Of a stretch of 64,000 nucleotides of DNA, positions 1 to 64,000 are shown one piece after another. This DNA is from Klebsiella aerogenes (GTDB lineage Bacteria; Pseudomonadota; Gammaproteobacteria; Enterobacterales; Enterobacteriaceae): positions 3,346,422 to 3,410,421 of the forward strand of contig CP119076.1 in NCBI GenBank assembly GCA_029027985.1, in the 5' to 3' direction. Each line of letters starts with the position of its first letter. Positions within the stretch are counted from its first letter, which is position 1. The position numbers were made by a program, and so were the translations under genes. The notes beneath the pieces are model-generated. The model ran no database searches. It had not been told where the DNA came from and worked only from the letters and a program-made list of their open reading frames with translations.

Positions 1-639
1 ACGGATGATCTCAGCCGGCTCAGCGCCATTCCGCTGAGCCGGGTGCTGGACTACCGCGACCCGGTTGAGGTCAACCGCAGCCCCGATCGGTTGAACAACG
101 AGGCCCATTACCTCAACGCCCCGGCTAATCCGCTCGCAAGCAACGTCAATGCTAAGGTGACCGAATTTAACGCCGCGACGCTGAACACCATGGACGGCGA
201 GCAGTTTATGCTACAACTCTATCGCCAGTTGCCGTTTGATAATGCCGCCTATCGGCAACTGACCCAGTGGTTGATGGAGCCCTTCGACGGCGCCTTACTA
301 CAGCACTGCGCGGTCGGCAAAGACCGTACCGGCGTCGGCTGCGCCCTGACGCTGTTCGCGCTCGGCTGTGATAGCCATACGGTGATGGAAGAGTATCTGC
401 TGACCCAGGGGATGCTGGCTCAGGTCGAGGGATTCCTGATCGACGCTTTCGGCGACGGACTCGACGATAACGGACGTAAAAACCTCGCGGAAATCATGAC
501 CGTCCAGGAGTCCTATCTCGCCGCGGCGCTTTCCAGTATTGAACAGCGTTATGGCAACGTTAACGTCTGGCTGGAGCAGGAATATAACCTGACGCCGCAG
601 GCGCGCGAGGCACTGCAGGCCCGTCTGCTGGAAGAGTAG
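1..639 (+). CDS. Tyrosine-protein phosphatase, 5'-truncated by the window edge
   Basis: The reading frame is open from base 1, so the N-terminus lies outside the window; 212 codons are visible. The signature HCAVGKDRTG is the Cys-X5-Arg phosphate-binding loop of the bacterial tyrosine/lipid phosphatase family that has Lys-Asp in the loop. The nucleophile would be the Cys and the phosphate-binding residue the Arg. The C-terminal part is helical and acidic. There is no obvious terminator before ldtB. Substrate is unknown: phosphotyrosine and phosphoinositide activities both occur in this family. The family call is firm; the physiological role is not. Confidence 0.8.
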   Translation, partial: TDDLSRLSAIPLSRVLDYRDPVEVNRSPDRLNNEAHYLNAPANPLASNVNAKVTEFNAATLNTMDGEQFMLQLYRQLPFDNAAYRQLTQWLMEPFDGALLQHCAVGKDRTGVGCALTLFALGCDSHTVMEEYLLTQGMLAQVEGFLIDAFGDGLDDNGRKNLAEIMTVQESYLAAALSSIEQRYGNVNVWLEQEYNLTPQAREALQARLLEE

Positions 640-737
640 CGCGTTGTTGATAACGACACGATTTGCTGCGAAAGCGGCGCGCAACGCACTACACTATTTA
701 GCAACAGGAAAAAATTGTGATTTCGTACACATCTGAT

Positions 738-766
738 TTACCTGTTTGTCGGAAAGCACATATAAT
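738..766 (+). promoter_or_regulatory. Candidate sigma-70 promoter of ldtB
   Basis: A perfect TATAAT at 761-766 follows TTACCT at 738-743 with a 17-base spacer. It lies about 72 bases before the ldtB start. The -10 is ideal and the -35 is weak. Inferred from sequence only. Confidence 0.5.
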
Positions 767-837
767 GCGCTCCCATCTACTATCTGATTATCTAACAAGG
801 CCCGTGTGGCGTTGACACCGCGCACGACATAAAGAAT

Positions 838-1752
838 ATGAAATTATCGACACTCTTAGCGGCAGCCTTCGCCATCGTGGGCTTTTGCAACACAGCTTCA
901 GCTGTCACATATCCTCTGCCGACCGATGGCAGCCGTCTGATTGGCCAGAACCAGGTCATCACCATTCCAGACGACAATAAACAGCCGCTGGAATATTTTG
1001 CTGCCAAGTATCAGATGGGCCTGTCCAACATGCTGGAAGCGAACCCGGGCGTGGATACCTACCTGCCAAAAGGCGGTACCGTGCTGAACATCCCTCAGCA
1101 GCTGATTCTGCCGGATACCGTGCATGAAGGTATCGTGATCAACAGCGCCGAAATGCGTCTGTACTACTACCCGAAAGGCACCAACACCGTGATCGTGCTG
1201 CCGATCGGTATCGGCCAGTTAGGCAAAGATACGCCGATCAACTGGACCACCAAAGTTGAACGTAAGAAAGCGGGCCCGACCTGGACCCCTACCGCGAAAA
1301 TGCATGCGGAATACGCAGCAGAAGGCAACCCGCTGCCGGCAGTCGTACCGGCTGGCCCGGATAACCCGATGGGCCTGTACGCGCTGTACATCGGCCGTCT
1401 GTATGCGATCCACGGCACCAATGCCAACTTCGGTATCGGCCTGCGCGTAAGCCATGGCTGCGTGCGTCTGCGTAACGAAGACATCAAATTCCTGTTCGAT
1501 AGCGTGCCGGTCGGCACCCGCGTGCAGTTTATCGATGAGCCGGTTAAAGCGACCAGCGAACCAGATGGCAGCCGTTATATCGAAGTTCATAACCCGCTGT
1601 CGACCACCGAAGCGCAGTTTAAGGGCGGCGAAATCGTGCCGATTAGCCTGACCCAAGCGGTGCAGGCAGTGACCAGCCAATCTGACGTTGACCAGAGCGT
1701 AATGGATCAGGCGATTCAGAACCGCTCCGGGATGCCGGTGCGCCTGAACTAA
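838..1752 (+). CDS. ldtB: L,D-transpeptidase LdtB (YbiS)
   Basis: Periplasmic enzyme of the family that attaches Braun lipoprotein to meso-diaminopimelate in peptidoglycan. The 304-residue protein has a signal peptide (about residues 1-22, ending in TASA), a LysM-like region at roughly 40-87, and a YkuD catalytic domain at about 97-235. The domain carries the HGT and SHGCVR motifs; the catalytic cysteine is C208 and its partner His is in IHGT. The whole protein is close to E. coli YbiS. ATG at 838 places the signal peptide correctly. It stands alone, with a candidate promoter upstream and a strong hairpin immediately after the stop. Confidence 0.95.
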
Positions 1753-1770
1753 GTTCAGCAACTCCATAAA

Positions 1771-1800
1771 AATGGCGGGCCTGGTGCCCGCCATTTTTTT
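1771..1800. terminator. Bidirectional rho-independent terminator between ldtB and the GntR gene
   Basis: A ten-base-pair stem (AATGGCGGGC / GCCCGCCATT) with a five-base loop is flanked by T-runs on both strands. It can end ldtB transcription on the plus strand and the glucosidase/GntR transcript on the minus strand. Confidence 0.9.
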
Positions 1801-1867
1801 ACCTGCGCGCCAGCGGGGAAGATTCCCGGGCTACCAGACAGCAGTGCCAGCAGAGGAAGTTTCCGGG
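1801..1867. repeat. Degenerate REP/BIME-like fragment
   Basis: Two copies of a GGAAG..TTCCCGGGCTA-like segment lie between the terminator and the GntR stop. They resemble the palindromic CCGGGCTACC elements at about 27.0, 30.2 and 46.9 kb in this window. Probably a decayed intergenic palindromic repeat. Confidence 0.4.
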
Positions 1868-2584
1868 CTAGCCGTTATTCACCAGAATAACTCCGCCATG
1901 ATCGTAGCGATAATGGCAGTGCGCGTACTCCAGCGGTGTACCGTCTTCCAGGTAGATAACCTGCTCAACCTCCAGTATCGGGTCGGTGGGCTCGCAATTA
2001 AGATGTCTTTTATCCAGCTCATCCGGTTTCATCGCCCGAACGACGCGATACGATCCCATCAGCTTCAGCCCCAACGTCTCCTGCACGTAGCGAAATACCG
2101 AGCTTTCAAGATGGCTTTTATTTAGCCCCGGCACCAGCGCCACCGGCATGACCGTCAAATCCAGCGATACCGGCTCACCGTTGAGCAACCGCAGGCGCAC
2201 AAAGTCATACACCGGCGCATCAGCGTCGATCAGCAGCGAACTCTGCTCCTTCTCGTCGGGAAAGCGCAGCTCAAAGCGCACCACTTCGCTGTGTACCTCG
2301 CCCAGATGTTCCCAGGTTTTGGTGGCGCCAAAATAATCGCTACCGGGCAATTCCCACTGCGACAACTGCAGGAAATTTTTACGTACAAAGGTGCCCTGCC
2401 CTTTGCGGGTATAGATCAGCCCTTCGACGATCAGCTGACGCATCGCCTGCTGAATGGTCATCCGGCTGGTGTTGAACTCCGCCGCCAGCGCGAACTGGTC
2501 GGGTAACGGCGCGCTGGCAGGATACTGCTGGCTAATGATCCGCTTTTTAATTTCCCGCGCGATATTAAGGTACTTCGCCGTCAT
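1868..2584 (-). CDS. GntR-family (HutC/UTRA subfamily) regulator of the adjacent phospho-beta-glucosidase
   Basis: A 238-residue repressor-type protein. The N-terminal winged helix (about 5-70) includes the recognition region TSRMTIQQAMRQL and the wing GQGTFV. A UTRA ligand-binding domain (about 90-232) follows; such domains often bind sugar phosphates. It lies 69 bases downstream of the GH1 gene on the same strand, so the two are probably cotranscribed and autoregulated. The likely operator is the double palindrome at 4041-4083. The effector is inferred to be a phosphorylated beta-glucoside; no specific sugar can be assigned from sequence. Confidence 0.85.
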   Translation of the reverse strand: MTAKYLNIAREIKKRIISQQYPASAPLPDQFALAAEFNTSRMTIQQAMRQLIVEGLIYTRKGQGTFVRKNFLQLSQWELPGSDYFGATKTWEHLGEVHSEVVRFELRFPDEKEQSSLLIDADAPVYDFVRLRLLNGEPVSLDLTVMPVALVPGLNKSHLESSVFRYVQETLGLKLMGSYRVVRAMKPDELDKRHLNCEPTDPILEVEQVIYLEDGTPLEYAHCHYRYDHGGVILVNNG

Positions 2585-2653
2585 TCCCCGGTCCTTTTCA
2601 ATTCTGTGAGTGGCTAGCGGGCAGCATACACCAACTGCCCGCCGATACCGCGG

Positions 2654-4030
2654 TTACATCTCGTCACCGTTGCTATGAATCACCCGCTTCAGCCAGGCAT
2701 AGCTTTTCTTCGGCACCCGCTTGAGATCCTTCAGATCGTGGTTTTCGCGGTTGACGTACACCACGCCGTAGCGCTTACGCATATCGCCCTGCGAGCTAAG
2801 AATATCGATTAATCCCCAACCGAGATAGCCGATCACCTGCGCGCCGTCCTCAAACATCGCCGCTTTCATGGCGTTGATATGGTCGCGGTGGTAAGCAATA
2901 CGGTAATCATCGGCAACCGGGTTCTCGCCATCCCAGGATTCAATCACCCCGATGCCGTTTTCAATCGGGAATACCGGCAGGCGCCAGTCGTTGTAATAGC
3001 GAGTAATGATCATGCGAAACCCCAGAGGATCGATCTGCCAGTTCCACTCGGTCGCTTTCAGGTAAGGGTTATCCAGGTTGCCAAACAACATATAGTTGTT
3101 TACCGGCGTCCCCTGCGGAATAGCATCGCTATCCAACGCCCGGCTGGCGTAGTAGCTGAAGGCCAGATAATCGACCTTCACCGTCGCCATCAGCGCAAGA
3201 TCTTCAGCACGGTAGATATCGTTAAACCCTTCGCGGGCGACAAAATGCATCACCTCCGGGCTGTAACCCTCGCCCGCATAGGCGCGCAACAGGTTCTGGT
3301 TTAAAAACTCGTCCAATTGCTGGGCGCAGAGTATATCGCGCGGTTTACAGGTCGCCGGGTACACCAGCGCGTGGGCCAGCATCCCGCCCATCAGACACTG
3401 CGGTTTCGCCTGATGCAGATAGTGGGTCAGATGGACATGCGCCATCATCACGTGATGCTGGATCTGGTAAAGCTCGCGCAGCGTTTTTTCACCGCGCAGG
3501 TAGCCGGTGATCAGGAAGGCTTCCGGTGAATGATATAAATTCTGTTCATTGAAGGTCAGCCAATACTTCACCTTATCGCCATAACAGTCGATCATTTTCT
3601 GACCGTAGCGAATAAAAGCATCCATTACCCGGCGGTCGGTAAAACCGTTGTAGCGCTCTGCCAGCGAGAGCGGCATATCGAAGTGATACAGGCAAATCAT
3701 GGGCTCGATGCCGCGGGCAATAAGCTCGTCAATAAACTGGTGATAAAACGCGATCCCCTCTTCATTGAACGCGCCATCCCCCTCAGGGCAGACACGGCTC
3801 CAGGCAATCTGGAAACGGTAGCAGTTCATGCCGAGATCCTGCATCAAGTCGAAATCTTCGCGAAAGCGATGATAGGAATCGGTCGCCACCTTCCAGTCCG
3901 AGGCGAACTCCGCCGGTTCACGGATATCATATACCGACATCCCCTTGCCGCCCTCGTTCCACGCCCCTTCCGTCTGCATGCTGGAGACCGAATTGCCCCA
4001 TAAAAAATCCGCCGGTAGTGTGTCTTTCAT
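2654..4030 (-). CDS. 6-phospho-beta-glucosidase, glycoside hydrolase family 1
   Basis: Cytoplasmic enzyme expected to cleave phosphorylated beta-glucosides delivered by a PTS. The 458-residue protein has the GH1 acid/base motif TFNE (E162) and the nucleophile motif ENG (E357). A C-terminal KKSYAWL segment is typical of phosphate-binding 6-phospho-glucosidases. I chose ATG 4030 (MKDTLP) because AGGA lies about eight bases upstream. An in-frame ATG at 4057 would put the operator palindrome inside the coding sequence. No PTS gene is adjacent, so the substrate must enter through a transporter encoded elsewhere. Family is sure; exact substrate is not. Confidence 0.9.
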   Translation of the reverse strand: MKDTLPADFLWGNSVSSMQTEGAWNEGGKGMSVYDIREPAEFASDWKVATDSYHRFREDFDLMQDLGMNCYRFQIAWSRVCPEGDGAFNEEGIAFYHQFIDELIARGIEPMICLYHFDMPLSLAERYNGFTDRRVMDAFIRYGQKMIDCYGDKVKYWLTFNEQNLYHSPEAFLITGYLRGEKTLRELYQIQHHVMMAHVHLTHYLHQAKPQCLMGGMLAHALVYPATCKPRDILCAQQLDEFLNQNLLRAYAGEGYSPEVMHFVAREGFNDIYRAEDLALMATVKVDYLAFSYYASRALDSDAIPQGTPVNNYMLFGNLDNPYLKATEWNWQIDPLGFRMIITRYYNDWRLPVFPIENGIGVIESWDGENPVADDYRIAYHRDHINAMKAAMFEDGAQVIGYLGWGLIDILSSQGDMRKRYGVVYVNRENHDLKDLKRVPKKSYAWLKRVIHSNGDEM

Positions 4031-4040
4031 GGTTCGTTCC

Positions 4041-4083
4041 TGTATATGACTAGTCATTTAAATATTATGACTAGTCATATACA
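4041..4083. promoter_or_regulatory. Double palindromic operator in front of the phospho-beta-glucosidase gene
   Basis: The 12-base palindrome ATGACTAGTCAT occurs at 4046-4057 and again at 4067-4078, with centres 21 bases apart (two helical turns). The two copies sit inside a larger perfect inverted repeat with 17-base arms and a 9-base spacer. A candidate promoter on the minus strand, TTGCTT (4099-4104), 17 bases, TATATG (4076-4081), overlaps the distal copy. The best candidate binder is the GntR protein encoded downstream, acting as a repressor. Confidence 0.8.
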
Positions 4084-4136
4084 GAAAAGCGACGTCTTAA
4101 GCAAAGCCGGGGATCGTTTTCTGTGAGCCGAACAAA

Positions 4137-4170
4137 TAAAAAAGGATCGCCGTTACTGCGATCCTTTTAT
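4137..4170 (-). terminator. Terminator of the aldo/keto reductase gene
   Basis: An eleven-base-pair stem AAAAGGATCGC / GCGATCCTTTT with a seven-base loop lies just after the stop of the reductase gene on the minus strand, with a T-rich tail. Confidence 0.85.
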
Positions 4171-4187
4171 TCAGGTAGGCACGACCT

Positions 4188-5228
4188 TTATTGCGCGTCG
4201 AGCTGATTGCGGCGGTATTCGCCCTGCCGTTCCAGCATCCAGCCCGGATACTCGCGCGGCAGCGCGCTGATCGCATCAAGCTGACGCAGCTCTTCTTCGT
4301 TCAGGCGGATAGTCGTCGCGGCAATATTGTCGTTCAGCTGTTCGGCTCGTTTGGCGCCGATAATCACGCTGCTCACCGCCGGCTGATGCAGCAGCCATGC
4401 CAACGCAACCTGCGCCACTGAGACGCCTTTCGCCTCGGCTATCGCCCGCATCACGTCGATGCAGTCAAATGCGCGGTCTTTATTCACTGGTGGGAAGTCA
4501 AACGCCAGACGGCGGCCACCTGTTTCCGCCTGCCCTTCACGGCTATATTTACCACTCAGCAGGCCGCCTGCCAGCGGGCTCCAGACCATCAAGCCGAGAC
4601 CCTCACTTTGCATCATCGGCACCAGTTCACGCTCCAGATCGCGTCCGGCAATGGTGTAGTAAGCCTGTAACGAAGCAAAACGGGAGAGGCCAAGACGTTC
4701 AGAAATACCCAGCGCTTTCGCAATTTGCCAGGCCGCCCAGTTAGACACGCCGATATAGCGCACGTGTCCCTGTTGCACCAGGGTATCCAGCGCTGACAGC
4801 GTCTCTTCGATTGGGGTAGCCGGATCGAAACCATGCAATTGATAGAGATCGATATGATCAAGCTGCAGGCGGCGCAGGCTGTCTTTCACGCTACCCATGA
4901 TGTGAAAACGAGAACTGCCGCGCGAGTTCACGCCCGCCGTGCCGGTTTCGCCAAACACTTTGGTGGCCACGATTACGTTTTCACGCGGTATCTTCAGATT
5001 CTTCAGCGCCTGGCCGGTAATTTCCTCGGAGCGTCCTTCGGAGTAGACATTGGCGGTGTCGATAAAGTTGATGCCCGCGTCCAGCGCGCGGCCCACCAGC
5101 TGTTCCGCTTCCGCCTGGCGCAGCTGGCCGATTTTCCCCCACATGCCCTCTTCGCCGCCAAAGGTCATGGTGCCAAGGCACAGCTCAGAAACAAACAGGC
5201 CGGTATTTCCCAGTTTTTGATAACGCAT
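4188..5228 (-). CDS. Aldo/keto reductase
   Basis: A 346-residue NADPH-dependent oxidoreductase of the AKR superfamily with a (beta/alpha)8 barrel. The catalytic tetrad is visible as D57, Y62, K90 and H132. GVSN and the C-terminal IIGAKRAEQLNDN stretch match the cofactor-binding region of the Tas/YajO-like branch. ATG 5228 is preceded by AGGAG. It appears monocistronic, ending at the hairpin at 4137-4170. No physiological substrate can be read from the sequence. Confidence 0.9.
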   Translation of the reverse strand: MRYQKLGNTGLFVSELCLGTMTFGGEEGMWGKIGQLRQAEAEQLVGRALDAGINFIDTANVYSEGRSEEITGQALKNLKIPRENVIVATKVFGETGTAGVNSRGSSRFHIMGSVKDSLRRLQLDHIDLYQLHGFDPATPIEETLSALDTLVQQGHVRYIGVSNWAAWQIAKALGISERLGLSRFASLQAYYTIAGRDLERELVPMMQSEGLGLMVWSPLAGGLLSGKYSREGQAETGGRRLAFDFPPVNKDRAFDCIDVMRAIAEAKGVSVAQVALAWLLHQPAVSSVIIGAKRAEQLNDNIAATTIRLNEEELRQLDAISALPREYPGWMLERQGEYRRNQLDAQ

Positions 5229-5335
5229 AGGAGTGTCCTCATTCGGATGATTAACGTCAGCCAGATAGTTATAGCCCGAGCCTCGTTATCGCGAATGGGG
5301 TGTTCCTGCCTGTTTCTTGCCCAATTCTCTGAAAA

Positions 5336-6448
5336 TCAGCGCCACAGCGCGAGCATGGCGTAACCAATGAACGCCGCCCAGATGAGCAATGGAATGGAAT
5401 AGAGATGGAATCGCCACCAGATACGGCGGTCGCCGGCCATCCGCAGCGCAATCAGGTTAGCCAGCGAGCCGGGCAACAGACCAAAACCGCCGATATTCAC
5501 CGCCCAGGCTAACAGCGCGGTTGGCGACACATAGTTGAGCAACAGAATGGTTGACGGCACATTACTGATAATCTGCGACAAACCTATCGCCGTCAGCCAT
5601 AACCCGCCGGAGGAGAGTTGAGCGACGCCATTCAGCCACTGTTGCAGCACCGGCAACTGAGTCAGCAGGTGAACGTCGATAAACATCGCCATAAACACCA
5701 GTAGCAGAGACCAGTCGACATTGACGATCACCGCCCGCGCCAGCAACAGGAAGCCGACGGTAATGAGCGCTAATCCCCACAGCTCCTGCTTCATCTCCAG
5801 CGCCGCCAGGAAGATGAGGTACAACGCCAGACAGCTCCATACCAGCTTCGGCCGCCACTCCGGCGTTTTATCACGACTTTGATACTGTAGCCGTGCAGTG
5901 GGAAAACAGCACCAGCACAGCACCAACAACGTGAGCATCATGACCGCCGCCAGCGGTAGCATCTGGCCGATAAAAGCCGGGAAAGAGAGACCGGAACGTC
6001 CCCACAATAAAATATTCTGTGGATTACCGATGGGCGTTAACAGGGACCCCGCATTCACCGCCAGCGCTTCAAAGATAATCAGCCGGTTCACCGGAATGGC
6101 GCACCATTTTTTCAACGTCAGGGTGAGCGGTACGACGATGAACAGCGCCACGTCGTTAGTGAGGAAGGTCGAGAGCAAGGCGGCGGCCAATACCATAAAG
6201 ATGGCCAACTGGCGTTCAGTGACGAAACGGCGCGCCATTTTGCGCCCCAGCACATCAAAATAGCCACTCAGTTCAATCCCTTTGGTCAGCAACATGAGCC
6301 CACTGAGCGTGATGATAGTATGCCAGTCGATAGCCTGTCCCCAGCGCTGCGGCGCAAAAGGGACAAACAGGCTGAGGATTATGGCGATAATCAGTAGCAA
6401 ATGCAGGAAACGGTCGCGAGCCAGCGACTGCACAAAGGGGAGACTCAT
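5336..6448 (-). CDS. ybiR: Inner-membrane transporter YbiR
   Basis: A 370-residue membrane protein with about ten to eleven hydrophobic segments, related to the arsenite/anion (ArsB/NhaD-type) permease fold. [15 protein letters not shown] and [12 protein letters not shown] are the two conserved re-entrant-loop regions of that fold. It matches E. coli YbiR in length and position. Its ATG overlaps the mntR stop by four bases, so translation is coupled to mntR. The transported solute is unknown; the shared transcript with the manganese regulator suggests a metal or oxidative-stress link, which is inference. Confidence 0.9.
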
Positions 6449-6912
6449 TCTCCGTGTAATCTCTCAGTAAACAGCTTAAATTGCGCCAACGTCTCTTCGC
6501 TGACGTGATGCTCCATCCCTTCTGCATCGCGGCGGGCGATGTCCTGGCTTACGCCAATCGCCAGCAGGAAGTTTTCCACGATCTGATGGCGCTCGCGGCT
6601 TTCATGGGCCAGCTTTTCCCCTTCCGGGGTTAAAAATATTCCGCGCCACGGGATCTGTTCGATCAACCCAACGCTTGCCAGACGCTTGAGCATTTTCGCG
6701 ACTGTCGGCTGTGAAACGCCAAGACGCGCGGCCATATCCACCTGGCGCGCTTCTCCCACTTCGCGGATCAGATCGGAAATCAGCTCCACATAATCGTCAA
6801 TCAGTTCGCGACGATGCGCTTCACGCACCTGACGAAACCCTTCAACGTGCTCTTCGACATTAACTAGCTGCGTCACTTTTTTAGTTATGGGCTTACCTGC
6901 GCGACGGTTCAT
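6445..6912 (-). CDS. mntR: Manganese-responsive regulator MntR
   Basis: A 155-residue DtxR/MntR-family repressor that senses Mn2+ and controls manganese uptake and export genes. The helix-turn-helix region [18 protein letters not shown] is followed by the wing and a metal-binding/dimerisation domain ([11 protein letters not shown]). As in E. coli it has an N-terminal extension beyond the Bacillus form. It is first gene of mntR-ybiR, divergent from mntS. The boxes at 7004-7039 lie between the two genes. Confidence 0.95.
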
Positions 6913-7003
6913 TGTGCTTCCTCATTCGTGTGACGCGTCAAGCATCATATAACAGGATCCACATTGTAATGGATTGCGCCCGTAGCACAAAAAATTAACG
7001 TTT

Positions 7004-7039
7004 TAGCCATAGCTATAAAATATAGCCTGTGCTATATCT
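7004..7039. promoter_or_regulatory. MntR box(es) upstream of mntS
   Basis: ATATAGC-CTGT-GCTATAT at 7020-7037 is a clean inverted repeat of the MntR-box type (consensus near AACATAGC-N4-GCTATGTT). Nineteen bases upstream a second, shorter repeat TAGC-CATA-GCTA lies at 7004-7015. Both fall about 60-95 bases before mntS, where its promoter should be. Confidence 0.7.
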
Positions 7040-7097
7040 GTATGTAATGCAAACATCCATCAAGGACTGACGGAGCGAAAACGCAGGAGGAATCACG

Positions 7098-7223
7098 ATG
7101 AACGAATTCAAGAGGTGCTTACACGTGTTTAGCCATTCACCCTTTAAAGTACGCTTAATGCTGATCGGCATGTTGTGCGATATGATCAACGGCAAACCGC
7201 AGCAGGACAAACCTAATCACTAA
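7098..7223 (+). CDS. mntS: Manganese small protein MntS
   Basis: A 41-codon gene starting MNEFKRCLHVFSHSPFKVRL and continuing to an NGKPQQDKP tail, very close to the 42-residue E. coli MntS. An AGGAGG-type ribosome site (7086-7090) precedes ATG 7098. In E. coli MntS raises the available intracellular manganese pool, probably by restraining export, and is repressed by MntR with Mn2+. Its position between mntR and opgE and the MntR boxes upstream agree with that. The corresponding E. coli transcript was first described as the small RNA RybA. Confidence 0.95.
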   Translation: MNEFKRCLHVFSHSPFKVRLMLIGMLCDMINGKPQQDKPNH

Positions 7224-7224
7224 C

Positions 7225-7253
7225 GCGGCGTCGCGGTGCGCCGCTTCATTTTT
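7225..7253 (+). terminator. mntS terminator
   Basis: The stem GCGGCG / CGCCGC (7225-7230 / 7239-7244) immediately follows the mntS stop and is followed by a T-rich stretch. Confidence 0.7.
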
Positions 7254-7491
7254 CTGTCATTTTCCCCCGCTAATCTACCCGGTTCGCCTTATCTCTCCGC
7301 TTTTTTTTCAAGTTTTGTAAGCACCCTCGCAAAACAATCTGTTATGAACAGTTGACCTTACCATCCATAGGCCCTATCGTTTGTCAGCCCTGCCACTACT
7401 GCGGCTCGCAGAGACCCTCTTCACGCACTGTCCAGCAGGTTTTACCCCTTGATGCCAGGGGACGAACATGGCGTCTTGTTGATTACAAAAT

Positions 7492-9069
7492 ATGAATGTC
7501 ACTCTGAAAGAAACGCTGGCTGCCCGCAGACTGGCCCTGAACCCGTGGACAGGATTCTACTTTTTACAGTCCTTACTGATTAATCTCGCGCTCGGCTACG
7601 AATTTAGCCTGTTATATACCGTCGCGTTTACCTGCGTACTCCATCTGCTGTGGCGTACTTTCCCGCGCGTGCAAAAAGTGGTGGTCGGGATCTATTCGCT
7701 GCTGGCCGCCATGTACTATCCTTTCGGCCAGGCTTATGGCGCGCCGAACTTCAACACCCTGCTGGCGCTGCATGCGACTAACGTTGAAGAATCGACGGAA
7801 ATTCTCACCATCTTCCCGTGGTACAACTATTTGCTGGCGGTGTTTATCTTCGCTCTCGGGGTGATTGCGTGTCGGCGTAAACCGCAGGCGCCAGCACGCC
7901 TTGGGAAACTGGAATATCTGGGGCTGCTGTTTACCATCGGCATTTTCTTCCTGCAGCCGATCCAGAACCTCGCCTGGGGCGGCGTCTTTAAAGCGATCGA
8001 TAGCGGCTACCCCGCAGTACGCTTCGTCAAGGACGTGGTGGTCAACAACAATGAAGTGCTGGATGAACAGGCGCGGATGACGCAACTGGCGAACATGAAG
8101 GATAGCTGGCACGTACTGGCAGTGAAGCCGAAGTACCATCTGTATGTGGTGGTGATAGGCGAAAGCGCGCGCCGCGATGCGCTCGGCGCCTTCGGCGGCC
8201 ACTGGGATAACACGCCATTCGCCAGTTCGGTCAACGGCTATCTGTTCAATAACTACATAGCCGCCAGCGGATCGACGCAGAAGTCACTCGGGTTAACCCT
8301 CAACCGGGTCGTTGATGGTAAACCCCAGTATCAGGATAACTTTGTCACCCTCGCTAATCGTGCGGGCTTCCAGACCTGGTGGTTCTCTAATCAGGGGCAG
8401 ATTGGCGAGTATGACACCGCCATCGCCAGCATCGCCAAACGCGCCGATGAGGTGCAGTTCCTGAAAAACGGCGATTTCGAAGCCAATAAAAACACCCAGG
8501 ACGAACAGCTGCTTAAGCTGACTGAGCAGGTACTGACGGCAGAACGCAGCCAGCCGCAGCTGATCGTGCTGCATCTGATGGGATCGCACCCGCAAGCCTG
8601 CGATCGCACTAAAGGCAAGTACACGACCTTTGTGCAGTCAAAAGAGACCTCATGCTATCTCTACAGCGTAACGCAAACCGATACGCTGCTGGCAAAGCTC
8701 TATGGTCAACTGCAAAATTCCGGTAGCACTTTCTCGCTCACCTATTTTTCCGATCATGGTCTGGCGTTTAAAGAACGCGGTAAAGCAGTGCAATATCTGG
8801 CGCATGATGACAAATATCAGCAGAACTTCCAGGTGCCGTTTATGGTGCTCTCCAGCGATGATAAGGCGCATAAGATAGTCAAAGCCCGTCGTTCGGCGAA
8901 TGATTTCTTAAGCTTTTTCTCGCAATGGACCGGCATCAGCGCGCAGGAAATTACCCCACGCTACCGTTTTGTCTCCGAGCAGAAGGCCGGGCAGGTGTAT
9001 ATCACCAACTTCCAGTTGCAGAAAGTCGACTACAACCATCTTGGCAGCGACGAGTTCACCCTCAACTAG
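7492..9069 (+). CDS. opgE: Phosphoethanolamine transferase OpgE (YbiP)
   Basis: A 525-residue inner-membrane enzyme of the EptA/sulfatase superfamily. In E. coli OpgE decorates osmoregulated periplasmic glucans with phosphoethanolamine. About five membrane segments fill residues 1-165, and the periplasmic alkaline-phosphatase-fold domain follows. Its nucleophile motif is GESARRDA, where the family usually has GETxR, so Ser occupies the Thr position. YFSDHG is a conserved metal-binding segment. ATG 7492 is preceded by about 270 bases without a gene. No operon partner. Confidence 0.9.
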   Translation: MNVTLKETLAARRLALNPWTGFYFLQSLLINLALGYEFSLLYTVAFTCVLHLLWRTFPRVQKVVVGIYSLLAAMYYPFGQAYGAPNFNTLLALHATNVEESTEILTIFPWYNYLLAVFIFALGVIACRRKPQAPARLGKLEYLGLLFTIGIFFLQPIQNLAWGGVFKAIDSGYPAVRFVKDVVVNNNEVLDEQARMTQLANMKDSWHVLAVKPKYHLYVVVIGESARRDALGAFGGHWDNTPFASSVNGYLFNNYIAASGSTQKSLGLTLNRVVDGKPQYQDNFVTLANRAGFQTWWFSNQGQIGEYDTAIASIAKRADEVQFLKNGDFEANKNTQDEQLLKLTEQVLTAERSQPQLIVLHLMGSHPQACDRTKGKYTTFVQSKETSCYLYSVTQTDTLLAKLYGQLQNSGSTFSLTYFSDHGLAFKERGKAVQYLAHDDKYQQNFQVPFMVLSSDDKAHKIVKARRSANDFLSFFSQWTGISAQEITPRYRFVSEQKAGQVYITNFQLQKVDYNHLGSDEFTLN

Positions 9070-9124
9070 CCAAAAAAGACCGTTCTGTACAGAGCAGCCT
9101 TTTTGATAAGCGAATCGCAGACAA

Positions 9125-9154
9125 AAAAAATCCGCCCCTTGAGGCGGATTTTTT
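9125..9154. terminator. Convergent terminator between opgE and ompX
   Basis: The stem AAAATCCGCC / GGCGGATTTT has A- and T-runs on both sides, so it works in both directions. A weaker imperfect hairpin at about 9073-9104, built around CTGTACAG, lies nearer the opgE stop. Confidence 0.9.
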
Positions 9155-9169
9155 ATATCACCGAAGTGA

Positions 9170-9685
9170 TTAGAAGCGGTAACCAACACCCGCGATCCAG
9201 GTACCAACGTCAACGCTACGAATGCGAGACTGCTCGTAGGAGAAGTCCAGGGCAACGTTTTCGATCGGGTTGAACTGCAGACCTGCACCGTAAGAGAAAC
9301 CGTAGTCGCTCATGTCGGATTTATGGTTCGGGAAGTCGTTGTTCTGGAATTTACCGTAACCCAGACCAATCACACCGTAGATGCTCGCCCAGTCGTTCAG
9401 ACGGTAAGCCGGACCAGCGGTGATGCCATAGTACTGACCTTTGTTGTAAGTACCGTTGCTGGTGTTGTCTTTTTCGGTGTAGGTGAAGGAACCGATAACA
9501 CCCAGCGGGCTGTTATCTTGCTCGTAACGGTACTTAAGGTTGAAGCCGCCTGCTTTGTTCGCTTTACCCTGCATGTCGCTCTGAGCGTAACCACCGGTAA
9601 CGGTAGAAGTTGCAGCGAAAGCAGTAGTACCTACGGATGCAGCCAGAACAACGGCCAGTGCTGAAAGACGTGCAATTTTATTCAT
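9170..9685 (-). CDS. ompX: Outer membrane protein OmpX
   Basis: A 171-residue eight-stranded beta-barrel of the Ail/Lom/OmpX family in the outer membrane. It has a signal peptide (MNKIARLSALAVV..., cleaved after AFA) and a mature start ATSTVTGGYAQSD. It ends in Phe (GVGYRF), as barrel proteins recognised by BamA do. I chose ATG 9685, with GAGGTGG just upstream; an in-frame GTG two codons earlier is less likely. The surface-loop region near residues 105-115 (NNDFPNHKS) is the variable part. Homologues in E. coli are regulated by the CyaR and MicA small RNAs at the leader; I cannot show that here. Confidence 0.95.
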   Translation of the reverse strand: MNKIARLSALAVVLAASVGTTAFAATSTVTGGYAQSDMQGKANKAGGFNLKYRYEQDNSPLGVIGSFTYTEKDNTSNGTYNKGQYYGITAGPAYRLNDWASIYGVIGLGYGKFQNNDFPNHKSDMSDYGFSYGAGLQFNPIENVALDFSYEQSRIRSVDVGTWIAGVGYRF

Positions 9686-9691
9686 AACCAC

Positions 9692-10039
9692 CTCAAATGT
9701 GTTTCTAATAAGTCCTAAGTCTTAAATATATCAAAAACTTTTGGGAAACTCTTTTGACTTTACATTGTCTAACATACTTTTTCATGTAAGAAAAAGTTTC
9801 CACGATTTCGTAACAATCTGGAAAACAATCGCTTTTTTATCAAAAAACGTTTAACTATCGCCGCTCGCGCAAGCCGCGCATCCAGATAATTCTTAATCGG
9901 GAAGAACATTCCCGCACTCATTTTACGCCATTGTACTGTTTTTCCACCCTCTTTTTTCAACAATCGCTAAACCGTTACCGGGTAATTCCAGTACACTGGA
10001 ACCTTTACCTCTTTTTGACAAACCCTGACAGGAGAAAGG
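9692..10039. other. ompX-rhtA divergent intergenic region
   Basis: About 350 bases without a gene. The half next to ompX is A/T-rich and must hold the ompX promoter and leader. Near rhtA is the inverted repeat TTCCAGT-AC-ACTGGAA (9986-10001), about 40 bases before the rhtA start, with no assigned function. I see no open frame with a ribosome site. Confidence 0.6.
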
Positions 10040-10927
10040 ATGCCCGGCTCGTCCCGTAAAGTTCCGGCGTGGTTGCCGATACTGGTTATTTTGATAGCGA
10101 TGGTCTCCATTCAGAGCGGCGCATCGCTGGCAAAATCCCTCTTCCCGCTGGTTGGCGCGCCGGGCGTGACCGCCCTGCGCCTGACGCTCGGTACTTTAAT
10201 TTTAGTGGTTATTTTCAAACCGTGGCGATTGCGCTTTGCCCCGCAGCAGCGGTTGCCGCTGTTCTTTTACGGCGTGGCGCTGGGGGCGATGAACTATCTC
10301 TTTTATTTATCGCTGCAGCGCATCCCGCTCGGCGTGGCGGTCGCGTTGGAGTTCACCGGGCCGTTGGCGGTTGCGCTGTTCGGTTCGCGCCGCCCGCTGG
10401 ATTTCGTCTGGGTCGCATTGGCGGTACTGGGGTTATGGTTCCTGCTGCCGCTGGGGCAGAACGTCGGTCAGGTGGATCTGGTCGGCGCGTTGTTCGCGCT
10501 CGGCGCAGGCGCGTTTTGGGCTGTCTATATTCTTACTGGCCAGCGCGCCGGGGAAGAACATGGCCCGGCCACGGTCGCGATGGGGTCGCTGATTGCCGCG
10601 GTGATCTTTGTGCCGATCGGCGTAATACAGGCCAGTGACACGCTGCTACAGTGGTCGCTGCTGCCGCTGGGACTAGGCATCGCCATCTTATCAACCGCGC
10701 TGCCCTACTCGTTAGAAATGATCGCCCTGACACGCATGCCAACCCGCACCTTCGGCACGCTGATGAGCATGGAACCGGCGCTGGCGGCGCTGTCGGGCAT
10801 GGTGTTCCTCGGCGAAACGCTCACCCTGACCCAAACCCTGGCGCTGGGAGCGATTATTATAGCCTCGATGGGCTCGACGCTCACCATGCAGCGGCAATGC
10901 AAAATCGAGAAAGTGGATATCAATTAG
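10040..10927 (+). CDS. rhtA: Threonine/homoserine exporter RhtA
   Basis: A 295-residue inner-membrane exporter with two EamA (DMT superfamily) repeats, about ten membrane helices. It matches E. coli RhtA (YbiF) over its whole length: GVTALRLTLGTLIL near residue 50, LEFTGPLAVALFGSRRP near 110, and LPYSLEMIALTRMPTRTFGTL near 230. It exports threonine, homoserine and some other amino acids. ATG 10040 follows GGAGAAAGG. Single gene; a GC-rich hairpin without a clear T-run follows the stop. Confidence 0.95.
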   Translation: MPGSSRKVPAWLPILVILIAMVSIQSGASLAKSLFPLVGAPGVTALRLTLGTLILVVIFKPWRLRFAPQQRLPLFFYGVALGAMNYLFYLSLQRIPLGVAVALEFTGPLAVALFGSRRPLDFVWVALAVLGLWFLLPLGQNVGQVDLVGALFALGAGAFWAVYILTGQRAGEEHGPATVAMGSLIAAVIFVPIGVIQASDTLLQWSLLPLGLGIAILSTALPYSLEMIALTRMPTRTFGTLMSMEPALAALSGMVFLGETLTLTQTLALGAIIIASMGSTLTMQRQCKIEKVDIN

Positions 10928-11074
10928 TATTCTATTACTGCGTTAACCCACAGCCAGTGTGGGCTAACGCCACTGAGTTCAACCATTTGATTTACCTATA
11001 CTTTTAAAATAACCAGCCGATCTGCGCTATCGGACTGATATGGACTACCGATGCCTCTCCCCTCCTATCCCTTG

Positions 11075-11120
11075 CTATAATTAGTGCCGAAGTCATTTGG
11101 GACAAACGCTCTACATAATT
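11075..11120 (+). promoter_or_regulatory. Candidate dps promoter elements
   Basis: Two possible -10 elements lie upstream of dps: CTATAATT (11075-11082) and CTACATAATT (11111-11120). The second sits at about the start-site distance known for E. coli dps, which is used by RpoS and OxyR-activated RpoD polymerase. Which is used cannot be decided from sequence. Confidence 0.35.
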
Positions 11121-11136
11121 CAAATTTGAAGTATGA

Positions 11137-11670
<534 letters not shown>

Positions 11671-11679
11671 GCCCCCGAT

Positions 11680-11706
11680 GCCGTCAGCGCCTGCTGGCGG
11701 CTTTTT
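11680..11706 (+). terminator. dps terminator
   Basis: Stem GCCGTCAGC / GCTGGCGGC (with G-U pairing), four-base loop, then TTTTT. Confidence 0.9.
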
Positions 11707-11889
11707 CGTTCTCCCACCTGTTCCACTCCCTTGTCCGCATAAATCGCCCTCTTTTGGTGCACATCATTGTACATAATGCGTACTAAAGTAAATCAATTGT
11801 AATAATCACCTCACACAATCGTTACAGCAAGATTGTTTTCCCATCAGGGTTTGCGTTAAAAATGCTCTGGTTATACACCGCGTTCATAA

Positions 11890-12808
<919 letters not shown>

Positions 12809-12835
12809 TAATTAGGCCTTCTCCTCGCGGTTAAC

Positions 12836-12878
12836 GCGCCGTGGGGTTCCACGGCGCCAGGGTATCAACCCCGGCGCC
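12836..12878 (+). other. Hairpin cluster in the glnH-glnP intergenic region
   Basis: The nine-base-pair stem GCGCCGTGG / CCACGGCGC with a GGTT loop (12836-12857) can compete with a second pairing of GGCGCC at 12853-12858 with another GGCGCC near 12873. There is no T-run, so it is more likely an mRNA-stability or partial-attenuation element that keeps GlnH above GlnP and GlnQ. Confidence 0.6.
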
Positions 12879-12935
12879 GTATTCGCAGAGGCAGTTCTCT
12901 GCTTTTCACCACGGTAACAGTAACAGGAAGACATT

Positions 12936-13595
12936 ATGCAGTTTGACTGGAGTGCCATCTGGCCCGCCATTCCTATTTTACTGGAAGGCGCCAAAATGAC
13001 GCTGTGGATTTCGGTCCTCGGCCTGGTTGGCGGCTTAATCATCGGCCTGCTGGCCGGCTTCGCCCGCTGCTTCGGCGGCTGGATAGCCAACCACGTTGCG
13101 CTGGTATTTATTGAAATCATCCGCGGCACGCCGATTGTGGTGCAGGTCATGTTCATTTACTTCGCGCTGCCGATGGCATTTAGCGATTTGCGCATCGACC
13201 CGTTTACCGCCGCGGTCGTGACTATCATGATCAACTCTGGCGCCTATATCGCGGAAATCACCCGCGGCGCGGTGCTGTCAATCCACAAAGGCTTCCGCGA
13301 AGCGGGTCTGGCTCTGGGCCTCTCGCGCCGTGAGACCATCCGTCACGTGATCCTGCCGCTGGCGCTGCGCCGCATGCTGCCGCCGCTGGGCAACCAGTGG
13401 ATTATCAGCATTAAAGATACGTCGCTCTTTATCGTGATCGGCGTCGCCGAGCTGACCCGTCAGGGCCAGGAGATCATTGCCGGTAACTTCCGCGCGCTGG
13501 AAATCTGGAGCGCCGTTGCCGTCATCTACCTGATCATCACCCTGGTGTTGAGCTTTATTCTGCGTCGTCTTGAAAGAAGGATGAAAATCCTGTGA
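12936..13595 (+). CDS. glnP: Glutamine ABC transporter permease GlnP
   Basis: A 219-residue inner-membrane subunit of the HisMQ family with about five helices. The ABC-coupling EAA loop is [20 protein letters not shown] (residues about 122-141). It pairs with GlnQ. GGAAG precedes ATG 12936. Its stop overlaps the glnQ start by four bases. Confidence 0.96.
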
Positions 13596-14314
13596 TTGAA
13601 TTTAAAAACGTTTCCAAACACTTTGGCCAGACCAAGGTGCTGCACGATATCGATCTGAAGATCAACAAAGGCGAAGTGGTGGTCATCATCGGGCCATCTG
13701 GTTCAGGGAAATCCACCCTGCTGCGCTGCATTAACAAGTTGGAAGAGATCACCAGCGGCGACCTTATCGTCGATGGTCTGAAGGTTAACGACCCGAAGGT
13801 TGACGAGCGCTTAATTCGCCAGGAAGCCGGAATGGTATTCCAGCAGTTCTATTTGTTCCCGCACCTGACGGCGCTGGAAAACGTCATGTTCGGCCCGCTG
13901 CGCGTGCGCGGCGCGTCAAAGGCGGCAGCGGAAACGCTGGCGAAAGAGCTGCTGGAGAAAGTAGGGCTCGCGGAGCGCGCGCACCACTACCCTTCCGAGC
14001 TCTCCGGCGGCCAGCAGCAGCGCGTCGCCATCGCCCGTGCGCTGGCGGTAAAACCGAAAATGATGCTGTTCGATGAGCCGACTTCGGCGCTCGACCCGGA
14101 ACTGCGCCACGAAGTGCTGAAGGTAATGCAGGACCTGGCCGAAGAAGGGATGACGATGGTCATCGTCACTCACGAAATCGGTTTTGCCGAAAAAGTGGCG
14201 TCACGGCTGATCTTTATCGACAAAGGCCGCATTGCTGAAGACGGCGATCCGCAGGTTCTGGTCAAAAACCCGCCAAGCCCGCGTCTGCGCGAGTTCCTAC
14301 AGCACGTTGCCTGA
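13592..14314 (+). CDS. glnQ: Glutamine ABC transporter ATPase GlnQ
   Basis: A 240-residue ATP-binding subunit. Walker A is GPSGSGKST, the signature is LSGGQQQR, Walker B is [13 protein letters not shown], and the H-loop is IVTHE. The start uses GTG within the GTGA overlap with glnP, implying coupled translation. Last gene of the operon, followed by a hairpin. Confidence 0.97.
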
Positions 14315-14320
14315 TATGCC

Positions 14321-14350
14321 CGGCTCTCCCTTCGCGGGGAGAGCCGCTTT
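14321..14350 (+). terminator. glnHPQ terminator
   Basis: Stem CGGCTCTCCC / GGGAGAGCCG with a six-base loop, then CTTTCC. The T-tract is weak. Confidence 0.65.
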
Positions 14351-14429
14351 CCAGCCCCATTTCCCTGTCCTGTCCCCATCCCTTTCGACACATGCCGGTT
14401 TGAAATGCGGCAGAGACGACCGCGGGAAC

Positions 14430-15344
14430 TTAAAACGGACGACGGCGCTTAGCATCATCCATAAAGCTCCAGGCAATAAAGCGGCTCTGTTTTTGCCCCT
14501 GCGCCATCTCTTTTTTTACCACCTTCACCGCGCCCACCTCAGTCAACAGGCGATACAACGGCGGCAGGTTATCGCCGCGAGAAACCAGCGAGGTGAACCA
14601 TTTGACCTGACGGCCGAACTGCTGGCTTTCACGGATCATTTGCGAAATAAAGGCCACTTCGCCTCCCTCGCACCACAGCTCCTGCTGCTGGCCGCCGAAG
14701 TTCAGCACGCTGTCTTCACCTAGCCCCAAATTGCGGCGCTTACGCTCGCCCCCGGCTCGCGCGCTGGCGGCAGAGTCGTGGAATGGCGGGTTGCACAGGG
14801 TGGCATCATAGGTTTCATTCTTATGAATAATCCCGGTGAAAATCGCCTGTCCCTCTTTCTGGCGACGCAGACGAATCTGCCGCGTCAGCCCTGGATTGCC
14901 ATTAATAATCGCCTGTGCGCTAGCAAAGGCTTCCGGATTCACTTCACTGCCGGTAAAGCGCCAACCGTACTCATGCGCACCAATCAGCGGGTAGATACAG
15001 TTCGCGCCGGTACCGATATCAAGAATGGTGGCATTTTTCGGGATTTCGCCGCTATCCTGCGCCAGCAGGTCGGCCAGATGGTGGATGTAGTCAGCGCGCC
15101 CCGGTACCGGCGGGCACAGGAAACCGTCCGGAATATCCCAGTGTTTAACCGCGTAAAAATGCGCCAACAGCGCCTTATTCAGCGCCTTCACCGCCAGTGG
15201 ATTAGCAAAGTCAATGGTTTGCTCACCTACCGGATTTAGGGTGATGTAGCTTTGCAGCTCAGGATGAGTCAGGCAAAGCGCTTGCAAATCATAGCGTTGG
15301 TGATGACGGTTACGCGGGTGCAACCCCGGTTTCTCGGCTTTCAT
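14430..15344 (-). CDS. rlmF: 23S rRNA (adenine(1618)-N(6))-methyltransferase RlmF
   Basis: A 304-residue SAM-dependent methyltransferase that modifies A1618 of 23S rRNA. The SAM-binding motif I is [16 protein letters not shown], and the N6-adenine catalytic motif is NPPF in [10 protein letters not shown]. coli RlmF (YbiN) matches throughout. ATG 15344 faces the flavin reductase gene, 97 bases away, in a divergent pair. In E. coli K-12 ybiO lies between rlmF and glnQ; it is absent here. Confidence 0.95.
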
Positions 15345-15441
15345 GGCAATCTCCTTTCAACAGCCGCGTAAGATACCCGTTGACGGCGGCGCGGTAAATA
15401 AGGGAGTCTGGATATCTTCTTATTTCGGTTTCTGGTGCACT

Positions 15442-16056
15442 ATGTACTTCTACCAACCTGCAGAAGGCCACGGCCTGCCTCACGACCCGCTTAACGCCAT
15501 CGTCGGGCCGCGCCCCATCGGCTGGATCGCCTCGCTGGATGCCGCAGGGCAACGCAATCTGGCGCCCTATAGCTTCTTTAACTGTTTTAACTATCGTCCA
15601 CCCATTATCGGTTTTTCCAGCACCGGCTGGAAAGATAGCGTGCAGAATATTGTTGAAACCAAAGAGTTCGTCTGGAATCTGGCTACTCGTCCGTTGGCGG
15701 AAGCGATGAACGAGACCTCCGCCAGCCTCCCGCGCCATGAAGATGAATTCCTGCGCGCCGGGTTAACCGCTGCGCCAGGCCGGATCGTCAGCGCCCCAAG
15801 AGTGGCGGAGAGCCCGGTCAACTTCGAATGTCGCCTGTCGCAGTGTATCCAGCTCACCAGCGCCAGCGGCGATGCCATTGACACCTGGTTAGTGTTGGGT
15901 GAAGTGGTCGCCGTACATATTGATGAATCGCTACTGGAAAACGGCATCTACCAAACCGCCAAAGCCCAGCCGATTTTACGCGCCGGCGGGCCAACCGCTT
16001 ACTACAGCATTGATGAAAGCCAGCGCTTCGATCTGACTCGCCCGGACGCACGCTAA
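15442..16056 (+). CDS. Flavin reductase family protein
   Basis: A 204-residue protein with a split-barrel FMN-binding fold. It starts MYFYQPAEGHGLPHDPLNAI, followed by VGPRPIGWI and the conserved LAPYSFFNCFNYRPP stretch near residue 50. Such proteins are FMN reductases or oxidoreductases for unknown substrates. ATG 15442 is chosen because homology begins there; an in-frame ATG at 15343 would overlap the rlmF start on the other strand. It occupies a place between rlmF and mcbA that holds no such gene in E. coli K-12. Confidence 0.8.
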   Translation: MYFYQPAEGHGLPHDPLNAIVGPRPIGWIASLDAAGQRNLAPYSFFNCFNYRPPIIGFSSTGWKDSVQNIVETKEFVWNLATRPLAEAMNETSASLPRHEDEFLRAGLTAAPGRIVSAPRVAESPVNFECRLSQCIQLTSASGDAIDTWLVLGEVVAVHIDESLLENGIYQTAKAQPILRAGGPTAYYSIDESQRFDLTRPDAR

Positions 16057-16115
16057 CCAGCAAATCCCGGCGTGCTGAGCATGAGCCATGTCTGGATAAC
16101 ATCAGCATGACCATA

Positions 16116-16149
16116 AGGGCAAAAAAGTCATTGTTTGCCCTCCATTTTT
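16116..16149 (+). terminator. Terminator of the flavin reductase gene
   Basis: Stem AGGGCAAA / TTTGCCCT, ten-base loop, followed by CCATTTTTA. Confidence 0.75.
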
Positions 16150-16217
16150 ATCCTGCTGTTCTTCGCGCAACGGCCTAAACTTAAGGTATGTCCCATGCTG
16201 TTAATGAGGATATGCCG

Positions 16218-16481
16218 ATGAAAACATCTCTGCTCTCGCTGGTCTTTATCGCACTTGCCGCCCTCTCCTTCCATGCCCTGGCCGACATGCCTACAAATAC
16301 TCCCGCGGCAACAGGCCCGCTGCGCCCCTCAGGTTCCGTTTCGGCTTCCGGCGCCAGCACTCTGGATGATCTACAGGCTCAGCTGGCGGAAAAAGCCCAC
16401 CAGCAGGGCGCCCTCGCCTGGCGAATTAACGCCGCTGGCGGCGGTAATAAATTGATGGGCAGCGCGATACTGTATAAGTAA
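16218..16481 (+). CDS. mcbA: YdgH/BhsA/McbA-like (DUF1471) periplasmic protein, probable McbA
   Basis: An 87-residue small secreted protein: signal peptide MKTSLLSLVFIALAALSFHA, a short linker, then the DUF1471 fold with LRPSGSVSASGAS, DDLQAQLAEKA and the terminal SAILYK. It resembles E. coli McbA in the same place near rlmF; McbA affects colanic acid and biofilm formation there. GAGGA at 16206-16210 favours ATG 16218; in-frame ATGs at 16188 and 16212 are alternatives. Orthology is likely, function inferred. Confidence 0.75.
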   Translation: MKTSLLSLVFIALAALSFHALADMPTNTPAATGPLRPSGSVSASGASTLDDLQAQLAEKAHQQGALAWRINAAGGGNKLMGSAILYK

Positions 16482-16599
16482 CGCCCCCTAAAAAACGACG
16501 CGGCGACTCGGGAATCTATCCTGTCGGCGCCTTGCCTGGTCATTTTTCGCCCCCATATTTTCTATACTCTATATTGAGAAATGAAATGAGGAGCGCATC

Positions 16600-16866
16600 A
16601 TGGCGTCAGGTTGGGCAAACGATGGAGCTGTACAGGATCAAATCGACAGCACGGTAAACGATGCTGTCGCCCGTGCCCGTAGCGAGCTGCCAAGTGGTGA
16701 AAGCAACAAATTTTGTGAAGAATGCGGAGAGCCGATTCCCGAGGCACGGCGCAAGGCGATTGCCGGGGTCAAATACTGCGTGAAATGCCAACAGGATAAA
16801 GATTTACACAACAATACATATTCAGGATATAATCGCCGCGGTTCCAAAGATAGCCAGCTACGCTGA
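16600..16866 (+). CDS. ybiI: DksA/TraR-type zinc-finger protein YbiI
   Basis: An 88-residue protein with one C4 zinc finger: CEECGEPIPEARR ... CVKCQ. The C-terminus YNRRGSKDSQLR matches E. coli YbiI. Short DksA-like proteins can enter the RNA polymerase secondary channel, but the acidic coiled-coil tip of DksA is missing here. Function is not established. GAGGAG precedes ATG 16600. Confidence 0.92.
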   Translation: MASGWANDGAVQDQIDSTVNDAVARARSELPSGESNKFCEECGEPIPEARRKAIAGVKYCVKCQQDKDLHNNTYSGYNRRGSKDSQLR

Positions 16867-17149
16867 CCTTCCTTTACCGTTCATTACCGCCGATTGCGTT
16901 ATCTTTTCGCGCACGTTTTCTGGTGAAAAAAGTGGCAAAATGTGCCATTAGTTGCCATGGCAATAAGTTTGCGCTTCATACTCTTCGAGTGCGAAAAATA
17001 ATTTATTAATATTCAATAAATTATTCATCATTCAAAAAATTCGATTGAGACTGTGAATTTCCTTCGATTTTATCTCGCGGCAAAAAACGTGATACTTATC
17101 ACATCGACGGAACATCGTCCCCTACAGAACACACTGCGAGAGATTAATT

Positions 17150-17410
17150 ATGAAAAACATTAAATATGCTGCCGCTGCAATCGCCCTTTCCGCTCTGTCC
17201 TTCGGCGCATTCGCCGCTCAGCCGGTAACTCCGGCACAGGCAGAAAGCATGAATAAAATCGGTGTCGTTTCCGCTGAAGGCGCAACGACTCTGGATGGTC
17301 TGGAAGCCAAACTGGCTGCTAAAGCAGATGCTGCTGGCGCAACTGGCTATAGCATCACCTCCGCTAACACCAACAACAAAGTTAGCGGTACCGCGGTTAT
17401 CTATAAATAA
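17150..17410 (+). CDS. ybiJ: DUF1471 periplasmic protein YbiJ
   Basis: An 86-residue secreted protein. Signal peptide to about residue 22 (FGAFA), then MNKIGVVSAEGATTLDGLEAKL and the terminal SGTAVIYK typical of the BhsA/McbA family. It is the second DUF1471 gene within one kilobase, flanking ybiI. About 280 AT-rich bases upstream presumably hold a stress-type promoter. Strong terminator follows. Confidence 0.92.
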   Translation: MKNIKYAAAAIALSALSFGAFAAQPVTPAQAESMNKIGVVSAEGATTLDGLEAKLAAKADAAGATGYSITSANTNNKVSGTAVIYK

Positions 17411-17473
17411 TCGCAACAACACCCTGAAATGCCACTGAATTAACCCTGAAAAGACCTTTAAATACCCTTGTTT

Positions 17474-17505
17474 GCCCGTCCGAGCCACCGGACGGGCTTT
17501 TTTTT
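17474..17505 (+). terminator. ybiJ terminator
   Basis: Stem GCCCGTCCG / CGGACGGGC, six-base loop, eight T residues. It converges on ybiB. Confidence 0.95.
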
Positions 17506-17511
17506 GCCTGT

Positions 17512-18480
17512 TTACCAGCGTTCGGCAACCTGCGCCAGACCATTGGCAAGCGATGTTGTCTGGCCAGTCGCCGTCAGACAGCACGCCAACTGGATTTTCA
17601 GCGACTGCGGGATAGGCTCGCCGCCGCTCACGCAACGTTCAATCCAACGCGCGGTGGTTTCAGGATCTTTTGATTCCGGCAGTGTTACCTTTTCCTGCAG
17701 ATTATCTTCCGCTCGTTCATGCAGCACTCTCGTCCCCATCGCATCGATCAGATTGATTTGCGGACAACGCAGCGGGTTGGCATAGACTTCGCCTTCGGTG
17801 CCGTGCATCAGCAGCGCCCGGCCGCCGATTTCAGTAAAGAACTTCGCGACCTTACCCACATATTCCGGATGTGAGACGCTCGACAGACGCAGCGCGGCAT
17901 CTTCGGCGAACGGCGTCGCCAGCTTGGCCAGGGTATGCGCGCTATTGCGCACGCCCATCCGCCAGCGTAACGCCAACTGTTTCTCCAACGGCGGACATAA
18001 CGCGCCGACCGGAATATACACCGGTTCATGGCCATCGAGGCGCGCCTGAGCCTGCCCGGCATGGGCCGTGGCCGGGATCTCCATCATCTCAAAGATGGTT
18101 TCCGTCAGAACGCGGGTAGGATCATGACTCACCCCGTGAACCACCACCGGGAAACCCAGTTTATGCAGCAGAACCGCCAGCAGCGGCGTCAGGTTGGCCT
18201 GCTTACGCGCACCGTTATAGCTGGGGATCACAATAGGCATTGGTTTTGCCGCAGGCGGCGTCAGACGGATAGTCTGCAGCTGCATCGCCTCATAGAAGCC
18301 CTGCATTTCGGCTTCGCCTTCGCCCTTAATACGCAGCGCGATGAGGATCCCGCCCAATTCCAGATCGTCCACCTCGCCGTTTAGCATCCGCGTATAGAGC
18401 GCGCGGGCCGTTGCTAAATCCAGATCGCGAGCATGATTTTTTCCTCGCCCGACTTCTTTGATGATTTTGGTGTAATCCAT
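17512..18480 (-). CDS. ybiB: TrpD2-family DNA-binding protein YbiB
   Basis: A 322-residue protein with the fold of anthranilate phosphoribosyltransferase (glycosyltransferase family 3), but lacking the usual PRPP-binding Gly-rich motif; the corresponding region reads PIVIPSYNGARKQANLTP. E. coli YbiB binds nucleic acid and belongs to the SOS-linked dinG transcription unit. Here it starts 50 bases after the dinG stop on the same strand, so cotranscription and LexA control are likely. Confidence 0.9.
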   Translation of the reverse strand: MDYTKIIKEVGRGKNHARDLDLATARALYTRMLNGEVDDLELGGILIALRIKGEGEAEMQGFYEAMQLQTIRLTPPAAKPMPIVIPSYNGARKQANLTPLLAVLLHKLGFPVVVHGVSHDPTRVLTETIFEMMEIPATAHAGQAQARLDGHEPVYIPVGALCPPLEKQLALRWRMGVRNSAHTLAKLATPFAEDAALRLSSVSHPEYVGKVAKFFTEIGGRALLMHGTEGEVYANPLRCPQINLIDAMGTRVLHERAEDNLQEKVTLPESKDPETTARWIERCVSGGEPIPQSLKIQLACCLTATGQTTSLANGLAQVAERW

Positions 18481-18530
18481 CGACTTGCTCCCTCCTGCGG
18501 TTTGCTCCGCCGACCGGACCGCGTTTGTAC

Positions 18531-20675
18531 TTAGCGGCGTCGGCGACGCGTCGGTTTTGCTTTGCTTTTTACTATAACCTCGGGAACGCCCGGCTGCTCT
18601 ATTGGAAATACCGGTAACGCCTTTAACAAGCGCGCGCCATAATTTTTAGTCAGCAACCGTTTATCGTAAATAATGACTTCCCCCCAGCACTGATGGCTAC
18701 GAATCAGGCGCCCAACCTGTTGAATCAGGTTGAAAGAGGCGCTCGGCAGGCTTTGCACCTCAAAAGGATAGCGGTTCAGGCTTTTCAGCCATTCGCCCTC
18801 GGTGATCACCACCGGGCTGTCGATCGGCGGGAAGGCGATTTTATGGATATGTACCTGGCTTAGCAGTTCGCCTTTCAAATCCAATCCTTCAGCAAAGGAC
18901 TGCAAGCCGACCAGCACGCTGCGCTCGCCGCCTGCCACGCGTTTGCGATGTAGCTCCACCAGCCGGTAGCGCGGCTGGTCGCCCTGGACCAGCAGCAGTA
19001 AGCGTAGGTCGGTGACATGTTCCAGGAAGCGCTGCATCGCCCGCCCGCTGGCAAACAGCACCAGCATGCCGAGGTGCTTTTTGCTCTCTACCTGCTCGCG
19101 GAAAAAAGCCGCCATTTCGGCGATATGCTGCTCTTCGTTGTCGATCAGCGGCTCGTAGCGCATCTGCGGAATAATAATTTTACCTTGCTCGACATGGTTG
19201 AACGGGGAATCCAGCGCCACGAAGCGATCGCCCGCTTTCTCCTTCAGGCCGCTCATCTCCTGCAGACGCGAGAAACTATTTAGCGAACGCAAGGTCGCCG
19301 AGGTCACCACAATATGCGGCACGCTGCGCCACAACAGGCGTTCGAGCTGGTCGCTGACGCGAATACCGACGCAGTGAAACCAGATATGCATTTGGCCGTC
19401 GCGGACGTCGCGGGTCGCCCATTTGGTCACCGGCGCGCCGGAGGATTGCGCCAGCGACGCCAGCCGCCACAGCTTGCTTTGGCTTTCAAACATGCCGAGC
19501 GCCCGGTTCATCTGCAACAGCACGCGGTGCAGACGCACCACATCATGGCTGCCAGTCTTTTCGCTGAGATCGTTAAGAAACAGCTCCGCCAGCCCGCGCA
19601 GCATTTCGGTGAGCTTGGCCAGCCGCTGGCAAATATCCATCAGCTCCTGCGGCAGTTCGCCCATTGGAAAGCGATGTTCCGCTTCCTCAGCCGCAGGCAT
19701 ATACAGATTGAGAATATTGTTCAGCGAGGCGATAAGTTCATACAGTTCCTCACAGTGCTCATTGAGACGTTCGGGGTTGGCCAGCGGCGGCGTCGTCTTC
19801 GGGCGGAACTGCTCCATGCAGGTCGCCACCAGCTTGCTGAACAGATCCAATTGTAGTCGGTACCAGGGCGCGGTTATCTCAGCACTCATCTCTAAGGCGT
19901 CGCGGGCGACGTCCGGCAGATGGTGGCCTTCGTCAAGCACCAGCAGCAGGTTTTTCGGTTCCGGCAACACCGCTTCGCTCTCCATCGCCGCCATCACCAG
20001 CGCATGGTTCGCCACCACCACTTCCGCTTCCTGAATTTCCCGCCGCGCGACAAAGAACGGGCATTCGCGGTAGTAATGGCAGTTACGGTTGAGGCAGCTG
20101 GCTTTATCGGTGCTCAGACGCCCCCACAGCGCATCATCAATAGCCTTATCGGTATGGTCGCGCAGGCCGTCCCACTTATAACCGTCGAGATCGGTTTTCA
20201 GCGCCGCGCACAGCTTTTGTTCAGCCTGGTTTTTCGGCGTCAGATCGTCATCAAGGAACGCCAGCAGGTCCTGCTGCGTCGCCTCGGTGCTGGCCAGCGC
20301 CGCCAGATTGCGTGGGCAAACGTAGCGCCCGCGGCCAAAGGCGGCGGTAAAGCGCAGATCGGGAATAATCTTGCGCAGCAGCGGTAAGTCTTTACTGTAA
20401 ATTTGATCCTGCAGAGCGACGTTGGCGGTACTGACCACCAGCGTTTTTTGTTCCTCACGGGCAATGGCGATCCCGGGGATCAGGTATGACAGCGTTTTAC
20501 CGACGCCGGTCGGCGCTTCGATAGCCAGATGTCTCCCTTCCTCCCCGGCGAGCGTTTTCGCGACATCGGCAATCATCTGCCGCTGCGGGGCTCGGGGGAT
20601 AAAGTCCGGAATCTGTTCCTGAAGCGCCTTATACCAGGCGGCGATTTGCGCTTTTAGCGCAGCGGTCAAAGCCAT
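18531..20675 (-). CDS. dinG: ATP-dependent DNA helicase DinG
   Basis: A 714-residue XPD-like superfamily 2 helicase with an iron-sulfur cluster, 5'-3' polarity, acting on R-loops, D-loops and G4 structures. Walker A is APTGVGKT (54-61). The four cluster cysteines are C120, C194, C199 and C205, as in E. coli. The DEAH-box equivalent is DEGH in LVLDEGHHLPD. The C-terminus is basic (KPTRRRRR). ATG 20675 lies 13 bases from a LexA box. First gene of dinG-ybiB. Confidence 0.97.
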   Translation of the reverse strand: MALTAALKAQIAAWYKALQEQIPDFIPRAPQRQMIADVAKTLAGEEGRHLAIEAPTGVGKTLSYLIPGIAIAREEQKTLVVSTANVALQDQIYSKDLPLLRKIIPDLRFTAAFGRGRYVCPRNLAALASTEATQQDLLAFLDDDLTPKNQAEQKLCAALKTDLDGYKWDGLRDHTDKAIDDALWGRLSTDKASCLNRNCHYYRECPFFVARREIQEAEVVVANHALVMAAMESEAVLPEPKNLLLVLDEGHHLPDVARDALEMSAEITAPWYRLQLDLFSKLVATCMEQFRPKTTPPLANPERLNEHCEELYELIASLNNILNLYMPAAEEAEHRFPMGELPQELMDICQRLAKLTEMLRGLAELFLNDLSEKTGSHDVVRLHRVLLQMNRALGMFESQSKLWRLASLAQSSGAPVTKWATRDVRDGQMHIWFHCVGIRVSDQLERLLWRSVPHIVVTSATLRSLNSFSRLQEMSGLKEKAGDRFVALDSPFNHVEQGKIIIPQMRYEPLIDNEEQHIAEMAAFFREQVESKKHLGMLVLFASGRAMQRFLEHVTDLRLLLLVQGDQPRYRLVELHRKRVAGGERSVLVGLQSFAEGLDLKGELLSQVHIHKIAFPPIDSPVVITEGEWLKSLNRYPFEVQSLPSASFNLIQQVGRLIRSHQCWGEVIIYDKRLLTKNYGARLLKALPVFPIEQPGVPEVIVKSKAKPTRRRRR

Positions 20676-20688
20676 GAGAAAACCTGAA

Positions 20689-20708
20689 TACTGTATAAAC
20701 AGCCACTA
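20689..20708 (-). promoter_or_regulatory. LexA box of dinG
   Basis: On the minus strand the 20 bases read TAGTGGCTGTTTATACAGTA, close to the LexA consensus TACTG(TA)5CAGTA and to what I recall of the E. coli dinG SOS box. The downstream half ATACAGTA is perfect. Confidence 0.85.
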
Positions 20709-20789
20709 TTGTGCCATTTTTGCTGGCCCGGAGGTATTGCTTTCTACTGAGGGTGGAAGCGTGCTCGACAAATCGCGATGCGAAAAGCT

Positions 20790-20828
20790 AAAAAAACGGC
20801 CCGCCGCCGCGCAAGCGACAGACGGGCC
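20790..20828 (-). terminator. rhlE terminator
   Basis: On the minus strand GGCCCG ... CGGGCC encloses a GC-rich loop with extra pairing and is followed by TTTTTT. It lies 45 bases beyond the rhlE stop. Confidence 0.85.
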
Positions 20829-20872
20829 ATGGCGATGCCTGACCGCTTTCTGGCGGCTCAGGCATCGGCGAG

Positions 20873-22213
20873 TTATTCGCCGGCAGGTTTACGCGGACGG
20901 CGACGGCGCGGCGGTTTGCCGTCCTGAGTGCGCGCTTTCGCCGCTTCGCCATCCTGGCGACGCGGTGCAGTCTGCTGACTACGGCCCTGGCCACTACGGC
21001 CCTGCCCTTGACCGCGGCCACCGCCGCCGCCACGCTGCTGACGGCCGTTTTGAATCGGCTCCGCTTTAATCGACGGATCCGGCTCGTAGCCGGCAATGGC
21101 AATGCGCGGGATCTCTTTTTTCAGCAGGCGCTCGATGTCACGCAACAACTTGTGCTCATCGACGCAGACCAGCGACAGCGCTTCGCCAGTCGCCGCCGCG
21201 CGGCCGGTACGGCCGATGCGGTGAACATAATCTTCCGGTACGTTCGGCAGCTCATAGTTGACCACGTGCGGCAGTTCTTCAATATCGAGGCCGCGAGCGG
21301 CGATATCAGTCGCCACCAGAACGCGAATACCGCCGGATTTAAAGTCAGCCAGCGCGCGAGTACGTGCGCCCTGGCTCTTGTTGCCGTGAATAGCGGCGCT
21401 GCGGATACCGTCTTTATTCAGTTGCTCCGCCAGGTGGTTCGCGCCGTGCTTAGTACGGGTAAAGACCAACACCTGCTGCCAGTTGCCTTCGCCGATCATC
21501 TGCGACAGCAGTTCGCGCTTGCGTTTTTTATCCACAAAGTGGACGTGTTGGGTGATCTGCTCGGAAGCGGTATTGCGGCGCGCCACTTCGACCTCCAGCG
21601 GGTTGTGCAGCAGCTTTTCCGCCAGCGCTTTAATCTCGTCAGAGAAGGTCGCAGAGAACAGCAGGTTCTGGCGACGCGGCGGCAGCTTAGCCAGCACGCG
21701 GCGAATATCATGGATAAAGCCCATGTCCAGCATGCGGTCGGCTTCGTCCAGGATCAGCACTTCAACTTTATCCAGGCTGACCGCGTTCTGATGTTCGAGG
21801 TCCAGCAGACGGCCAGGGGTTGCGACGAGGATATCGACGCCGCCGCGCAGTTTCATCATCTGCGGGTTGATGCTCACGCCGCCGAAAACCACCAGCGAGC
21901 GAATATTCAGGTATTTACTGTAGTCACGAACGTTCTCGCCCACCTGCGCCGCCAGTTCACGGGTCGGCGTCAGGATCAGGGCGCGAACCGGGCGACGGCC
22001 CTTCGCGTGAGGCTCTTTCTGAATCAGACGCTGCAGCAGCGGCAGCGTAAAACCGGCAGTCTTACCGGTACCGGTCTGAGCGCTGGCCATCAGATCGCGA
22101 CCCTGCAGTACGGCCGGAATCGCCTGCTGCTGGATAGGGGTCGGCTCAACGTAGCCCTGCTCGGCAACGGCGCGCAGGATATCGGGATTCAGGCCAAGGG
22201 AATCAAAAGACAT
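20873..22213 (-). CDS. rhlE: ATP-dependent RNA helicase RhlE
   Basis: A 446-residue DEAD-box helicase linked to ribosome maturation and the degradosome at low temperature. Motifs in order: Q motif [10 protein letters not shown], Walker [13 protein letters not shown] in [17 protein letters not shown] in LFSATF, and HRIGRTGR. The C-terminal tail (about 385-446) is rich in Arg, Gly and Gln ([13 protein letters not shown]), an RNA-binding extension. ATG 22213 follows GGAG; an in-frame ATG further upstream adds a non-homologous leader. Confidence 0.96.
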
Positions 22214-22438
22214 AACAACTCCGAACCGCCCCGGCCCGTTTAAGGGCGTAGTTTTCAGGGAGATTATTGCGATAGAGATGGCAAAAACCACAATGCCATG
22301 AAGGGGCGCAGTCTAGCAGATTTTGTGACGAACCACATAAAATATCCCCGAAGGATTTACCGGCAAAATAATGCTCGCCCGCGCTGCGATAACCTCAGTA
22401 TTCATCATTCTGGACAGATATGCGAATCGGTCATATTC

Positions 22439-22458
22439 TTAATCAATCGATTGATTAA
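22439..22458. promoter_or_regulatory. Perfect palindrome before cecR, probable CecR operator
   Basis: TTAATCAATCGATTGATTAA is a perfect 20-base palindrome ending 13 bases before the cecR start. TetR-family regulators bind such sites and usually repress their own operon. Confidence 0.8.
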
Positions 22459-22471
22459 TTTTTAGGGCGCG

Positions 22472-23149
22472 ATGAACACCTCCTCCGTCACCAGCAAAGG
22501 CGAACAGGCGAAAAGCCAGCTTATCGCCGCCGCCATCGCCCAGTTCGGCGAATACGGCCTGCACGCCACCACCCGCGATATCGCCGCCCAGGCCGGGCAA
22601 AATATCGCCGCCATCACCTATTACTTTGGTTCGAAAGACGATTTATATCTTGCCTGCGCCCAGTGGATCGCCGATTTTATCGGCGAGAATTTTCGCCCGC
22701 ACGCCGAAGCGGCAGAAGCCCTACTGGCGCAAGCAAAACCGGACAAACCTGCCCTTCGCGACCTGATCCTGAGCGCCTGCCGCAATATGATCCTGCTGCT
22801 AACTCAGGATGACACGGTAAACCTCAGCAAATTTATCTCGCGCGAGCAGCTTTCGCCCACGGCGGCTTACCAGCTTATTCATCAACAGGTCATCGCTCCG
22901 CTACACTGCTATTTAACCCGGCTCATCGCCGCCTGGACCGAGTGCGACGCCGACGACACGCAGATGATTCTGCACACCCACGCCCTGCTGGGCGAGGTGC
23001 TGGCCTTCCGCCTTGGGCGAGAAACCATTTTACTGCGTACCGGCTGGACGCAGTTCGACCAACCAAAGACCGAACAAATTTTTCAGGTCATTACCTGTCA
23101 TATCGATTTCATTCTGCAAGGGTTAGCGCAAAGGAGCCTGGGATCATGA
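22472..23149 (+). CDS. cecR: TetR-family regulator CecR (YbiH)
   Basis: A 225-residue regulator. N-terminal helix-turn-helix [20 protein letters not shown] at about 32-51, then the C-terminal CecR-type ligand domain. E. coli CecR represses ybiH-ybhGFSR and rhlE and affects sensitivity to chloramphenicol and cefoperazone. Both targets flank the operator here: rhlE on one side and ybhG on the other. The stop overlaps the ybhG start by four bases. Confidence 0.95.
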
Positions 23150-24141
23150 AAAAACCCGTCATCGTCGTTCTACTGGTCGTCATACTGATCGCCCTGATCG
23201 GCGGCGGCTGGTGGTGGTACCACAGTAGCCAGCAGAAGGCGCTGACGCTGTACGGCAACGTTGATATCCGCACCGTGAATATGAGCTTTCGCGTCGGCGG
23301 GCGGCTGGCGACATTGAACGTGGATGAAGGCGATGACATTCACCGTGGACAAACCCTTGGCGAGCTCGACCGGGCGCCGTATGAAAATGCGCTGCAGCAG
23401 GCACAGGCCAACGTCTCTACCGCCCAGGCGCAGTACGACTTGATGATGGCGGGTTACCGCGCCGAAGAAATTGCTCAGGCGGCCGCGGCGGTTAATCAAG
23501 CGCAGGCCGCCTACGACTATGCGCAGAATTTTTATCAACGCCAGCTCGGGCTGCGCGCCAGCAGCGCGATTTCCGCCAATGACCTCGAAAACGCCCGTTC
23601 TTCACGCGACCAGGCGCAAGCCACGTTAAAATCGGCGCAGGATAAACTGCGTCAGTATCGCGCCGGTAATCGTCCACAGGAGATAGCGCAGGCAAAAGCC
23701 AGCCTTGAGCAGGCGCAGGCGGCGCTGGCGCAGGCCAAACTGAATCTGCACGATACCGTGCTGACCGCACCTTCCGACGGCACGCTGATGACCCGCGCCG
23801 TGGAGCCCGGCACCATGCTGAGCGCCGGTGGTACCGTGCTCACGCTGTCGTTAACCCACCCGGTTTGGGTGCGCGCTTACGTTGACGAGAAAAACCTCGG
23901 CCAGGCGCAGCCGGGGCGCGAAGTATTGCTGTATACCGATAGCCGCCCGGATAAGCCCTATCACGGTAAAATCGGTTTTGTCTCGCCAAGCGCCGAATTC
24001 ACGCCGAAAACCGTTGAGACACCGGATCTACGCACCGACCTTGTCTATCGTCTGCGCATCGTCGTGACCGACGCCGACGGCGCACTGCGTCAGGGAATGC
24101 CGGTCACCGTCTCTTTCAGCAACGGAAGCGGACATGACTGA
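23146..24141 (+). CDS. ybhG: HlyD-type membrane fusion protein YbhG
   Basis: A 331-residue periplasmic adaptor. One N-terminal membrane anchor (about 5-25), a biotinyl-lipoyl-like half domain ([20 protein letters not shown]), a long alpha-helical hairpin rich in Ala and Gln (about 80-205), then a beta-barrel domain. It links the YbhFSR ABC exporter to an outer-membrane channel such as TolC. ATG 23146 lies in the ATGA overlap with cecR. Confidence 0.94.
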
Positions 24142-25873
24142 GGACGTGATTACACTAAACGGCCTGAGCCGCCGTTTTCCCGGCATGGAGAGGCCCGCGG
24201 TCGCGCCGCTGAACTGCACGATTCGCCCCGGCTATGTCACCGGGCTGGTCGGCCCTGACGGCGCGGGCAAAACGACGTTGATGCGGATGCTGGCCGGTTT
24301 ACTCAAACCCGATGAGGGTAGCGCCAGCGTCATCGGCTTTGACCCGCTAAAGGACGACAGCGCGTTACACGCGGTGCTCGGCTATATGCCGCAAAAATTC
24401 GGCCTGTACGAAGATTTGACGGTGATGGAAAACCTGACGCTATATGCCGATTTGCGCAGTGTTACCGGCGAGGCGCGGCAGAAAATTTTCGCACGTCTGT
24501 TGGAATTCACCTCCCTGGGGCCATTCACCGGACGGCTGGCGGGTAAACTCTCCGGCGGTATGAAACAGAAGCTGGGGCTCGCCTGTACGCTGGTCGGCGA
24601 CCCGAAAGTGCTATTGCTTGATGAACCCGGCGTCGGCGTTGACCCTATTTCACGCCGCGAGCTGTGGCAGATGGTGCATGAGTTGGCCGGCGACGGCATG
24701 CTGATCCTGTGGAGCACCTCTTATCTCGATGAAGCCGAACAGTGCCGCGACGTGCTGCTGATGAACGAAGGCAAATTGCTCTATCAGGGCGAGCCGACGG
24801 CGCTGACGCAAACCATGGCCGGGCGCAGCTTTCTGGTCTCCAGCTCACAGGAAAACAACCGCCGCTTGCTGCAACGGGCGCTAAAGCTACCGTACATTAG
24901 CGATGGCGTGATTCAGGGCAAATCGGTACGCCTGATCCTCAAAAAAGAAGCGCACATTGATGCCGTACGGCAGCATAGCGATATGCCGCCGTTGCAGATT
25001 GCCGAAACCGCGCCGCGCTTTGAAGATGCGTTTATCGACCTGTTAGGCGGCGCGGGAACCGCCGAATCGCCGCTGGGCGCGATTATCCATCACGTTGATG
25101 GCAGTACGGACCAAACGGTGATTGAGGCGCAGTCGCTGACCAAAAAATTCGGTGATTTCGCCGCTACCGATCACGTGGATTTCCAGGTTAAACGCGGCGA
25201 GATTTTCGGCCTGCTCGGCCCCAATGGCGCGGGCAAATCCACGACCTTCAAAATGATGTGCGGCCTGCTGGTACCGACCTCCGGCAAAGCGCTGGTATTA
25301 GGCATGGATCTCAAAGTCAGCTCTGGCAAAGCGCGTCAGCATCTGGGCTATATGGCGCAAAAGTTTTCGCTGTACGGCAACCTCAGCGTCGAGCAAAACC
25401 TGCGCTTTTTCTCCGGCGTCTACGGTCTGCGCGGCCAGGCGCAGAATGAAAAAATCGCGCGCATGAGCGACGCCTTCGGCCTGAAAAGTATTGCCCGTCA
25501 CGCCGCCGACGAGCTACCGCTTGGCTACAAACAGCGGCTGGCGCTGGCCTGCTCGCTGATGCATGAGCCGGACATTTTGTTTCTCGATGAACCGACCTCC
25601 GGCGTCGATCCACTCACCCGCCGCGAGTTCTGGCTACATATCAACAGCATGGTCGATAAAGGGGTCACGGTGATGGTTACCACCCACTTTATGGATGAAG
25701 CGGAATACTGCGACCGCATCGGGCTGGTCTATCACGGCAAACTGATCGCCAGCGGTACGCCGGACGCACTGAAGGCGCAGGCGGCGAATGATAGCCAGAA
25801 GGATCCCACCATGGAACAGGCGTTCATTACCCTGATTAACCAGTGGGATAAGGAGCACGGTCATGAGCAATAG
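24134..25873 (+). CDS. ybhF: ABC exporter ATP-binding protein YbhF, two fused nucleotide-binding domains
   Basis: A 579-residue tandem ATPase. Domain 1: Walker [10 protein letters not shown], signature LSGGMKQ, Walker [13 protein letters not shown]. Domain 2: Walker [10 protein letters not shown], signature LPLGYKQ, Walker [13 protein letters not shown]. The second signature departs from LSGGQ, so the two ATP sites are probably unequal. E. coli YbhFSR exports tetracycline-type drugs and Na+/H+ has also been proposed. Overlaps ybhG by eight bases and ybhS by eleven. Confidence 0.95.
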
Positions 25874-26996
25874 CATCCTCTCCTGGCGACGGGTTCGCGC
25901 CCTGTGCGTGAAAGAAACCCGGCAGATCGTCCGCGATCCCAGCAGTTGGCTCATCGCGGTGGTGATCCCGCTGCTGTTGTTGTTTATCTTCGGTTACGGC
26001 ATTAACCTCGACTCCAGCAAACTGCGGGTTGGCATACTGCTGGAGCAGCAGAGCGAAGAGGCGCTGGATTTCGTCCATACCATGACCGGCTCGCCCTATA
26101 TTGACGCCACCGTCAGCGATAATCGCCAGCAGCTGATTCAGATGATGCAGGCCGGGCGTATCCGCGCCATGGTGGTGATCCCCGTGGATTTTGATCGCCA
26201 GATGGCGCGCCCCGGCGCCGACGCGCCAATCCAGCTGATTACCGACGGCAGCGAGCCTAATACCGCCAACTTCGCGCAGGGCTACGTAGAAGGGATCTGG
26301 CAAATCTGGCAGCAGCAGCGGGCGGAAGACCGCGGCGAAACCTTTGAGCCGCTTATCGACGTACAGATGCGCTACTGGTTTAACCCGGCGGCCATCAGCC
26401 AGCACTTTATCATCCCCGGCGCGATTACCATTATTATGACCGTCGTCGGCGCGATTCTGACCTCGCTGGTGGTGGCGCGCGAGTGGGAGCGCGGCACCAT
26501 GGAAGCGCTGCTGTCGACCGAAATCACCCGCGCCGAACTGCTGCTGTGTAAGCTGATTCCCTACTACTTCCTCGGTATGCTGGCGATGCTGTTATGCATG
26601 CTGGTGTCGGTGTTTATTCTCGGCGTTCCCTACCGCGGTTCGCTACTAATTCTGTTTGTTATCACCAGCCTGTTTTTGCTCAGTACGTTGGGGATGGGGT
26701 TGCTGATCTCGACCATCACCCGCAACCAGTTTAACGCCGCGCAAGTAGCGCTCAATGCCGCCTTCCTGCCATCAATCATGCTATCCGGATTTATTTTCCA
26801 GATTGATAGTATGCCAGCAGTGATCCGCGCGGTGACCTATGTGATTCCGGCGCGTTATTTTGTCAGCACCCTGCAGAGTCTATTTCTGGCGGGCAATATT
26901 CCGATGGTGCTGCTGGTAAACGTGCTGTTTTTGATTGCCTCGGCGGTGATGTTCATCGGCCTGACGTGGCTGAAAACCAAACGGCGGCTGGATTAA
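25863..26996 (+). CDS. ybhS: ABC exporter permease YbhS
   Basis: A 377-residue type-2 ABC permease. One N-terminal helix (about 25-45, [18 protein letters not shown]), a long periplasmic domain, then five helices from about 180 on. The conserved [21 protein letters not shown] region is the ATPase-contact loop. Partner of YbhR and YbhF. Overlapping start inside the ybhF end indicates coupled translation. Confidence 0.94.
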
Positions 26997-27095
26997 TACG
27001 TTGCGTTTCCCGGGTGGCGGCTATCGCCTTACCCGGGCTACCGTTTCTGCCAGATTGGGTAGCCCGGCTAAGCGTAGCGCGAGCCGGGGAAGCAA
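26997..27095. repeat. BIME-like palindromic repeat inside the ybhS-ybhR gap
   Basis: CCGGGCTACC (27033-27042) and GGTAGCCCGG (27058-27067) form a stem around a 15-base loop, with further CCCGGGTGGCGGCTATCGCC and GCGAGCCGGGG arms on either side. Same family as the elements at 30160-30325 and 46923-46999. It widens the gap between two operon genes to 127 bases. Confidence 0.75.
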
Positions 27096-27123
27096 TTCGG
27101 GGATGACAAAGAGAGAATATAAG

Positions 27124-28230
27124 ATGTTTCATCGCTTATGGACGTTAATCCGTAAAGAGCTGCAGTCGCTGCTGCGTGAACCGCAGACGCGGGCAATTTT
27201 AATTATGCCAGTGCTCATCCAGGTGCTGCTGTTTCCCTTTGCCGCAACGCTTGAAGTCACCAATGCCACTATCGCCATCTATAACGAAGATAGCGGCCGC
27301 CACGCGGTAGAACTCACCCAGCGTTTCGCCCGCGCCAAAGCGTTTACCCACATTCTGTTGCTGAAAAGCCCGCAGGAAATTCAGCCGACCCTCGACGAGC
27401 AGAAAGCGCTGCTGCTGGTTCGCTTCCCGGAAGATTTCTCACGCAATCTCGACAACTATCAAACCGCCCCGCTACAGCTACTGCTCGATGGCCGCAACTC
27501 CAATAGCGCGCAAATCGCCGCCAACTATCTGCAGCAGATCGTTAAAAATTACCAGTTGGAGCTGCTGGAAGGTCAAGCAAAGCCGAACAATAGCGAGCTG
27601 GTAGTACGCAACTGGTACAACCCAAATCTGGACTATAAGTGGTTCGTGGTGCCGTCGCTGATCGCCATGATCACCACCATTGGGGTGATGATCGTCACCT
27701 CGCTGTCGGTAGCCCGCGAACGCGAACAGGGCACCCTCGATCAGCTGCTGGTGTCCCCGCTCGCTACCTGGCAAATCTTTGTTGGCAAAGCGGTGCCCGC
27801 GCTGATTGTCGCCACCCTGCAAGCGACGATTGTGCTGGCGATTGGTATCTGGGCCTATCAGATTCCATTTGCCGGTTCGCTGCTGTTGTTCTACTTCACC
27901 ATGGTAATTTATGGTTTGTCACTGGTGGGGTTTGGGCTACTGATCTCGTCGCTATGCTCAACGCAGCAGCAAGCGTTTATCGGCGTGTTCGTCTTTATGA
28001 TGCCGGCGATTCTGCTTTCCGGCTACGTTTCACCGGTAGAGAACATGCCGCAATGGCTACAGGATGTCACCTGGATAAACCCAATCCGTCATTTTACCGA
28101 TATCACGAAGCAAATTTATCTGAAGGATGCGAGTCTGAAGATTGTGTGGGGAAGTTTGTGGCCGCTATTGGTCATAGCGGCCACCACCGGCTCAGCGGCG
28201 TATGCGATGTTCCGCAGAAAGATCGCGTAG
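27124..28230 (+). CDS. ybhR: ABC exporter permease YbhR
   Basis: A 368-residue permease paralogous to YbhS, starting [20 protein letters not shown]. Same topology: an N-terminal helix, a periplasmic domain (about 45-170) and five C-terminal helices. ATG 27124 is supported by homology and by GAGAG upstream; the frame stays open back through the repeat, but that part is not protein-like. The last 39 bases overlap the end of ybhQ on the other strand. Confidence 0.94.
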
Positions 28231-28602
28231 TTTTTTATCTTTCGCCAGCAGCGAGACCACCGCCGGGCCTGCCAGTATTACCAGCCCGGCGAGGGCCAGT
28301 AGCACGTTGTTGTGCAACACGCGCGACAACAGCCAAAGGACTATCATGGCGGCGCCGAAGTACCATGTTGTGGTGAGCTCCTCAAGGAAGTCTCCCACAT
28401 CACGCCAGCGCTCTTCGTGATGACGCTGTAAAAACAGCATCGCCAGCAGCGTGACACCGTACAGTACGCACAGCCCTAATCCGACGCGCACCAACGCGCC
28501 ACTCATCCAACCCATCACCAGTACTGCCACGACCAGTAGATGCAACATAATCTGCCAGCAACTGAGGCCAGTTGTGACGCGTACACGTTGTTGCCACTTC
28601 AT
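28192..28602 (-). CDS. ybhQ: Inner-membrane protein YbhQ
   Basis: A 136-residue protein with four hydrophobic segments and a basic tail (AEHRIRR). It matches E. coli YbhQ along its length, including WQQRVRV at the start and [20 protein letters not shown] in the middle. Function unknown. It ends inside ybhR in a convergent overlap. Confidence 0.92.
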
Positions 28603-28828
28603 GGCTTCTCTCCTGAAGGATTTTTCTCTGCTACTCAGAGTACCGCACTTTACGGAAAATTCCGTATCACCGCATCTTTTTGTGACGTCTACTACACTAT
28701 TTTATTCAGGAAAGTGACATACGCTGAAGAATCATAGTCGAAAAAACGTCGCGAATATCGTTGAACGTGCTGACAACATCCCCTTGTAAATGCTTTACCG
28801 TACGTCATCGACGTTTTATGTTACGTAC

Positions 28829-28879
28829 ATGACGCGCAGCCGTTCGCGGCATCTGCGCGCGCCCTTGAGCATGGAGTGA
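28829..28879 (+). pseudogene. ybhP: Possible 3' remnant of ybhP
   Basis: A short frame ending at TGA 28877-28879, directly before clsB, encodes RSRHLRAPLSME. E. coli YbhP, the gene upstream of clsB there, ends (from memory) with RTWRHLSDHAPLSAEIHL. The shared R-x-x-RHL and APLS-x-E in the right place suggest the tail left by a deletion of ybhP. The match is short and could be chance. Confidence 0.4.
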
Positions 28880-28884
28880 CCGCT

Positions 28885-30120
28885 GTGAAATGTCGCTGGC
28901 AGGAAGGCAATCGTATTACATTACTGGAGAACGGCGACCAGTATTATCCGGCGCTGTTTGCCGCCGTCGCACGCGCGCAGCGCAAGCTGATCCTCGAATC
29001 CTTTATCTGGTTTGAAGATGACGTCGGCTGGCAGCTACATACGGTGCTGCTGAACGCCGCCCGCCGCGGCATCCAGGTAGAAGTGCTGCTTGATGGTTAC
29101 GGCTCGGCGGATCTCAGTGAGCGTTTTGTGGGCGAACTCACCACCGCTGGCGTCATCTTCCGCTACTACGACCCGCGCCCCAGGCTCCTCGGCATGCGCA
29201 CCAACCTGTTCCGCCGCATGCATCGTAAAGTTGTGGTCATTGACGACGCCGTCGCCTTCGTCGGCGGGATCAACTACTCCGCTGAGCATATGAGCGATTA
29301 CGGCCCGGAGGCGAAGCAGGATTATGCCGTGCAGGTTGAAGGGCCAGTAGTGCTCGACATCCTCCAATTCGAGCTTGAAAATCTGCCGGACAGCAAAGCC
29401 GCTCGCCGCTGGTGGCGCCGCCGTCGGCATCAACCGGCGATCAACCATGCCCCCGGCGAAGCGCAGGCTTTGTTCGTCTGGCGGGATAACCACGAACACC
29501 GCGACGATATCGAGCGCCATTACCTGAAGATGCTGACCAGCGCCCGCCGGGAAGTCATCATCGCCAACGCCTACTTCTTTCCCGGCTACCGTCTGCTGCA
29601 TGCGATGCGCAATGCCGCCCGGCGCGGCGTGCGGGTGAAGCTGATCGTCCAGGGTGAGCCGGATATCCCGATTGTGAAATTCGGTGCTCACCTGCTGTAC
29701 CACTATCTTATTAAGGGCGGCGTACAAATATTCGAGTACCGCCGCCGTCCGCTGCATGGCAAGGTGGCGCTGGCTGACGACCACTGGGCGACGGTAGGTT
29801 CAAGCAATCTCGACCCGCTGAGTTTGTCGCTGAACCTTGAAGCCAATCTGATTATCCACGACCGCGAGTTCAACCAGACGCTGCGTGATAACCTCAACGG
29901 GCTTATCGCCAGGGATTGCCTGCGGATAGAGAAATCGATGCTGCCGAAACGCCACTGGTGGCGGTTGGGGGTGAGCGTGTTGGCCTTCCATTTTCTGCGT
30001 CACTTCCCGGCGTGGGTTGGCTGGCTGCCAGCCCATACTCCACAGTTAGCCAGAGTCAACCCGCCGGTGCAGCCGGAAATGGAAACCCAGGATCGGGTAG
30101 AACCGCAAAATCAGGGATAA
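28885..30120 (+). CDS. clsB: Cardiolipin synthase B
   Basis: A 411-residue phospholipase-D-superfamily enzyme that makes cardiolipin, and in E. coli also phosphatidylglycerol. Two HKD motifs: HRKVVVIDDAVAFVGG and HGKVALADDHWATVGSSNLD. There is no N-terminal membrane anchor, which fits ClsB rather than ClsA. I chose GTG 28885 (MKCRWQEG) because E. coli ClsB begins MKCSW and GGAG lies eight bases upstream; GTG 28876 is the alternative. In E. coli it sits between ybhP and ybhN; neither intact gene is here. Confidence 0.95.
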   Translation: MKCRWQEGNRITLLENGDQYYPALFAAVARAQRKLILESFIWFEDDVGWQLHTVLLNAARRGIQVEVLLDGYGSADLSERFVGELTTAGVIFRYYDPRPRLLGMRTNLFRRMHRKVVVIDDAVAFVGGINYSAEHMSDYGPEAKQDYAVQVEGPVVLDILQFELENLPDSKAARRWWRRRRHQPAINHAPGEAQALFVWRDNHEHRDDIERHYLKMLTSARREVIIANAYFFPGYRLLHAMRNAARRGVRVKLIVQGEPDIPIVKFGAHLLYHYLIKGGVQIFEYRRRPLHGKVALADDHWATVGSSNLDPLSLSLNLEANLIIHDREFNQTLRDNLNGLIARDCLRIEKSMLPKRHWWRLGVSVLAFHFLRHFPAWVGWLPAHTPQLARVNPPVQPEMETQDRVEPQNQG

Positions 30121-30159
30121 AGTAATAGGCGTCGTGTTGCCGATGCTGTTATCGGTTTG

Positions 30160-30325
30160 CAACGATTTCGGCACGGGAAAAGGCGGCCAGGGATTTTCCC
30201 GGAGGCGGCGCATTGCGCCTTGTCCGGGCTGCCAAATCGCACAGTGCTGTAGCCCCGGCAAGCGGTAGCGCCACCGGGGATTTTGAGGCCACCGTAAGGC
30301 GAAGCCGCCACCCGGCGCGATAGGA
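30160..30325. repeat. BIME-like repeat cluster between clsB and ybhL
   Basis: Several GC-rich inverted segments, such as CGGAGGCGGC.., TGTCCGGGCTGCC, AGCCCCGGCAAGCGGTAGCGCCACCGGGG and GGCGAAGCCGCCACCCGG, form nested hairpins. The sequence resembles the elements at 27.0 and 46.9 kb. Confidence 0.7.
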
Positions 30326-30331
30326 TGATGA

Positions 30332-31036
30332 TTAGCGGCGGTTGCCTAAGATACGCAGCAGCATCAGGAACAGGTTGATGAAGTCCAGATACAGCGTTAA
30401 TGCGCCGAGAATCGAGTACTTACGCAGATTAGCGGTATCACGGGTATCGATCTGCTCGCCGATGTTCTTCAGTTTTTGGGTGTCGTAAGCGGTAAGGCCG
30501 ACAAACACCAGCACCCCAATGTAGGTAACGGCCCACATCAGCGCCTCGCTCTTCAGCCACAGGTTAACCAACGATGCCAGCACGATACCAATCAGCCCCA
30601 TAAACAGCATGCTGCCAAAGCCGCTCAGGTCGCGCTTGGTGGTATAGCCATACAGGCTCATCGCCCCGAACATCCCACCGGCGACCACAAAGGTACTGGC
30701 GATCGACGAATACGTATAAACGATAAAGATGCTCGATAAAGTCAGCCCGGTCAGCGCCGAATAGAGCATAAATAGCGTAGTTGCCATACCCGCGCTCAGT
30801 CGCTGCACCATTCCGGACAGCACAAACACCAGCGCCAGTTGGGCAATGATCAGCCCGAAGAAAGTAATTTTGCTCGAAAAGACGAACATCATGACTGCCG
30901 GGGTATTCGCGGCAAACCACGCGATAAACGCAGTCAACAGCAGCCCGACCGTCATCCAGCCGTAAACCTGCGCCATGTAGGTCTGCAGGCCGCTGCGACC
31001 CTGAACAATCGAATCTGAACGGGGGAATCTGTCCAT
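30332..31036 (-). CDS. ybhL: Bax inhibitor-1 family membrane protein YbhL
   Basis: A 234-residue protein with seven hydrophobic helices and the family's conserved C-terminal stretch SILGALTLYLDFINLFLMLL. Family members form pH-sensitive calcium leak channels in other organisms; the role in enterobacteria is not settled. It lies 44 bases after moaE on the same strand and might be reached by moa read-through. Confidence 0.94.
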   Translation of the reverse strand: MDRFPRSDSIVQGRSGLQTYMAQVYGWMTVGLLLTAFIAWFAANTPAVMMFVFSSKITFFGLIIAQLALVFVLSGMVQRLSAGMATTLFMLYSALTGLTLSSIFIVYTYSSIASTFVVAGGMFGAMSLYGYTTKRDLSGFGSMLFMGLIGIVLASLVNLWLKSEALMWAVTYIGVLVFVGLTAYDTQKLKNIGEQIDTRDTANLRKYSILGALTLYLDFINLFLMLLRILGNRR

Positions 31037-31080
31037 GACTATCTCCTGATTAACAAGTTTCTCTCAGTAAGCGTATCACA

Positions 31081-31533
31081 CTACCAGCGCTCTGCCGCCT
31101 GATGATCGCTATCGCGAGCATCAACCCAGCGTTCGCCTTCCGGCGTCGCCTCGCGTTTCCAGAACGGCGCGCGGGTTTTCAGGTAATCCATGATGAATTC
31201 TCCGGCGGCGAAGGCGCTGCTGCGGTGGGCGCTGGTGACGCCGACAAACACAATCTCTTCCCCCGGCCACATTTCGCCGATACGGTGGATAACGGTCACC
31301 CGCCCCAGCGGCCAGCGTGCGCGCGCCAGTTCGACGATTTCCGCCAGCGACTTCTCGGTCATGCCCTGATAGTGCTCCAGAGTCAACGCCTTCACGCTAT
31401 CGCCAAGATTGTGATTGCGCACCTTACCGGTGAAGGTCACCACCGCGCCGTCTTCATCGCGCTCGGCCAGCCATGGATACTCATCGCCGACGCGAAAGCG
31501 CGCCGAACTCACCACGATACGGGTTTGCGTCAT
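31081..31533 (-). CDS. moaE: Molybdopterin synthase catalytic subunit MoaE
   Basis: A 150-residue large subunit of molybdopterin synthase. With thiocarboxylated MoaD it converts cyclic pyranopterin monophosphate to molybdopterin. It contains VTFTGKVRNHN, the IHRIGEMWPGEEIVFVGV strand and a C-terminal KTRAPFWKRE with the active-site lysines. ATG 31533 is immediately downstream of the moaD stop. Last gene of moaABCDE. Confidence 0.96.
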   Translation of the reverse strand: MTQTRIVVSSARFRVGDEYPWLAERDEDGAVVTFTGKVRNHNLGDSVKALTLEHYQGMTEKSLAEIVELARARWPLGRVTVIHRIGEMWPGEEIVFVGVTSAHRSSAFAAGEFIMDYLKTRAPFWKREATPEGERWVDARDSDHQAAERW

Positions 31534-31534
31534 C

Positions 31535-31783
31535 TTAGCCCCCCGTAACCGGCGGGAAGAACGCCACTTCATCGCCATTAACGACCGGATGATCAAATGA
31601 CGTCAGCGTCTGGTTGACTGCCGCCAACAACTTGCCCTCTTCCAGCGCCAGCGCCCAGCGGTCGCCGCGGGCGACAAGCTGTTGGCGCACGGCTTCGACG
31701 GTCGGCAGTTCGCTGGCATCGAGCGTCAGGGCATCAGTGCCGACCAGTTCGCGCACCTGGGCAAAAAACAGGACGTTAATCAT
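31535..31783 (-). CDS. moaD: Molybdopterin synthase sulfur carrier subunit MoaD
   Basis: An 82-residue ubiquitin-like protein ending in PPVTGG; the C-terminal Gly-Gly is adenylated by MoeB and then thiocarboxylated. ATG 31783 ([15 protein letters not shown]) overlaps the end of moaC by eight bases. Confidence 0.96.
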
Positions 31784-32264
31784 GAGCGTCATCCACCTTA
31801 AAATCGCCGGACTTACCGCCGCTTTTCGCCAGCAAACGCACCGGGCCAATAACCATATCTTTCTGTACCGCTTTGCACATGTCGTAAATGGTCAGCGCGG
31901 TGACGGAGGCGGCGGTCAGCGCTTCCATTTCCACGCCGGTTTTACCGGTCAGGCGACAGAGTGACTCAATACGCACGCGGTTATGCTCCGGCTGCGCCTG
32001 CAGATTCACTTCCACTTTGCTAAGCATCAGCGGATGACACAGCGGGATCAGCTCCCAGGTACGTTTCGCCGCCTGAATCCCGGCGATGCGCGCGGTGGCG
32101 AAGACGTCGCCCTTGTGGTGGCTGCCGTCGATAATCATGGCAAGCGTCGTTGCCTGCATTTCGACGTACGCCTCGGCGCGTGCCTCGCGCACCGTTTCCG
32201 CTTTACCGGAGACATCAACCATATGGGCTTCGCCCGCGGCGTTAATATGGGTCAGTTGTGACAT
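31776..32264 (-). CDS. moaC: Cyclic pyranopterin monophosphate synthase MoaC
   Basis: A 162-residue enzyme acting with MoaA in the first step of molybdenum cofactor synthesis. The conserved [19 protein letters not shown] and LIPLCHPL segments carry active-site residues. Three bases separate it from moaB. Confidence 0.96.
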
Positions 32265-32267
32265 AAA

Positions 32268-32780
32268 TTAGTTCTTCAGATGAGGAATGAAGTTGCACGG
32301 ACGGGTGCGTGCATCAAGCTGCGGAGCAATGATATTTTCCCACGCAGTACGGCAGGCTTTAGTCGACCCCGGCATGGCGAAAATCAGCGTGCGGTTGGCG
32401 ACGCCAGCGACGGCGCGGGATTGCAGCGTCGAGGTGCCGATCTCTTCAAACGAGAGCATACGGAACACCTCGCCAAAACCTTCAACTTCGCGGTCAAACA
32501 GCGGCAACAGCGCTTCCGGCGCCTGATCGCCATCGGTAAAACCGGTACCGCCGGTAATCAGCACCACCTGGACATCATCACTGGCAATCCACGCCGATAC
32601 CTGGGCGCGAATCGCGTAACGGTTCTCTTTCACAATCGCCTTATCGACGAGGACGTGCCCCGCCTCGTGCGCCGCGTCGCGCAGCCAATGGCCAGAGGTA
32701 TCATCCTCTTCGCCGCGGCGGTTAGAAACGGTAAGAATAGCAATACGGGTCGGGATAAACTCAGCGCTAGCCTGGCTCAT
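32268..32780 (-). CDS. moaB: Molybdenum cofactor biosynthesis protein MoaB
   Basis: A 170-residue MogA/MoaB-family protein binding molybdopterin; the motif GGTGFTDGDQ and AGVANRTLIFAMPGS are visible. In E. coli its contribution is minor because MogA does the adenylation. Second gene of the operon. Confidence 0.95.
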   Translation of the reverse strand: MSQASAEFIPTRIAILTVSNRRGEEDDTSGHWLRDAAHEAGHVLVDKAIVKENRYAIRAQVSAWIASDDVQVVLITGGTGFTDGDQAPEALLPLFDREVEGFGEVFRMLSFEEIGTSTLQSRAVAGVANRTLIFAMPGSTKACRTAWENIIAPQLDARTRPCNFIPHLKN

Positions 32781-32803
32781 CTGAATGCTCCTTTCGAAAA
32801 CGA

Positions 32804-33793
32804 TTATCCGCCAATATACGACAGGTTCTGCGTGATACCGGTGTTGCCCTGATGCAGGAAATGGGTTTGTTTTTTATGCGTTAATGCTTCGGCGATCCGC
32901 GCTTCCAGCGCAGCCTGCTGCTGGTCTTCGGCCATCAGGTCGCGCAGGTCTACGCCGCCTTCGCCAAACAGACACAAATGCAGTTTGCCGATGGAGGAAA
33001 CGCGCAGACGGTTACAGGTGGCGCAGAAGTCTTTCTCATACGGCATGATTAAGCCGATCTCGCCGGCGTAATCCGGATGACAAAAGACCTGTGCCGGGCC
33101 ATCGCTACGCTGGCGGATCTGGTGGATCCAGCCGCGACGCAGCAGTTCGTCGCGCAGCACCATGCCGGAGATATGATGGCGGCGGAACAGATCGCTGCCC
33201 TCGCCGGTTTCCATTAGCTCAATAAAACGCAGTTGAATACGACGCGGTTTGATCCACGCAAGGAAGGTATCAAGCTGGTGATGGTTCACGTCGCGCATTA
33301 GCACGGTGTTGACCTTCACCTTTTCAAAGCCTGCGGCAAAGGCGGCATCAATACCGTCCATCACCTGCTGAAACTTATCCTGACCGGTGATGGCATGGAA
33401 TTGACGGGCGTCGAGGCTATCGACGCTGACGTTAATCGCCGTCAGTCCGGCATCGCGCCAGCGTTCGACATCGCGCGCCAGACGATAACCGTTAGTGGTG
33501 ACCGCAATCTGACGAATGGCGTTGTTTTCCCGCACGGCGGCAATAATTTCAGTAAAATCGCGACGTAAAGAGGGCTCGCCGCCGGTGAGGCGGACTTTTT
33601 CCGTGCCAAGGGCAGAAAAGGCGCGCGTTACGCGGCGCACTTCGTCCACGCTCAGGAAACCTTTGTTCGTCACGGCACCGGGCTTGTAGCCGTCCGGCAG
33701 GCAGTAGGTGCAACGAAAGTTACACACGTCGGTAATCGACAGGCGCAAGTAATAAAACTTACGCGCAAAAGCATCAGTAAGCTGTGAGGCCAT
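32804..33793 (-). CDS. moaA: GTP 3',8-cyclase MoaA
   Basis: A 329-residue radical-SAM enzyme that rearranges GTP in the first step of Moco synthesis. The SAM cluster motif is CNFRCTYC near residue 24. The C-terminal GTP-binding cluster is in [18 protein letters not shown]. It ends in Gly-Gly, as required for activity. ATG 33793 follows GGAAAGG; upstream codons belong to the riboswitch leader. First gene of moaABCDE. Confidence 0.97.
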
Positions 33794-33815
33794 ATACACC
33801 TTTCCAAGTACGGGA

Positions 33816-33905
33816 GGCGTGGTAATTTCTTTCCACGCCCTGGCGACGGCGATGCCGTCGCGGCCAGAGCACCATATCTTGCGACACAGGCACAAAGGCT
33901 AGAGT
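33816..33905 (-). ncRNA. Moco (molybdenum cofactor) riboswitch in the moaA leader
   Basis: On the minus strand AGCCTTTGTGCCTGT, then GTGCTCTGGCCGCG, then a GACGGC/GCCGTC hairpin and CCAGGGCGTGG follow the order of the Moco RNA motif known upstream of E. coli moaA. A further hairpin GGCGTGG / CCACGCC (33816-33822 / 33833-33839) lies next to the ribosome site and may be the expression platform. Confidence 0.85.
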
Positions 33906-33961
33906 GTTAACGGGTTATGCCGATAGTAGCGCGTTAACGGTGGTTTCGCCATTTTCATTTT

Positions 33962-33987
33962 CGTTATATAATCGTGTATATATCGCT
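33962..33987. promoter_or_regulatory. ModE-type operator between moaA and ybhK
   Basis: CGTTATATAATCGTGTATAT and the following ATCGC form the imperfect repeat CGTTATAT-N-ATATATCGC, as in ModE sites (CGTTATAT-N-ATAACG type). ModE with molybdate activates moa in E. coli. It lies about 170 bases before moaA. Confidence 0.6.
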
Positions 33988-34126
33988 AATATCTTGCATT
34001 TTCGATACAGAATAGCCAAAAATCACACTTTTACATTGATATCGGTCAGTTTGACGGAAACCGGGCATTATCTTTTAGGGGTAGATCCGCTACGCTCAAC
34101 CCGAATATTGAACAGAAGGAATTCGT

Positions 34127-35032
34127 ATGCGCAATCGCACTTTCGCCGATTTGGACCGCGTAGTCGCTCTCGGCGGAGGCCACGGTCTGGGTCGGGTGAT
34201 GTCGTCACTCTCTTCGCTCGGCTCGCGCCTGACCGGCATTGTGACCACCACTGATAACGGCGGTTCAACGGGGCGCATTCGCCGCTCGGAAGGCGGCATT
34301 GCCTGGGGAGATATGCGCAACTGCATTAACCAATTAATCGCCGAACCCAGCGTCGCTTCCGCGATGTTTGAGTACCGTTTTGGCGGTAATGGCGAGCTTT
34401 CCGGGCATAACCTCGGAAATTTAATGTTAAAGGCGCTGGATCACCTGAGCGTACGCCCTTTAGAAGCCATTAATCTGATCAGAAATCTCCTTAAAGTCGA
34501 TGCTTTCCTGATCCCTATGTCAGAACAACCGGTCGATCTGATGGCTCTCGATCATGAAGGTCATGAAGTTTATGGCGAAGTGAATATTGATCAGTTGGAT
34601 CATGTTCCACAGGAACTGATGCTCACCCCGCCGGTCCCGGCGACCCGCGAGGCTGTCGAGGCTATCGCCGAAGCCGATCTCATTCTGATTGGCCCAGGCA
34701 GTTTCTACACCAGCCTACTGCCCATTCTGCTACTCGATGAAATGGCGCAAGCGCTGCGACGCACCCCAGCGCCAATGGTGTTTATCGATAACCTCGGCAA
34801 GGAACATAGCCCGGCGGCCAATTTGACGCTGGCGGACAGAATCGAAATTATGGAGCATTACGTCGGTAAACGGGTGATTGATGCCGCCATTGTCGGGCCA
34901 AAAGCCGAAGTTCAGGGGATGGAAACGCGCCTGGTTATCCAGACCGCGCTGGATGCCAGCGACGTCACCTACCGCCATGACCGCGCCCTGCTCCGCCAGG
35001 CGCTGGAACAGGCGATTCAGGCACTGGGCTAA
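34127..35032 (+). CDS. ybhK: YvcK/CofD-family protein YbhK
   Basis: A 301-residue protein with a CofD-like Rossmann fold. The N-terminal loop [15 protein letters not shown] and the [13 protein letters not shown] and WGDMRNCI segments bind a nucleotide-sugar-type ligand. The Bacillus relative YvcK (GlmR) binds UDP-GlcNAc and affects cell-wall precursor supply. The E. coli role is unclear. AAGGA precedes ATG 34127. Divergent from moaA. Confidence 0.93.
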
Positions 35033-35079
35033 CGTTCAGGCAATCGCTTTTTTACCGGCACTCCCCTTCAGATTAAAAT

Positions 35080-35096
35080 CTTAAGGTTGTCTTAAA
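35080..35096 (+). promoter_or_regulatory. PmrA box of the eptA-pmrAB operon
   Basis: CTTAAG-GTTGT-CTTAAA is a tandem repeat of the PmrA half-site with the required five-base spacer. About 12-13 bases downstream is a CATAGC-like -10. It implies direct PmrA activation and positive autoregulation of the operon. Confidence 0.85.
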
Positions 35097-35142
35097 ATAA
35101 AACGGTCAACATAGCGAACATCTACAACTACGGGTATTCGTT

Positions 35143-36786
35143 ATGTCGTTTTTTTCTTTACGTCGGCCAGTACTCGGCCGCACGGCTTATTTGATTTTCT
35201 TTGCTTGCTATATCGGTCTCATTCTCAACCTGGCCTTTTATCGTCAGGTTTTCCCACTGCTGCCGGTGAACAACCTGCATAACTGGCTGGTCTTCCTCAG
35301 CATGCCGATCGTCGCGATTAGTGTGATGAACATCATTACCACCCTGGCCTCGTTCTTTAAGCTCGACCGGGTCGTGATCAGCCTGTTTATCCTGCTGAGC
35401 GCCTCGGCGCAGTACTTTATCTGGAGCTTCGGCGTGGTTATCGACCGTTCGATGATCGCCAATATCTTCGATACCACCCCGGCGGAAAGCTTCGCGCTGC
35501 TGTCGACCAAAATGATCATCGTGCTGGGACTTTCCGGACTGTTGATGGTCATCATCGCCTGGTGGATTAAAGTCCGTAAACCGGCCTCTTTCTGGCGCGG
35601 TACGGCCATGCGTCTGCTGAATATCGTGGTTTCGGCGCTGCTGATTATTCTGGTGGCGGCGCTGTTCTACAAAGACTACGCCTCGGTATTCCGTAACAAC
35701 AAAGAGCTGGTGAAATCCCTGAGCCCATCCAACAGCATCGTGGCGCTGAACTCGTGGTATGCGCACAACAAGATGGACAACCTGCCGCTGGTGAAGATCG
35801 GCGAAGATGCCAAACAGAAGCCGCTGATGCTCAACGGTCCGCGTAAAAACCTGACTATCGTGGTGCTGGGGGAAACCTCGCGCGCCGAGAACTTCTCGCT
35901 GGGCGGCTACGATCGCGAGACCAACCCGCGCCTGAAACAAGATGATGTGGTCTATTTCCCGAAAACCACCTCCTGCGGCACCGCGACCGCGGTTTCTGTT
36001 CCCTGCATGTTCTCCAATATGCCGCGCGCGCACTATGATGAAGAGCTGGCGCACCATCAGGAAGGGGTATTGGATATTCTGCAGCGCGCTGGCGTACAGG
36101 TACTGTGGAATGACAACGACGGCGGCTGTAAAGGCGCCTGTGACCGTGTACCGCACGAAAATGTCACCAATCTGAATCTCAGCGGCCAGTGCATCAACGG
36201 CGAGTGCTACGATGAGGTCCTGTTCCATAATCTGGACAGCTATATCGATAATTTACAGCAGGATGGCATTATCGTTCTGCATACCATCGGCAGCCATGGT
36301 CCGACCTACTACAACCGCTATCCGGCTGAATTCAAAAAATTCACGCCAACCTGCGATACCAATGAAATTCAGAGCTGTACGCAGCAACAATTGACTAATA
36401 CCTACGACAACACGATTTTGTATGTCGACTATGTAGTTGATAAAGCGATAAAATTGCTGCAATCAAAACAGGATAAATTTACCACCAGCCTGGTTTATCT
36501 GTCCGACCACGGCGAATCGCTGGGTGAAGACGGCGTGTATCTGCATGGTCTGCCGTACTCAATAGCGCCGGATACGCAAAAACACGTGCCGATGCTGCTG
36601 TGGCTGTCGCCGGATTACCAACAGCGTTATGGTGTTTCCAACCAGTGTTTGCAACAACAAGCAAAGACGAACGATTATTCGCAGGATAATCTGTTCTCCA
36701 CCCTGCTTGGCCTGCTCGGGGTAGATACTCGCGAGTATCAGGCAAAAGACGACCTTTTAACGCCATGTAGAGAGACCGGCAGATGA
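35143..36786 (+). CDS. eptA: Lipid A phosphoethanolamine transferase EptA (PmrC)
   Basis: A 547-residue inner-membrane enzyme that adds phosphoethanolamine to lipid A phosphate, lowering polymyxin binding. Five membrane helices fill residues about 14-175; the periplasmic sulfatase-fold domain has the nucleophile motif [14 protein letters not shown] and metal ligands in [11 protein letters not shown]. Several paired cysteines ([23 protein letters not shown]) match the EptA/MCR disulfides. First gene of eptA-pmrA-pmrB; overlaps pmrA by four bases. Confidence 0.95.
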
Positions 36787-37454
36787 AAATCTTAGTCATT
36801 GAAGACGATGCACTCCTGTTACAAGGGTTAATTCTGGCCATGCAAAGCGAAGGCTATGTTTGCGATGGCGTCGCCACCGCGCACGAAGCCGCCCTGTCCT
36901 TAGCCAGCAACCATTACAGTTTGGTGGTGCTCGATCTCGGCCTGCCGGATGAAGACGGTCTGCATTTCCTGGCGCGCATGCGCCGGGAAAAATTCACCCA
37001 ACCGGTGTTAATCCTCACCGCCCGCGATACCGTTAGCGACCGTATCAGCGGGCTGGATACCGGCGCCGATGACTATCTGGTGAAGCCCTTCGCTCTTGAA
37101 GAGCTCAACGCCCGTATCCGCGCGCTGCTGCGCCGTCACAATAACCAGGGCGATAACGAACTGACTGTCGGCAACCTGCGCCTCAACGTCACCCGTCGCC
37201 AGGTTTGGCTTGCCGGCGAGTCGCTGGAGCTGACGCCGAAAGAGTATGCCCTGCTCTCACGCCTGATGATGAAGGCTGGCAGCCCGGTGCATCGTGAAAT
37301 TCTCTACAATGACATCTATAGCTGGGATAACGAACCGGCCACCAATACCCTGGAAGTGCACATTCATAATCTGCGCGACAAAGTCGGTAAAACGCGGATC
37401 CGCACCGTACGGGGCTTTGGCTATATGCTGGTGAATAATACGGAGTCAGAATAA
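36783..37454 (+). CDS. pmrA: Response regulator PmrA (BasR)
   Basis: A 223-residue OmpR/PhoB-type regulator. Receiver domain 1-115 with acidic pocket E7/D8/D9, phospho-acceptor D51 ([13 protein letters not shown]) and the conserved Lys in VKPF. Winged-helix DNA-binding domain from about 125, with recognition helix [15 protein letters not shown]. It activates genes preceded by CTTAAT-N5-CTTAAT; two such sites are in this window. Confidence 0.96.
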
Positions 37455-37458
37455 CGCT

Positions 37459-38556
37459 ATGGCACTGTTTGCAACCGAAACCTGGACCATGCGCCACCGC
37501 CTGCTGCTGACCATTGGCATCATTCTGGTGGTGTGTCAGTTAATCAGTGTCTTCTGGTTGTGGCATGAAAGCAAAGAGCAAATCCAACTGCTGGTTGCCA
37601 GCGCGATTGAAGGCCACAATAATCAGAAGCACATCGAGCACGAAGTGCGCGAAGCGGTCGCCAGCCTGCTGGTGCCAAGTCTACTGATTATCGGCCTGGC
37701 GCTGTATATCAGCCTGATGGCGGTGAAAAAAATCACCCGCCCGCTGTCGAATCTGCAGTGCGAGCTGGAGAACCGGACGCCGGATAACCTGCAGCCGATT
37801 ATTCTGCAAGAATCGGTGCCGGAAGTTACCGCGGTGACCACGGCAATCAACCAGTTGGTATCACGCCTGAACCTGACGCTCGATCGCGAGCGTCTGTTTA
37901 CCGCCGACGTTGCTCACGAGCTACGCACGCCCCTCGCCGGGCTGCGTCTGCACCTTGAACTGCTGGCCAAAGTACACAGCGTCAACGTCGACCCGTTAAT
38001 TCAGCGTCTCGATCAGATGACCAACAGCATTTCACAGCTACTGCAACTGGCGCGCGTCGGGCAATCTTTCTCCGCCGGTAGCTACCAGCAGGTACATTTG
38101 CAGGAAGATGTGGTGAAACCGCTGCAGGATGAGCTGGAAACGATGCTGCATGGGCGTCAGCAAACGCTGGAGATAGCAAACAGCGAAGGTGAGGATCTGG
38201 TTTCCGGCGATGTCACTCTGCTGCGGGTCATTTTGCGCAATCTGGTAGAAAATGCGCATCGCTATAGTCCGGCAGGTTCGAAGATTAAAATTTCGGTGAA
38301 ATCGGGAAATATGCCGATTATGGCAGTAGAAGACGAAGGCCCGGGGATCGATGAAGCGAAGAGCGGCGAACTCAGCAAGGCCTTTGTTCGCATGGACAGC
38401 CGCTACGGTGGGATAGGTCTCGGCCTGAGCATTGTTACCCGCATCGCTCAGCTCCACGATGCACAATTCTTTTTACATAATCGCCAGCCCGGCCCGGGGG
38501 TTCGCGCCTGGGTGCAGTTCCCGCGCAGTTTACGTCAGAAAGTTAATACCCACTGA
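37459..38556 (+). CDS. pmrB: Sensor histidine kinase PmrB (BasS)
   Basis: A 365-residue membrane kinase. Two helices (about 14-35 and 69-90) bracket a short periplasmic loop with acidic residues (HESKEQ, EGHNNQKHIEHEVRE) expected to sense Fe3+ or cationic peptides. HAMP follows, then the phospho-acceptor H153 in AHELRTP, and the ATPase motifs NLVENAHRYSP, DEGPGID and GGIGLGLSIV. T157, a position where substitutions can cause polymyxin resistance, is the usual Thr. Its 3' end overlaps the small gene at 38535-38627 on the other strand. Confidence 0.96.
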   Translation: MALFATETWTMRHRLLLTIGIILVVCQLISVFWLWHESKEQIQLLVASAIEGHNNQKHIEHEVREAVASLLVPSLLIIGLALYISLMAVKKITRPLSNLQCELENRTPDNLQPIILQESVPEVTAVTTAINQLVSRLNLTLDRERLFTADVAHELRTPLAGLRLHLELLAKVHSVNVDPLIQRLDQMTNSISQLLQLARVGQSFSAGSYQQVHLQEDVVKPLQDELETMLHGRQQTLEIANSEGEDLVSGDVTLLRVILRNLVENAHRYSPAGSKIKISVKSGNMPIMAVEDEGPGIDEAKSGELSKAFVRMDSRYGGIGLGLSIVTRIAQLHDAQFFLHNRQPGPGVRAWVQFPRSLRQKVNTH

Positions 38557-38627
38557 TGAAAGAAAGCGGTCACAATAACGAATGCGATCGCAATAGCCAG
38601 ATATTCACGGAAGTTAAGTTTTTGCAT
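38535..38627 (-). CDS. 30-residue PmrR-like membrane peptide under a PmrA box
   Basis: ATG 38627 follows GAGGA at seven bases and opens a 30-codon frame beginning MQKLNFREYLAIAIAF and ending VLTF. A charged N-terminus (K3, R7, E8) leads into one membrane helix at about 9-24. A perfect PmrA box lies 43 bases upstream on the same strand. Size, topology and regulation fit PmrR, the about 30-residue peptide that inhibits LpxT in Salmonella and E. coli. Sequence identity to those peptides is low as I recall them, so the symbol is withheld. It converges on pmrB and overlaps its last 22 bases. Existence as a gene is well supported; function is inference. Confidence 0.75.
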   Translation of the reverse strand: MQKLNFREYLAIAIAFVIVTAFFHQWVLTF

Positions 38628-38669
38628 GACGCTATCCTCATTAAACTGGGGATAGTGTTGCCGATTATG

Positions 38670-38686
38670 ATTAAGCCAACATTAAG
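38670..38686 (-). promoter_or_regulatory. Perfect PmrA box upstream of the 30-codon gene
   Basis: On the minus strand the sequence is CTTAAT-GTTGG-CTTAAT, the exact PmrA consensus. About 12 bases further is CACTAT (38652-38657) as a -10, then a leader of about 18 bases to the ATG. Confidence 0.88.
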
Positions 38687-38702
38687 AAGCTAAGCTAAAA
38701 GC

Positions 38703-38736
38703 GTGACGGCAGTTACAAAGAGATAATTACCGTCAC
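38703..38736 (-). terminator. uvrB terminator
   Basis: GTGACGG ... CCGTCAC closes a long loop and is followed on the minus strand by GCTTTT. It separates uvrB transcription from the PmrA-controlled small gene downstream. Confidence 0.65.
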
Positions 38737-38761
38737 CTTTTCCCTGACTCCAGCCCTACGA

Positions 38762-40783
<2,022 letters not shown>

Positions 40784-40855
40784 ATTTCAGGACCTGGAGA
40801 TGGGATTGGCCAGCAGGTGTTTAATTCTACCCTTCAGTTTCACTTTTGCCAACAA

Positions 40856-40879
40856 ATTATACTGGATATAAAACCAGTA
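40856..40879 (-). promoter_or_regulatory. uvrB LexA box and overlapping -10
   Basis: On the minus strand TACTGGTTTTATATCCAGTA (40860-40879) has the LexA pattern CTG-N10-CAG with TA flanks. TATAAT (40856-40861) overlaps its end, so LexA binding would block the promoter. Confidence 0.88.
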
Positions 40880-41393
40880 TCGCATTATTGTATGGCAACT
40901 GACGAATAGTTTGCACGGCGTCAGCGGGCGTAAAATGCGCGCTTTGCGGAATAATCCACCAGACAGTGTGGTTATCCCCAGAAAAATTTATCATTTAACA
41001 TTTGTCAAGCAAGGCAATGAATCTTTTATGGCAGTCGGTGACACTTTTCTGACAACCATTGCTTTTATTTAACTTATTGAAATAAAACTAAATTCACTGA
41101 AAGACGGGTTTCGCGTCAATTTGCTTGCAGGCCGCGTACTCTCTAGCTTACCGCAAGTTTTCTAACTCTAATACACAAGGTTATCCACAGGAATAGTGGA
41201 TAACTATCTGCAGGCCCCAAGGTCTGCCACCCGGCAAAAATCCCTCATCGGACCAAAGCCGTCAGCTAAAAAAAATTATCGAATTTTTTTTGATATTTAT
41301 CTGCTAAAGATGGCTGGATTTTTCGCGTTTTCTGGACCACATTTCATCGTCCTGTCAACCAAAAATACAGCCGTCCCGCAGAGTTACGAAAAG
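40880..41393. other. uvrB-bioD intergenic region with DnaA-box-like sequences
   Basis: About 500 bases without a convincing gene. A consensus DnaA box TTATCCACA at 41181-41189 faces an inverted near-copy AGTGGATAA at 41195-41203, and GGTTATCCCCAGA near 40970 is a related sequence. The stretch is AT-rich with several poly-T and poly-A runs. A plus-strand frame from 41196 enters bioD and shows no protein-like features. Confidence 0.6.
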
Positions 41394-42074
41394 TTATGCC
41401 AACACGCTCAGATCCAGATACTGGCCAAGATCCGTACACTGCGTCGCATCAGCCAACCAGGGGATTTCCCCCAACAGTGGTGCAGGCAACACCCGTGTTA
41501 AGGTATGCAGATATTCGCGATGGCGTTTACCCGGCGGTTGGATATCGTTGGCAATCCAACCGACCAAAGGCAGACCCGCCTCACGTACCGCCTGAGCGGT
41601 CAGCATGGCGTGGTTGATGCAACCGAGCTTGACGCCAACTACTAAAATCACCGGCAGCCGTTCCGCCTGCGCCCAGTCGGCAAAAGTCAGAGTTTCCGAC
41701 AGCGGCGTAAACCAGCCGCCTGCTCCTTCCACTAGTAGCCAGTCCGCAAGGTTTTCCAGTTCGCGCAATCCGCTGGAGAGCGTCGCCGCTTCAATCGGCC
41801 GGCCTTCATCGGCGCTGATAATATGCGGTGAGGTCGGTTCGGCGAAGGTATAGGGGTTAACCTGTTCATAACGCAGCGCTACCCGGCTATTGCGCTGCAG
41901 GGCTAGCGCGTCTTCATTGCGCAGCCCATGAGCGGTGATGTCGCTACCGGATGCCACCGGTTTATAGCCAGCGGTATTAAAACCCAACTGATTTGCCGCC
42001 TGCAGCAGCGCGCTGCTGGCGACCGTCTTACCGACTTCGGTATCAGTGCCAGTGACAAAAAAACGTTTAGTCAC
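41394..42074 (-). CDS. bioD: Dethiobiotin synthetase BioD
   Basis: A 226-residue ATP-dependent ligase that closes the ureido ring of dethiobiotin from DAPA and CO2. The P-loop at the N-terminus is [11 protein letters not shown]; the active-site segment GYKPVASGS and [11 protein letters not shown] follow. Overlaps bioC by eight bases. Last gene of bioBFCD. Confidence 0.96.
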
Positions 42075-42822
42075 GCTGAATGACTCCTGTAAAAAGATGG
42101 TACGTCAGCGGGCAAGCGCCCTGTTGTTGCGGCCAGGCCAACTGAAGCTCGCGCAGCTTACCGCGGCTGAGCGGCGCAGAAGCGCGCCCCTGGTGTAAAT
42201 GGGTCGCGCCGATGCCTTTCAGCGAGCGCATGGCGCTCAGCGCATCGCTAAACGACAGGCTAATGCGGTGAACCTGTCCTTCCGCGCGTAGGCCGCGCAG
42301 CGCCGCCCACACCGCTTGTTCACTCAGAAAACGGTTGGCATGAGGATGATCATCGACAGCTCGCCAGGCTTGATTCAGCTCCGGTAACGAGTCGGCGAGC
42401 AACGTCGTGAACGCCACTCGGCCACCCGGGCGCACGACCCGGTACAGCTCGGCTATCGCCGCCCGCAGATCGTCGCACCATTGCACCGCCAGATTGCTCC
42501 ATGCCAGATCGACGCAGGCATCCGGCAACGGCAGCGCTTCAATATCGCCTTGCAGATAATGCTGCGCGGCATCGTTGCGTTGCGCCTCCGCTAACATTCC
42601 GGCGGAGAGATCCAGCGCGGTGACCACGCTTCCCGCCTCTCGCCAGTAACGGCTCATGCTGCCGGGGCCGCAGCCAGCGTCCAGTACCTGCGCAAAATCG
42701 TCTCTTGCCAGCTGGCGCAACAACCGTTCAGCACTGCGACGTTGCAGCTCATCATGCTGCGTATAGCCGCTGGCCGCCCGACCAAACGCTGCGGCGACCG
42801 CCTGCTTATTTACCGTGGTCAT
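42067..42822 (-). CDS. bioC: Malonyl-ACP O-methyltransferase BioC
   Basis: A 251-residue SAM methyltransferase that disguises malonyl-ACP as a methyl ester so that fatty acid synthesis can build pimeloyl-ACP methyl ester. SAM motif I is [26 protein letters not shown] and [13 protein letters not shown] are BioC-specific regions. Overlaps the bioF end by 17 bases. Confidence 0.95.
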
Positions 42823-43963
42823 GCAGTACCTCCAGTAAACGTGTGATGTCGCCGGCCTCGTGAGCCGCCGTCAGCGTCAGACGTAAACGCGCACTGCCGG
42901 CGGGAACCGTCGGCGGTCGAATGGCGGTAGTCCAGCACCCCGCGTCACGGAGGCTGGCCGCCAGGCCAAGCGCCCGCGCATTATCGCCAACGATCAGCGG
43001 TTGAATCGCGCTGGCGGAGTCGGTTAAGGCCAACGGCGTATCACGCATTCCCTCACGGAATTGATGGATGCGGGCGGCTAACGCTTCACGCCGCTGCTGG
43101 CCATCGCCGCTGCGGATAACCCGCAGCGCCGCGCTCAGCGCCACCGCCTGCGCAGGAGGCATCGCGGTGCTGTAGATCAAATGACGGGCGAATTGTAAGA
43201 GATAATCCGCCATCGCCTCGCTGCACAGTACCGCCGCGCCGCTGACGCCGAAAGCCTTGCCGAAGGTGACAACCAGCAGTTCCGGATGCACGGCCTGCGC
43301 TGCGCTGCTGCCGCGGCCCTCAGCGCCGACGACGCCGATGCCGTGAGCGTCGTCCACCAGCAATAACGCCCCGGCAGCCTGTGCCGCCGTATGGATCTCG
43401 GCCAACGGCGCGCTATCGCCGTCCATACTGAAAATCCCTTCCGTGACGACTAACTGCTGGCCATTCAGCGGTTTCGCCAGCCGTTCCGCGAGCTGTTGCG
43501 AGTCGTTGTGAGTAAAGCGGCGCAGCTGCGCCGGGCTCAAATTTGCCGCTTCCAGCAAAGAGGCGTGGCTCAGGCGATCGGCCACGATCCGATCCTCTTT
43601 TTCCGCCAACGCGGTAATCAGCGCCTGGTTAGCGGCGAAACCAGAGATAAACAGCAGCGCGCGCGGGTAGCCCAGCCAGTCAGCCAACGCCTCTTCCAGT
43701 GTATGATGCGCCTCGCTATAGCCGCTGACGTGGCCCGAGCCGCCGGAGCCAACGCCATAGCGTTCCGCCCCCTGCCGCCAGGCGGCGATAATCGCGGGAT
43801 GTTGGCTCAACCCCAGATAATCATTACTGGAGAAGTTGAGCCAGCGCCCCCCTTCTCTTTCCAGCCAGCGTCCGGCTCCGTGGTCGACCGGCTGCCGACG
43901 ACGGAAGGCATCCGCCGCCCGCCGCTCGTCCAGCGCTCGCTCGATACGTTGCTGCCAGGTCAT
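42806..43963 (-). CDS. bioF: 8-amino-7-oxononanoate synthase BioF
   Basis: A 385-residue PLP enzyme condensing pimeloyl-ACP with alanine. [11 protein letters not shown] is near the N-terminus, DDAHGIGV holds the PLP-pyridine Asp, and the PLP-binding Lys is in [11 protein letters not shown]. Overlaps bioB by four bases. Confidence 0.96.
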
Positions 43964-45000
43964 AGCGCCGCCGCGTTGTAATATTCCTCAGTATCTGGGG
44001 TCAGTAAGGCCTGTTCCAGGCGCTGCTGCTGCTCGTTATCGCCTTCCAGCACCGCCGTCTGCTGCGGGTTAATCCCCAGCTTACGGAACAGTTGCAGGTC
44101 TTTATCTTCTTCCGGGTTCGGCGTGGTCAGCAGCTTGCAGCCGTAGAAGATGGAGTTAGCCCCGGCCATAAAGCACATTGCCTGGGTCTGTTCGTTCATC
44201 TGCTCGCGACCGGCGGAGAGACGCACGTATGAGGTCGGCATCATGATGCGCGCAATGGCGATAGTACGGATGAAATCGAACGCATCGACATCGTCGTTAT
44301 CCGCCAGCGGCGTACCCTTGACCTTAACCAGCATGTTAATCGGCACGCTCTCCGGCGGCGTTGGCAGGTTGGCTAACTGCAGCAATAGTCCGGCGCGATC
44401 GTTCACGGTTTCACCCAGCCCGACGATGCCGCCGGAACATACTTTAATCCCGGCGTCGCGCACCTTACCCAGCGTATCCAGGCGTTCCTGATAGCTACGG
44501 GTGGTGATGATGTTGCCGTAAAATTCCGGCGACGTGTCGAGGTTATGGTTGTAGTAATCGAGACCCGCGCCAGCCAGCCGCTGCGCCTGGCTGTCGGTGA
44601 GCGTGCCAAGGGTCATGCACGACTCCAGCCCCAGCGCCTTAACGCCTTTTACCATCTGCTCCAGATACGGCATATCGCGGTCATTAGGGTTTTTCCACGC
44701 CGCGCCCATGCAGAAACGGGTAGAACCGGCGTTTTTCGCCTGACGCGCGGACTCCAGTACCTGCTCGACTTCCATTAAACGCTCGGATTCGAGGCCGGTT
44801 TTGTAGCGTGCGCTCTGCGGACAATATTTACAGTCTTCCGGGCAAGCGCCGGTCTTAATCGACAGCAGCGTACTGACCTGCACCTGGCGCGGGTCAAAGT
44901 GTTGACGGTGGATTTGCTGCGCTTCGAATAACAGATCGATAAGTGGTTTATTAAATAACTCAGTGACTTGCGACATTGTCCAGCGTGCGTGGTGAGCCAT
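43960..45000 (-). CDS. bioB: Biotin synthase BioB
   Basis: A 346-residue radical-SAM enzyme inserting sulfur into dethiobiotin. The SAM [4Fe-4S] ligands are C53, C57 and C60 (CPEDCKYC). Further downstream are [13 protein letters not shown] and [13 protein letters not shown] 45000 (MAHHARW) matches E. coli and has GGAG upstream. First gene of bioBFCD, divergent from bioA across the bio operator. Confidence 0.97.
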
Positions 45001-45044
45001 TGGCCTCTCCAAAGGGTTTTGTTAATTTGCGGTTCGGTTTATAC

Positions 45045-45078
45045 TCGTAAACCTAAATGTTTTCAAAATGGTTTACAA
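45045..45078. promoter_or_regulatory. Biotin operator (BirA site) between bioB and bioA
   Basis: TCGTAAACC-N16-GGTTTACAA fits the BirA consensus TTGTAAACC-N16-GGTTTACAA with one mismatch. It ends eight bases before the bioA ATG, so the promoters in both directions overlap it, as in E. coli. Confidence 0.92.
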
Positions 45079-45085
45079 GTCACTT

Positions 45086-46375
45086 ATGACAACGGACGAT
45101 CTCGCCTTCGATCGGCGCCACATCTGGCACCCCTACACCTCCATGACATCCCCGCTGCCGGTCTATCCGGTTGTTTCCGCCCACGGTTGCGAGCTGTCCC
45201 TCGCCAGCGGCGAACAGCTGGTTGACGGCATGTCGTCCTGGTGGGCGGCGATCCACGGTTACAATCACCCACGCCTGAATGCGGCAATGAAAACGCAGAT
45301 CGACCAGATGTCGCACGTGATGTTCGGCGGGATAACGCATCCGTCGGCGGTAGCGCTATGTCGCCAGTTGGTGGCGATGACGCCAGACTCGCTGGAATGC
45401 GTTTTCCTCGCGGATTCCGGTTCGGTGGCGGTAGAAGTGGCGATGAAGATGGCGCTGCAGTACTGGCAGGCCAAAGGCGAACCACGTCGTCGTTTTCTGA
45501 CTTTCCGCAACGGCTACCACGGCGATACGTTCGGCGCGATGTCGGTCTGCGATCCGCAGAATTCCATGCACAGTCTGTGGCAGGGCTACCTGCCCGATAA
45601 CCTGTTCGCCCCCGCGCCGCAAAGCCGTTTTGACGGCGAGTGGGATGAAATGGATATAGCGCCGTTTGCTCGTCTGATGGCCGCACACCGCCACGAAATT
45701 GCCGCGGTGATCCTCGAACCCATCGTCCAGGGCGCGGGCGGGATGCGGATGTACCATCCTGAATGGCTCAAGCGGGTACGTAAAATGTGCGACCGTGAGG
45801 GGATCCTGCTGATCGCCGATGAGATCGCCACTGGCTTTGGCCGTACCGGCAAGCTGTTCGCCTGTGAACACGCGGGGATCACCGCCGATATTCTGTGTCT
45901 TGGCAAAGCGCTGACCGGCGGCACCATGACCCTCTCCGCCGCGCTGACCACCCGCACGGTGGCTGAAACCATCAGCAATGGCGAAGCCGGCTGCTTTATG
46001 CACGGCCCCACCTTTATGGGCAATCCGCTGGCCTGTGCGGTGGCGGCCGAGAGTCTGCGCCTGCTGGAGAGCGGCGAATGGCAACAGCAGGTGGCGGCAA
46101 TTGAAGCCCAGCTACAGGCCGAACTGGCCCCGGCGCGCGAATCCGCATGGGTCGCCGATGTGCGAGTACTGGGGGCGATTGGCGTGGTCGAAACCCGTCA
46201 ACCGGTCAACATGGCCGCCTTACAGCGCTTTTTCGTCGAACAAGGCGTGTGGATCCGCCCGTTCGGCCGCCTGATTTATCTGATGCCGCCGTACATCATT
46301 ACGCCAGAACAGTTAACCCGCCTGACCCGCGCGGTCAACGCGGCGGTGCTGGAAGAAACATCTTTTAGCGAATAA
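45086..46375 (+). CDS. bioA: Adenosylmethionine-8-amino-7-oxononanoate aminotransferase BioA
   Basis: A 429-residue class-III aminotransferase that uses SAM as amino donor to make DAPA. The PLP lysine is K274 in [22 protein letters not shown] holds the PLP Asp. ATG 45086 ([20 protein letters not shown]) matches E. coli; an earlier ATG would start inside the operator. Confidence 0.97.
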
Positions 46376-46445
46376 ACAGCGGAATTGCACCGCAGGGGAG
46401 GCTACACTTCTTTGCTAATCAGCGCATTATCAATGAGGATGAAGC

Positions 46446-46922
46446 ATGAAACTGACCAGTCACGATCTACAAGACGGCGGTAAACTGCCTAACCGTCAGG
46501 TCTTCAACGGCATGGGCTACAGCGGTGATAACCTGTCGCCGCATCTGGCGTGGGACGATGTTCCGGCCGGGAGCAAAAGTTTTGTCGTCACCTGTTTTGA
46601 CCCGGACGCGCCAACTGGCTCTGGCTGGTGGCACTGGGTGGTCGCGAATTTGCCCGCACAGACGCGCGAGCTGCCGCAGGGCGCCGGTTCATCCGATGCC
46701 TCCCTGCCCGCTGGCGCCCTGCATACCCGTACTGATTTTGGCAACAACGTCTACGGTGGCGCAGCGCCGCCGAACGGCGAGAGCCACCGTTATACCTTTA
46801 CCGTGTATGCGTTAGATGTCGATAAGATTGAGGTTGACGCTGGCGCCAGCGGCGCGATGGTCGGCTTTAATGTCCATTTCCATACGCTGGCCAGCGCCTC
46901 CATTACCGCCCTGTTCAATTAA
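46446..46922 (+). CDS. ybhB: PEBP/Raf kinase inhibitor family protein YbhB
   Basis: A 158-residue cytoplasmic protein of the phosphatidylethanolamine-binding family. The ligand-pocket motifs are CFDPDAPTGSGWWHWVVANLP (read as two adjoining pieces, DPDAP and WHWVVANLP) and NVYGGAAPP. In E. coli its function is unknown. GAGGATG-type ribosome site precedes ATG 46446. Follows bioA by about 70 bases. Confidence 0.93.
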   Translation: MKLTSHDLQDGGKLPNRQVFNGMGYSGDNLSPHLAWDDVPAGSKSFVVTCFDPDAPTGSGWWHWVVANLPAQTRELPQGAGSSDASLPAGALHTRTDFGNNVYGGAAPPNGESHRYTFTVYALDVDKIEVDAGASGAMVGFNVHFHTLASASITALFN

Positions 46923-46999
46923 CCTTGCGTTCCCGGATTGCGGCTAAAGCCTTATCCGGGCTACCTAATATCCCCGGTAGGCGTAGCACCACCGGGGAT
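46923..46999. repeat. BIME-like palindromic repeat
   Basis: TTCCCGGATTGCGGCTAAAG with CCTTATCCGGGCTACC, then ATCCCCGGTAGGCG with CACCACCGGGGAT: two adjacent stem-loops of the family seen at 27.0 and 30.2 kb. It separates convergent ybhB and hutT. Confidence 0.7.
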
Positions 47000-47006
47000 A
47001 TTTGCT

Positions 47007-48389
47007 TTACTGCTCGGTGACTACCTGCTGCGCGGTTTTTCTGACCCGCGCATACCACACTACCGTCAGCAGCCCCAACCACACCAGCCCGGCGATCAGC
47101 GCCACGCGCGTCTCTTCCACCATTCCTAACACGGCAATGACCACCCCCATAAACAGCAGGGTCAGCAGCGGGCCAACCGGCCAGAATGGGATAGGGAACT
47201 CGATCTTACTCCGCTCTTCAGCGGACAAACCGCGACGCATTGAGAAATGGGACAGCAGGATCATCAGCCAGACCCATACCGTGGCGAACGCCGCCAGCGA
47301 TGCGATCAGCACGAACACCTGTTCCGGCATCAGATAGTTGAGCACCACCGCGACCAGCAGCGCCACGCCCATCACCACAACGGTCATCCAGGGAACACCG
47401 TTGCTGGCGATCCGCTGGAAGCACTTCGGCGCCAGACCCTCTTTCGACATGCCGTACATCATGCGTCCGGCGCCAAAGATATCGCTGTTGATCGCCGAGA
47501 TACTGGCGCTAATCACGATGATATTCAGAACGGTCGCCGCCGCCGGAATGCCCAGGCCATCGAAGATCAGCACAAACGGACTGCCCTGCTCGCCAAAGCT
47601 ATTCCATGGGAAAATCGCCATCAGCACCGCCAGGGTGCAAACGTAAAACAGAATAATACGCAGCGGGATCGTATTAATGGCCTGCGGGATCACCTTCTTC
47701 GGGTTCTGCGCTTCCGCCGCGGTGACGCCGATAATTTCCACGCCGCCAAAGGCGAACATCACGATGCCAAGCGAGGCGATTATCCCCTGCCAGCCGTTAG
47801 GGGCAAAGCCGCCGTGGCTCCATAGATTTTCCAGCCCGGTGGCCGGGAAGCTATGGCCGAAACCGAAGAAGATGATACCAGCGCCAGCCAGCATCATGGC
47901 GATAATCGCCACCACCTTAATCAATGACAGCCAGAATTCCATCTCGCCGAAAACGCGCACATGGCACAGATTCATCGCGCCAATAAAGAAGATGATACTG
48001 AGGATCCAAATCCAGCGCGGGACGTCGGGGTACCACAATCCCATGTAGATACCGAATGCGGTGACATCGGCTAACGCCACGATCACCATTTCAAAGGTGT
48101 AAGTCCAACCGGTAATAAACCCGGCCAGCGGCCCAAGATACTGGCGCGCGTAGCTGCCGAAAGATCCGGACACCGGGTTGCGCACCGCCATTTCACCCAG
48201 CGCGCGCATCACCATAAAGACCGCCGCGCCGCCAATCAAATAGGCCAGCAGCACCGCCGGGCCTGCAGCCTTGATGGCTGAGGCGGAACCATAGAATAAC
48301 CCGGTGCCGATAGCGGAACCGAGTGCGATAAAGCGAATGTGTCGGGCATTCAGCCCGCGCAACAGATGTGGCTTGTGTTGTTGTTGCAT
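47007..48389 (-). CDS. hutT: Amino-acid permease, probable histidine transporter HutT
   Basis: A 460-residue AAT-family permease of the APC superfamily with twelve hydrophobic helices. It begins [20 protein letters not shown] and carries [16 protein letters not shown] (substrate-binding helix 1) and [13 protein letters not shown]. It is close to ProY/HutT-type permeases. Placement directly after hutH on the same strand (100 bases) suggests histidine uptake as part of hutUHT. Start 48389 follows AGGA and homology. Substrate is inferred from context. Confidence 0.8.
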
Positions 48390-48488
48390 ATACAGGTGTC
48401 CTGGTTTTTTTATATGACGACAAATATGCGATGTAGGACGGTCGGGGGGAGGAAATCCCCCCGACGCGGGTACAGAAAACAACGGTGA

Positions 48489-50024
48489 TTAGTGCTGGCT
48501 AGGCAATACGGCAGGCAGCAGACGCGTCAGATGACGTGCGGCCAAAAGCTCAGTGGCATTATCGATATCAGGCGCGAAGAAACGGTCCTGAGTATAGTGT
48601 GATACGCGTTCGCGCAGCAGATGGCGCGCTTCTTCCAGCAGCGGACTGGTGGTCAAGCCTTCACGCATATCCAGCCCTTGCACCGCAGCCAGCCACTCGA
48701 CGGCCAGTACGCCGCGGGTGTTGTCGGCCATCGCCCACAGACGGCGACCGGCAGCCGGCGCCATCGACACATGGTCTTCCTGGTTGGCGGAGGTCGGCAG
48801 GCTGTCAACGCTATGCGGGTGCGATAATGCTTTGTTTTCACTGGCCAGCGCCGCAGCCGTCACTTGGGCAATCATAAAGCCGGAGTTCACACCACCGTTT
48901 TTCACGAGGAACGGCGGCAGCTGCGACATATGGCTGTCCATCATCAGCGCAATGCGGCGCTCGGAAAGCGAACCAATTTCAGCAATCGCCAGCGCGATAT
49001 TATCCGCCGCCATCGCCACCGGCTCAGCGTGGAAGTTACCGCCGGAGATCACGTCGTTCTCGGCGGCGAAGACCAGCGGGTTATCAGAAACCGCGTTCGC
49101 TTCGGCGAACAGCACTTCCGCCGCCTGGCGAATCTGAGTCAGGCAGGCGCCCATCACCTGCGGCTGACAACGCAGAGAGTACGGGTCCTGAACCTTAGCG
49201 CAGTTATGGTGCGACTGCGAAATCGCGCTGTCGTCGGTCAGTACGTGGCGATACAGCGCCGCCGCATCAATCTGGCCGCGCTGGCCGCGCACATCATGAA
49301 TGCGCGCATCGAACGGACGACGCGAACCCAGCGCCGCTTCGGTGGTTAACGCGCCGCACACCACGGCGGAAGCGAACAGATCCTCGGCTTCAAACAGACC
49401 GCGCAGCGCAAAGGCCGTCGACGCCTGGGTGCCGTTGAGCAGCGCCAGCCCTTCTTTCGCCGCCAGCGTGATCGGTTCCAGCCCTGCCTGACGCAGCGCG
49501 TCGGTCGCCGGCAGCCATTCGCCGCCGCGTACGCGCGCTTTGCCTTCGCCCAATAGGGTCAGCGACATATGCGCCAGCGGCGCCAGGTCGCCGGACGCGC
49601 CGACCGAACCTTTGGCCGGGATCCACGGCGTCACGCCCGCATTTACCAGACCAATCAGCGCCTGAATCACGCTTAAACGAATCCCGGAGAAGCCGCGGGA
49701 AAGACTGTTAATCTTCAGCACCATGATCAGGCGCGCCAGGTCATCGTCCAGCGGCTCGCCAACGCCTGCCGCATGGGACAACACCAGCGAACGCTGCAGG
49801 TTCTCAAGGTCTTCCGTAGAGATACGGGTTTGCGCCAACAGGCCAAAACCGGTATTGATGCCGTACGCGGTACGCCCTTCCGCGAGGATTGCGTTGACGC
49901 AGGCTACGCTCTCGTCAATGGCGGCGAACGCGCTGCTGTCGAGGGTAATGTTAACCGGGTGGCTGTAAACGTCGCGTAGCTGCGACAGGCTGAGTTGACC
50001 CGGAATTAGCGTTAAAGATTTCAT
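48489..50024 (-). CDS. hutH: Histidine ammonia-lyase HutH
   Basis: A 511-residue enzyme converting L-histidine to urocanate and ammonia. The Ala-Ser-Gly triad A143-S144-G145 in [13 protein letters not shown] cyclises to the MIO electrophile. Tyr in [10 protein letters not shown] near residue 55 is the catalytic base region. Its ATG overlaps the hutU stop by four bases. Second gene of hutUHT. Confidence 0.97.
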
Positions 50025-51709
50025 TTAGCGTTCCCCTGCGTTGCCGCGACCATCGGAAGATTCAAACCCTGTTCTGCTGCACATTCAATAGCAATTTCGT
50101 AACCCGCATCAGCATGACGCATCACGCCGGTCGCCGGGTCGTTGTGCAGGACACGTGCGATACGCGCCGCCGCTTCATCGGTACCGTCGCAGACGATAAC
50201 CATTCCGGAGTGTTGCGAGAAGCCCATACCGACGCCGCCGCCGTGGTGCAACGACACCCAGGTCGCGCCGCTGGCGGTGTTGAGCAACGCGTTCAGCAAC
50301 GGCCAGTCGGAAACCGCGTCGGAGCCGTCGCGCATGGCTTCGGTTTCGCGGTTCGGGCTGGCGACGGAACCGGAATCCAGGTGATCGCGGCCAATCACGA
50401 TCGGCGCGGAAACTTCGCCGCTGCGGACCATTTCGTTAAACGCCAGTCCCAACTTCTGACGCCATTCCAGACCGACCCAGCAGATACGCGCCGGCAGCCC
50501 CTGGAAGCTGATACGCTCGCGCGCCATATCCAGCCAGTGGTGCAGATGCTTATCATCGCTGATGATCTCTTTTACTTTAGCGTCGGTTTTGTAGATATCC
50601 TGCGGATCGCCGGACAGCGCTACCCAGCGGAACGGACCGATACCGCGGCAGAACAGCGGGCGAATATAAGCCGGTACGAAGCCCGGGAAATCGAAGGCGT
50701 TGCTGACGCCCATTTCCTGCGCCATCTGGCGGATGTTGTTGCCGTAGTCGAAGGTCGGTACGCCCATTTCATTAAAGGCCAGCATCGCCTGAACGTGGTC
50801 AGCCATCGAGCGTTTAGCCGCCAGAATCGTGCCCTGCGGGTCAGATTCAGCTTTCTGCTGATACTCTTCCCAGCTCCAGCCTTTCGGCAGGTAACCGTGC
50901 AGCGGGTCATGGGCGCTGGTCTGGTCGGTGACCATATCCGGGCGCACGCCGCGTTTGACCAGTTCCGGCACGATGTCCGCGGCGTTGCCGCACAGCGCGA
51001 TAGAGATAGCGCGACCTTCGGCGGTATATTTCTTGATGCGCTCCAGCGCGTCATCCAGTGAAGTGGCTTGTTCATCAACGTAGCGGGTACGCAGACGGAA
51101 ATCGATACGGCTCTGCTGACATTCGATGTTCAGCGAGCAAGCGCCTGCCAGCGTCGCGGCCAGCGGCTGCGCGCCGCCCATGCCGCCCAGACCGGCGGTT
51201 AATACCCAGCGGCCCTTCAGGCTGCCCTGGTAATGCTGACGACCGGCTTCGACGAAGGTTTCGTAGGTGCCCTGCACGATGCCCTGGCTGCCGATGTAGA
51301 TCCAGCTGCCGGCAGTCATCTGGCCGTACATCGCCAGCCCTTTGGCATCCAGTTCGTTGAAGTGTTCCCAGGTCGCCCAGTGCGGAACCAGGTTGGAGTT
51401 AGCGATCAGTACGCGTGGCGAGTTTTCATGAGTTTTGAATACGCCGACCGGTTTACCGGACTGCACCAGCAGAGTCTCGTCGCTTTCCAGGTTTTTCAGC
51501 GCCTTCACGATAGCGTCATAGCATTCCCAGTTGCGCGCTGCGCGACCAATACCGCCGTAGACCACCAGCTCATGCGGGTTTTCAGCGACATCGGGATCGA
51601 GGTTGTTCATTAACATACGCAGCGGGGCTTCGGTCAACCAGCTCTTTGCGGTCAGTGTCGTGCCTCGCGGTGCACGTACATCCAGCTGGCGATATTTGCT
51701 TTGCGACAT
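50021..51709 (-). CDS. hutU: Urocanate hydratase HutU
   Basis: A 562-residue enzyme that binds NAD+ tightly and hydrates urocanate to imidazolonepropionate. [18 protein letters not shown] near residue 50 and [18 protein letters not shown] near 170 are the NAD-binding landmarks. ATG 51709 ([11 protein letters not shown]) follows AGGAG at eight bases. First gene of hutUHT, behind a regulated promoter. Confidence 0.97.
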
Positions 51710-51741
51710 CGGGGTTTCTCCTGACAATTAACGTTGTTTAC

Positions 51742-51830
51742 GTAGATACATATACTTGTCTATACAACCCTACGCAAGCCAGGATTTAACAGAAATGATA
51801 CAATTTTGTTATATTGCGTCAGCAATCACG
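51742..51830 (-). promoter_or_regulatory. hutU promoter with HutC operator, NAC site and CRP-like site
   Basis: On the minus strand TTGCGT (51772-51777), 17 bases, TATATG (51749-51754). The HutC-type sequence GGTTGTATAGACA (51757-51769) fills the spacer. The NAC pattern ATA-N9-TAT is at 51798-51812, centred about 63 bases before the expected start, and GTGATTGCTGACGCAAT (51813-51829) resembles a CRP site near -80. These distances agree with the well-studied Klebsiella hutU promoter. Confidence 0.8.
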
Positions 51831-51851
51831 TTTTGCTGACGCCAGGAAGGA

Positions 51852-52577
51852 TCAGGAACTGAAATGGCCCTGCAGACGGTAGCGCGCGCCGGGGAACAGC
51901 AGGCGCGCGTGAGAAACGATATGCGTCGTCGACCAGGTGCGGCGGCGAATAAGCAGGCATGGATCGTGCGGCAGAATGCGCAGCAGCGCGCACTCTTCCG
52001 CCGTCGCCTGCACCGCCTCGACAATATGCTCGCCTTCAGTTAATGGCGCGATCAACGACAGATAATCGTGCGGCGTGGTAGTGGTGTAATCCTGTAACAG
52101 ATAGTCCGGCACCACCGCGGCATTCACGCAACGATCTTCGATTTGCACCGGAACGTCGTTTTCGTAATGCACCATCAGCGAATGGAAGATGCGGGTTCCT
52201 TCGGCAACGTTAAGCGCTTCCGCCTGAACCACATCCGCTTCGGTCTCCTCCAGCAGCAGTACTTCACAGCGGTGCTGATGGCGACGAGACGCGATTTCAT
52301 CGGCAATACTGCGCACTTCGAACAACGCCGACTGCCCTTTCGGCTCGGCGACAAAGGTACCCACCCCCTGTAGCCTGACCAGCAGGCCCTCATCCGTCAG
52401 TTCCCGCAGCGCGCGATTAATGGTCATGCGGCTGAAGCCGAACTGGGCGACCAGTTCAGCCTCCGACGGGATGCGGTCGTGCGGACGCCACTCCCCGCGA
52501 TAAATTTTTTCGCTGATCGCCTGCTTCACCTTTTCATAGAAAGGCGCGGGCGCGGAACGCGGTTGTTGTGCAAACAT
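51852..52577 (-). CDS. hutC: Histidine utilisation repressor HutC
   Basis: A 241-residue GntR-family repressor with a UTRA domain; urocanate is the known inducer. Winged helix about 10-80 with FSRMTINRALRELTDEGLL and GVGTFV, then UTRA to the end. Last gene of hutIGC. Its likely targets are the two GGTTGTATAGACA sites at 51757-51769 and 54846-54858. Confidence 0.95.
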   Translation of the reverse strand: MFAQQPRSAPAPFYEKVKQAISEKIYRGEWRPHDRIPSEAELVAQFGFSRMTINRALRELTDEGLLVRLQGVGTFVAEPKGQSALFEVRSIADEIASRRHQHRCEVLLLEETEADVVQAEALNVAEGTRIFHSLMVHYENDVPVQIEDRCVNAAVVPDYLLQDYTTTTPHDYLSLIAPLTEGEHIVEAVQATAEECALLRILPHDPCLLIRRRTWSTTHIVSHARLLFPGARYRLQGHFSS

Positions 52578-52588
52578 GACCTGGCTTT

Positions 52589-52624
52589 CCTTATGCTAAA
52601 TGAGCGCCTTATGCTAAATGAGCG
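52589..52624. repeat. Perfect 18-base tandem duplication between hutG and hutC
   Basis: CCTTATGCTAAATGAGCG occurs twice head to tail (52589-52606 and 52607-52624). It lies in the 79-base gap before hutC and adds a second purine-rich AAGG on the coding strand. Confidence 0.95.
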
Positions 52625-52656
52625 GAGCGGCGAAACGAAAATAATACCCCGGATCG

Positions 52657-53613
52657 CTAGCGCCACCAATGGGCGATTTGCCATGCCAGGCGGGCCGCCG
52701 CGCGGGCGCCCTGACCATCAATATCAAATTGCGGATTGAATTCGACCAAATCCACCGCCTGCAACTTACCGCTGCGGCACAATGGTTCGACGATGCGTAA
52801 CAGCGTCGCCAGCGGAACGCCCAGCGCCGCCGGAGCGGAAACCGCCGGCATTTCGCGCGCTGGCAGCACGTCGAGATCGATAGTCAGGTACAGGCGATCG
52901 AATTGCGCGATATTGCGCTGAAGCTCCGCCAGCACGCGGGTTTCGAAGGCTTCCAGCACCTCCAGATCCTCCACGATAGCCACCTCGCGTCGTGCCGCTT
53001 CGTCCCACAGCGCCTGGGTGTTGGCCGTCCGGCTGACGCCAATACAGGTATAGTGAAAACCACGCTGCTGCGCATCGCACTCCAGCGCCAACTGGCGGAA
53101 CGGCGTTCCGGAACTGGCGCATTCGGCAAAACGGAGATCGAGATGCGCGTCGAGATTGATAATGCCGACTTTTTCGCCCGGGAACGCATCGAGCACCCCG
53201 GCGCCGTGACCGAAAGCCGTCTCGTGGCCGCCGCCCAACACCAGCGTGCGTTTGCCGGCGCGCTGGCAGGCGGCGACCGCCTCGCGCAACGCCTGATGCG
53301 CGGCTTCCAACTGCTCGCCTTCGACGCTAATCGTTCCCATGTCTACACAGCGATCGTGCCCCTGATGGCTGGCCATATTCGCCAAAGCCCGGCGCAGCGT
53401 TTCCGGGCCGAGCCCGGCACCGGTACGCCCTTTATTGCGCCTTACTCCCTCATCGCAGGCGAACCCCAGCAACGCGATATCGCCGGGCATCTCCTGCGGC
53501 GCGAAGCGTTCCGCGCGGGCGATGGTCTGAAACAAACGCAGCGCATTTGGCGCTTCCGCGCTATCGTCGCGCCCTTGCCAAAGGCTGGCGGGAGTGGCTT
53601 GCCACAGCTTCAT
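52657..53613 (-). CDS. hutG: Formimidoylglutamase HutG
   Basis: A 318-residue ureohydrolase-fold enzyme splitting N-formimino-glutamate into glutamate and formamide. The binuclear Mn site is seen in [18 protein letters not shown] and TIDLDVLP. Overlaps hutI by four bases; middle gene of hutIGC. Confidence 0.96.
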
Positions 53614-54827
53614 TGCATTTCTCCTCGAACGACGCGATGCCAGAGCGGAGTACGCCCTGGTTCATACACCATCTCGACCGGATGCTCGGCATCCCAGATG
53701 GCAAAGTTAGCGACAAAGCCCGCCGCCAGCTGGCCATGGCTATCCTGACGCCCCAGCGCCCGCGCGGCATGGCGAGTCACCCCGGCCCAGGCCTCTTCCG
53801 GCGTTAAGCCAAATTTGACGCAGGCCATGTTCATCGCCAAATGCAGGCTGGCAAAGGGGCTGGTGCCCGGGTTGAAATCGGTCGCCACCGCCATCGGTAC
53901 CTGATACTTGCGCAGCAGTTCCACCGGCGGTTTACGGGTTTCATTAAGGAAGTAGAACGCGCCGGGCAGCAGCGCCGCCACAGTACCGCTTTGGCTCATC
54001 GCCGACACGCCCTCTTCCGTCAGATATTCGATATGGTCGGCGGAGAGTCCGTGATAGCGGCTCACCAGCTGAGCGCCGCCCAGCGACGATAGCTGCTCAA
54101 CATGACCTTTTACCGGAATACCGAGCGCCTGCGCGGCCTGGAATACGCGCTCGGTTTGTTGCGGACTGAAGCCGACGTTTTCACAGAAGACATCAACGCT
54201 TTCAAACAGCCCCTCCTGCCACAGCGTCGGCAGTATCGTCTCGCACACCAGCGAGATATAGCCGTCGGCATCACCTTTGTATTCCGGTGGCGTGGCGTGA
54301 GCGGAAAGCAGCGTGGCGGCAACTTCTACCACATTTTCGTCAGCCAACTGGCGGGCTACCCGCAGCATCTTACGTTCGTTTTGCAGATCGAGACCGTAGC
54401 CGGATTTAATCTCCAGCGTTGTCACCCCTTCTCGTAGCAAGCGAGCCAGACGCGGCTGCGCGAGAGTTAACAGTTCGGCTTCGCTGCTTTCGCGCGTGGC
54501 GCGCACGGTGGAGTTAATCCCGCCGCCGTTGGCGCTGATGGTCTGATACGACACGCCATTCAGCCGCTGCTCCCACTCCTGTGCCCGGCTGCCGCCGAAG
54601 ATAAGATGGGTGTGGCAATCAATCAGTCCCGGCGTCAGCAGTCGCCCTTCGAGGTCGATGCTGCGCCCGGCAGGGGTCTCATCATCAGCGACGATCGCGA
54701 CAATGCGGCCGTCGCGCACCAGCAGCGCGTGGCGCTCCAGCATGCCGTACGGCTGGGAATAATCAGGGTTCAGGGTGGCGAGACGCGCGTTTCGCCAGAT
54801 AACGAGTTCAGAGGTGGCTTCGGTCAT
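53610..54827 (-). CDS. hutI: Imidazolonepropionase HutI
   Basis: A 405-residue amidohydrolase opening the imidazolone ring. Metal ligands: HTH in [15 protein letters not shown] in HATPPEY and GHVEQLSS, D in [13 protein letters not shown] 54827 (MTEATSEL) is at the start of homology; its ribosome site is weak. Longer in-frame starts run into the operator and promoter. First gene of hutIGC. Confidence 0.95.
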
Positions 54828-54845
54828 AGCGTTCAACTTGTCATG

Positions 54846-54886
54846 GGTTGTATAGACATTTATTTTCATAACGTCGGTAATGTCAA
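54846..54886 (-). promoter_or_regulatory. hutI promoter and HutC operator
   Basis: On the minus strand a consensus -35 TTGACA (54881-54886), 17 bases, ATAAAT (54858-54863). TGTCTATACAACC (54846-54858) abuts the -10; it is the exact reverse complement of the site in the hutU promoter. Confidence 0.8.
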
Positions 54887-54992
54887 TAAAAGCACGGGTA
54901 AATGTTATTTTTTTGTGACTGAAGACGCCCCGGCGACGTATCACGTTGCGTAAAGAAGTGAAGTTTTTGAACTGGCGTCTTCCCGTTTCGCT

Positions 54993-55013
54993 CAAGTTAG
55001 TATAAAACAGCAG
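54993..55013 (-). other. Lambda attB-like attachment core
   Basis: The 15-base core on the minus strand is GCTGTTTTATACTAA, one base different from the lambda core GCTTTTTTATACTAA. The match continues outward (CT before it, CTTG after it). In E. coli attB lies in the same gene neighbourhood beside ybhC. No integrase or prophage is next to it, so the site appears empty. Confidence 0.8.
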
Positions 55014-55083
55014 GTTTTAAAGGACTTATACCCTGGCACCGACAGAGGGTATGTAACTTCGCATGATTTTTGCCCGGAGCAAC

Positions 55084-56367
55084 ATGAACACATATTCCGT
55101 TTCCCGCCTGACGCTGGCGCTGGCCTTCGGCGTGACGCTGTCCGCCTGTAGCTCAACGCCTGCCGATCAAAGACCCTCAACGCAGACCGCGCCGGGCACC
55201 ACCGCGCGTCCGATTCTCAGCGCCGATGAAGCGAAAAACTTTACCCCGGCGGCGTATTTCCAGTCGCTGACGCCGAATGCCGCCGCCTGGACGCCGTCCG
55301 CTATCAGCCTACCGGCGCAGCCTGACTTCATCGTCGGCCCGGCCGGTACGCAGGGCGTGACCCACACCACCATTCAGGCCGCGGTCGATGCGGCGATAGC
55401 CCGTCACTCCGCCCGTCGTCAGTTCATCGCCATCATGCCAGGCGAGTATGCGGGTACCGTATATGTCCCTGCCGCGCCAGGCGCGCTGACCATTTACGGT
55501 ACCGGCGATAAGCCTATCGACGTAAAAATCAGCGAAGCGATTGATTCCGAAATGGACCGCAATAGCTGGCGTCATCTGGTCAATCCAGCCGGTAAATATA
55601 TGCCGGGCAAACCGGCGTGGTATATGTTCGATAGCTGCCAGAGCAAATCCGCCGCCACCGTGGGCGTGATGTGTTCCGCGGTCTTCTGGTCGCAGAATAA
55701 CGGCCTGCAGCTGCAGAACCTGACTATCGCCAACAACCTCGGCGATAGCGTTGATGCCGGTACCCACCAGGCCGTCGCGCTGCGCAGCGATGGCGACCAG
55801 GTCCAGATCAACAAGGTCAATATTCTTGGCCGCCAGAATACCTTCTTCGTCACCAATAGCGGCGTGCAGAACCGTCTGCAGGACAACCGCCAGCCCCGCA
55901 CGCTGGTGACCAATAGCTATATTGAAGGCGATGTGGACATCGTTTCCGGCCGCGGCGCGGTGGTATTTGATAATACCGATTTCCGTATCGTGAACTCACG
56001 TACACAGAAAGAAGGCTACGTTTTCGCGCCAGCAACGCTGAAAAGCATGACCTACGGCTTCCTGGCGACCAACAGCCGCTTCACCGCCTCCGGTGATAAC
56101 GTCGCCCAATTGGGCCGTGCGCTGGATGTCGACGGCAACAGCAACGGTCAGGTGGTGATCCGCGATAGCGCCATCAATGAAGGCTTCAACATAGCCCAAC
56201 CGTGGGCGGCGGCGGTCGGTTCCAACCGCGCTTTCAACGGCAACGTCGGTGCGGAAGATGCCAAAGGCAACCCGCAGCGCAACCTCAACGACAACGGCTT
56301 CAACCGCATGTGGGAATATAACAACCGCGGCGTGGGCAGCGCTGTCGTTGCCGTACCGAAGCAGTAA
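55084..56367 (+). CDS. ybhC: Outer-membrane lipoprotein YbhC, pectinesterase family
   Basis: A 427-residue lipoprotein. Signal peptide with lipobox LSAC (Cys about residue 22), then a right-handed beta-helix of carbohydrate esterase family 8: GTQGVTHTTIQAAVDAA, YGTG, QNNGLQLQNL, GRQNTFFV and the DVDIVSGRGAVVF catalytic Asp region. E. coli YbhC has been reported as a thioesterase-like protein with no pectinesterase activity shown. ATG 55084 with GGAG five bases before it gives a proper lipoprotein signal. Confidence 0.93.
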   Translation: MNTYSVSRLTLALAFGVTLSACSSTPADQRPSTQTAPGTTARPILSADEAKNFTPAAYFQSLTPNAAAWTPSAISLPAQPDFIVGPAGTQGVTHTTIQAAVDAAIARHSARRQFIAIMPGEYAGTVYVPAAPGALTIYGTGDKPIDVKISEAIDSEMDRNSWRHLVNPAGKYMPGKPAWYMFDSCQSKSAATVGVMCSAVFWSQNNGLQLQNLTIANNLGDSVDAGTHQAVALRSDGDQVQINKVNILGRQNTFFVTNSGVQNRLQDNRQPRTLVTNSYIEGDVDIVSGRGAVVFDNTDFRIVNSRTQKEGYVFAPATLKSMTYGFLATNSRFTASGDNVAQLGRALDVDGNSNGQVVIRDSAINEGFNIAQPWAAAVGSNRAFNGNVGAEDAKGNPQRNLNDNGFNRMWEYNNRGVGSAVVAVPKQ

Positions 56368-56374
56368 GTGATGG

Positions 56375-56400
56375 ACGCAGGGGGAAGCCTCCCCCTGCGT
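56375..56400. terminator. Hairpin between ybhC and the P-type ATPase gene
   Basis: ACGCAGGGGG / CCCCCTGCGT, six-base loop, located between the convergent stops. It lacks a T-run, so termination strength is doubtful. Confidence 0.55.
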
Positions 56401-56406
56401 GTTACC

Positions 56407-59094
56407 TCAGGAAGTACGCCATCTGCGGGTAAGCGGTTTTTCAACTTCCACAATCAGGAACATGATAAACCCGATAATGAAGGTGATGACCCAATAGCGG
56501 AACGGCAGTCCGGTGGTGCCGAACAGCATCTGCATAAACGGCGCATAGATAATCAGCAGTTGTAAAACCAGCAATACGCCGCTCACAATCCAAATGCCTT
56601 TATTCGCCAACAGGCCCTTACTCAGCGAAAAGCCATCCGAGATACGGCAGTTCAGCATATAAAACCATTGCGCCGTAACCAGCGTTTGCAGCAGCACGGT
56701 ACGAATAAACTCCGGGGAATAGCCTCGCGGCTGCAGCCAGGCTTCCAGCACAAACGCGCTGATGGCAATCATCGAACCGACAAAGATGACGCGCCAGATA
56801 GCAAAGCCATCCATCACGTGCAGTTTCGGGTCGCGCGGCGGCCGTTTCATAATATTTTGTTCACCGGCTTCAAATGCCAGACCAAACGACAGCGTGGCGG
56901 AAGTCGCCATGTTCATCCATAGAATCAGCACCGGCGTCAGCGGGATCAAGTTACCGGCCAGCAGCGCAATGATGATCAGCAGCCCCTGCGCCAGGTTCGT
57001 CGGCATGATAAAGAGGATGGTTTTTTTCAGGTTATCGTACACCCGACGCCCTTCCCTGACGGCGCTGGCGATAGTAGCGAAGTTGTCGTCCGTCAGCACC
57101 ATATCGGCGGCTTCTTTCGTCACCTCGGTGCCCTTAATTCCCATGGCGATACCGACATCGGCCTGTTTCAGCGCCGGCGCGTCGTTGACGCCGTCGCCGG
57201 TCATACCGACCACCTCTTTGCGACTCTGCAACGCTTGCACCAGACGGAATTTATCTTCCGGGCTGGTACGGGCGAAAATATCGTATTGCTGCGCGGCCTC
57301 GCTGAGCTGGCGATCATCCATGACTTCCAACTCGCGGCCAGTAATCGCATTACCGGTATTGCCGATCCCCAGCATTTTACCAATACTCATCGCCGTTTGC
57401 GGGTGATCGCCGGTGATCATTTTGACGCGGATCCCCGCCTGCAGACAATCGCCAATGGCGGTAATCGCTTCCGGGCGCGGCGGATCCATCATCCCGGCTA
57501 CGCCCAGTAGGATAATCCCCTGCTGCAGATCCTGATGGGTCAACTCACTCTGCCCCGGCGCTGCTGGTTTCCACGCCGCCGCCACCATCCGCAGCCCTTC
57601 CCGCGCATACTCCTCAATCTTGCTTTCCCAGTAGGGCTGATCGAGCGGCTGCAGGCCATTTTCCGTTTGCTGATGCTGGCACAGGCGGAACAAGACGTCC
57701 GGCGCGCCGGTGAGTAAAATCACCTCTTCATCGCCCAGTCGATAGAGCGTCGACATGTATTTATACTGCGAATCAAAGGGGATTTTGCTGCGCAGTTCGC
57801 TGGTGAGCGGCGCCAGCGTCACCTTGGCCGCCAGCACTTTCAACGCCCCTTCAGTCGGCCCGCCGGTGATTTTCCACAACCCGCTTTCATCTTTGATGAG
57901 CTGGCTGTCATTACAGAGATCGATAGTGCGTAAATAGCGTTCCAGCAGCGAACCTGTCGCTACCGAAACTGGCGCCGGGTCGTTAACGGAGTGGATATTG
58001 CCCTTCGGCTCGTAGCTATCCCCTTCTACCCGGTAGACATCATCGGCGGTGATCACCGCCTTCACCGTCATCTCGTTCATCGTCAGGGTGCCGGTTTTAT
58101 CCGAGCAGATCACCGTCATCGCCCCTAAGGTCTCAACGGTCGGCAGTTTACGAATAATCGCCTGCTGGCGCGCCATCGTCTGCACACCCAGCGAGAGAAT
58201 GATCGAGATGATCGCCGGTAACCCTTCCGGTACCGAGGCCACCGCCAGGCTGATCAGCGACAGCATCAATTCCGAGACCGGCATGTCGCGGAACATCACG
58301 CTGAAGACGAACAGCGCGGCCATCATGATCAGGATAATGATGAAAATGGCTTTGCCCAGTTTATCCATTTGCACCAACAGCGGCGTCCGGTGTTTTTCAA
58401 TGTCCGCCATCATCTGGTTAATATGCCCGAGCTCGGTATCGCCGCCGGTGGCCACCACCGCGCCTTTACCGCCGCCTGAGCTCACCGTGGTGCCGGAAAA
58501 CAGCAGGTTGCTGCGGTCGCCGAGCGGCAATTCGCCGCTGAGGGCATCGGTTGTTTTCTCCACGACCGTCGATTCGCCGGTAAGGATGGCCTCCTCTACA
58601 CGCAGGTTATGCGCTTCAATGACGCGCAGATCGGCAGGAATACGATCGCCTGCGCGGATCACCACAATATCGCCCGGCACCAGTTTGGTCGTTGGGATCG
58701 TTTCATGTCCGCCCTGTCGGATCACCACCGCCTCGCTGGAGAGCATATTGCGAATGCTCTGTAGCGATTTTTCCGCATTGCTTTCCTGAATATGGCCGAT
58801 CAGGGCGTTGACCACCGCCACACCGAGGATCACCAGCGTGTCCACCCAGTGCCCCATCACCGCGGTTAACAATGCGGCAGCCAGCAAAACGTAAATCAGT
58901 ACGTCATTAAAATGCGCCAGGAAACGCAGCCAGGCGGGTTTACCCGGCTTTTGCGGCAGGGCGTTTTCGCCATATTGCTGCAGGCGCGAAACGGCGTCCG
59001 CGTTGCTTATACCTTCGGGCGAGCTATGAATACTCGTGAAGGTTTCATCAACGGAAAGCTGATAGAACGGGCCGCCCGGTTTGTCTGCATTCAT
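56407..59094 (-). CDS. P-type (P2) cation-transporting ATPase
   Basis: An 895-residue P-type ATPase. Order: N-terminal cation-ATPase domain (1-60), TM1-2, actuator domain with LTGESTVVEK, TM3-4 with SVPEGLPAI, phosphorylation motif SDKTGTLT, the nucleotide domain, hinge TGDGVNDAPAL, and six C-terminal helices. The PEGLP motif indicates a Ca2+, Na+/K+ or Mg2+-type P2 pump rather than a heavy-metal P1B pump. ATG 59094 has AGGA eight bases upstream. It follows a UspA-family gene by 51 bases and is probably cotranscribed. The ion is not determinable here. Confidence 0.9.
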   Translation of the reverse strand: MNADKPGGPFYQLSVDETFTSIHSSPEGISNADAVSRLQQYGENALPQKPGKPAWLRFLAHFNDVLIYVLLAAALLTAVMGHWVDTLVILGVAVVNALIGHIQESNAEKSLQSIRNMLSSEAVVIRQGGHETIPTTKLVPGDIVVIRAGDRIPADLRVIEAHNLRVEEAILTGESTVVEKTTDALSGELPLGDRSNLLFSGTTVSSGGGKGAVVATGGDTELGHINQMMADIEKHRTPLLVQMDKLGKAIFIIILIMMAALFVFSVMFRDMPVSELMLSLISLAVASVPEGLPAIISIILSLGVQTMARQQAIIRKLPTVETLGAMTVICSDKTGTLTMNEMTVKAVITADDVYRVEGDSYEPKGNIHSVNDPAPVSVATGSLLERYLRTIDLCNDSQLIKDESGLWKITGGPTEGALKVLAAKVTLAPLTSELRSKIPFDSQYKYMSTLYRLGDEEVILLTGAPDVLFRLCQHQQTENGLQPLDQPYWESKIEEYAREGLRMVAAAWKPAAPGQSELTHQDLQQGIILLGVAGMMDPPRPEAITAIGDCLQAGIRVKMITGDHPQTAMSIGKMLGIGNTGNAITGRELEVMDDRQLSEAAQQYDIFARTSPEDKFRLVQALQSRKEVVGMTGDGVNDAPALKQADVGIAMGIKGTEVTKEAADMVLTDDNFATIASAVREGRRVYDNLKKTILFIMPTNLAQGLLIIIALLAGNLIPLTPVLILWMNMATSATLSFGLAFEAGEQNIMKRPPRDPKLHVMDGFAIWRVIFVGSMIAISAFVLEAWLQPRGYSPEFIRTVLLQTLVTAQWFYMLNCRISDGFSLSKGLLANKGIWIVSGVLLVLQLLIIYAPFMQMLFGTTGLPFRYWVITFIIGFIMFLIVEVEKPLTRRWRTS

Positions 59095-59145
59095 AGATTT
59101 TTCCTCGACTCCTGTAGGGGAAATCAAGGCGACTGTCAGCCGCCG

Positions 59146-59577
59146 TTAACGAACCACAAAAACCGGCACGTGGGCATAGCGAACGATGCTGGCGGCTTCC
59201 GAGCCCAGCAAATGCGTCTGGATGCCAGGATTACGCGAGCCAATAATGATCACATCCGCCTGGAGTTCATCCGCCAGCGATATCACCTGGTCGCGAATAT
59301 TCCCGCTGCGAACATGAGGCTGGACGTGATCAGGTAAAAGCGAATTTTTTTGACTGAGTTCAGCCAGCTTTTCCTTTGCCGTATGAATAAGATGCTCTTC
59401 CATCTTACGCGCGTCGGAGATAAATCCCCGGGTTAATACCGGAGAAAAAGCAGGAATAACATGTACTAAATGAATTTTACCCGCGGAGTGCTGGGCAAGA
59501 AACTTAGCATGAGATAGCGCTTTATCAGCCAGCCCTACGTCAAATACATCAACCGGCACCAGAATATTTTTATACAT
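59146..59577 (-). CDS. Universal stress protein, UspF/UspG-like
   Basis: A 143-residue single UspA domain. It begins MYKNILVPVDVFD, and the ATP-binding loop G-x2-G-x9-GS-like region is IIIGSRNPGIQTHLLGSEAASIVRYAHVPVFVV (read in pieces: IIIGSRNPG and LLGSEAASIV). Upstream partner of the P-type ATPase gene. A CCGCC..GGCGG-type small hairpin is in its leader near 59625. Specific role not known. Confidence 0.88.
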   Translation of the reverse strand: MYKNILVPVDVFDVGLADKALSHAKFLAQHSAGKIHLVHVIPAFSPVLTRGFISDARKMEEHLIHTAKEKLAELSQKNSLLPDHVQPHVRSGNIRDQVISLADELQADVIIIGSRNPGIQTHLLGSEAASIVRYAHVPVFVVR

Positions 59578-59939
59578 AGAAAGAATCCTTTTATTACCAA
59601 TACAATACGAAGTAATTGATACCCCCTCAGGCGGGGCAGGAATACAATCTCAACAACTTAAGGGGATAGCGGAATGAATGTATTTAAACGTAGCACAGGA
59701 TAATTAACATTATTAAGTTACGTATTAATATATTGATAAATATCGTTAGTTACTGCTTTAACAATACGTTACATCACTACGTATCGCTAATCATCTGGAC
59801 GCTGCCATTATCGATATTTAACACTTCAGGTTTTCTACGGCTATGCTTTAGCTGATACCGATAACCTATTGCGTAATTACCCGCTAAATCAGTGGCAAAT
59901 AATCGACTCACCTCGCCTGCGGCGCCAAGGGAGGAAACC
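59578..59939. other. AT-rich divergent region between the Usp and efflux genes
   Basis: About 360 bases with no open frame that has a ribosome site. It is markedly AT-rich (for example TACGTATTAATATATTGATA near 59722) compared with its surroundings, as expected for two divergent promoters and H-NS-type silencing. No operator could be assigned. Confidence 0.5.
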
Positions 59940-60050
59940 ATGTTCGGCTATAGTCTGACACGTTTGGGTTTGTTTGTCGTACTGGCCATTGTCGCCTGTA
60001 CTGTCGTCGGCCTAATCACTTATATGGTGGTGTCGACTCTCGGCAATTAA
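59940..60050 (+). CDS. 36-residue single-pass membrane peptide upstream of the RND genes
   Basis: ATG 59940 is preceded by an excellent ribosome site (GGAGG, five bases away). The frame begins MFGYSLTRLGLFVVLAIVAC and ends VVSTLGN. After a short start with one Arg it is a single hydrophobic helix (about 9-33). It lies 59 bases before the RND adaptor gene on the same strand, so it is probably cotranscribed. The arrangement recalls AcrZ, the small helper of AcrB, but there is no obvious sequence match. I do not recognise a family. Confidence 0.65.
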   Translation: MFGYSLTRLGLFVVLAIVACTVVGLITYMVVSTLGN

Positions 60051-60109
60051 ATTCGGATGCTGCCATCAATGGATAAAACAAAGAACCTTTTAGCGTTGAG
60101 GGGAATACA

Positions 60110-61195
60110 GTGAACCGTTATTTTTCTCTCATTCCCGTACTTATTTTGACCATCAGCGCCTGCGATCAGAAAACGCCGCAAGTTGAGGCGGCGCCACGGA
60201 TGGTCAAAGTGGCGGAGGTCGTCGCCATCGGCAATGCGCAGCAGCGTATATTCCCTGCGCGCATTGAGTCCGGGGACTCCACGGAATTATCCTTTAAGCG
60301 CGGCGGCCAGGTAGAATCGCTGGATATTCGCCAGGGCGCCGCGATTCACGAAGGCCAGACGCTGGCGCGGTTGAACTCGCGGGAAGCCCAGCAGCGGGTT
60401 AATGAGCGGCAGACTGCGGCAACGCTCGCCCAGCGGCAATTCGACCGCTTCCAGACCCTGGCCGGACGCCAGGCCATTTCACAGGCGGAAATGGATGTTC
60501 AACGCGCCAACCGCGACGCCGCCAACGCGGCGTTGAAAATCGCCCGCGAAGAACTGTCGCAGATGACGCTGGTCGCTCCCTTTAGCGGTATTGCCGCTGG
60601 CGTGGCGATCCGTAATCATCAGGTCGTCGCCGCAGGCCAGCCGGTGATCACCCTGACGCGAACCGATCTGCTCGATGTGGTCTTCAGCGTGCCGGAAAAT
60701 CTGTTTACCACTCTTGATATACGTAATACGCAATACCGCCCGATCGTGAAAATTAACGCCATGCCGGATCGCCAGTTTAGCGCGCAATACAAAGAACATA
60801 CCGGCAGCAGCGATAACAATACCCTCACCTGGCAGGTGATTTTAACCATGCCGCGCCCGGAAGGTTTCCCTTCGGTAGGCGGCGTGAGCGGAACCGTGAC
60901 CATCAATTTGGCAGAGCTCCCCGCCAGCCTCGGGCGCGAAACGCTGGTGGTGCCGGTCGAAGCCGTGTTCAATCCCGACAACCATCCACGCAATGAACCT
61001 CATGTGTGGGTGGTAAAAGGTGAAAACAACCAACTACACCTTGAGGATCGCAAAGTCAGCGTCGGTCAGGTCACCGCCCAGGGGGTGGTGATTACACAGG
61101 GGCTGAGTGCGGGCGAACGCGTAGTCGCCGCGGGCGTCAATGAACTGCATGCCCAACAGCCGGTGCGAATCTGGACGCGTGAACGAGGTTTGTAA
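60110..61195 (+). CDS. RND efflux periplasmic adaptor lipoprotein
   Basis: A 361-residue membrane fusion protein. GTG 60110 follows GAGGGG. Signal peptide with lipobox ISAC (Cys about 18), lipoyl-like domain (VESLDIRQGAAIHEGQTLARL), a helical hairpin (about 85-145), beta-barrel and membrane-proximal domains. It connects the RND pump to an outer-membrane channel. No outer-membrane gene is visible before the window ends. Its stop overlaps the permease ATG by one base. Confidence 0.9.
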   Translation: MNRYFSLIPVLILTISACDQKTPQVEAAPRMVKVAEVVAIGNAQQRIFPARIESGDSTELSFKRGGQVESLDIRQGAAIHEGQTLARLNSREAQQRVNERQTAATLAQRQFDRFQTLAGRQAISQAEMDVQRANRDAANAALKIAREELSQMTLVAPFSGIAAGVAIRNHQVVAAGQPVITLTRTDLLDVVFSVPENLFTTLDIRNTQYRPIVKINAMPDRQFSAQYKEHTGSSDNNTLTWQVILTMPRPEGFPSVGGVSGTVTINLAELPASLGRETLVVPVEAVFNPDNHPRNEPHVWVVKGENNQLHLEDRKVSVGQVTAQGVVITQGLSAGERVVAAGVNELHAQQPVRIWTRERGL

Positions 61196-64000
61196 TGGAT
61201 ATATCCCGCCAGTTCATCAATAACCCCACCCGCGTCTGGCTGGCTATTTTGCTGCTGGGCGTCGGGGGGATCTTCGCGCTGCTGAATATTGGCCGTCTCG
61301 AAGACCCGGCGTTTACCATCAAAACCGCCGTCATTATTACGCAATACCCCGGCGCTTCCGCTCAACAGGTTGAGGAGGAAGTGACGTTACCGCTGGAAAA
61401 CGCCCTACAGCAACTGCCGTACCTTGATAACGTCAGTTCTATCTCCTCGAATGGTTTATCGCAGATCACGGTGAATATCGCCTCGCATTACCATTCCAGC
61501 GAACTACCGCAAATTTGGGATGAACTGCGGCGACGGGTCGGCGACGCCAGTCGGCTTTTCCCGCCGGGAGTGGCGGCGCCATTTGTTAATGATGATTTTG
61601 GCGATGTTTTCGGCTTCTTCTTCGCCGTATCCGGCGACAGCTTTACTAACCCGGAATTAGTGCGCTATGCCGAGCAATTACGCCGGGAACTGATTCTGGT
61701 GCCGGGCGTCGGCAAAGTCGCGATCGGCGGCGCCATTCCGCAGCAGATCAATATCGATATCTCATTGCCTAAAATGGCCGCTCGTGGGATTACGCTCAAT
61801 CAGCTCGCGACACTCCTCAGCCGCCTCAACGTGGTCTCCAACGCCGGGGATATCCGCTCCGGCAGCGAATCGATCCGCCTTCATCCTACCGGTGAATTTG
61901 AGAATATCGATGAATTGGGCGATCTGCTGATAAGTCCCCACGGCGCCAGCGCCGCCACGCGACTGCGCGATATCGCGACGCTGTCACGCGGGCTGAACGA
62001 ATCGCCAGCCAGCATTTATCACGCCAATGGTCGCCAGGCCATCACAATGGGCGTCTCCTTTATTCCCGGCGTGAACGTCATTGACGTTGGCCGCGCGCTG
62101 GAGGCAAAACTCCAGCAAATGTCGGCGGATAAACCCGCCGGTATTAAGATTGACCTGTTTTACGATCAGGCGGCGGAGGTCGCGCATTCGGTCAATGGCT
62201 TTATCAGTAACTTCCTGATGGCGCTGGCGATCGTGGTCGGCGTGTTGCTGATTTTCATGGGTGTGCGAAGCGGGATCATCATCGCCTTCTCGCTGGCGCT
62301 GAATGTGCTCGGTACCCTGCTTATCATGTATCTCTGGGGGATCGAGCTACAACGGATCTCGCTCGGCGCGTTAATCATCGCGCTGAGTATGCTGGTCGAT
62401 AATGCGATTGTTATTGTCGAAGGCGTGCTCATTTCGCGTCAGCAAGGTTCGCCGTTGCTGGGCGCCATCAACTATGTGATCCGCCGTTCCGCGCTACCGC
62501 TGCTCGGCGCGACGGTCATTGCCATTCTCGCTTTCGCGCCAATTGGCTTGTCGCAGGATTCGACTGGGGAATACTGCAAATCTCTGTTTCAGGTGCTGTT
62601 GATTTCGCTGATGCTCAGCTGGTTTTCCGCACTGACCATTACGCCGGTATTAATAAAATGGTGGTTATTTAAAGGCGACGCTGCGGCCACGGAGCCAAAC
62701 GCAAACACCGATCCCTACGGCGGAGCCTTCTATCGCTGGTATCAGAGGATATTGCATACCCTGCTGCTGCACAAAAGCGTGACGCTGGTGGTGTTGGCCG
62801 CGCTCCTCGCCGGGTCAATTTGGGGATTCGGTTCCGTCAGGCAAAACTTTTTCCCCTCCTCAAACACGCCTATTTTCTTCGTCGACCTCTGGTTGCCCTA
62901 CGGAACGGATATTGCGGCGACGGAAAAAATGGCCAGCGATATTGAGCAAACGATTAAGGGCCAACCCGGCGTCGTGACCACCATCGCCACCATTGGCCAG
63001 GGGAGCATGCGCTTTATTCTGACCTACAGCGGCCAGCGCCAGTACAGCAACTATGCGCAGATTATGGTGCGTATGGACGATCAGCACAGCATCGCCCCCC
63101 TGACGCGCCATATTGACGCCTGGATTGCGCGCAACTATCCCCAGGTCAACGCCAGCAGTAAGCGCGTCATGTTTGGCCCTTCAGGCGATAGCGCGATTGA
63201 AGTACGTATCAAGGGGCCCGATCCTGATAAGCTGCGGTTTATCGCCAGCGAGACGCGCGACATCCTGGCGCAGGACCCCGCGACCGATAGCGTTCGCACC
63301 GACTGGCAGAACCGCAGCAAGGTGATCCGCCCGCAGTATTCGCCAATCATCGGCCGGGAACTCGGCGTGGATAAACAGGATATTGATAATGCCCTGGAGA
63401 TGAATTTTTCTGGTAGTCGCGTGGGCCTGTATCGTGAAGGCGCCGACCTGTTGCCGGTAGTGGTACGCCCGCCGCCGGCCGAGCGCCAGGATGCCAACCA
63501 TCTTAATAACGTGTTGGTCTGGAGCCAAAGCCGGCAGCAGTATATCCCGCTCAGTAATGTGGTCAGCCAATTCACGCTGGAGTGGGAGGACCCGCTAATT
63601 CTGCGCCGCGACCGCAGCCGGGTACTTACCGTGCAGACCGACCCGGATCCGTTAAGCAACCAGACCTCCGGCGATATTCTCGCCCGGGTCAAACCCAAAA
63701 TCGATGCCCTACCCCTGCCGCACGGCTACAGCATTGAATGGGGCGGCGATGCGGAAAACTCGAGTGAGGCGCAACAGGGGCTGTTCACTACCCTGCCGCT
63801 AGGCTTCCTGGTGATGTTTGTCATTACCGTATTAATGTTCAGTTCGCTCAAAAACGCCATCGCCATTTGGTTAACGGTGCCGCTGGCGCTGATTGGGGTA
63901 ACGCCGGGTTTCTTGCTCACCGGTATTCCCTTTGGCTTTATGGCGCTGATCGGCCTGCTGAGCCTCAGCGGTATGCTGATTCGCAACGGTATTGTGCTGG
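61195..64000 (+). CDS. RND-family efflux permease, 3'-truncated by the window edge
   Basis: The first 935 codons of an inner-membrane proton-driven exporter that normally has about 1,020-1,040. It begins MDISRQFINNPTRVWLAILL. A periplasmic pore domain, TM2-6 (about 335-500), TM7, the second pore domain and TM8-10 are visible. The TM4 proton-relay region reads LVDNAIVIVEG with D402-N403, where AcrB has two Asp; this is seen in the TriC/VexF-like branch. Substrate unknown. Confidence 0.9.
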   Translation, partial: MDISRQFINNPTRVWLAILLLGVGGIFALLNIGRLEDPAFTIKTAVIITQYPGASAQQVEEEVTLPLENALQQLPYLDNVSSISSNGLSQITVNIASHYHSSELPQIWDELRRRVGDASRLFPPGVAAPFVNDDFGDVFGFFFAVSGDSFTNPELVRYAEQLRRELILVPGVGKVAIGGAIPQQINIDISLPKMAARGITLNQLATLLSRLNVVSNAGDIRSGSESIRLHPTGEFENIDELGDLLISPHGASAATRLRDIATLSRGLNESPASIYHANGRQAITMGVSFIPGVNVIDVGRALEAKLQQMSADKPAGIKIDLFYDQAAEVAHSVNGFISNFLMALAIVVGVLLIFMGVRSGIIIAFSLALNVLGTLLIMYLWGIELQRISLGALIIALSMLVDNAIVIVEGVLISRQQGSPLLGAINYVIRRSALPLLGATVIAILAFAPIGLSQDSTGEYCKSLFQVLLISLMLSWFSALTITPVLIKWWLFKGDAAATEPNANTDPYGGAFYRWYQRILHTLLLHKSVTLVVLAALLAGSIWGFGSVRQNFFPSSNTPIFFVDLWLPYGTDIAATEKMASDIEQTIKGQPGVVTTIATIGQGSMRFILTYSGQRQYSNYAQIMVRMDDQHSIAPLTRHIDAWIARNYPQVNASSKRVMFGPSGDSAIEVRIKGPDPDKLRFIASETRDILAQDPATDSVRTDWQNRSKVIRPQYSPIIGRELGVDKQDIDNALEMNFSGSRVGLYREGADLLPVVVRPPPAERQDANHLNNVLVWSQSRQQYIPLSNVVSQFTLEWEDPLILRRDRSRVLTVQTDPDPLSNQTSGDILARVKPKIDALPLPHGYSIEWGGDAENSSEAQQGLFTTLPLGFLVMFVITVLMFSSLKNAIAIWLTVPLALIGVTPGFLLTGIPFGFMALIGLLSLSGMLIRNGIVL

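What the first reader, a model, noticed from the sequence alone, without database searches (positions are those of the whole stretch)
38535..38686. Unlisted 30-residue membrane peptide gene with a perfect PmrA box, convergent with pmrB
The minus strand after pmrB holds, in order, CTTAAT-N5-CTTAAT, a weak -10, GAGGA and ATG, then a 30-codon frame with one membrane helix. The geometry copies the eptA promoter 3.5 kb away. PmrR, known from Salmonella and E. coli, is a PmrA-activated peptide of this size that inhibits LpxT, so this could be the Klebsiella counterpart, physically linked to the two-component genes. Its 3' end is antisense to the last 22 bases of pmrB, which could add RNA-level feedback. 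Gene calling with ordinary length limits would miss it.
Basis: partly seen in the sequence, partly recalled or inferred. Interest (0 to 1): 0.85.

Follow-up and report, generated by a model that had tools for sequence, protein, structure and literature searches.

The report
Klebsiella PmrR peptide gene, hairpin-guarded start
The tiny gene next to pmrB is Klebsiella's version of pmrR, a known small membrane peptide that helps bacteria remodel their outer surface under stress; its ribosome site also carries a conserved fold-back sequence that may keep it silent unless its own switch is on.

Summary
Window 38535-38627 (-) is a 30-codon frame behind a perfect PmrA box (38670-38686), converging on pmrB with a 22-nt overlap. 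It is present in all 20 genomes held for the genus and under purifying selection (dN/dS about 0.12). It is the Klebsiella pmrR. E. coli pmrR sits in the same place, with a PmrA box and a 25-nt overlap, so the linkage to pmrAB is already known. The sequence has diverged so far that NCBI's PmrR model and Rfam's threshold miss it; profile comparison, intermediates and box spacing tie it in. Its expected target LpxT is encoded in the same genome. LpxT inhibition by this peptide is inferred, not shown.

Two points go beyond the finding. (1) Rfam's "sRNA" STnc630 is the pmrR promoter plus gene, and published ribosome profiling in E. coli shows footprints on it. (2) Most pmrR genes linked to pmrB (74 of 84 examined) carry a covarying inverted repeat joining the -10 region to the Shine-Dalgarno. 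The predicted PmrA-dependent start lies at the edge of its loop, so only longer transcripts (read-through from uvrB or proP) would fold and hide the ribosome site. That lock is a hypothesis, and the window's own stem is one of the weaker ones.

The parts
38535..38627 (-). pmrR ORF, 30 aa, one predicted membrane helix, stop included
   Evidence: conserved in 20 of 20 genus genomes; dN/dS 0.12
38535..38556 (.). 22-nt tail-to-tail overlap of pmrR with the 3' end of pmrB
   Evidence: E. coli has 25 nt
38670..38686 (-). PmrA box CTTAAT-N5-CTTAAT, no mismatch
   Evidence: box-like site (0-3 mismatches) upstream of all 97 distinct pmrR-like ORFs
38654..38659 (-). -10-like hexamer, 10 nt after the box
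   Evidence: same offset in 95 of 97; inferred, no start-site mapping
38645..38647 (-). predicted PmrA-dependent transcription start (7-9 nt after the -10)
   Evidence: inference
38631..38656 (-). inverted repeat: left arm 38647-38656 (overlaps the -10), loop 38641-38646, right arm 38631-38640 (holds the Shine-Dalgarno GAGGA); two mismatched positions in this genome
38528..38694 (-). match to Rfam RF02052 STnc630, full model 1-166, 40.7 bits (gathering 55)
37459..38556 (+). pmrB, sensor kinase
   Evidence: NCBIfam NF008025 equivalog, 562 bits
36783..37454 (+). pmrA, response regulator
   Evidence: NCBIfam NF007928 equivalog, 389 bits
35143..36786 (+). eptA, phosphoethanolamine transferase; its own PmrA-box-like site is at 35080-35096 (2 mismatches)
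   Evidence: NCBIfam NF008619 equivalog, 989 bits
38762..40783 (-). uvrB (name recalled from the sequence and its neighbours), same strand, 134 nt upstream of pmrR: possible source of read-through

Best explanation
This is pmrR of a Klebsiella. Shown here: a short conserved peptide gene under purifying selection, with a PmrA box at family-typical spacing, at the same tail-to-tail position as E. coli pmrR, in a genome that encodes LpxT. Inferred: phosphorylated PmrA turns it on together with eptA, and the one-helix peptide inhibits LpxT in the inner membrane, leaving the lipid A 1-phosphate free for EptA, as reported for Salmonella and E. coli PmrR. An inverted repeat that joins the -10 region to the Shine-Dalgarno is probably an RNA lock: the PmrA-dependent transcript starts at the edge of the loop and has an open ribosome site, while longer transcripts coming from the codirectional upstream gene fold and are poorly translated (this last step is a hypothesis, about 0.4).
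For: Frame in 20 of 20 genus genomes at 70-100% identity; dN/dS 0.12, 0.16 outside the overlap. E. coli 2A and BL21(DE3) have annotated pmrR in the same place. Klebsiella-side against E. coli-side profiles: probability 96.7%, E 4e-10 over 28 columns. NCBIfam NF033224 reaches some intermediates weakly: 3 of 8 tested, 14-19 bits, below the cut-off of 30. All 40 loci of the second fetch, found by the peptide model, carry a box-like site. LpxT ortholog in the same genome. E. coli: phenotypes after removal of the pmrR PmrA box fit relief of LpxT inhibition (PMC8129183, passages). STnc630, the same locus in E. coli, has ribosome footprints, RCV 2.45 (PMC5331693, table row). Hairpin: 94.8% standard pairs; covariation 0.316 against 0.139 shuffled, 0 of 500.
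Against: NCBIfam PmrR (NF033224) does not match this peptide nor the K. pneumoniae ATCC 13883 one; direct BLASTP with E. coli PmrR finds nothing; the Rfam match is below the gathering score. I saw no expression or binding data for a Klebsiella pmrR in the papers searched. 45 of 69 PmrB loci fetched had no boxed short frame at the pmrB end, so PmrB often goes without it. For the lock: the window's own stem has two mismatched positions; pmrR-like genes not found beside pmrB lack the hairpin even where the upstream gene appears to run in the same direction; no start site was mapped.
Confidence: 0.88

Rival explanations
1. The locus acts as a non-coding small RNA (STnc630) and the frame is incidental.
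For: Rfam files the family as sRNA; full-length match to the window, E 2e-6.
Against: Codon-position pattern and dN/dS 0.12; peptide model finds conserved frames over many genera; E. coli STnc630 is ribosome-covered, RCV 2.45; E. coli pmrR has a phenotype in print.
Confidence: 0.03
2. It is a PmrA-regulated membrane peptide of the PmrR family, but in Klebsiella it acts on another partner (PmrB, EptA or another envelope enzyme) rather than LpxT.
For: Low identity to E. coli PmrR (24%; no BLASTP match); only M1, F22 and W26 are invariant in the 19-row alignment.
Against: LpxT is present in the same genome and in all 83 genomes with a verified boxed pmrR, though LpxT is common anyway (239 of 392).
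Confidence: 0.1
3. The conserved inverted repeat serves the pmrB transcript (3' end, on the other strand), not pmrR.
For: The hairpin scores 6 or more in 74 of 84 pmrR genes that converge on pmrB and in 0 of 12 not found beside pmrB. In E. coli BL21 the sequence downstream of pmrB affects pmrB mRNA level (PMC8004244, passages), and the +86 construct ends at the edge of the loop, so it holds only one arm. C-A mismatches at positions 1, 2, 8 and 9 (10, 1, 5 and 1 of 35) would be G-U on the pmrB strand.
Against: Wobble pattern: at core positions 4-7, 14 G-U and 0 C-A on the pmrR strand, as expected if the pmrR-sense RNA pairs; partly confounded because positions 6 and 7 lie in the Shine-Dalgarno (positions 4 and 5 alone: 6 and 0). 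The same paper found pmrB half-life unchanged. The genes not beside pmrB are also more divergent.
Confidence: 0.25
4. The inverted repeat is a by-product of a constrained -10 and a constrained Shine-Dalgarno.
For: Both arms overlap such elements; non-cognate arms still pair at 6.89 of 9; two of the five measures (pairs with a double change, further pair types) do not exceed the shuffles.
Against: Cognate arms pair at 7.71 (largest of 2000 shuffles 7.21); one pair occurs as A-U 15, C-G 14, G-C 7, G-U 4 in 42 sequences.
Confidence: 0.1

Closest known systems
PmrR of E. coli and Salmonella (NCBIfam NF033224, LpxT activity modulator)
   Same: Position, convergent overlap with pmrB, PmrA box, 29-30 aa, one helix with conserved F and W near the C terminus; profile match over 28 columns
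   Different: About 24% identity; not recognised by NF033224; block sits between ybhK and uvrB instead of adiC and proP; LpxT inhibition untested for this sequence
Rfam RF02052 STnc630
   Same: Same locus: model covers PmrA box, hairpin and whole ORF
   Different: Annotated as an sRNA; the Klebsiella version scores 40.7, below the gathering score of 55
Leaders that hide the ribosome site only in read-through transcripts (IS10 transposase, phage T4 gene e; recalled, not looked up)
   Same: Inverted repeat over the Shine-Dalgarno with the native start inside or near the loop (inferred here)
   Different: Those are a mobile element and a phage gene; here a chromosomal stress-regulon gene; no experiment here

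Membership tests
PmrR | PmrA box driving the gene | tested here: met
   Box with 0 mismatches, 42 nt before the ATG; PmrA dependence itself not tested
PmrR | Position: convergent with pmrB, overlapping its 3' end | tested here: met
   22-nt overlap; E. coli 25 nt
PmrR | About 30 aa, single membrane helix | tested here: met
   30 aa, 15-residue hydropathy maximum 2.62; predicted from composition only
PmrR | Homology to known PmrR | tested here: met
   hhalign 96.7%, E 4e-10; BLASTP alone finds nothing
PmrR | NCBIfam NF033224 cut-off (a detection threshold, not a biological feature) | tested here: not met
   No hit for this peptide; E. coli PmrR 74.2 bits against cut-off 30; three of eight other Klebsiella-side peptides 14-19 bits, five none
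PmrR | Inhibits LpxT | not testable with these tools
   LpxT ortholog present in the genome
Rfam STnc630 | Gathering score 55 bits | tested here: not met
   40.7 bits, full length; E. coli locus 182 bits
Read-through-locked leaders | Stem over the Shine-Dalgarno conserved by compensatory change | tested here: met
   weaker in the window itself (two mismatched positions)
Read-through-locked leaders | Native transcript starts downstream of the left arm | tested here: inconclusive
   Inferred from the -10 offset in 95 of 97; no mapped start
Read-through-locked leaders | Long transcript poorly translated | not testable with these tools
   Folding only: Shine-Dalgarno open 0.00 in the long against 0.30 in the short RNA, medians of 75; 22 genes without the stem give 0.22 against 0.41

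The most novel reading that the evidence does not exclude
pmrR carries a built-in read-through lock: an evolving but compensated stem pairs the promoter's -10 strand with the Shine-Dalgarno, so the peptide can be made only from RNA that starts at the PmrA promoter. This insulates a lipid A switch from neighbours (uvrB in Klebsiella, proP in E. coli) when the eptA-pmrAB-pmrR block sits at different chromosomal places.
Probability: 0.4. Interest if true: 0.6.

Novelty: new member of a known kind. Interest (0 to 1): 0.42.

Why it matters
It places pmrR, usually discussed for Salmonella and E. coli, in Klebsiella and in many other enterobacterial genera, where the NCBI model misses at least the Klebsiella forms tested. 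Anyone reading pmrB 3'-end changes in Klebsiella should know that a second gene overlaps there. It also shows that the Rfam "sRNA" STnc630 is the promoter and coding region of pmrR. The conserved stem makes a testable case of a chromosomal gene protected against read-through translation.

Tried and rejected
Chance ORF plus chance box: rejected.

Linkage to pmrAB as something special to Klebsiella: rejected, E. coli is the same.

Upstream gene direction as the single explanation of the hairpin: not clean. Two linked loci whose upstream gene points away lack it (L120, L125), but so do L028, L110 and L138, whose upstream gene points towards pmrR, and the genes behind a crcB-like gene away from pmrB (gene names by reading, not by search). 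A first automatic reading that L110 had an opposite upstream gene was wrong. 'Not beside pmrB' rests on a tblastn search of the fetched flanks of about 1.2-1.5 kb with this window's PmrB.

E. coli BL21 constructs (PMC8004244, passages): resistance steps at +103 and +126 nt; in BL21 the PmrA box of pmrR is exactly +110 to +126 and the hairpin arms are +69 to +78 and +87 to +96. It is tempting to read the steps as completion of the pmrR promoter, but the host has its own pmrR (recalled for E. coli K-12) and PmrR alone should not add L-Ara4N, so this stays a suggestion.

LpxT co-occurrence: 83 of 83, but weak because LpxT is common (239 of 392).

Terminator and promoter scans of 38400-38900 found none. 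Nucleotide search of the region finds nothing in E. coli or plasmids. No paper describing a hairpin at pmrR was seen in the listings of searches (96 listed 10 of 425), but most listed papers were not opened; the PmrR paper cited by others (PMC3465083) is not held.

It showed that '8 of 19' NCBIfam matches are at E up to 10 and include weak matches below the cut-off; the text now says so.

Full report
What is there. The minus strand after pmrB holds a 30-codon frame at 38535-38627. A perfect CTTAAT-N5-CTTAAT box lies at 38670-38686, the only perfect copy in the window. pmrB ends at 38556, so the two genes overlap tail to tail by 22 nt. eptA, pmrA and pmrB are called by NCBIfam equivalog models well above cut-off. 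The block lies between the genes I call ybhK and uvrB (names recalled).

Is the frame real? In a search of 147 relatives the peptide is found full length in all 20 genomes of the genus (E at most 2.2e-8); 42 of 147 have some match at E 1, many of the weak ones inside longer frames and clearly chance. All 20 genomes held for the genus have it. Among the 20 there are 19 distinct frames; pN/pS is 0.19 and dN/dS 0.12 (0.16 outside the pmrB overlap, 0.01 inside it), with 17, 8 and 24 variable columns at codon positions 1, 2 and 3. Synonymous sites are near saturation (pS 0.53), so the ratio is rough.

Which gene? In E. coli 2A and BL21(DE3) the annotated pmrR, 'LpxT activity modulator PmrR', lies in the same place, overlapping pmrB by 25 nt, between pmrB and proP; 5358 of 5426 E. 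coli genomes hold at least 80% of that stretch. PMC8129183 (passages seen) states that E. coli pmrR overlaps pmrB, has its own PmrA box, and that deleting the box gives phenotypes fitting relief of LpxT from PmrR. PMC8004244 (passages) also describes the 90-bp frame and 25-bp overlap. The two peptides are too different for BLASTP. NCBIfam NF033224 (PmrR) matches the E. coli peptide with 74 bits but not this one. Of 19 aligned members, 8 match it at E up to 10; only four rows are E. coli-type, and of eight Klebsiella-side peptides scanned singly three match weakly (19.4, 17.4 and 14 bits, cut-off 30) and five, K. pneumoniae's among them, not at all. A profile of 13 Klebsiella-side peptides against 9 E. 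coli-side ones gives probability 96.7% and E 4e-10 over 28 columns. 'pmrR' is named for K. pneumoniae in one held paper, in a list of compared genes without detail (PMC10215860, passage).

How widespread? PmrB was found in 68 of 149 family genomes, giving 69 loci; 24 of these had a boxed short frame at the pmrB end and 45 had none, so PmrB often goes without pmrR. A peptide model built from 19 rows hit 107 of 392 family genomes at E 0.01. I verified a PmrA-box-like site for 83 of these; for the other 24 the hit was not fetched, 17 of them because it lies inside a long frame (451-510 codons) and 7 weak ones. In the pooled loci, 97 distinct genes at E below 1e-3 all have a box-like site (0 mismatches 41, 1 49, 2 5, 3 2), 40-51 nt before the ATG. 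The start codon was chosen partly by box distance, and the 19 model rows had been picked with a box. The cleaner test is the 40 loci of the second fetch, taken on the peptide match: 40 of 40 have the site. In a named set of 80 PmrB loci, 67 have pmrR with a box, among them Salmonella arizonae, Citrobacter, Kosakonia, Kluyvera and Raoultella; 13 have none found, five of them Pectobacterium. The block eptA-pmrA-pmrB-pmrR sits at ybhK/uvrB in some genera, adiC/proP in others, and elsewhere in a few.

Target. A PAP2 protein of the own genome (locus L038) matches E. coli lpxT at about 69% DNA identity. All 83 verified pmrR genomes are among the 239 of 392 with an LpxT match; this is weak, since LpxT is common.

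Rfam. The window matches RF02052 STnc630 over its full model with 40.7 bits, below the gathering score of 55; the E. coli pmrR locus scores 182. The model runs from just upstream of the PmrA box to the end of the ORF and has the stem described next in its consensus structure. So this 'sRNA' is the pmrR promoter plus gene. In E. coli O157:H7 it has 572 footprint reads on 502 transcript reads, RCV 2.45, with the Shine-Dalgarno aacggagga, which lies in the right arm and the loop edge (PMC5331693, table row seen). The paper does not name pmrR (0 occurrences).

The hairpin. Between box and ATG lies an inverted repeat whose right arm holds the Shine-Dalgarno. Of 97 genes, 85 have the NACT motif used as anchor and 75 of those score 6 or more; of the 12 without the anchor, a few show a stem by eye (L041, L140, L181). 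Among 35 distinct arm pairs (77 loci scoring 5 or more), cognate arms pair at 7.71 of 9 positions against 6.89 (sd 0.10, largest 7.21) when right arms are dealt anew 2000 times; the register was chosen for best pairing, which favours the cognate value. On a MAFFT alignment of 42 rows made without structure (rows chosen to have the stem, hairpin-less loci left out), RNAalifold recovers the same stem: 94.8% standard pairs against 85.7 shuffled, covariation 0.316 against 0.139 (sd 0.016), 0 of 500 shuffles, and 0.012-0.122 in slid registers; one pair occurs as A-U 15, C-G 14, G-C 7, G-U 4. Two other measures do not exceed the shuffles (pairs with a double change 300 of 500, further pair types 271 of 500), and related rows inflate the shuffle test. 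In the named set, 57 of 67 leaders have a contiguous stem of at least 7 pairs, G-U allowed. In the window itself the stem has two mismatched positions, though it still folds (-10.6 kcal/mol).

Why it may be a lock. A -10-like hexamer starts exactly 10 nt after the box in 95 of 97 genes (mean 3.43 of 6 matches to consensus against 2.82 in shuffled spacers; in shuffles at most 33 of 97 share one offset). With the usual 7 nt or so (recalled), the start falls 22-24 nt after the box; the first loop base is at 23 or 24 in 55 of 75. The left arm is then not in the PmrA-dependent RNA. In the K. pneumoniae pbgP promoter the -35 element lies at half-site 1 (PMC4660055, passage), consistent with this short distance. 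In RNA that starts at the box the Shine-Dalgarno is open 0.00 (median of 75), and 0.30 in the short RNA (67 of 75 lower in the long one); with the left arm shuffled the long RNA gives 0.20. The 22 genes without the stem give 0.22 and 0.41, so part of the gain comes from length alone; in the own genome 0.20 against 0.43, and 0.25 with the left arm shuffled. Codirectional upstream genes (uvrB, proP) could supply long RNA. On the pmrR strand the core positions 4-7 show 14 G-U and 0 C-A mismatches, favouring pairing of the pmrR-sense RNA, but positions 6 and 7 are inside the Shine-Dalgarno; positions 1, 2, 8 and 9 show 10, 1, 5 and 1 C-A against 0, 0, 1 and 5 G-U.

Against the lock. The 12 pmrR-like genes not found beside pmrB lack the stem, including several behind a codirectional crcB-like gene, while 74 of 84 linked ones have it (one further locus, L137, is counted in neither). 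That fits a role in the pmrB transcript as well, or a difference of clade. No start site has been seen here.

Verdict. The finding is real and correctly identified, but pmrR and its place beside pmrB are known. What is added: a divergent branch missed by the NCBI model, the identity of STnc630, and a conserved stem that gives a testable hypothesis.

Noticed in passing
L132 (pmrR leader 5156-5216, -) and L188 (about 1201 on the - strand), genome G150: Two pmrR-like copies about 6.5 kb apart on one contig, one at the pmrB end and one beside uvrB; the contig length equals that of Pluralibacter gergoviae ATCC 33028.
   Followed up: partly
L184, L185, L189, L195, L196, L197: PmrA-boxed pmrR-like ORFs not found beside pmrB, behind a crcB-like gene (named by reading), without the hairpin.
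   Followed up: partly
E. coli plasmid records: Four places on E. coli plasmid records match pmrAB/pmrR DNA.
   Followed up: no
window 38689-38733, - strand: Imperfect inverted repeat with a short T run after uvrB, possibly a weak terminator, seen by reading; the scan at its thresholds found none.
   Followed up: no
L085 6616-6750 and L101 6630-6774: Molybdenum riboswitch (RF01055) on the far side of the same neighbourhood.
   Followed up: no
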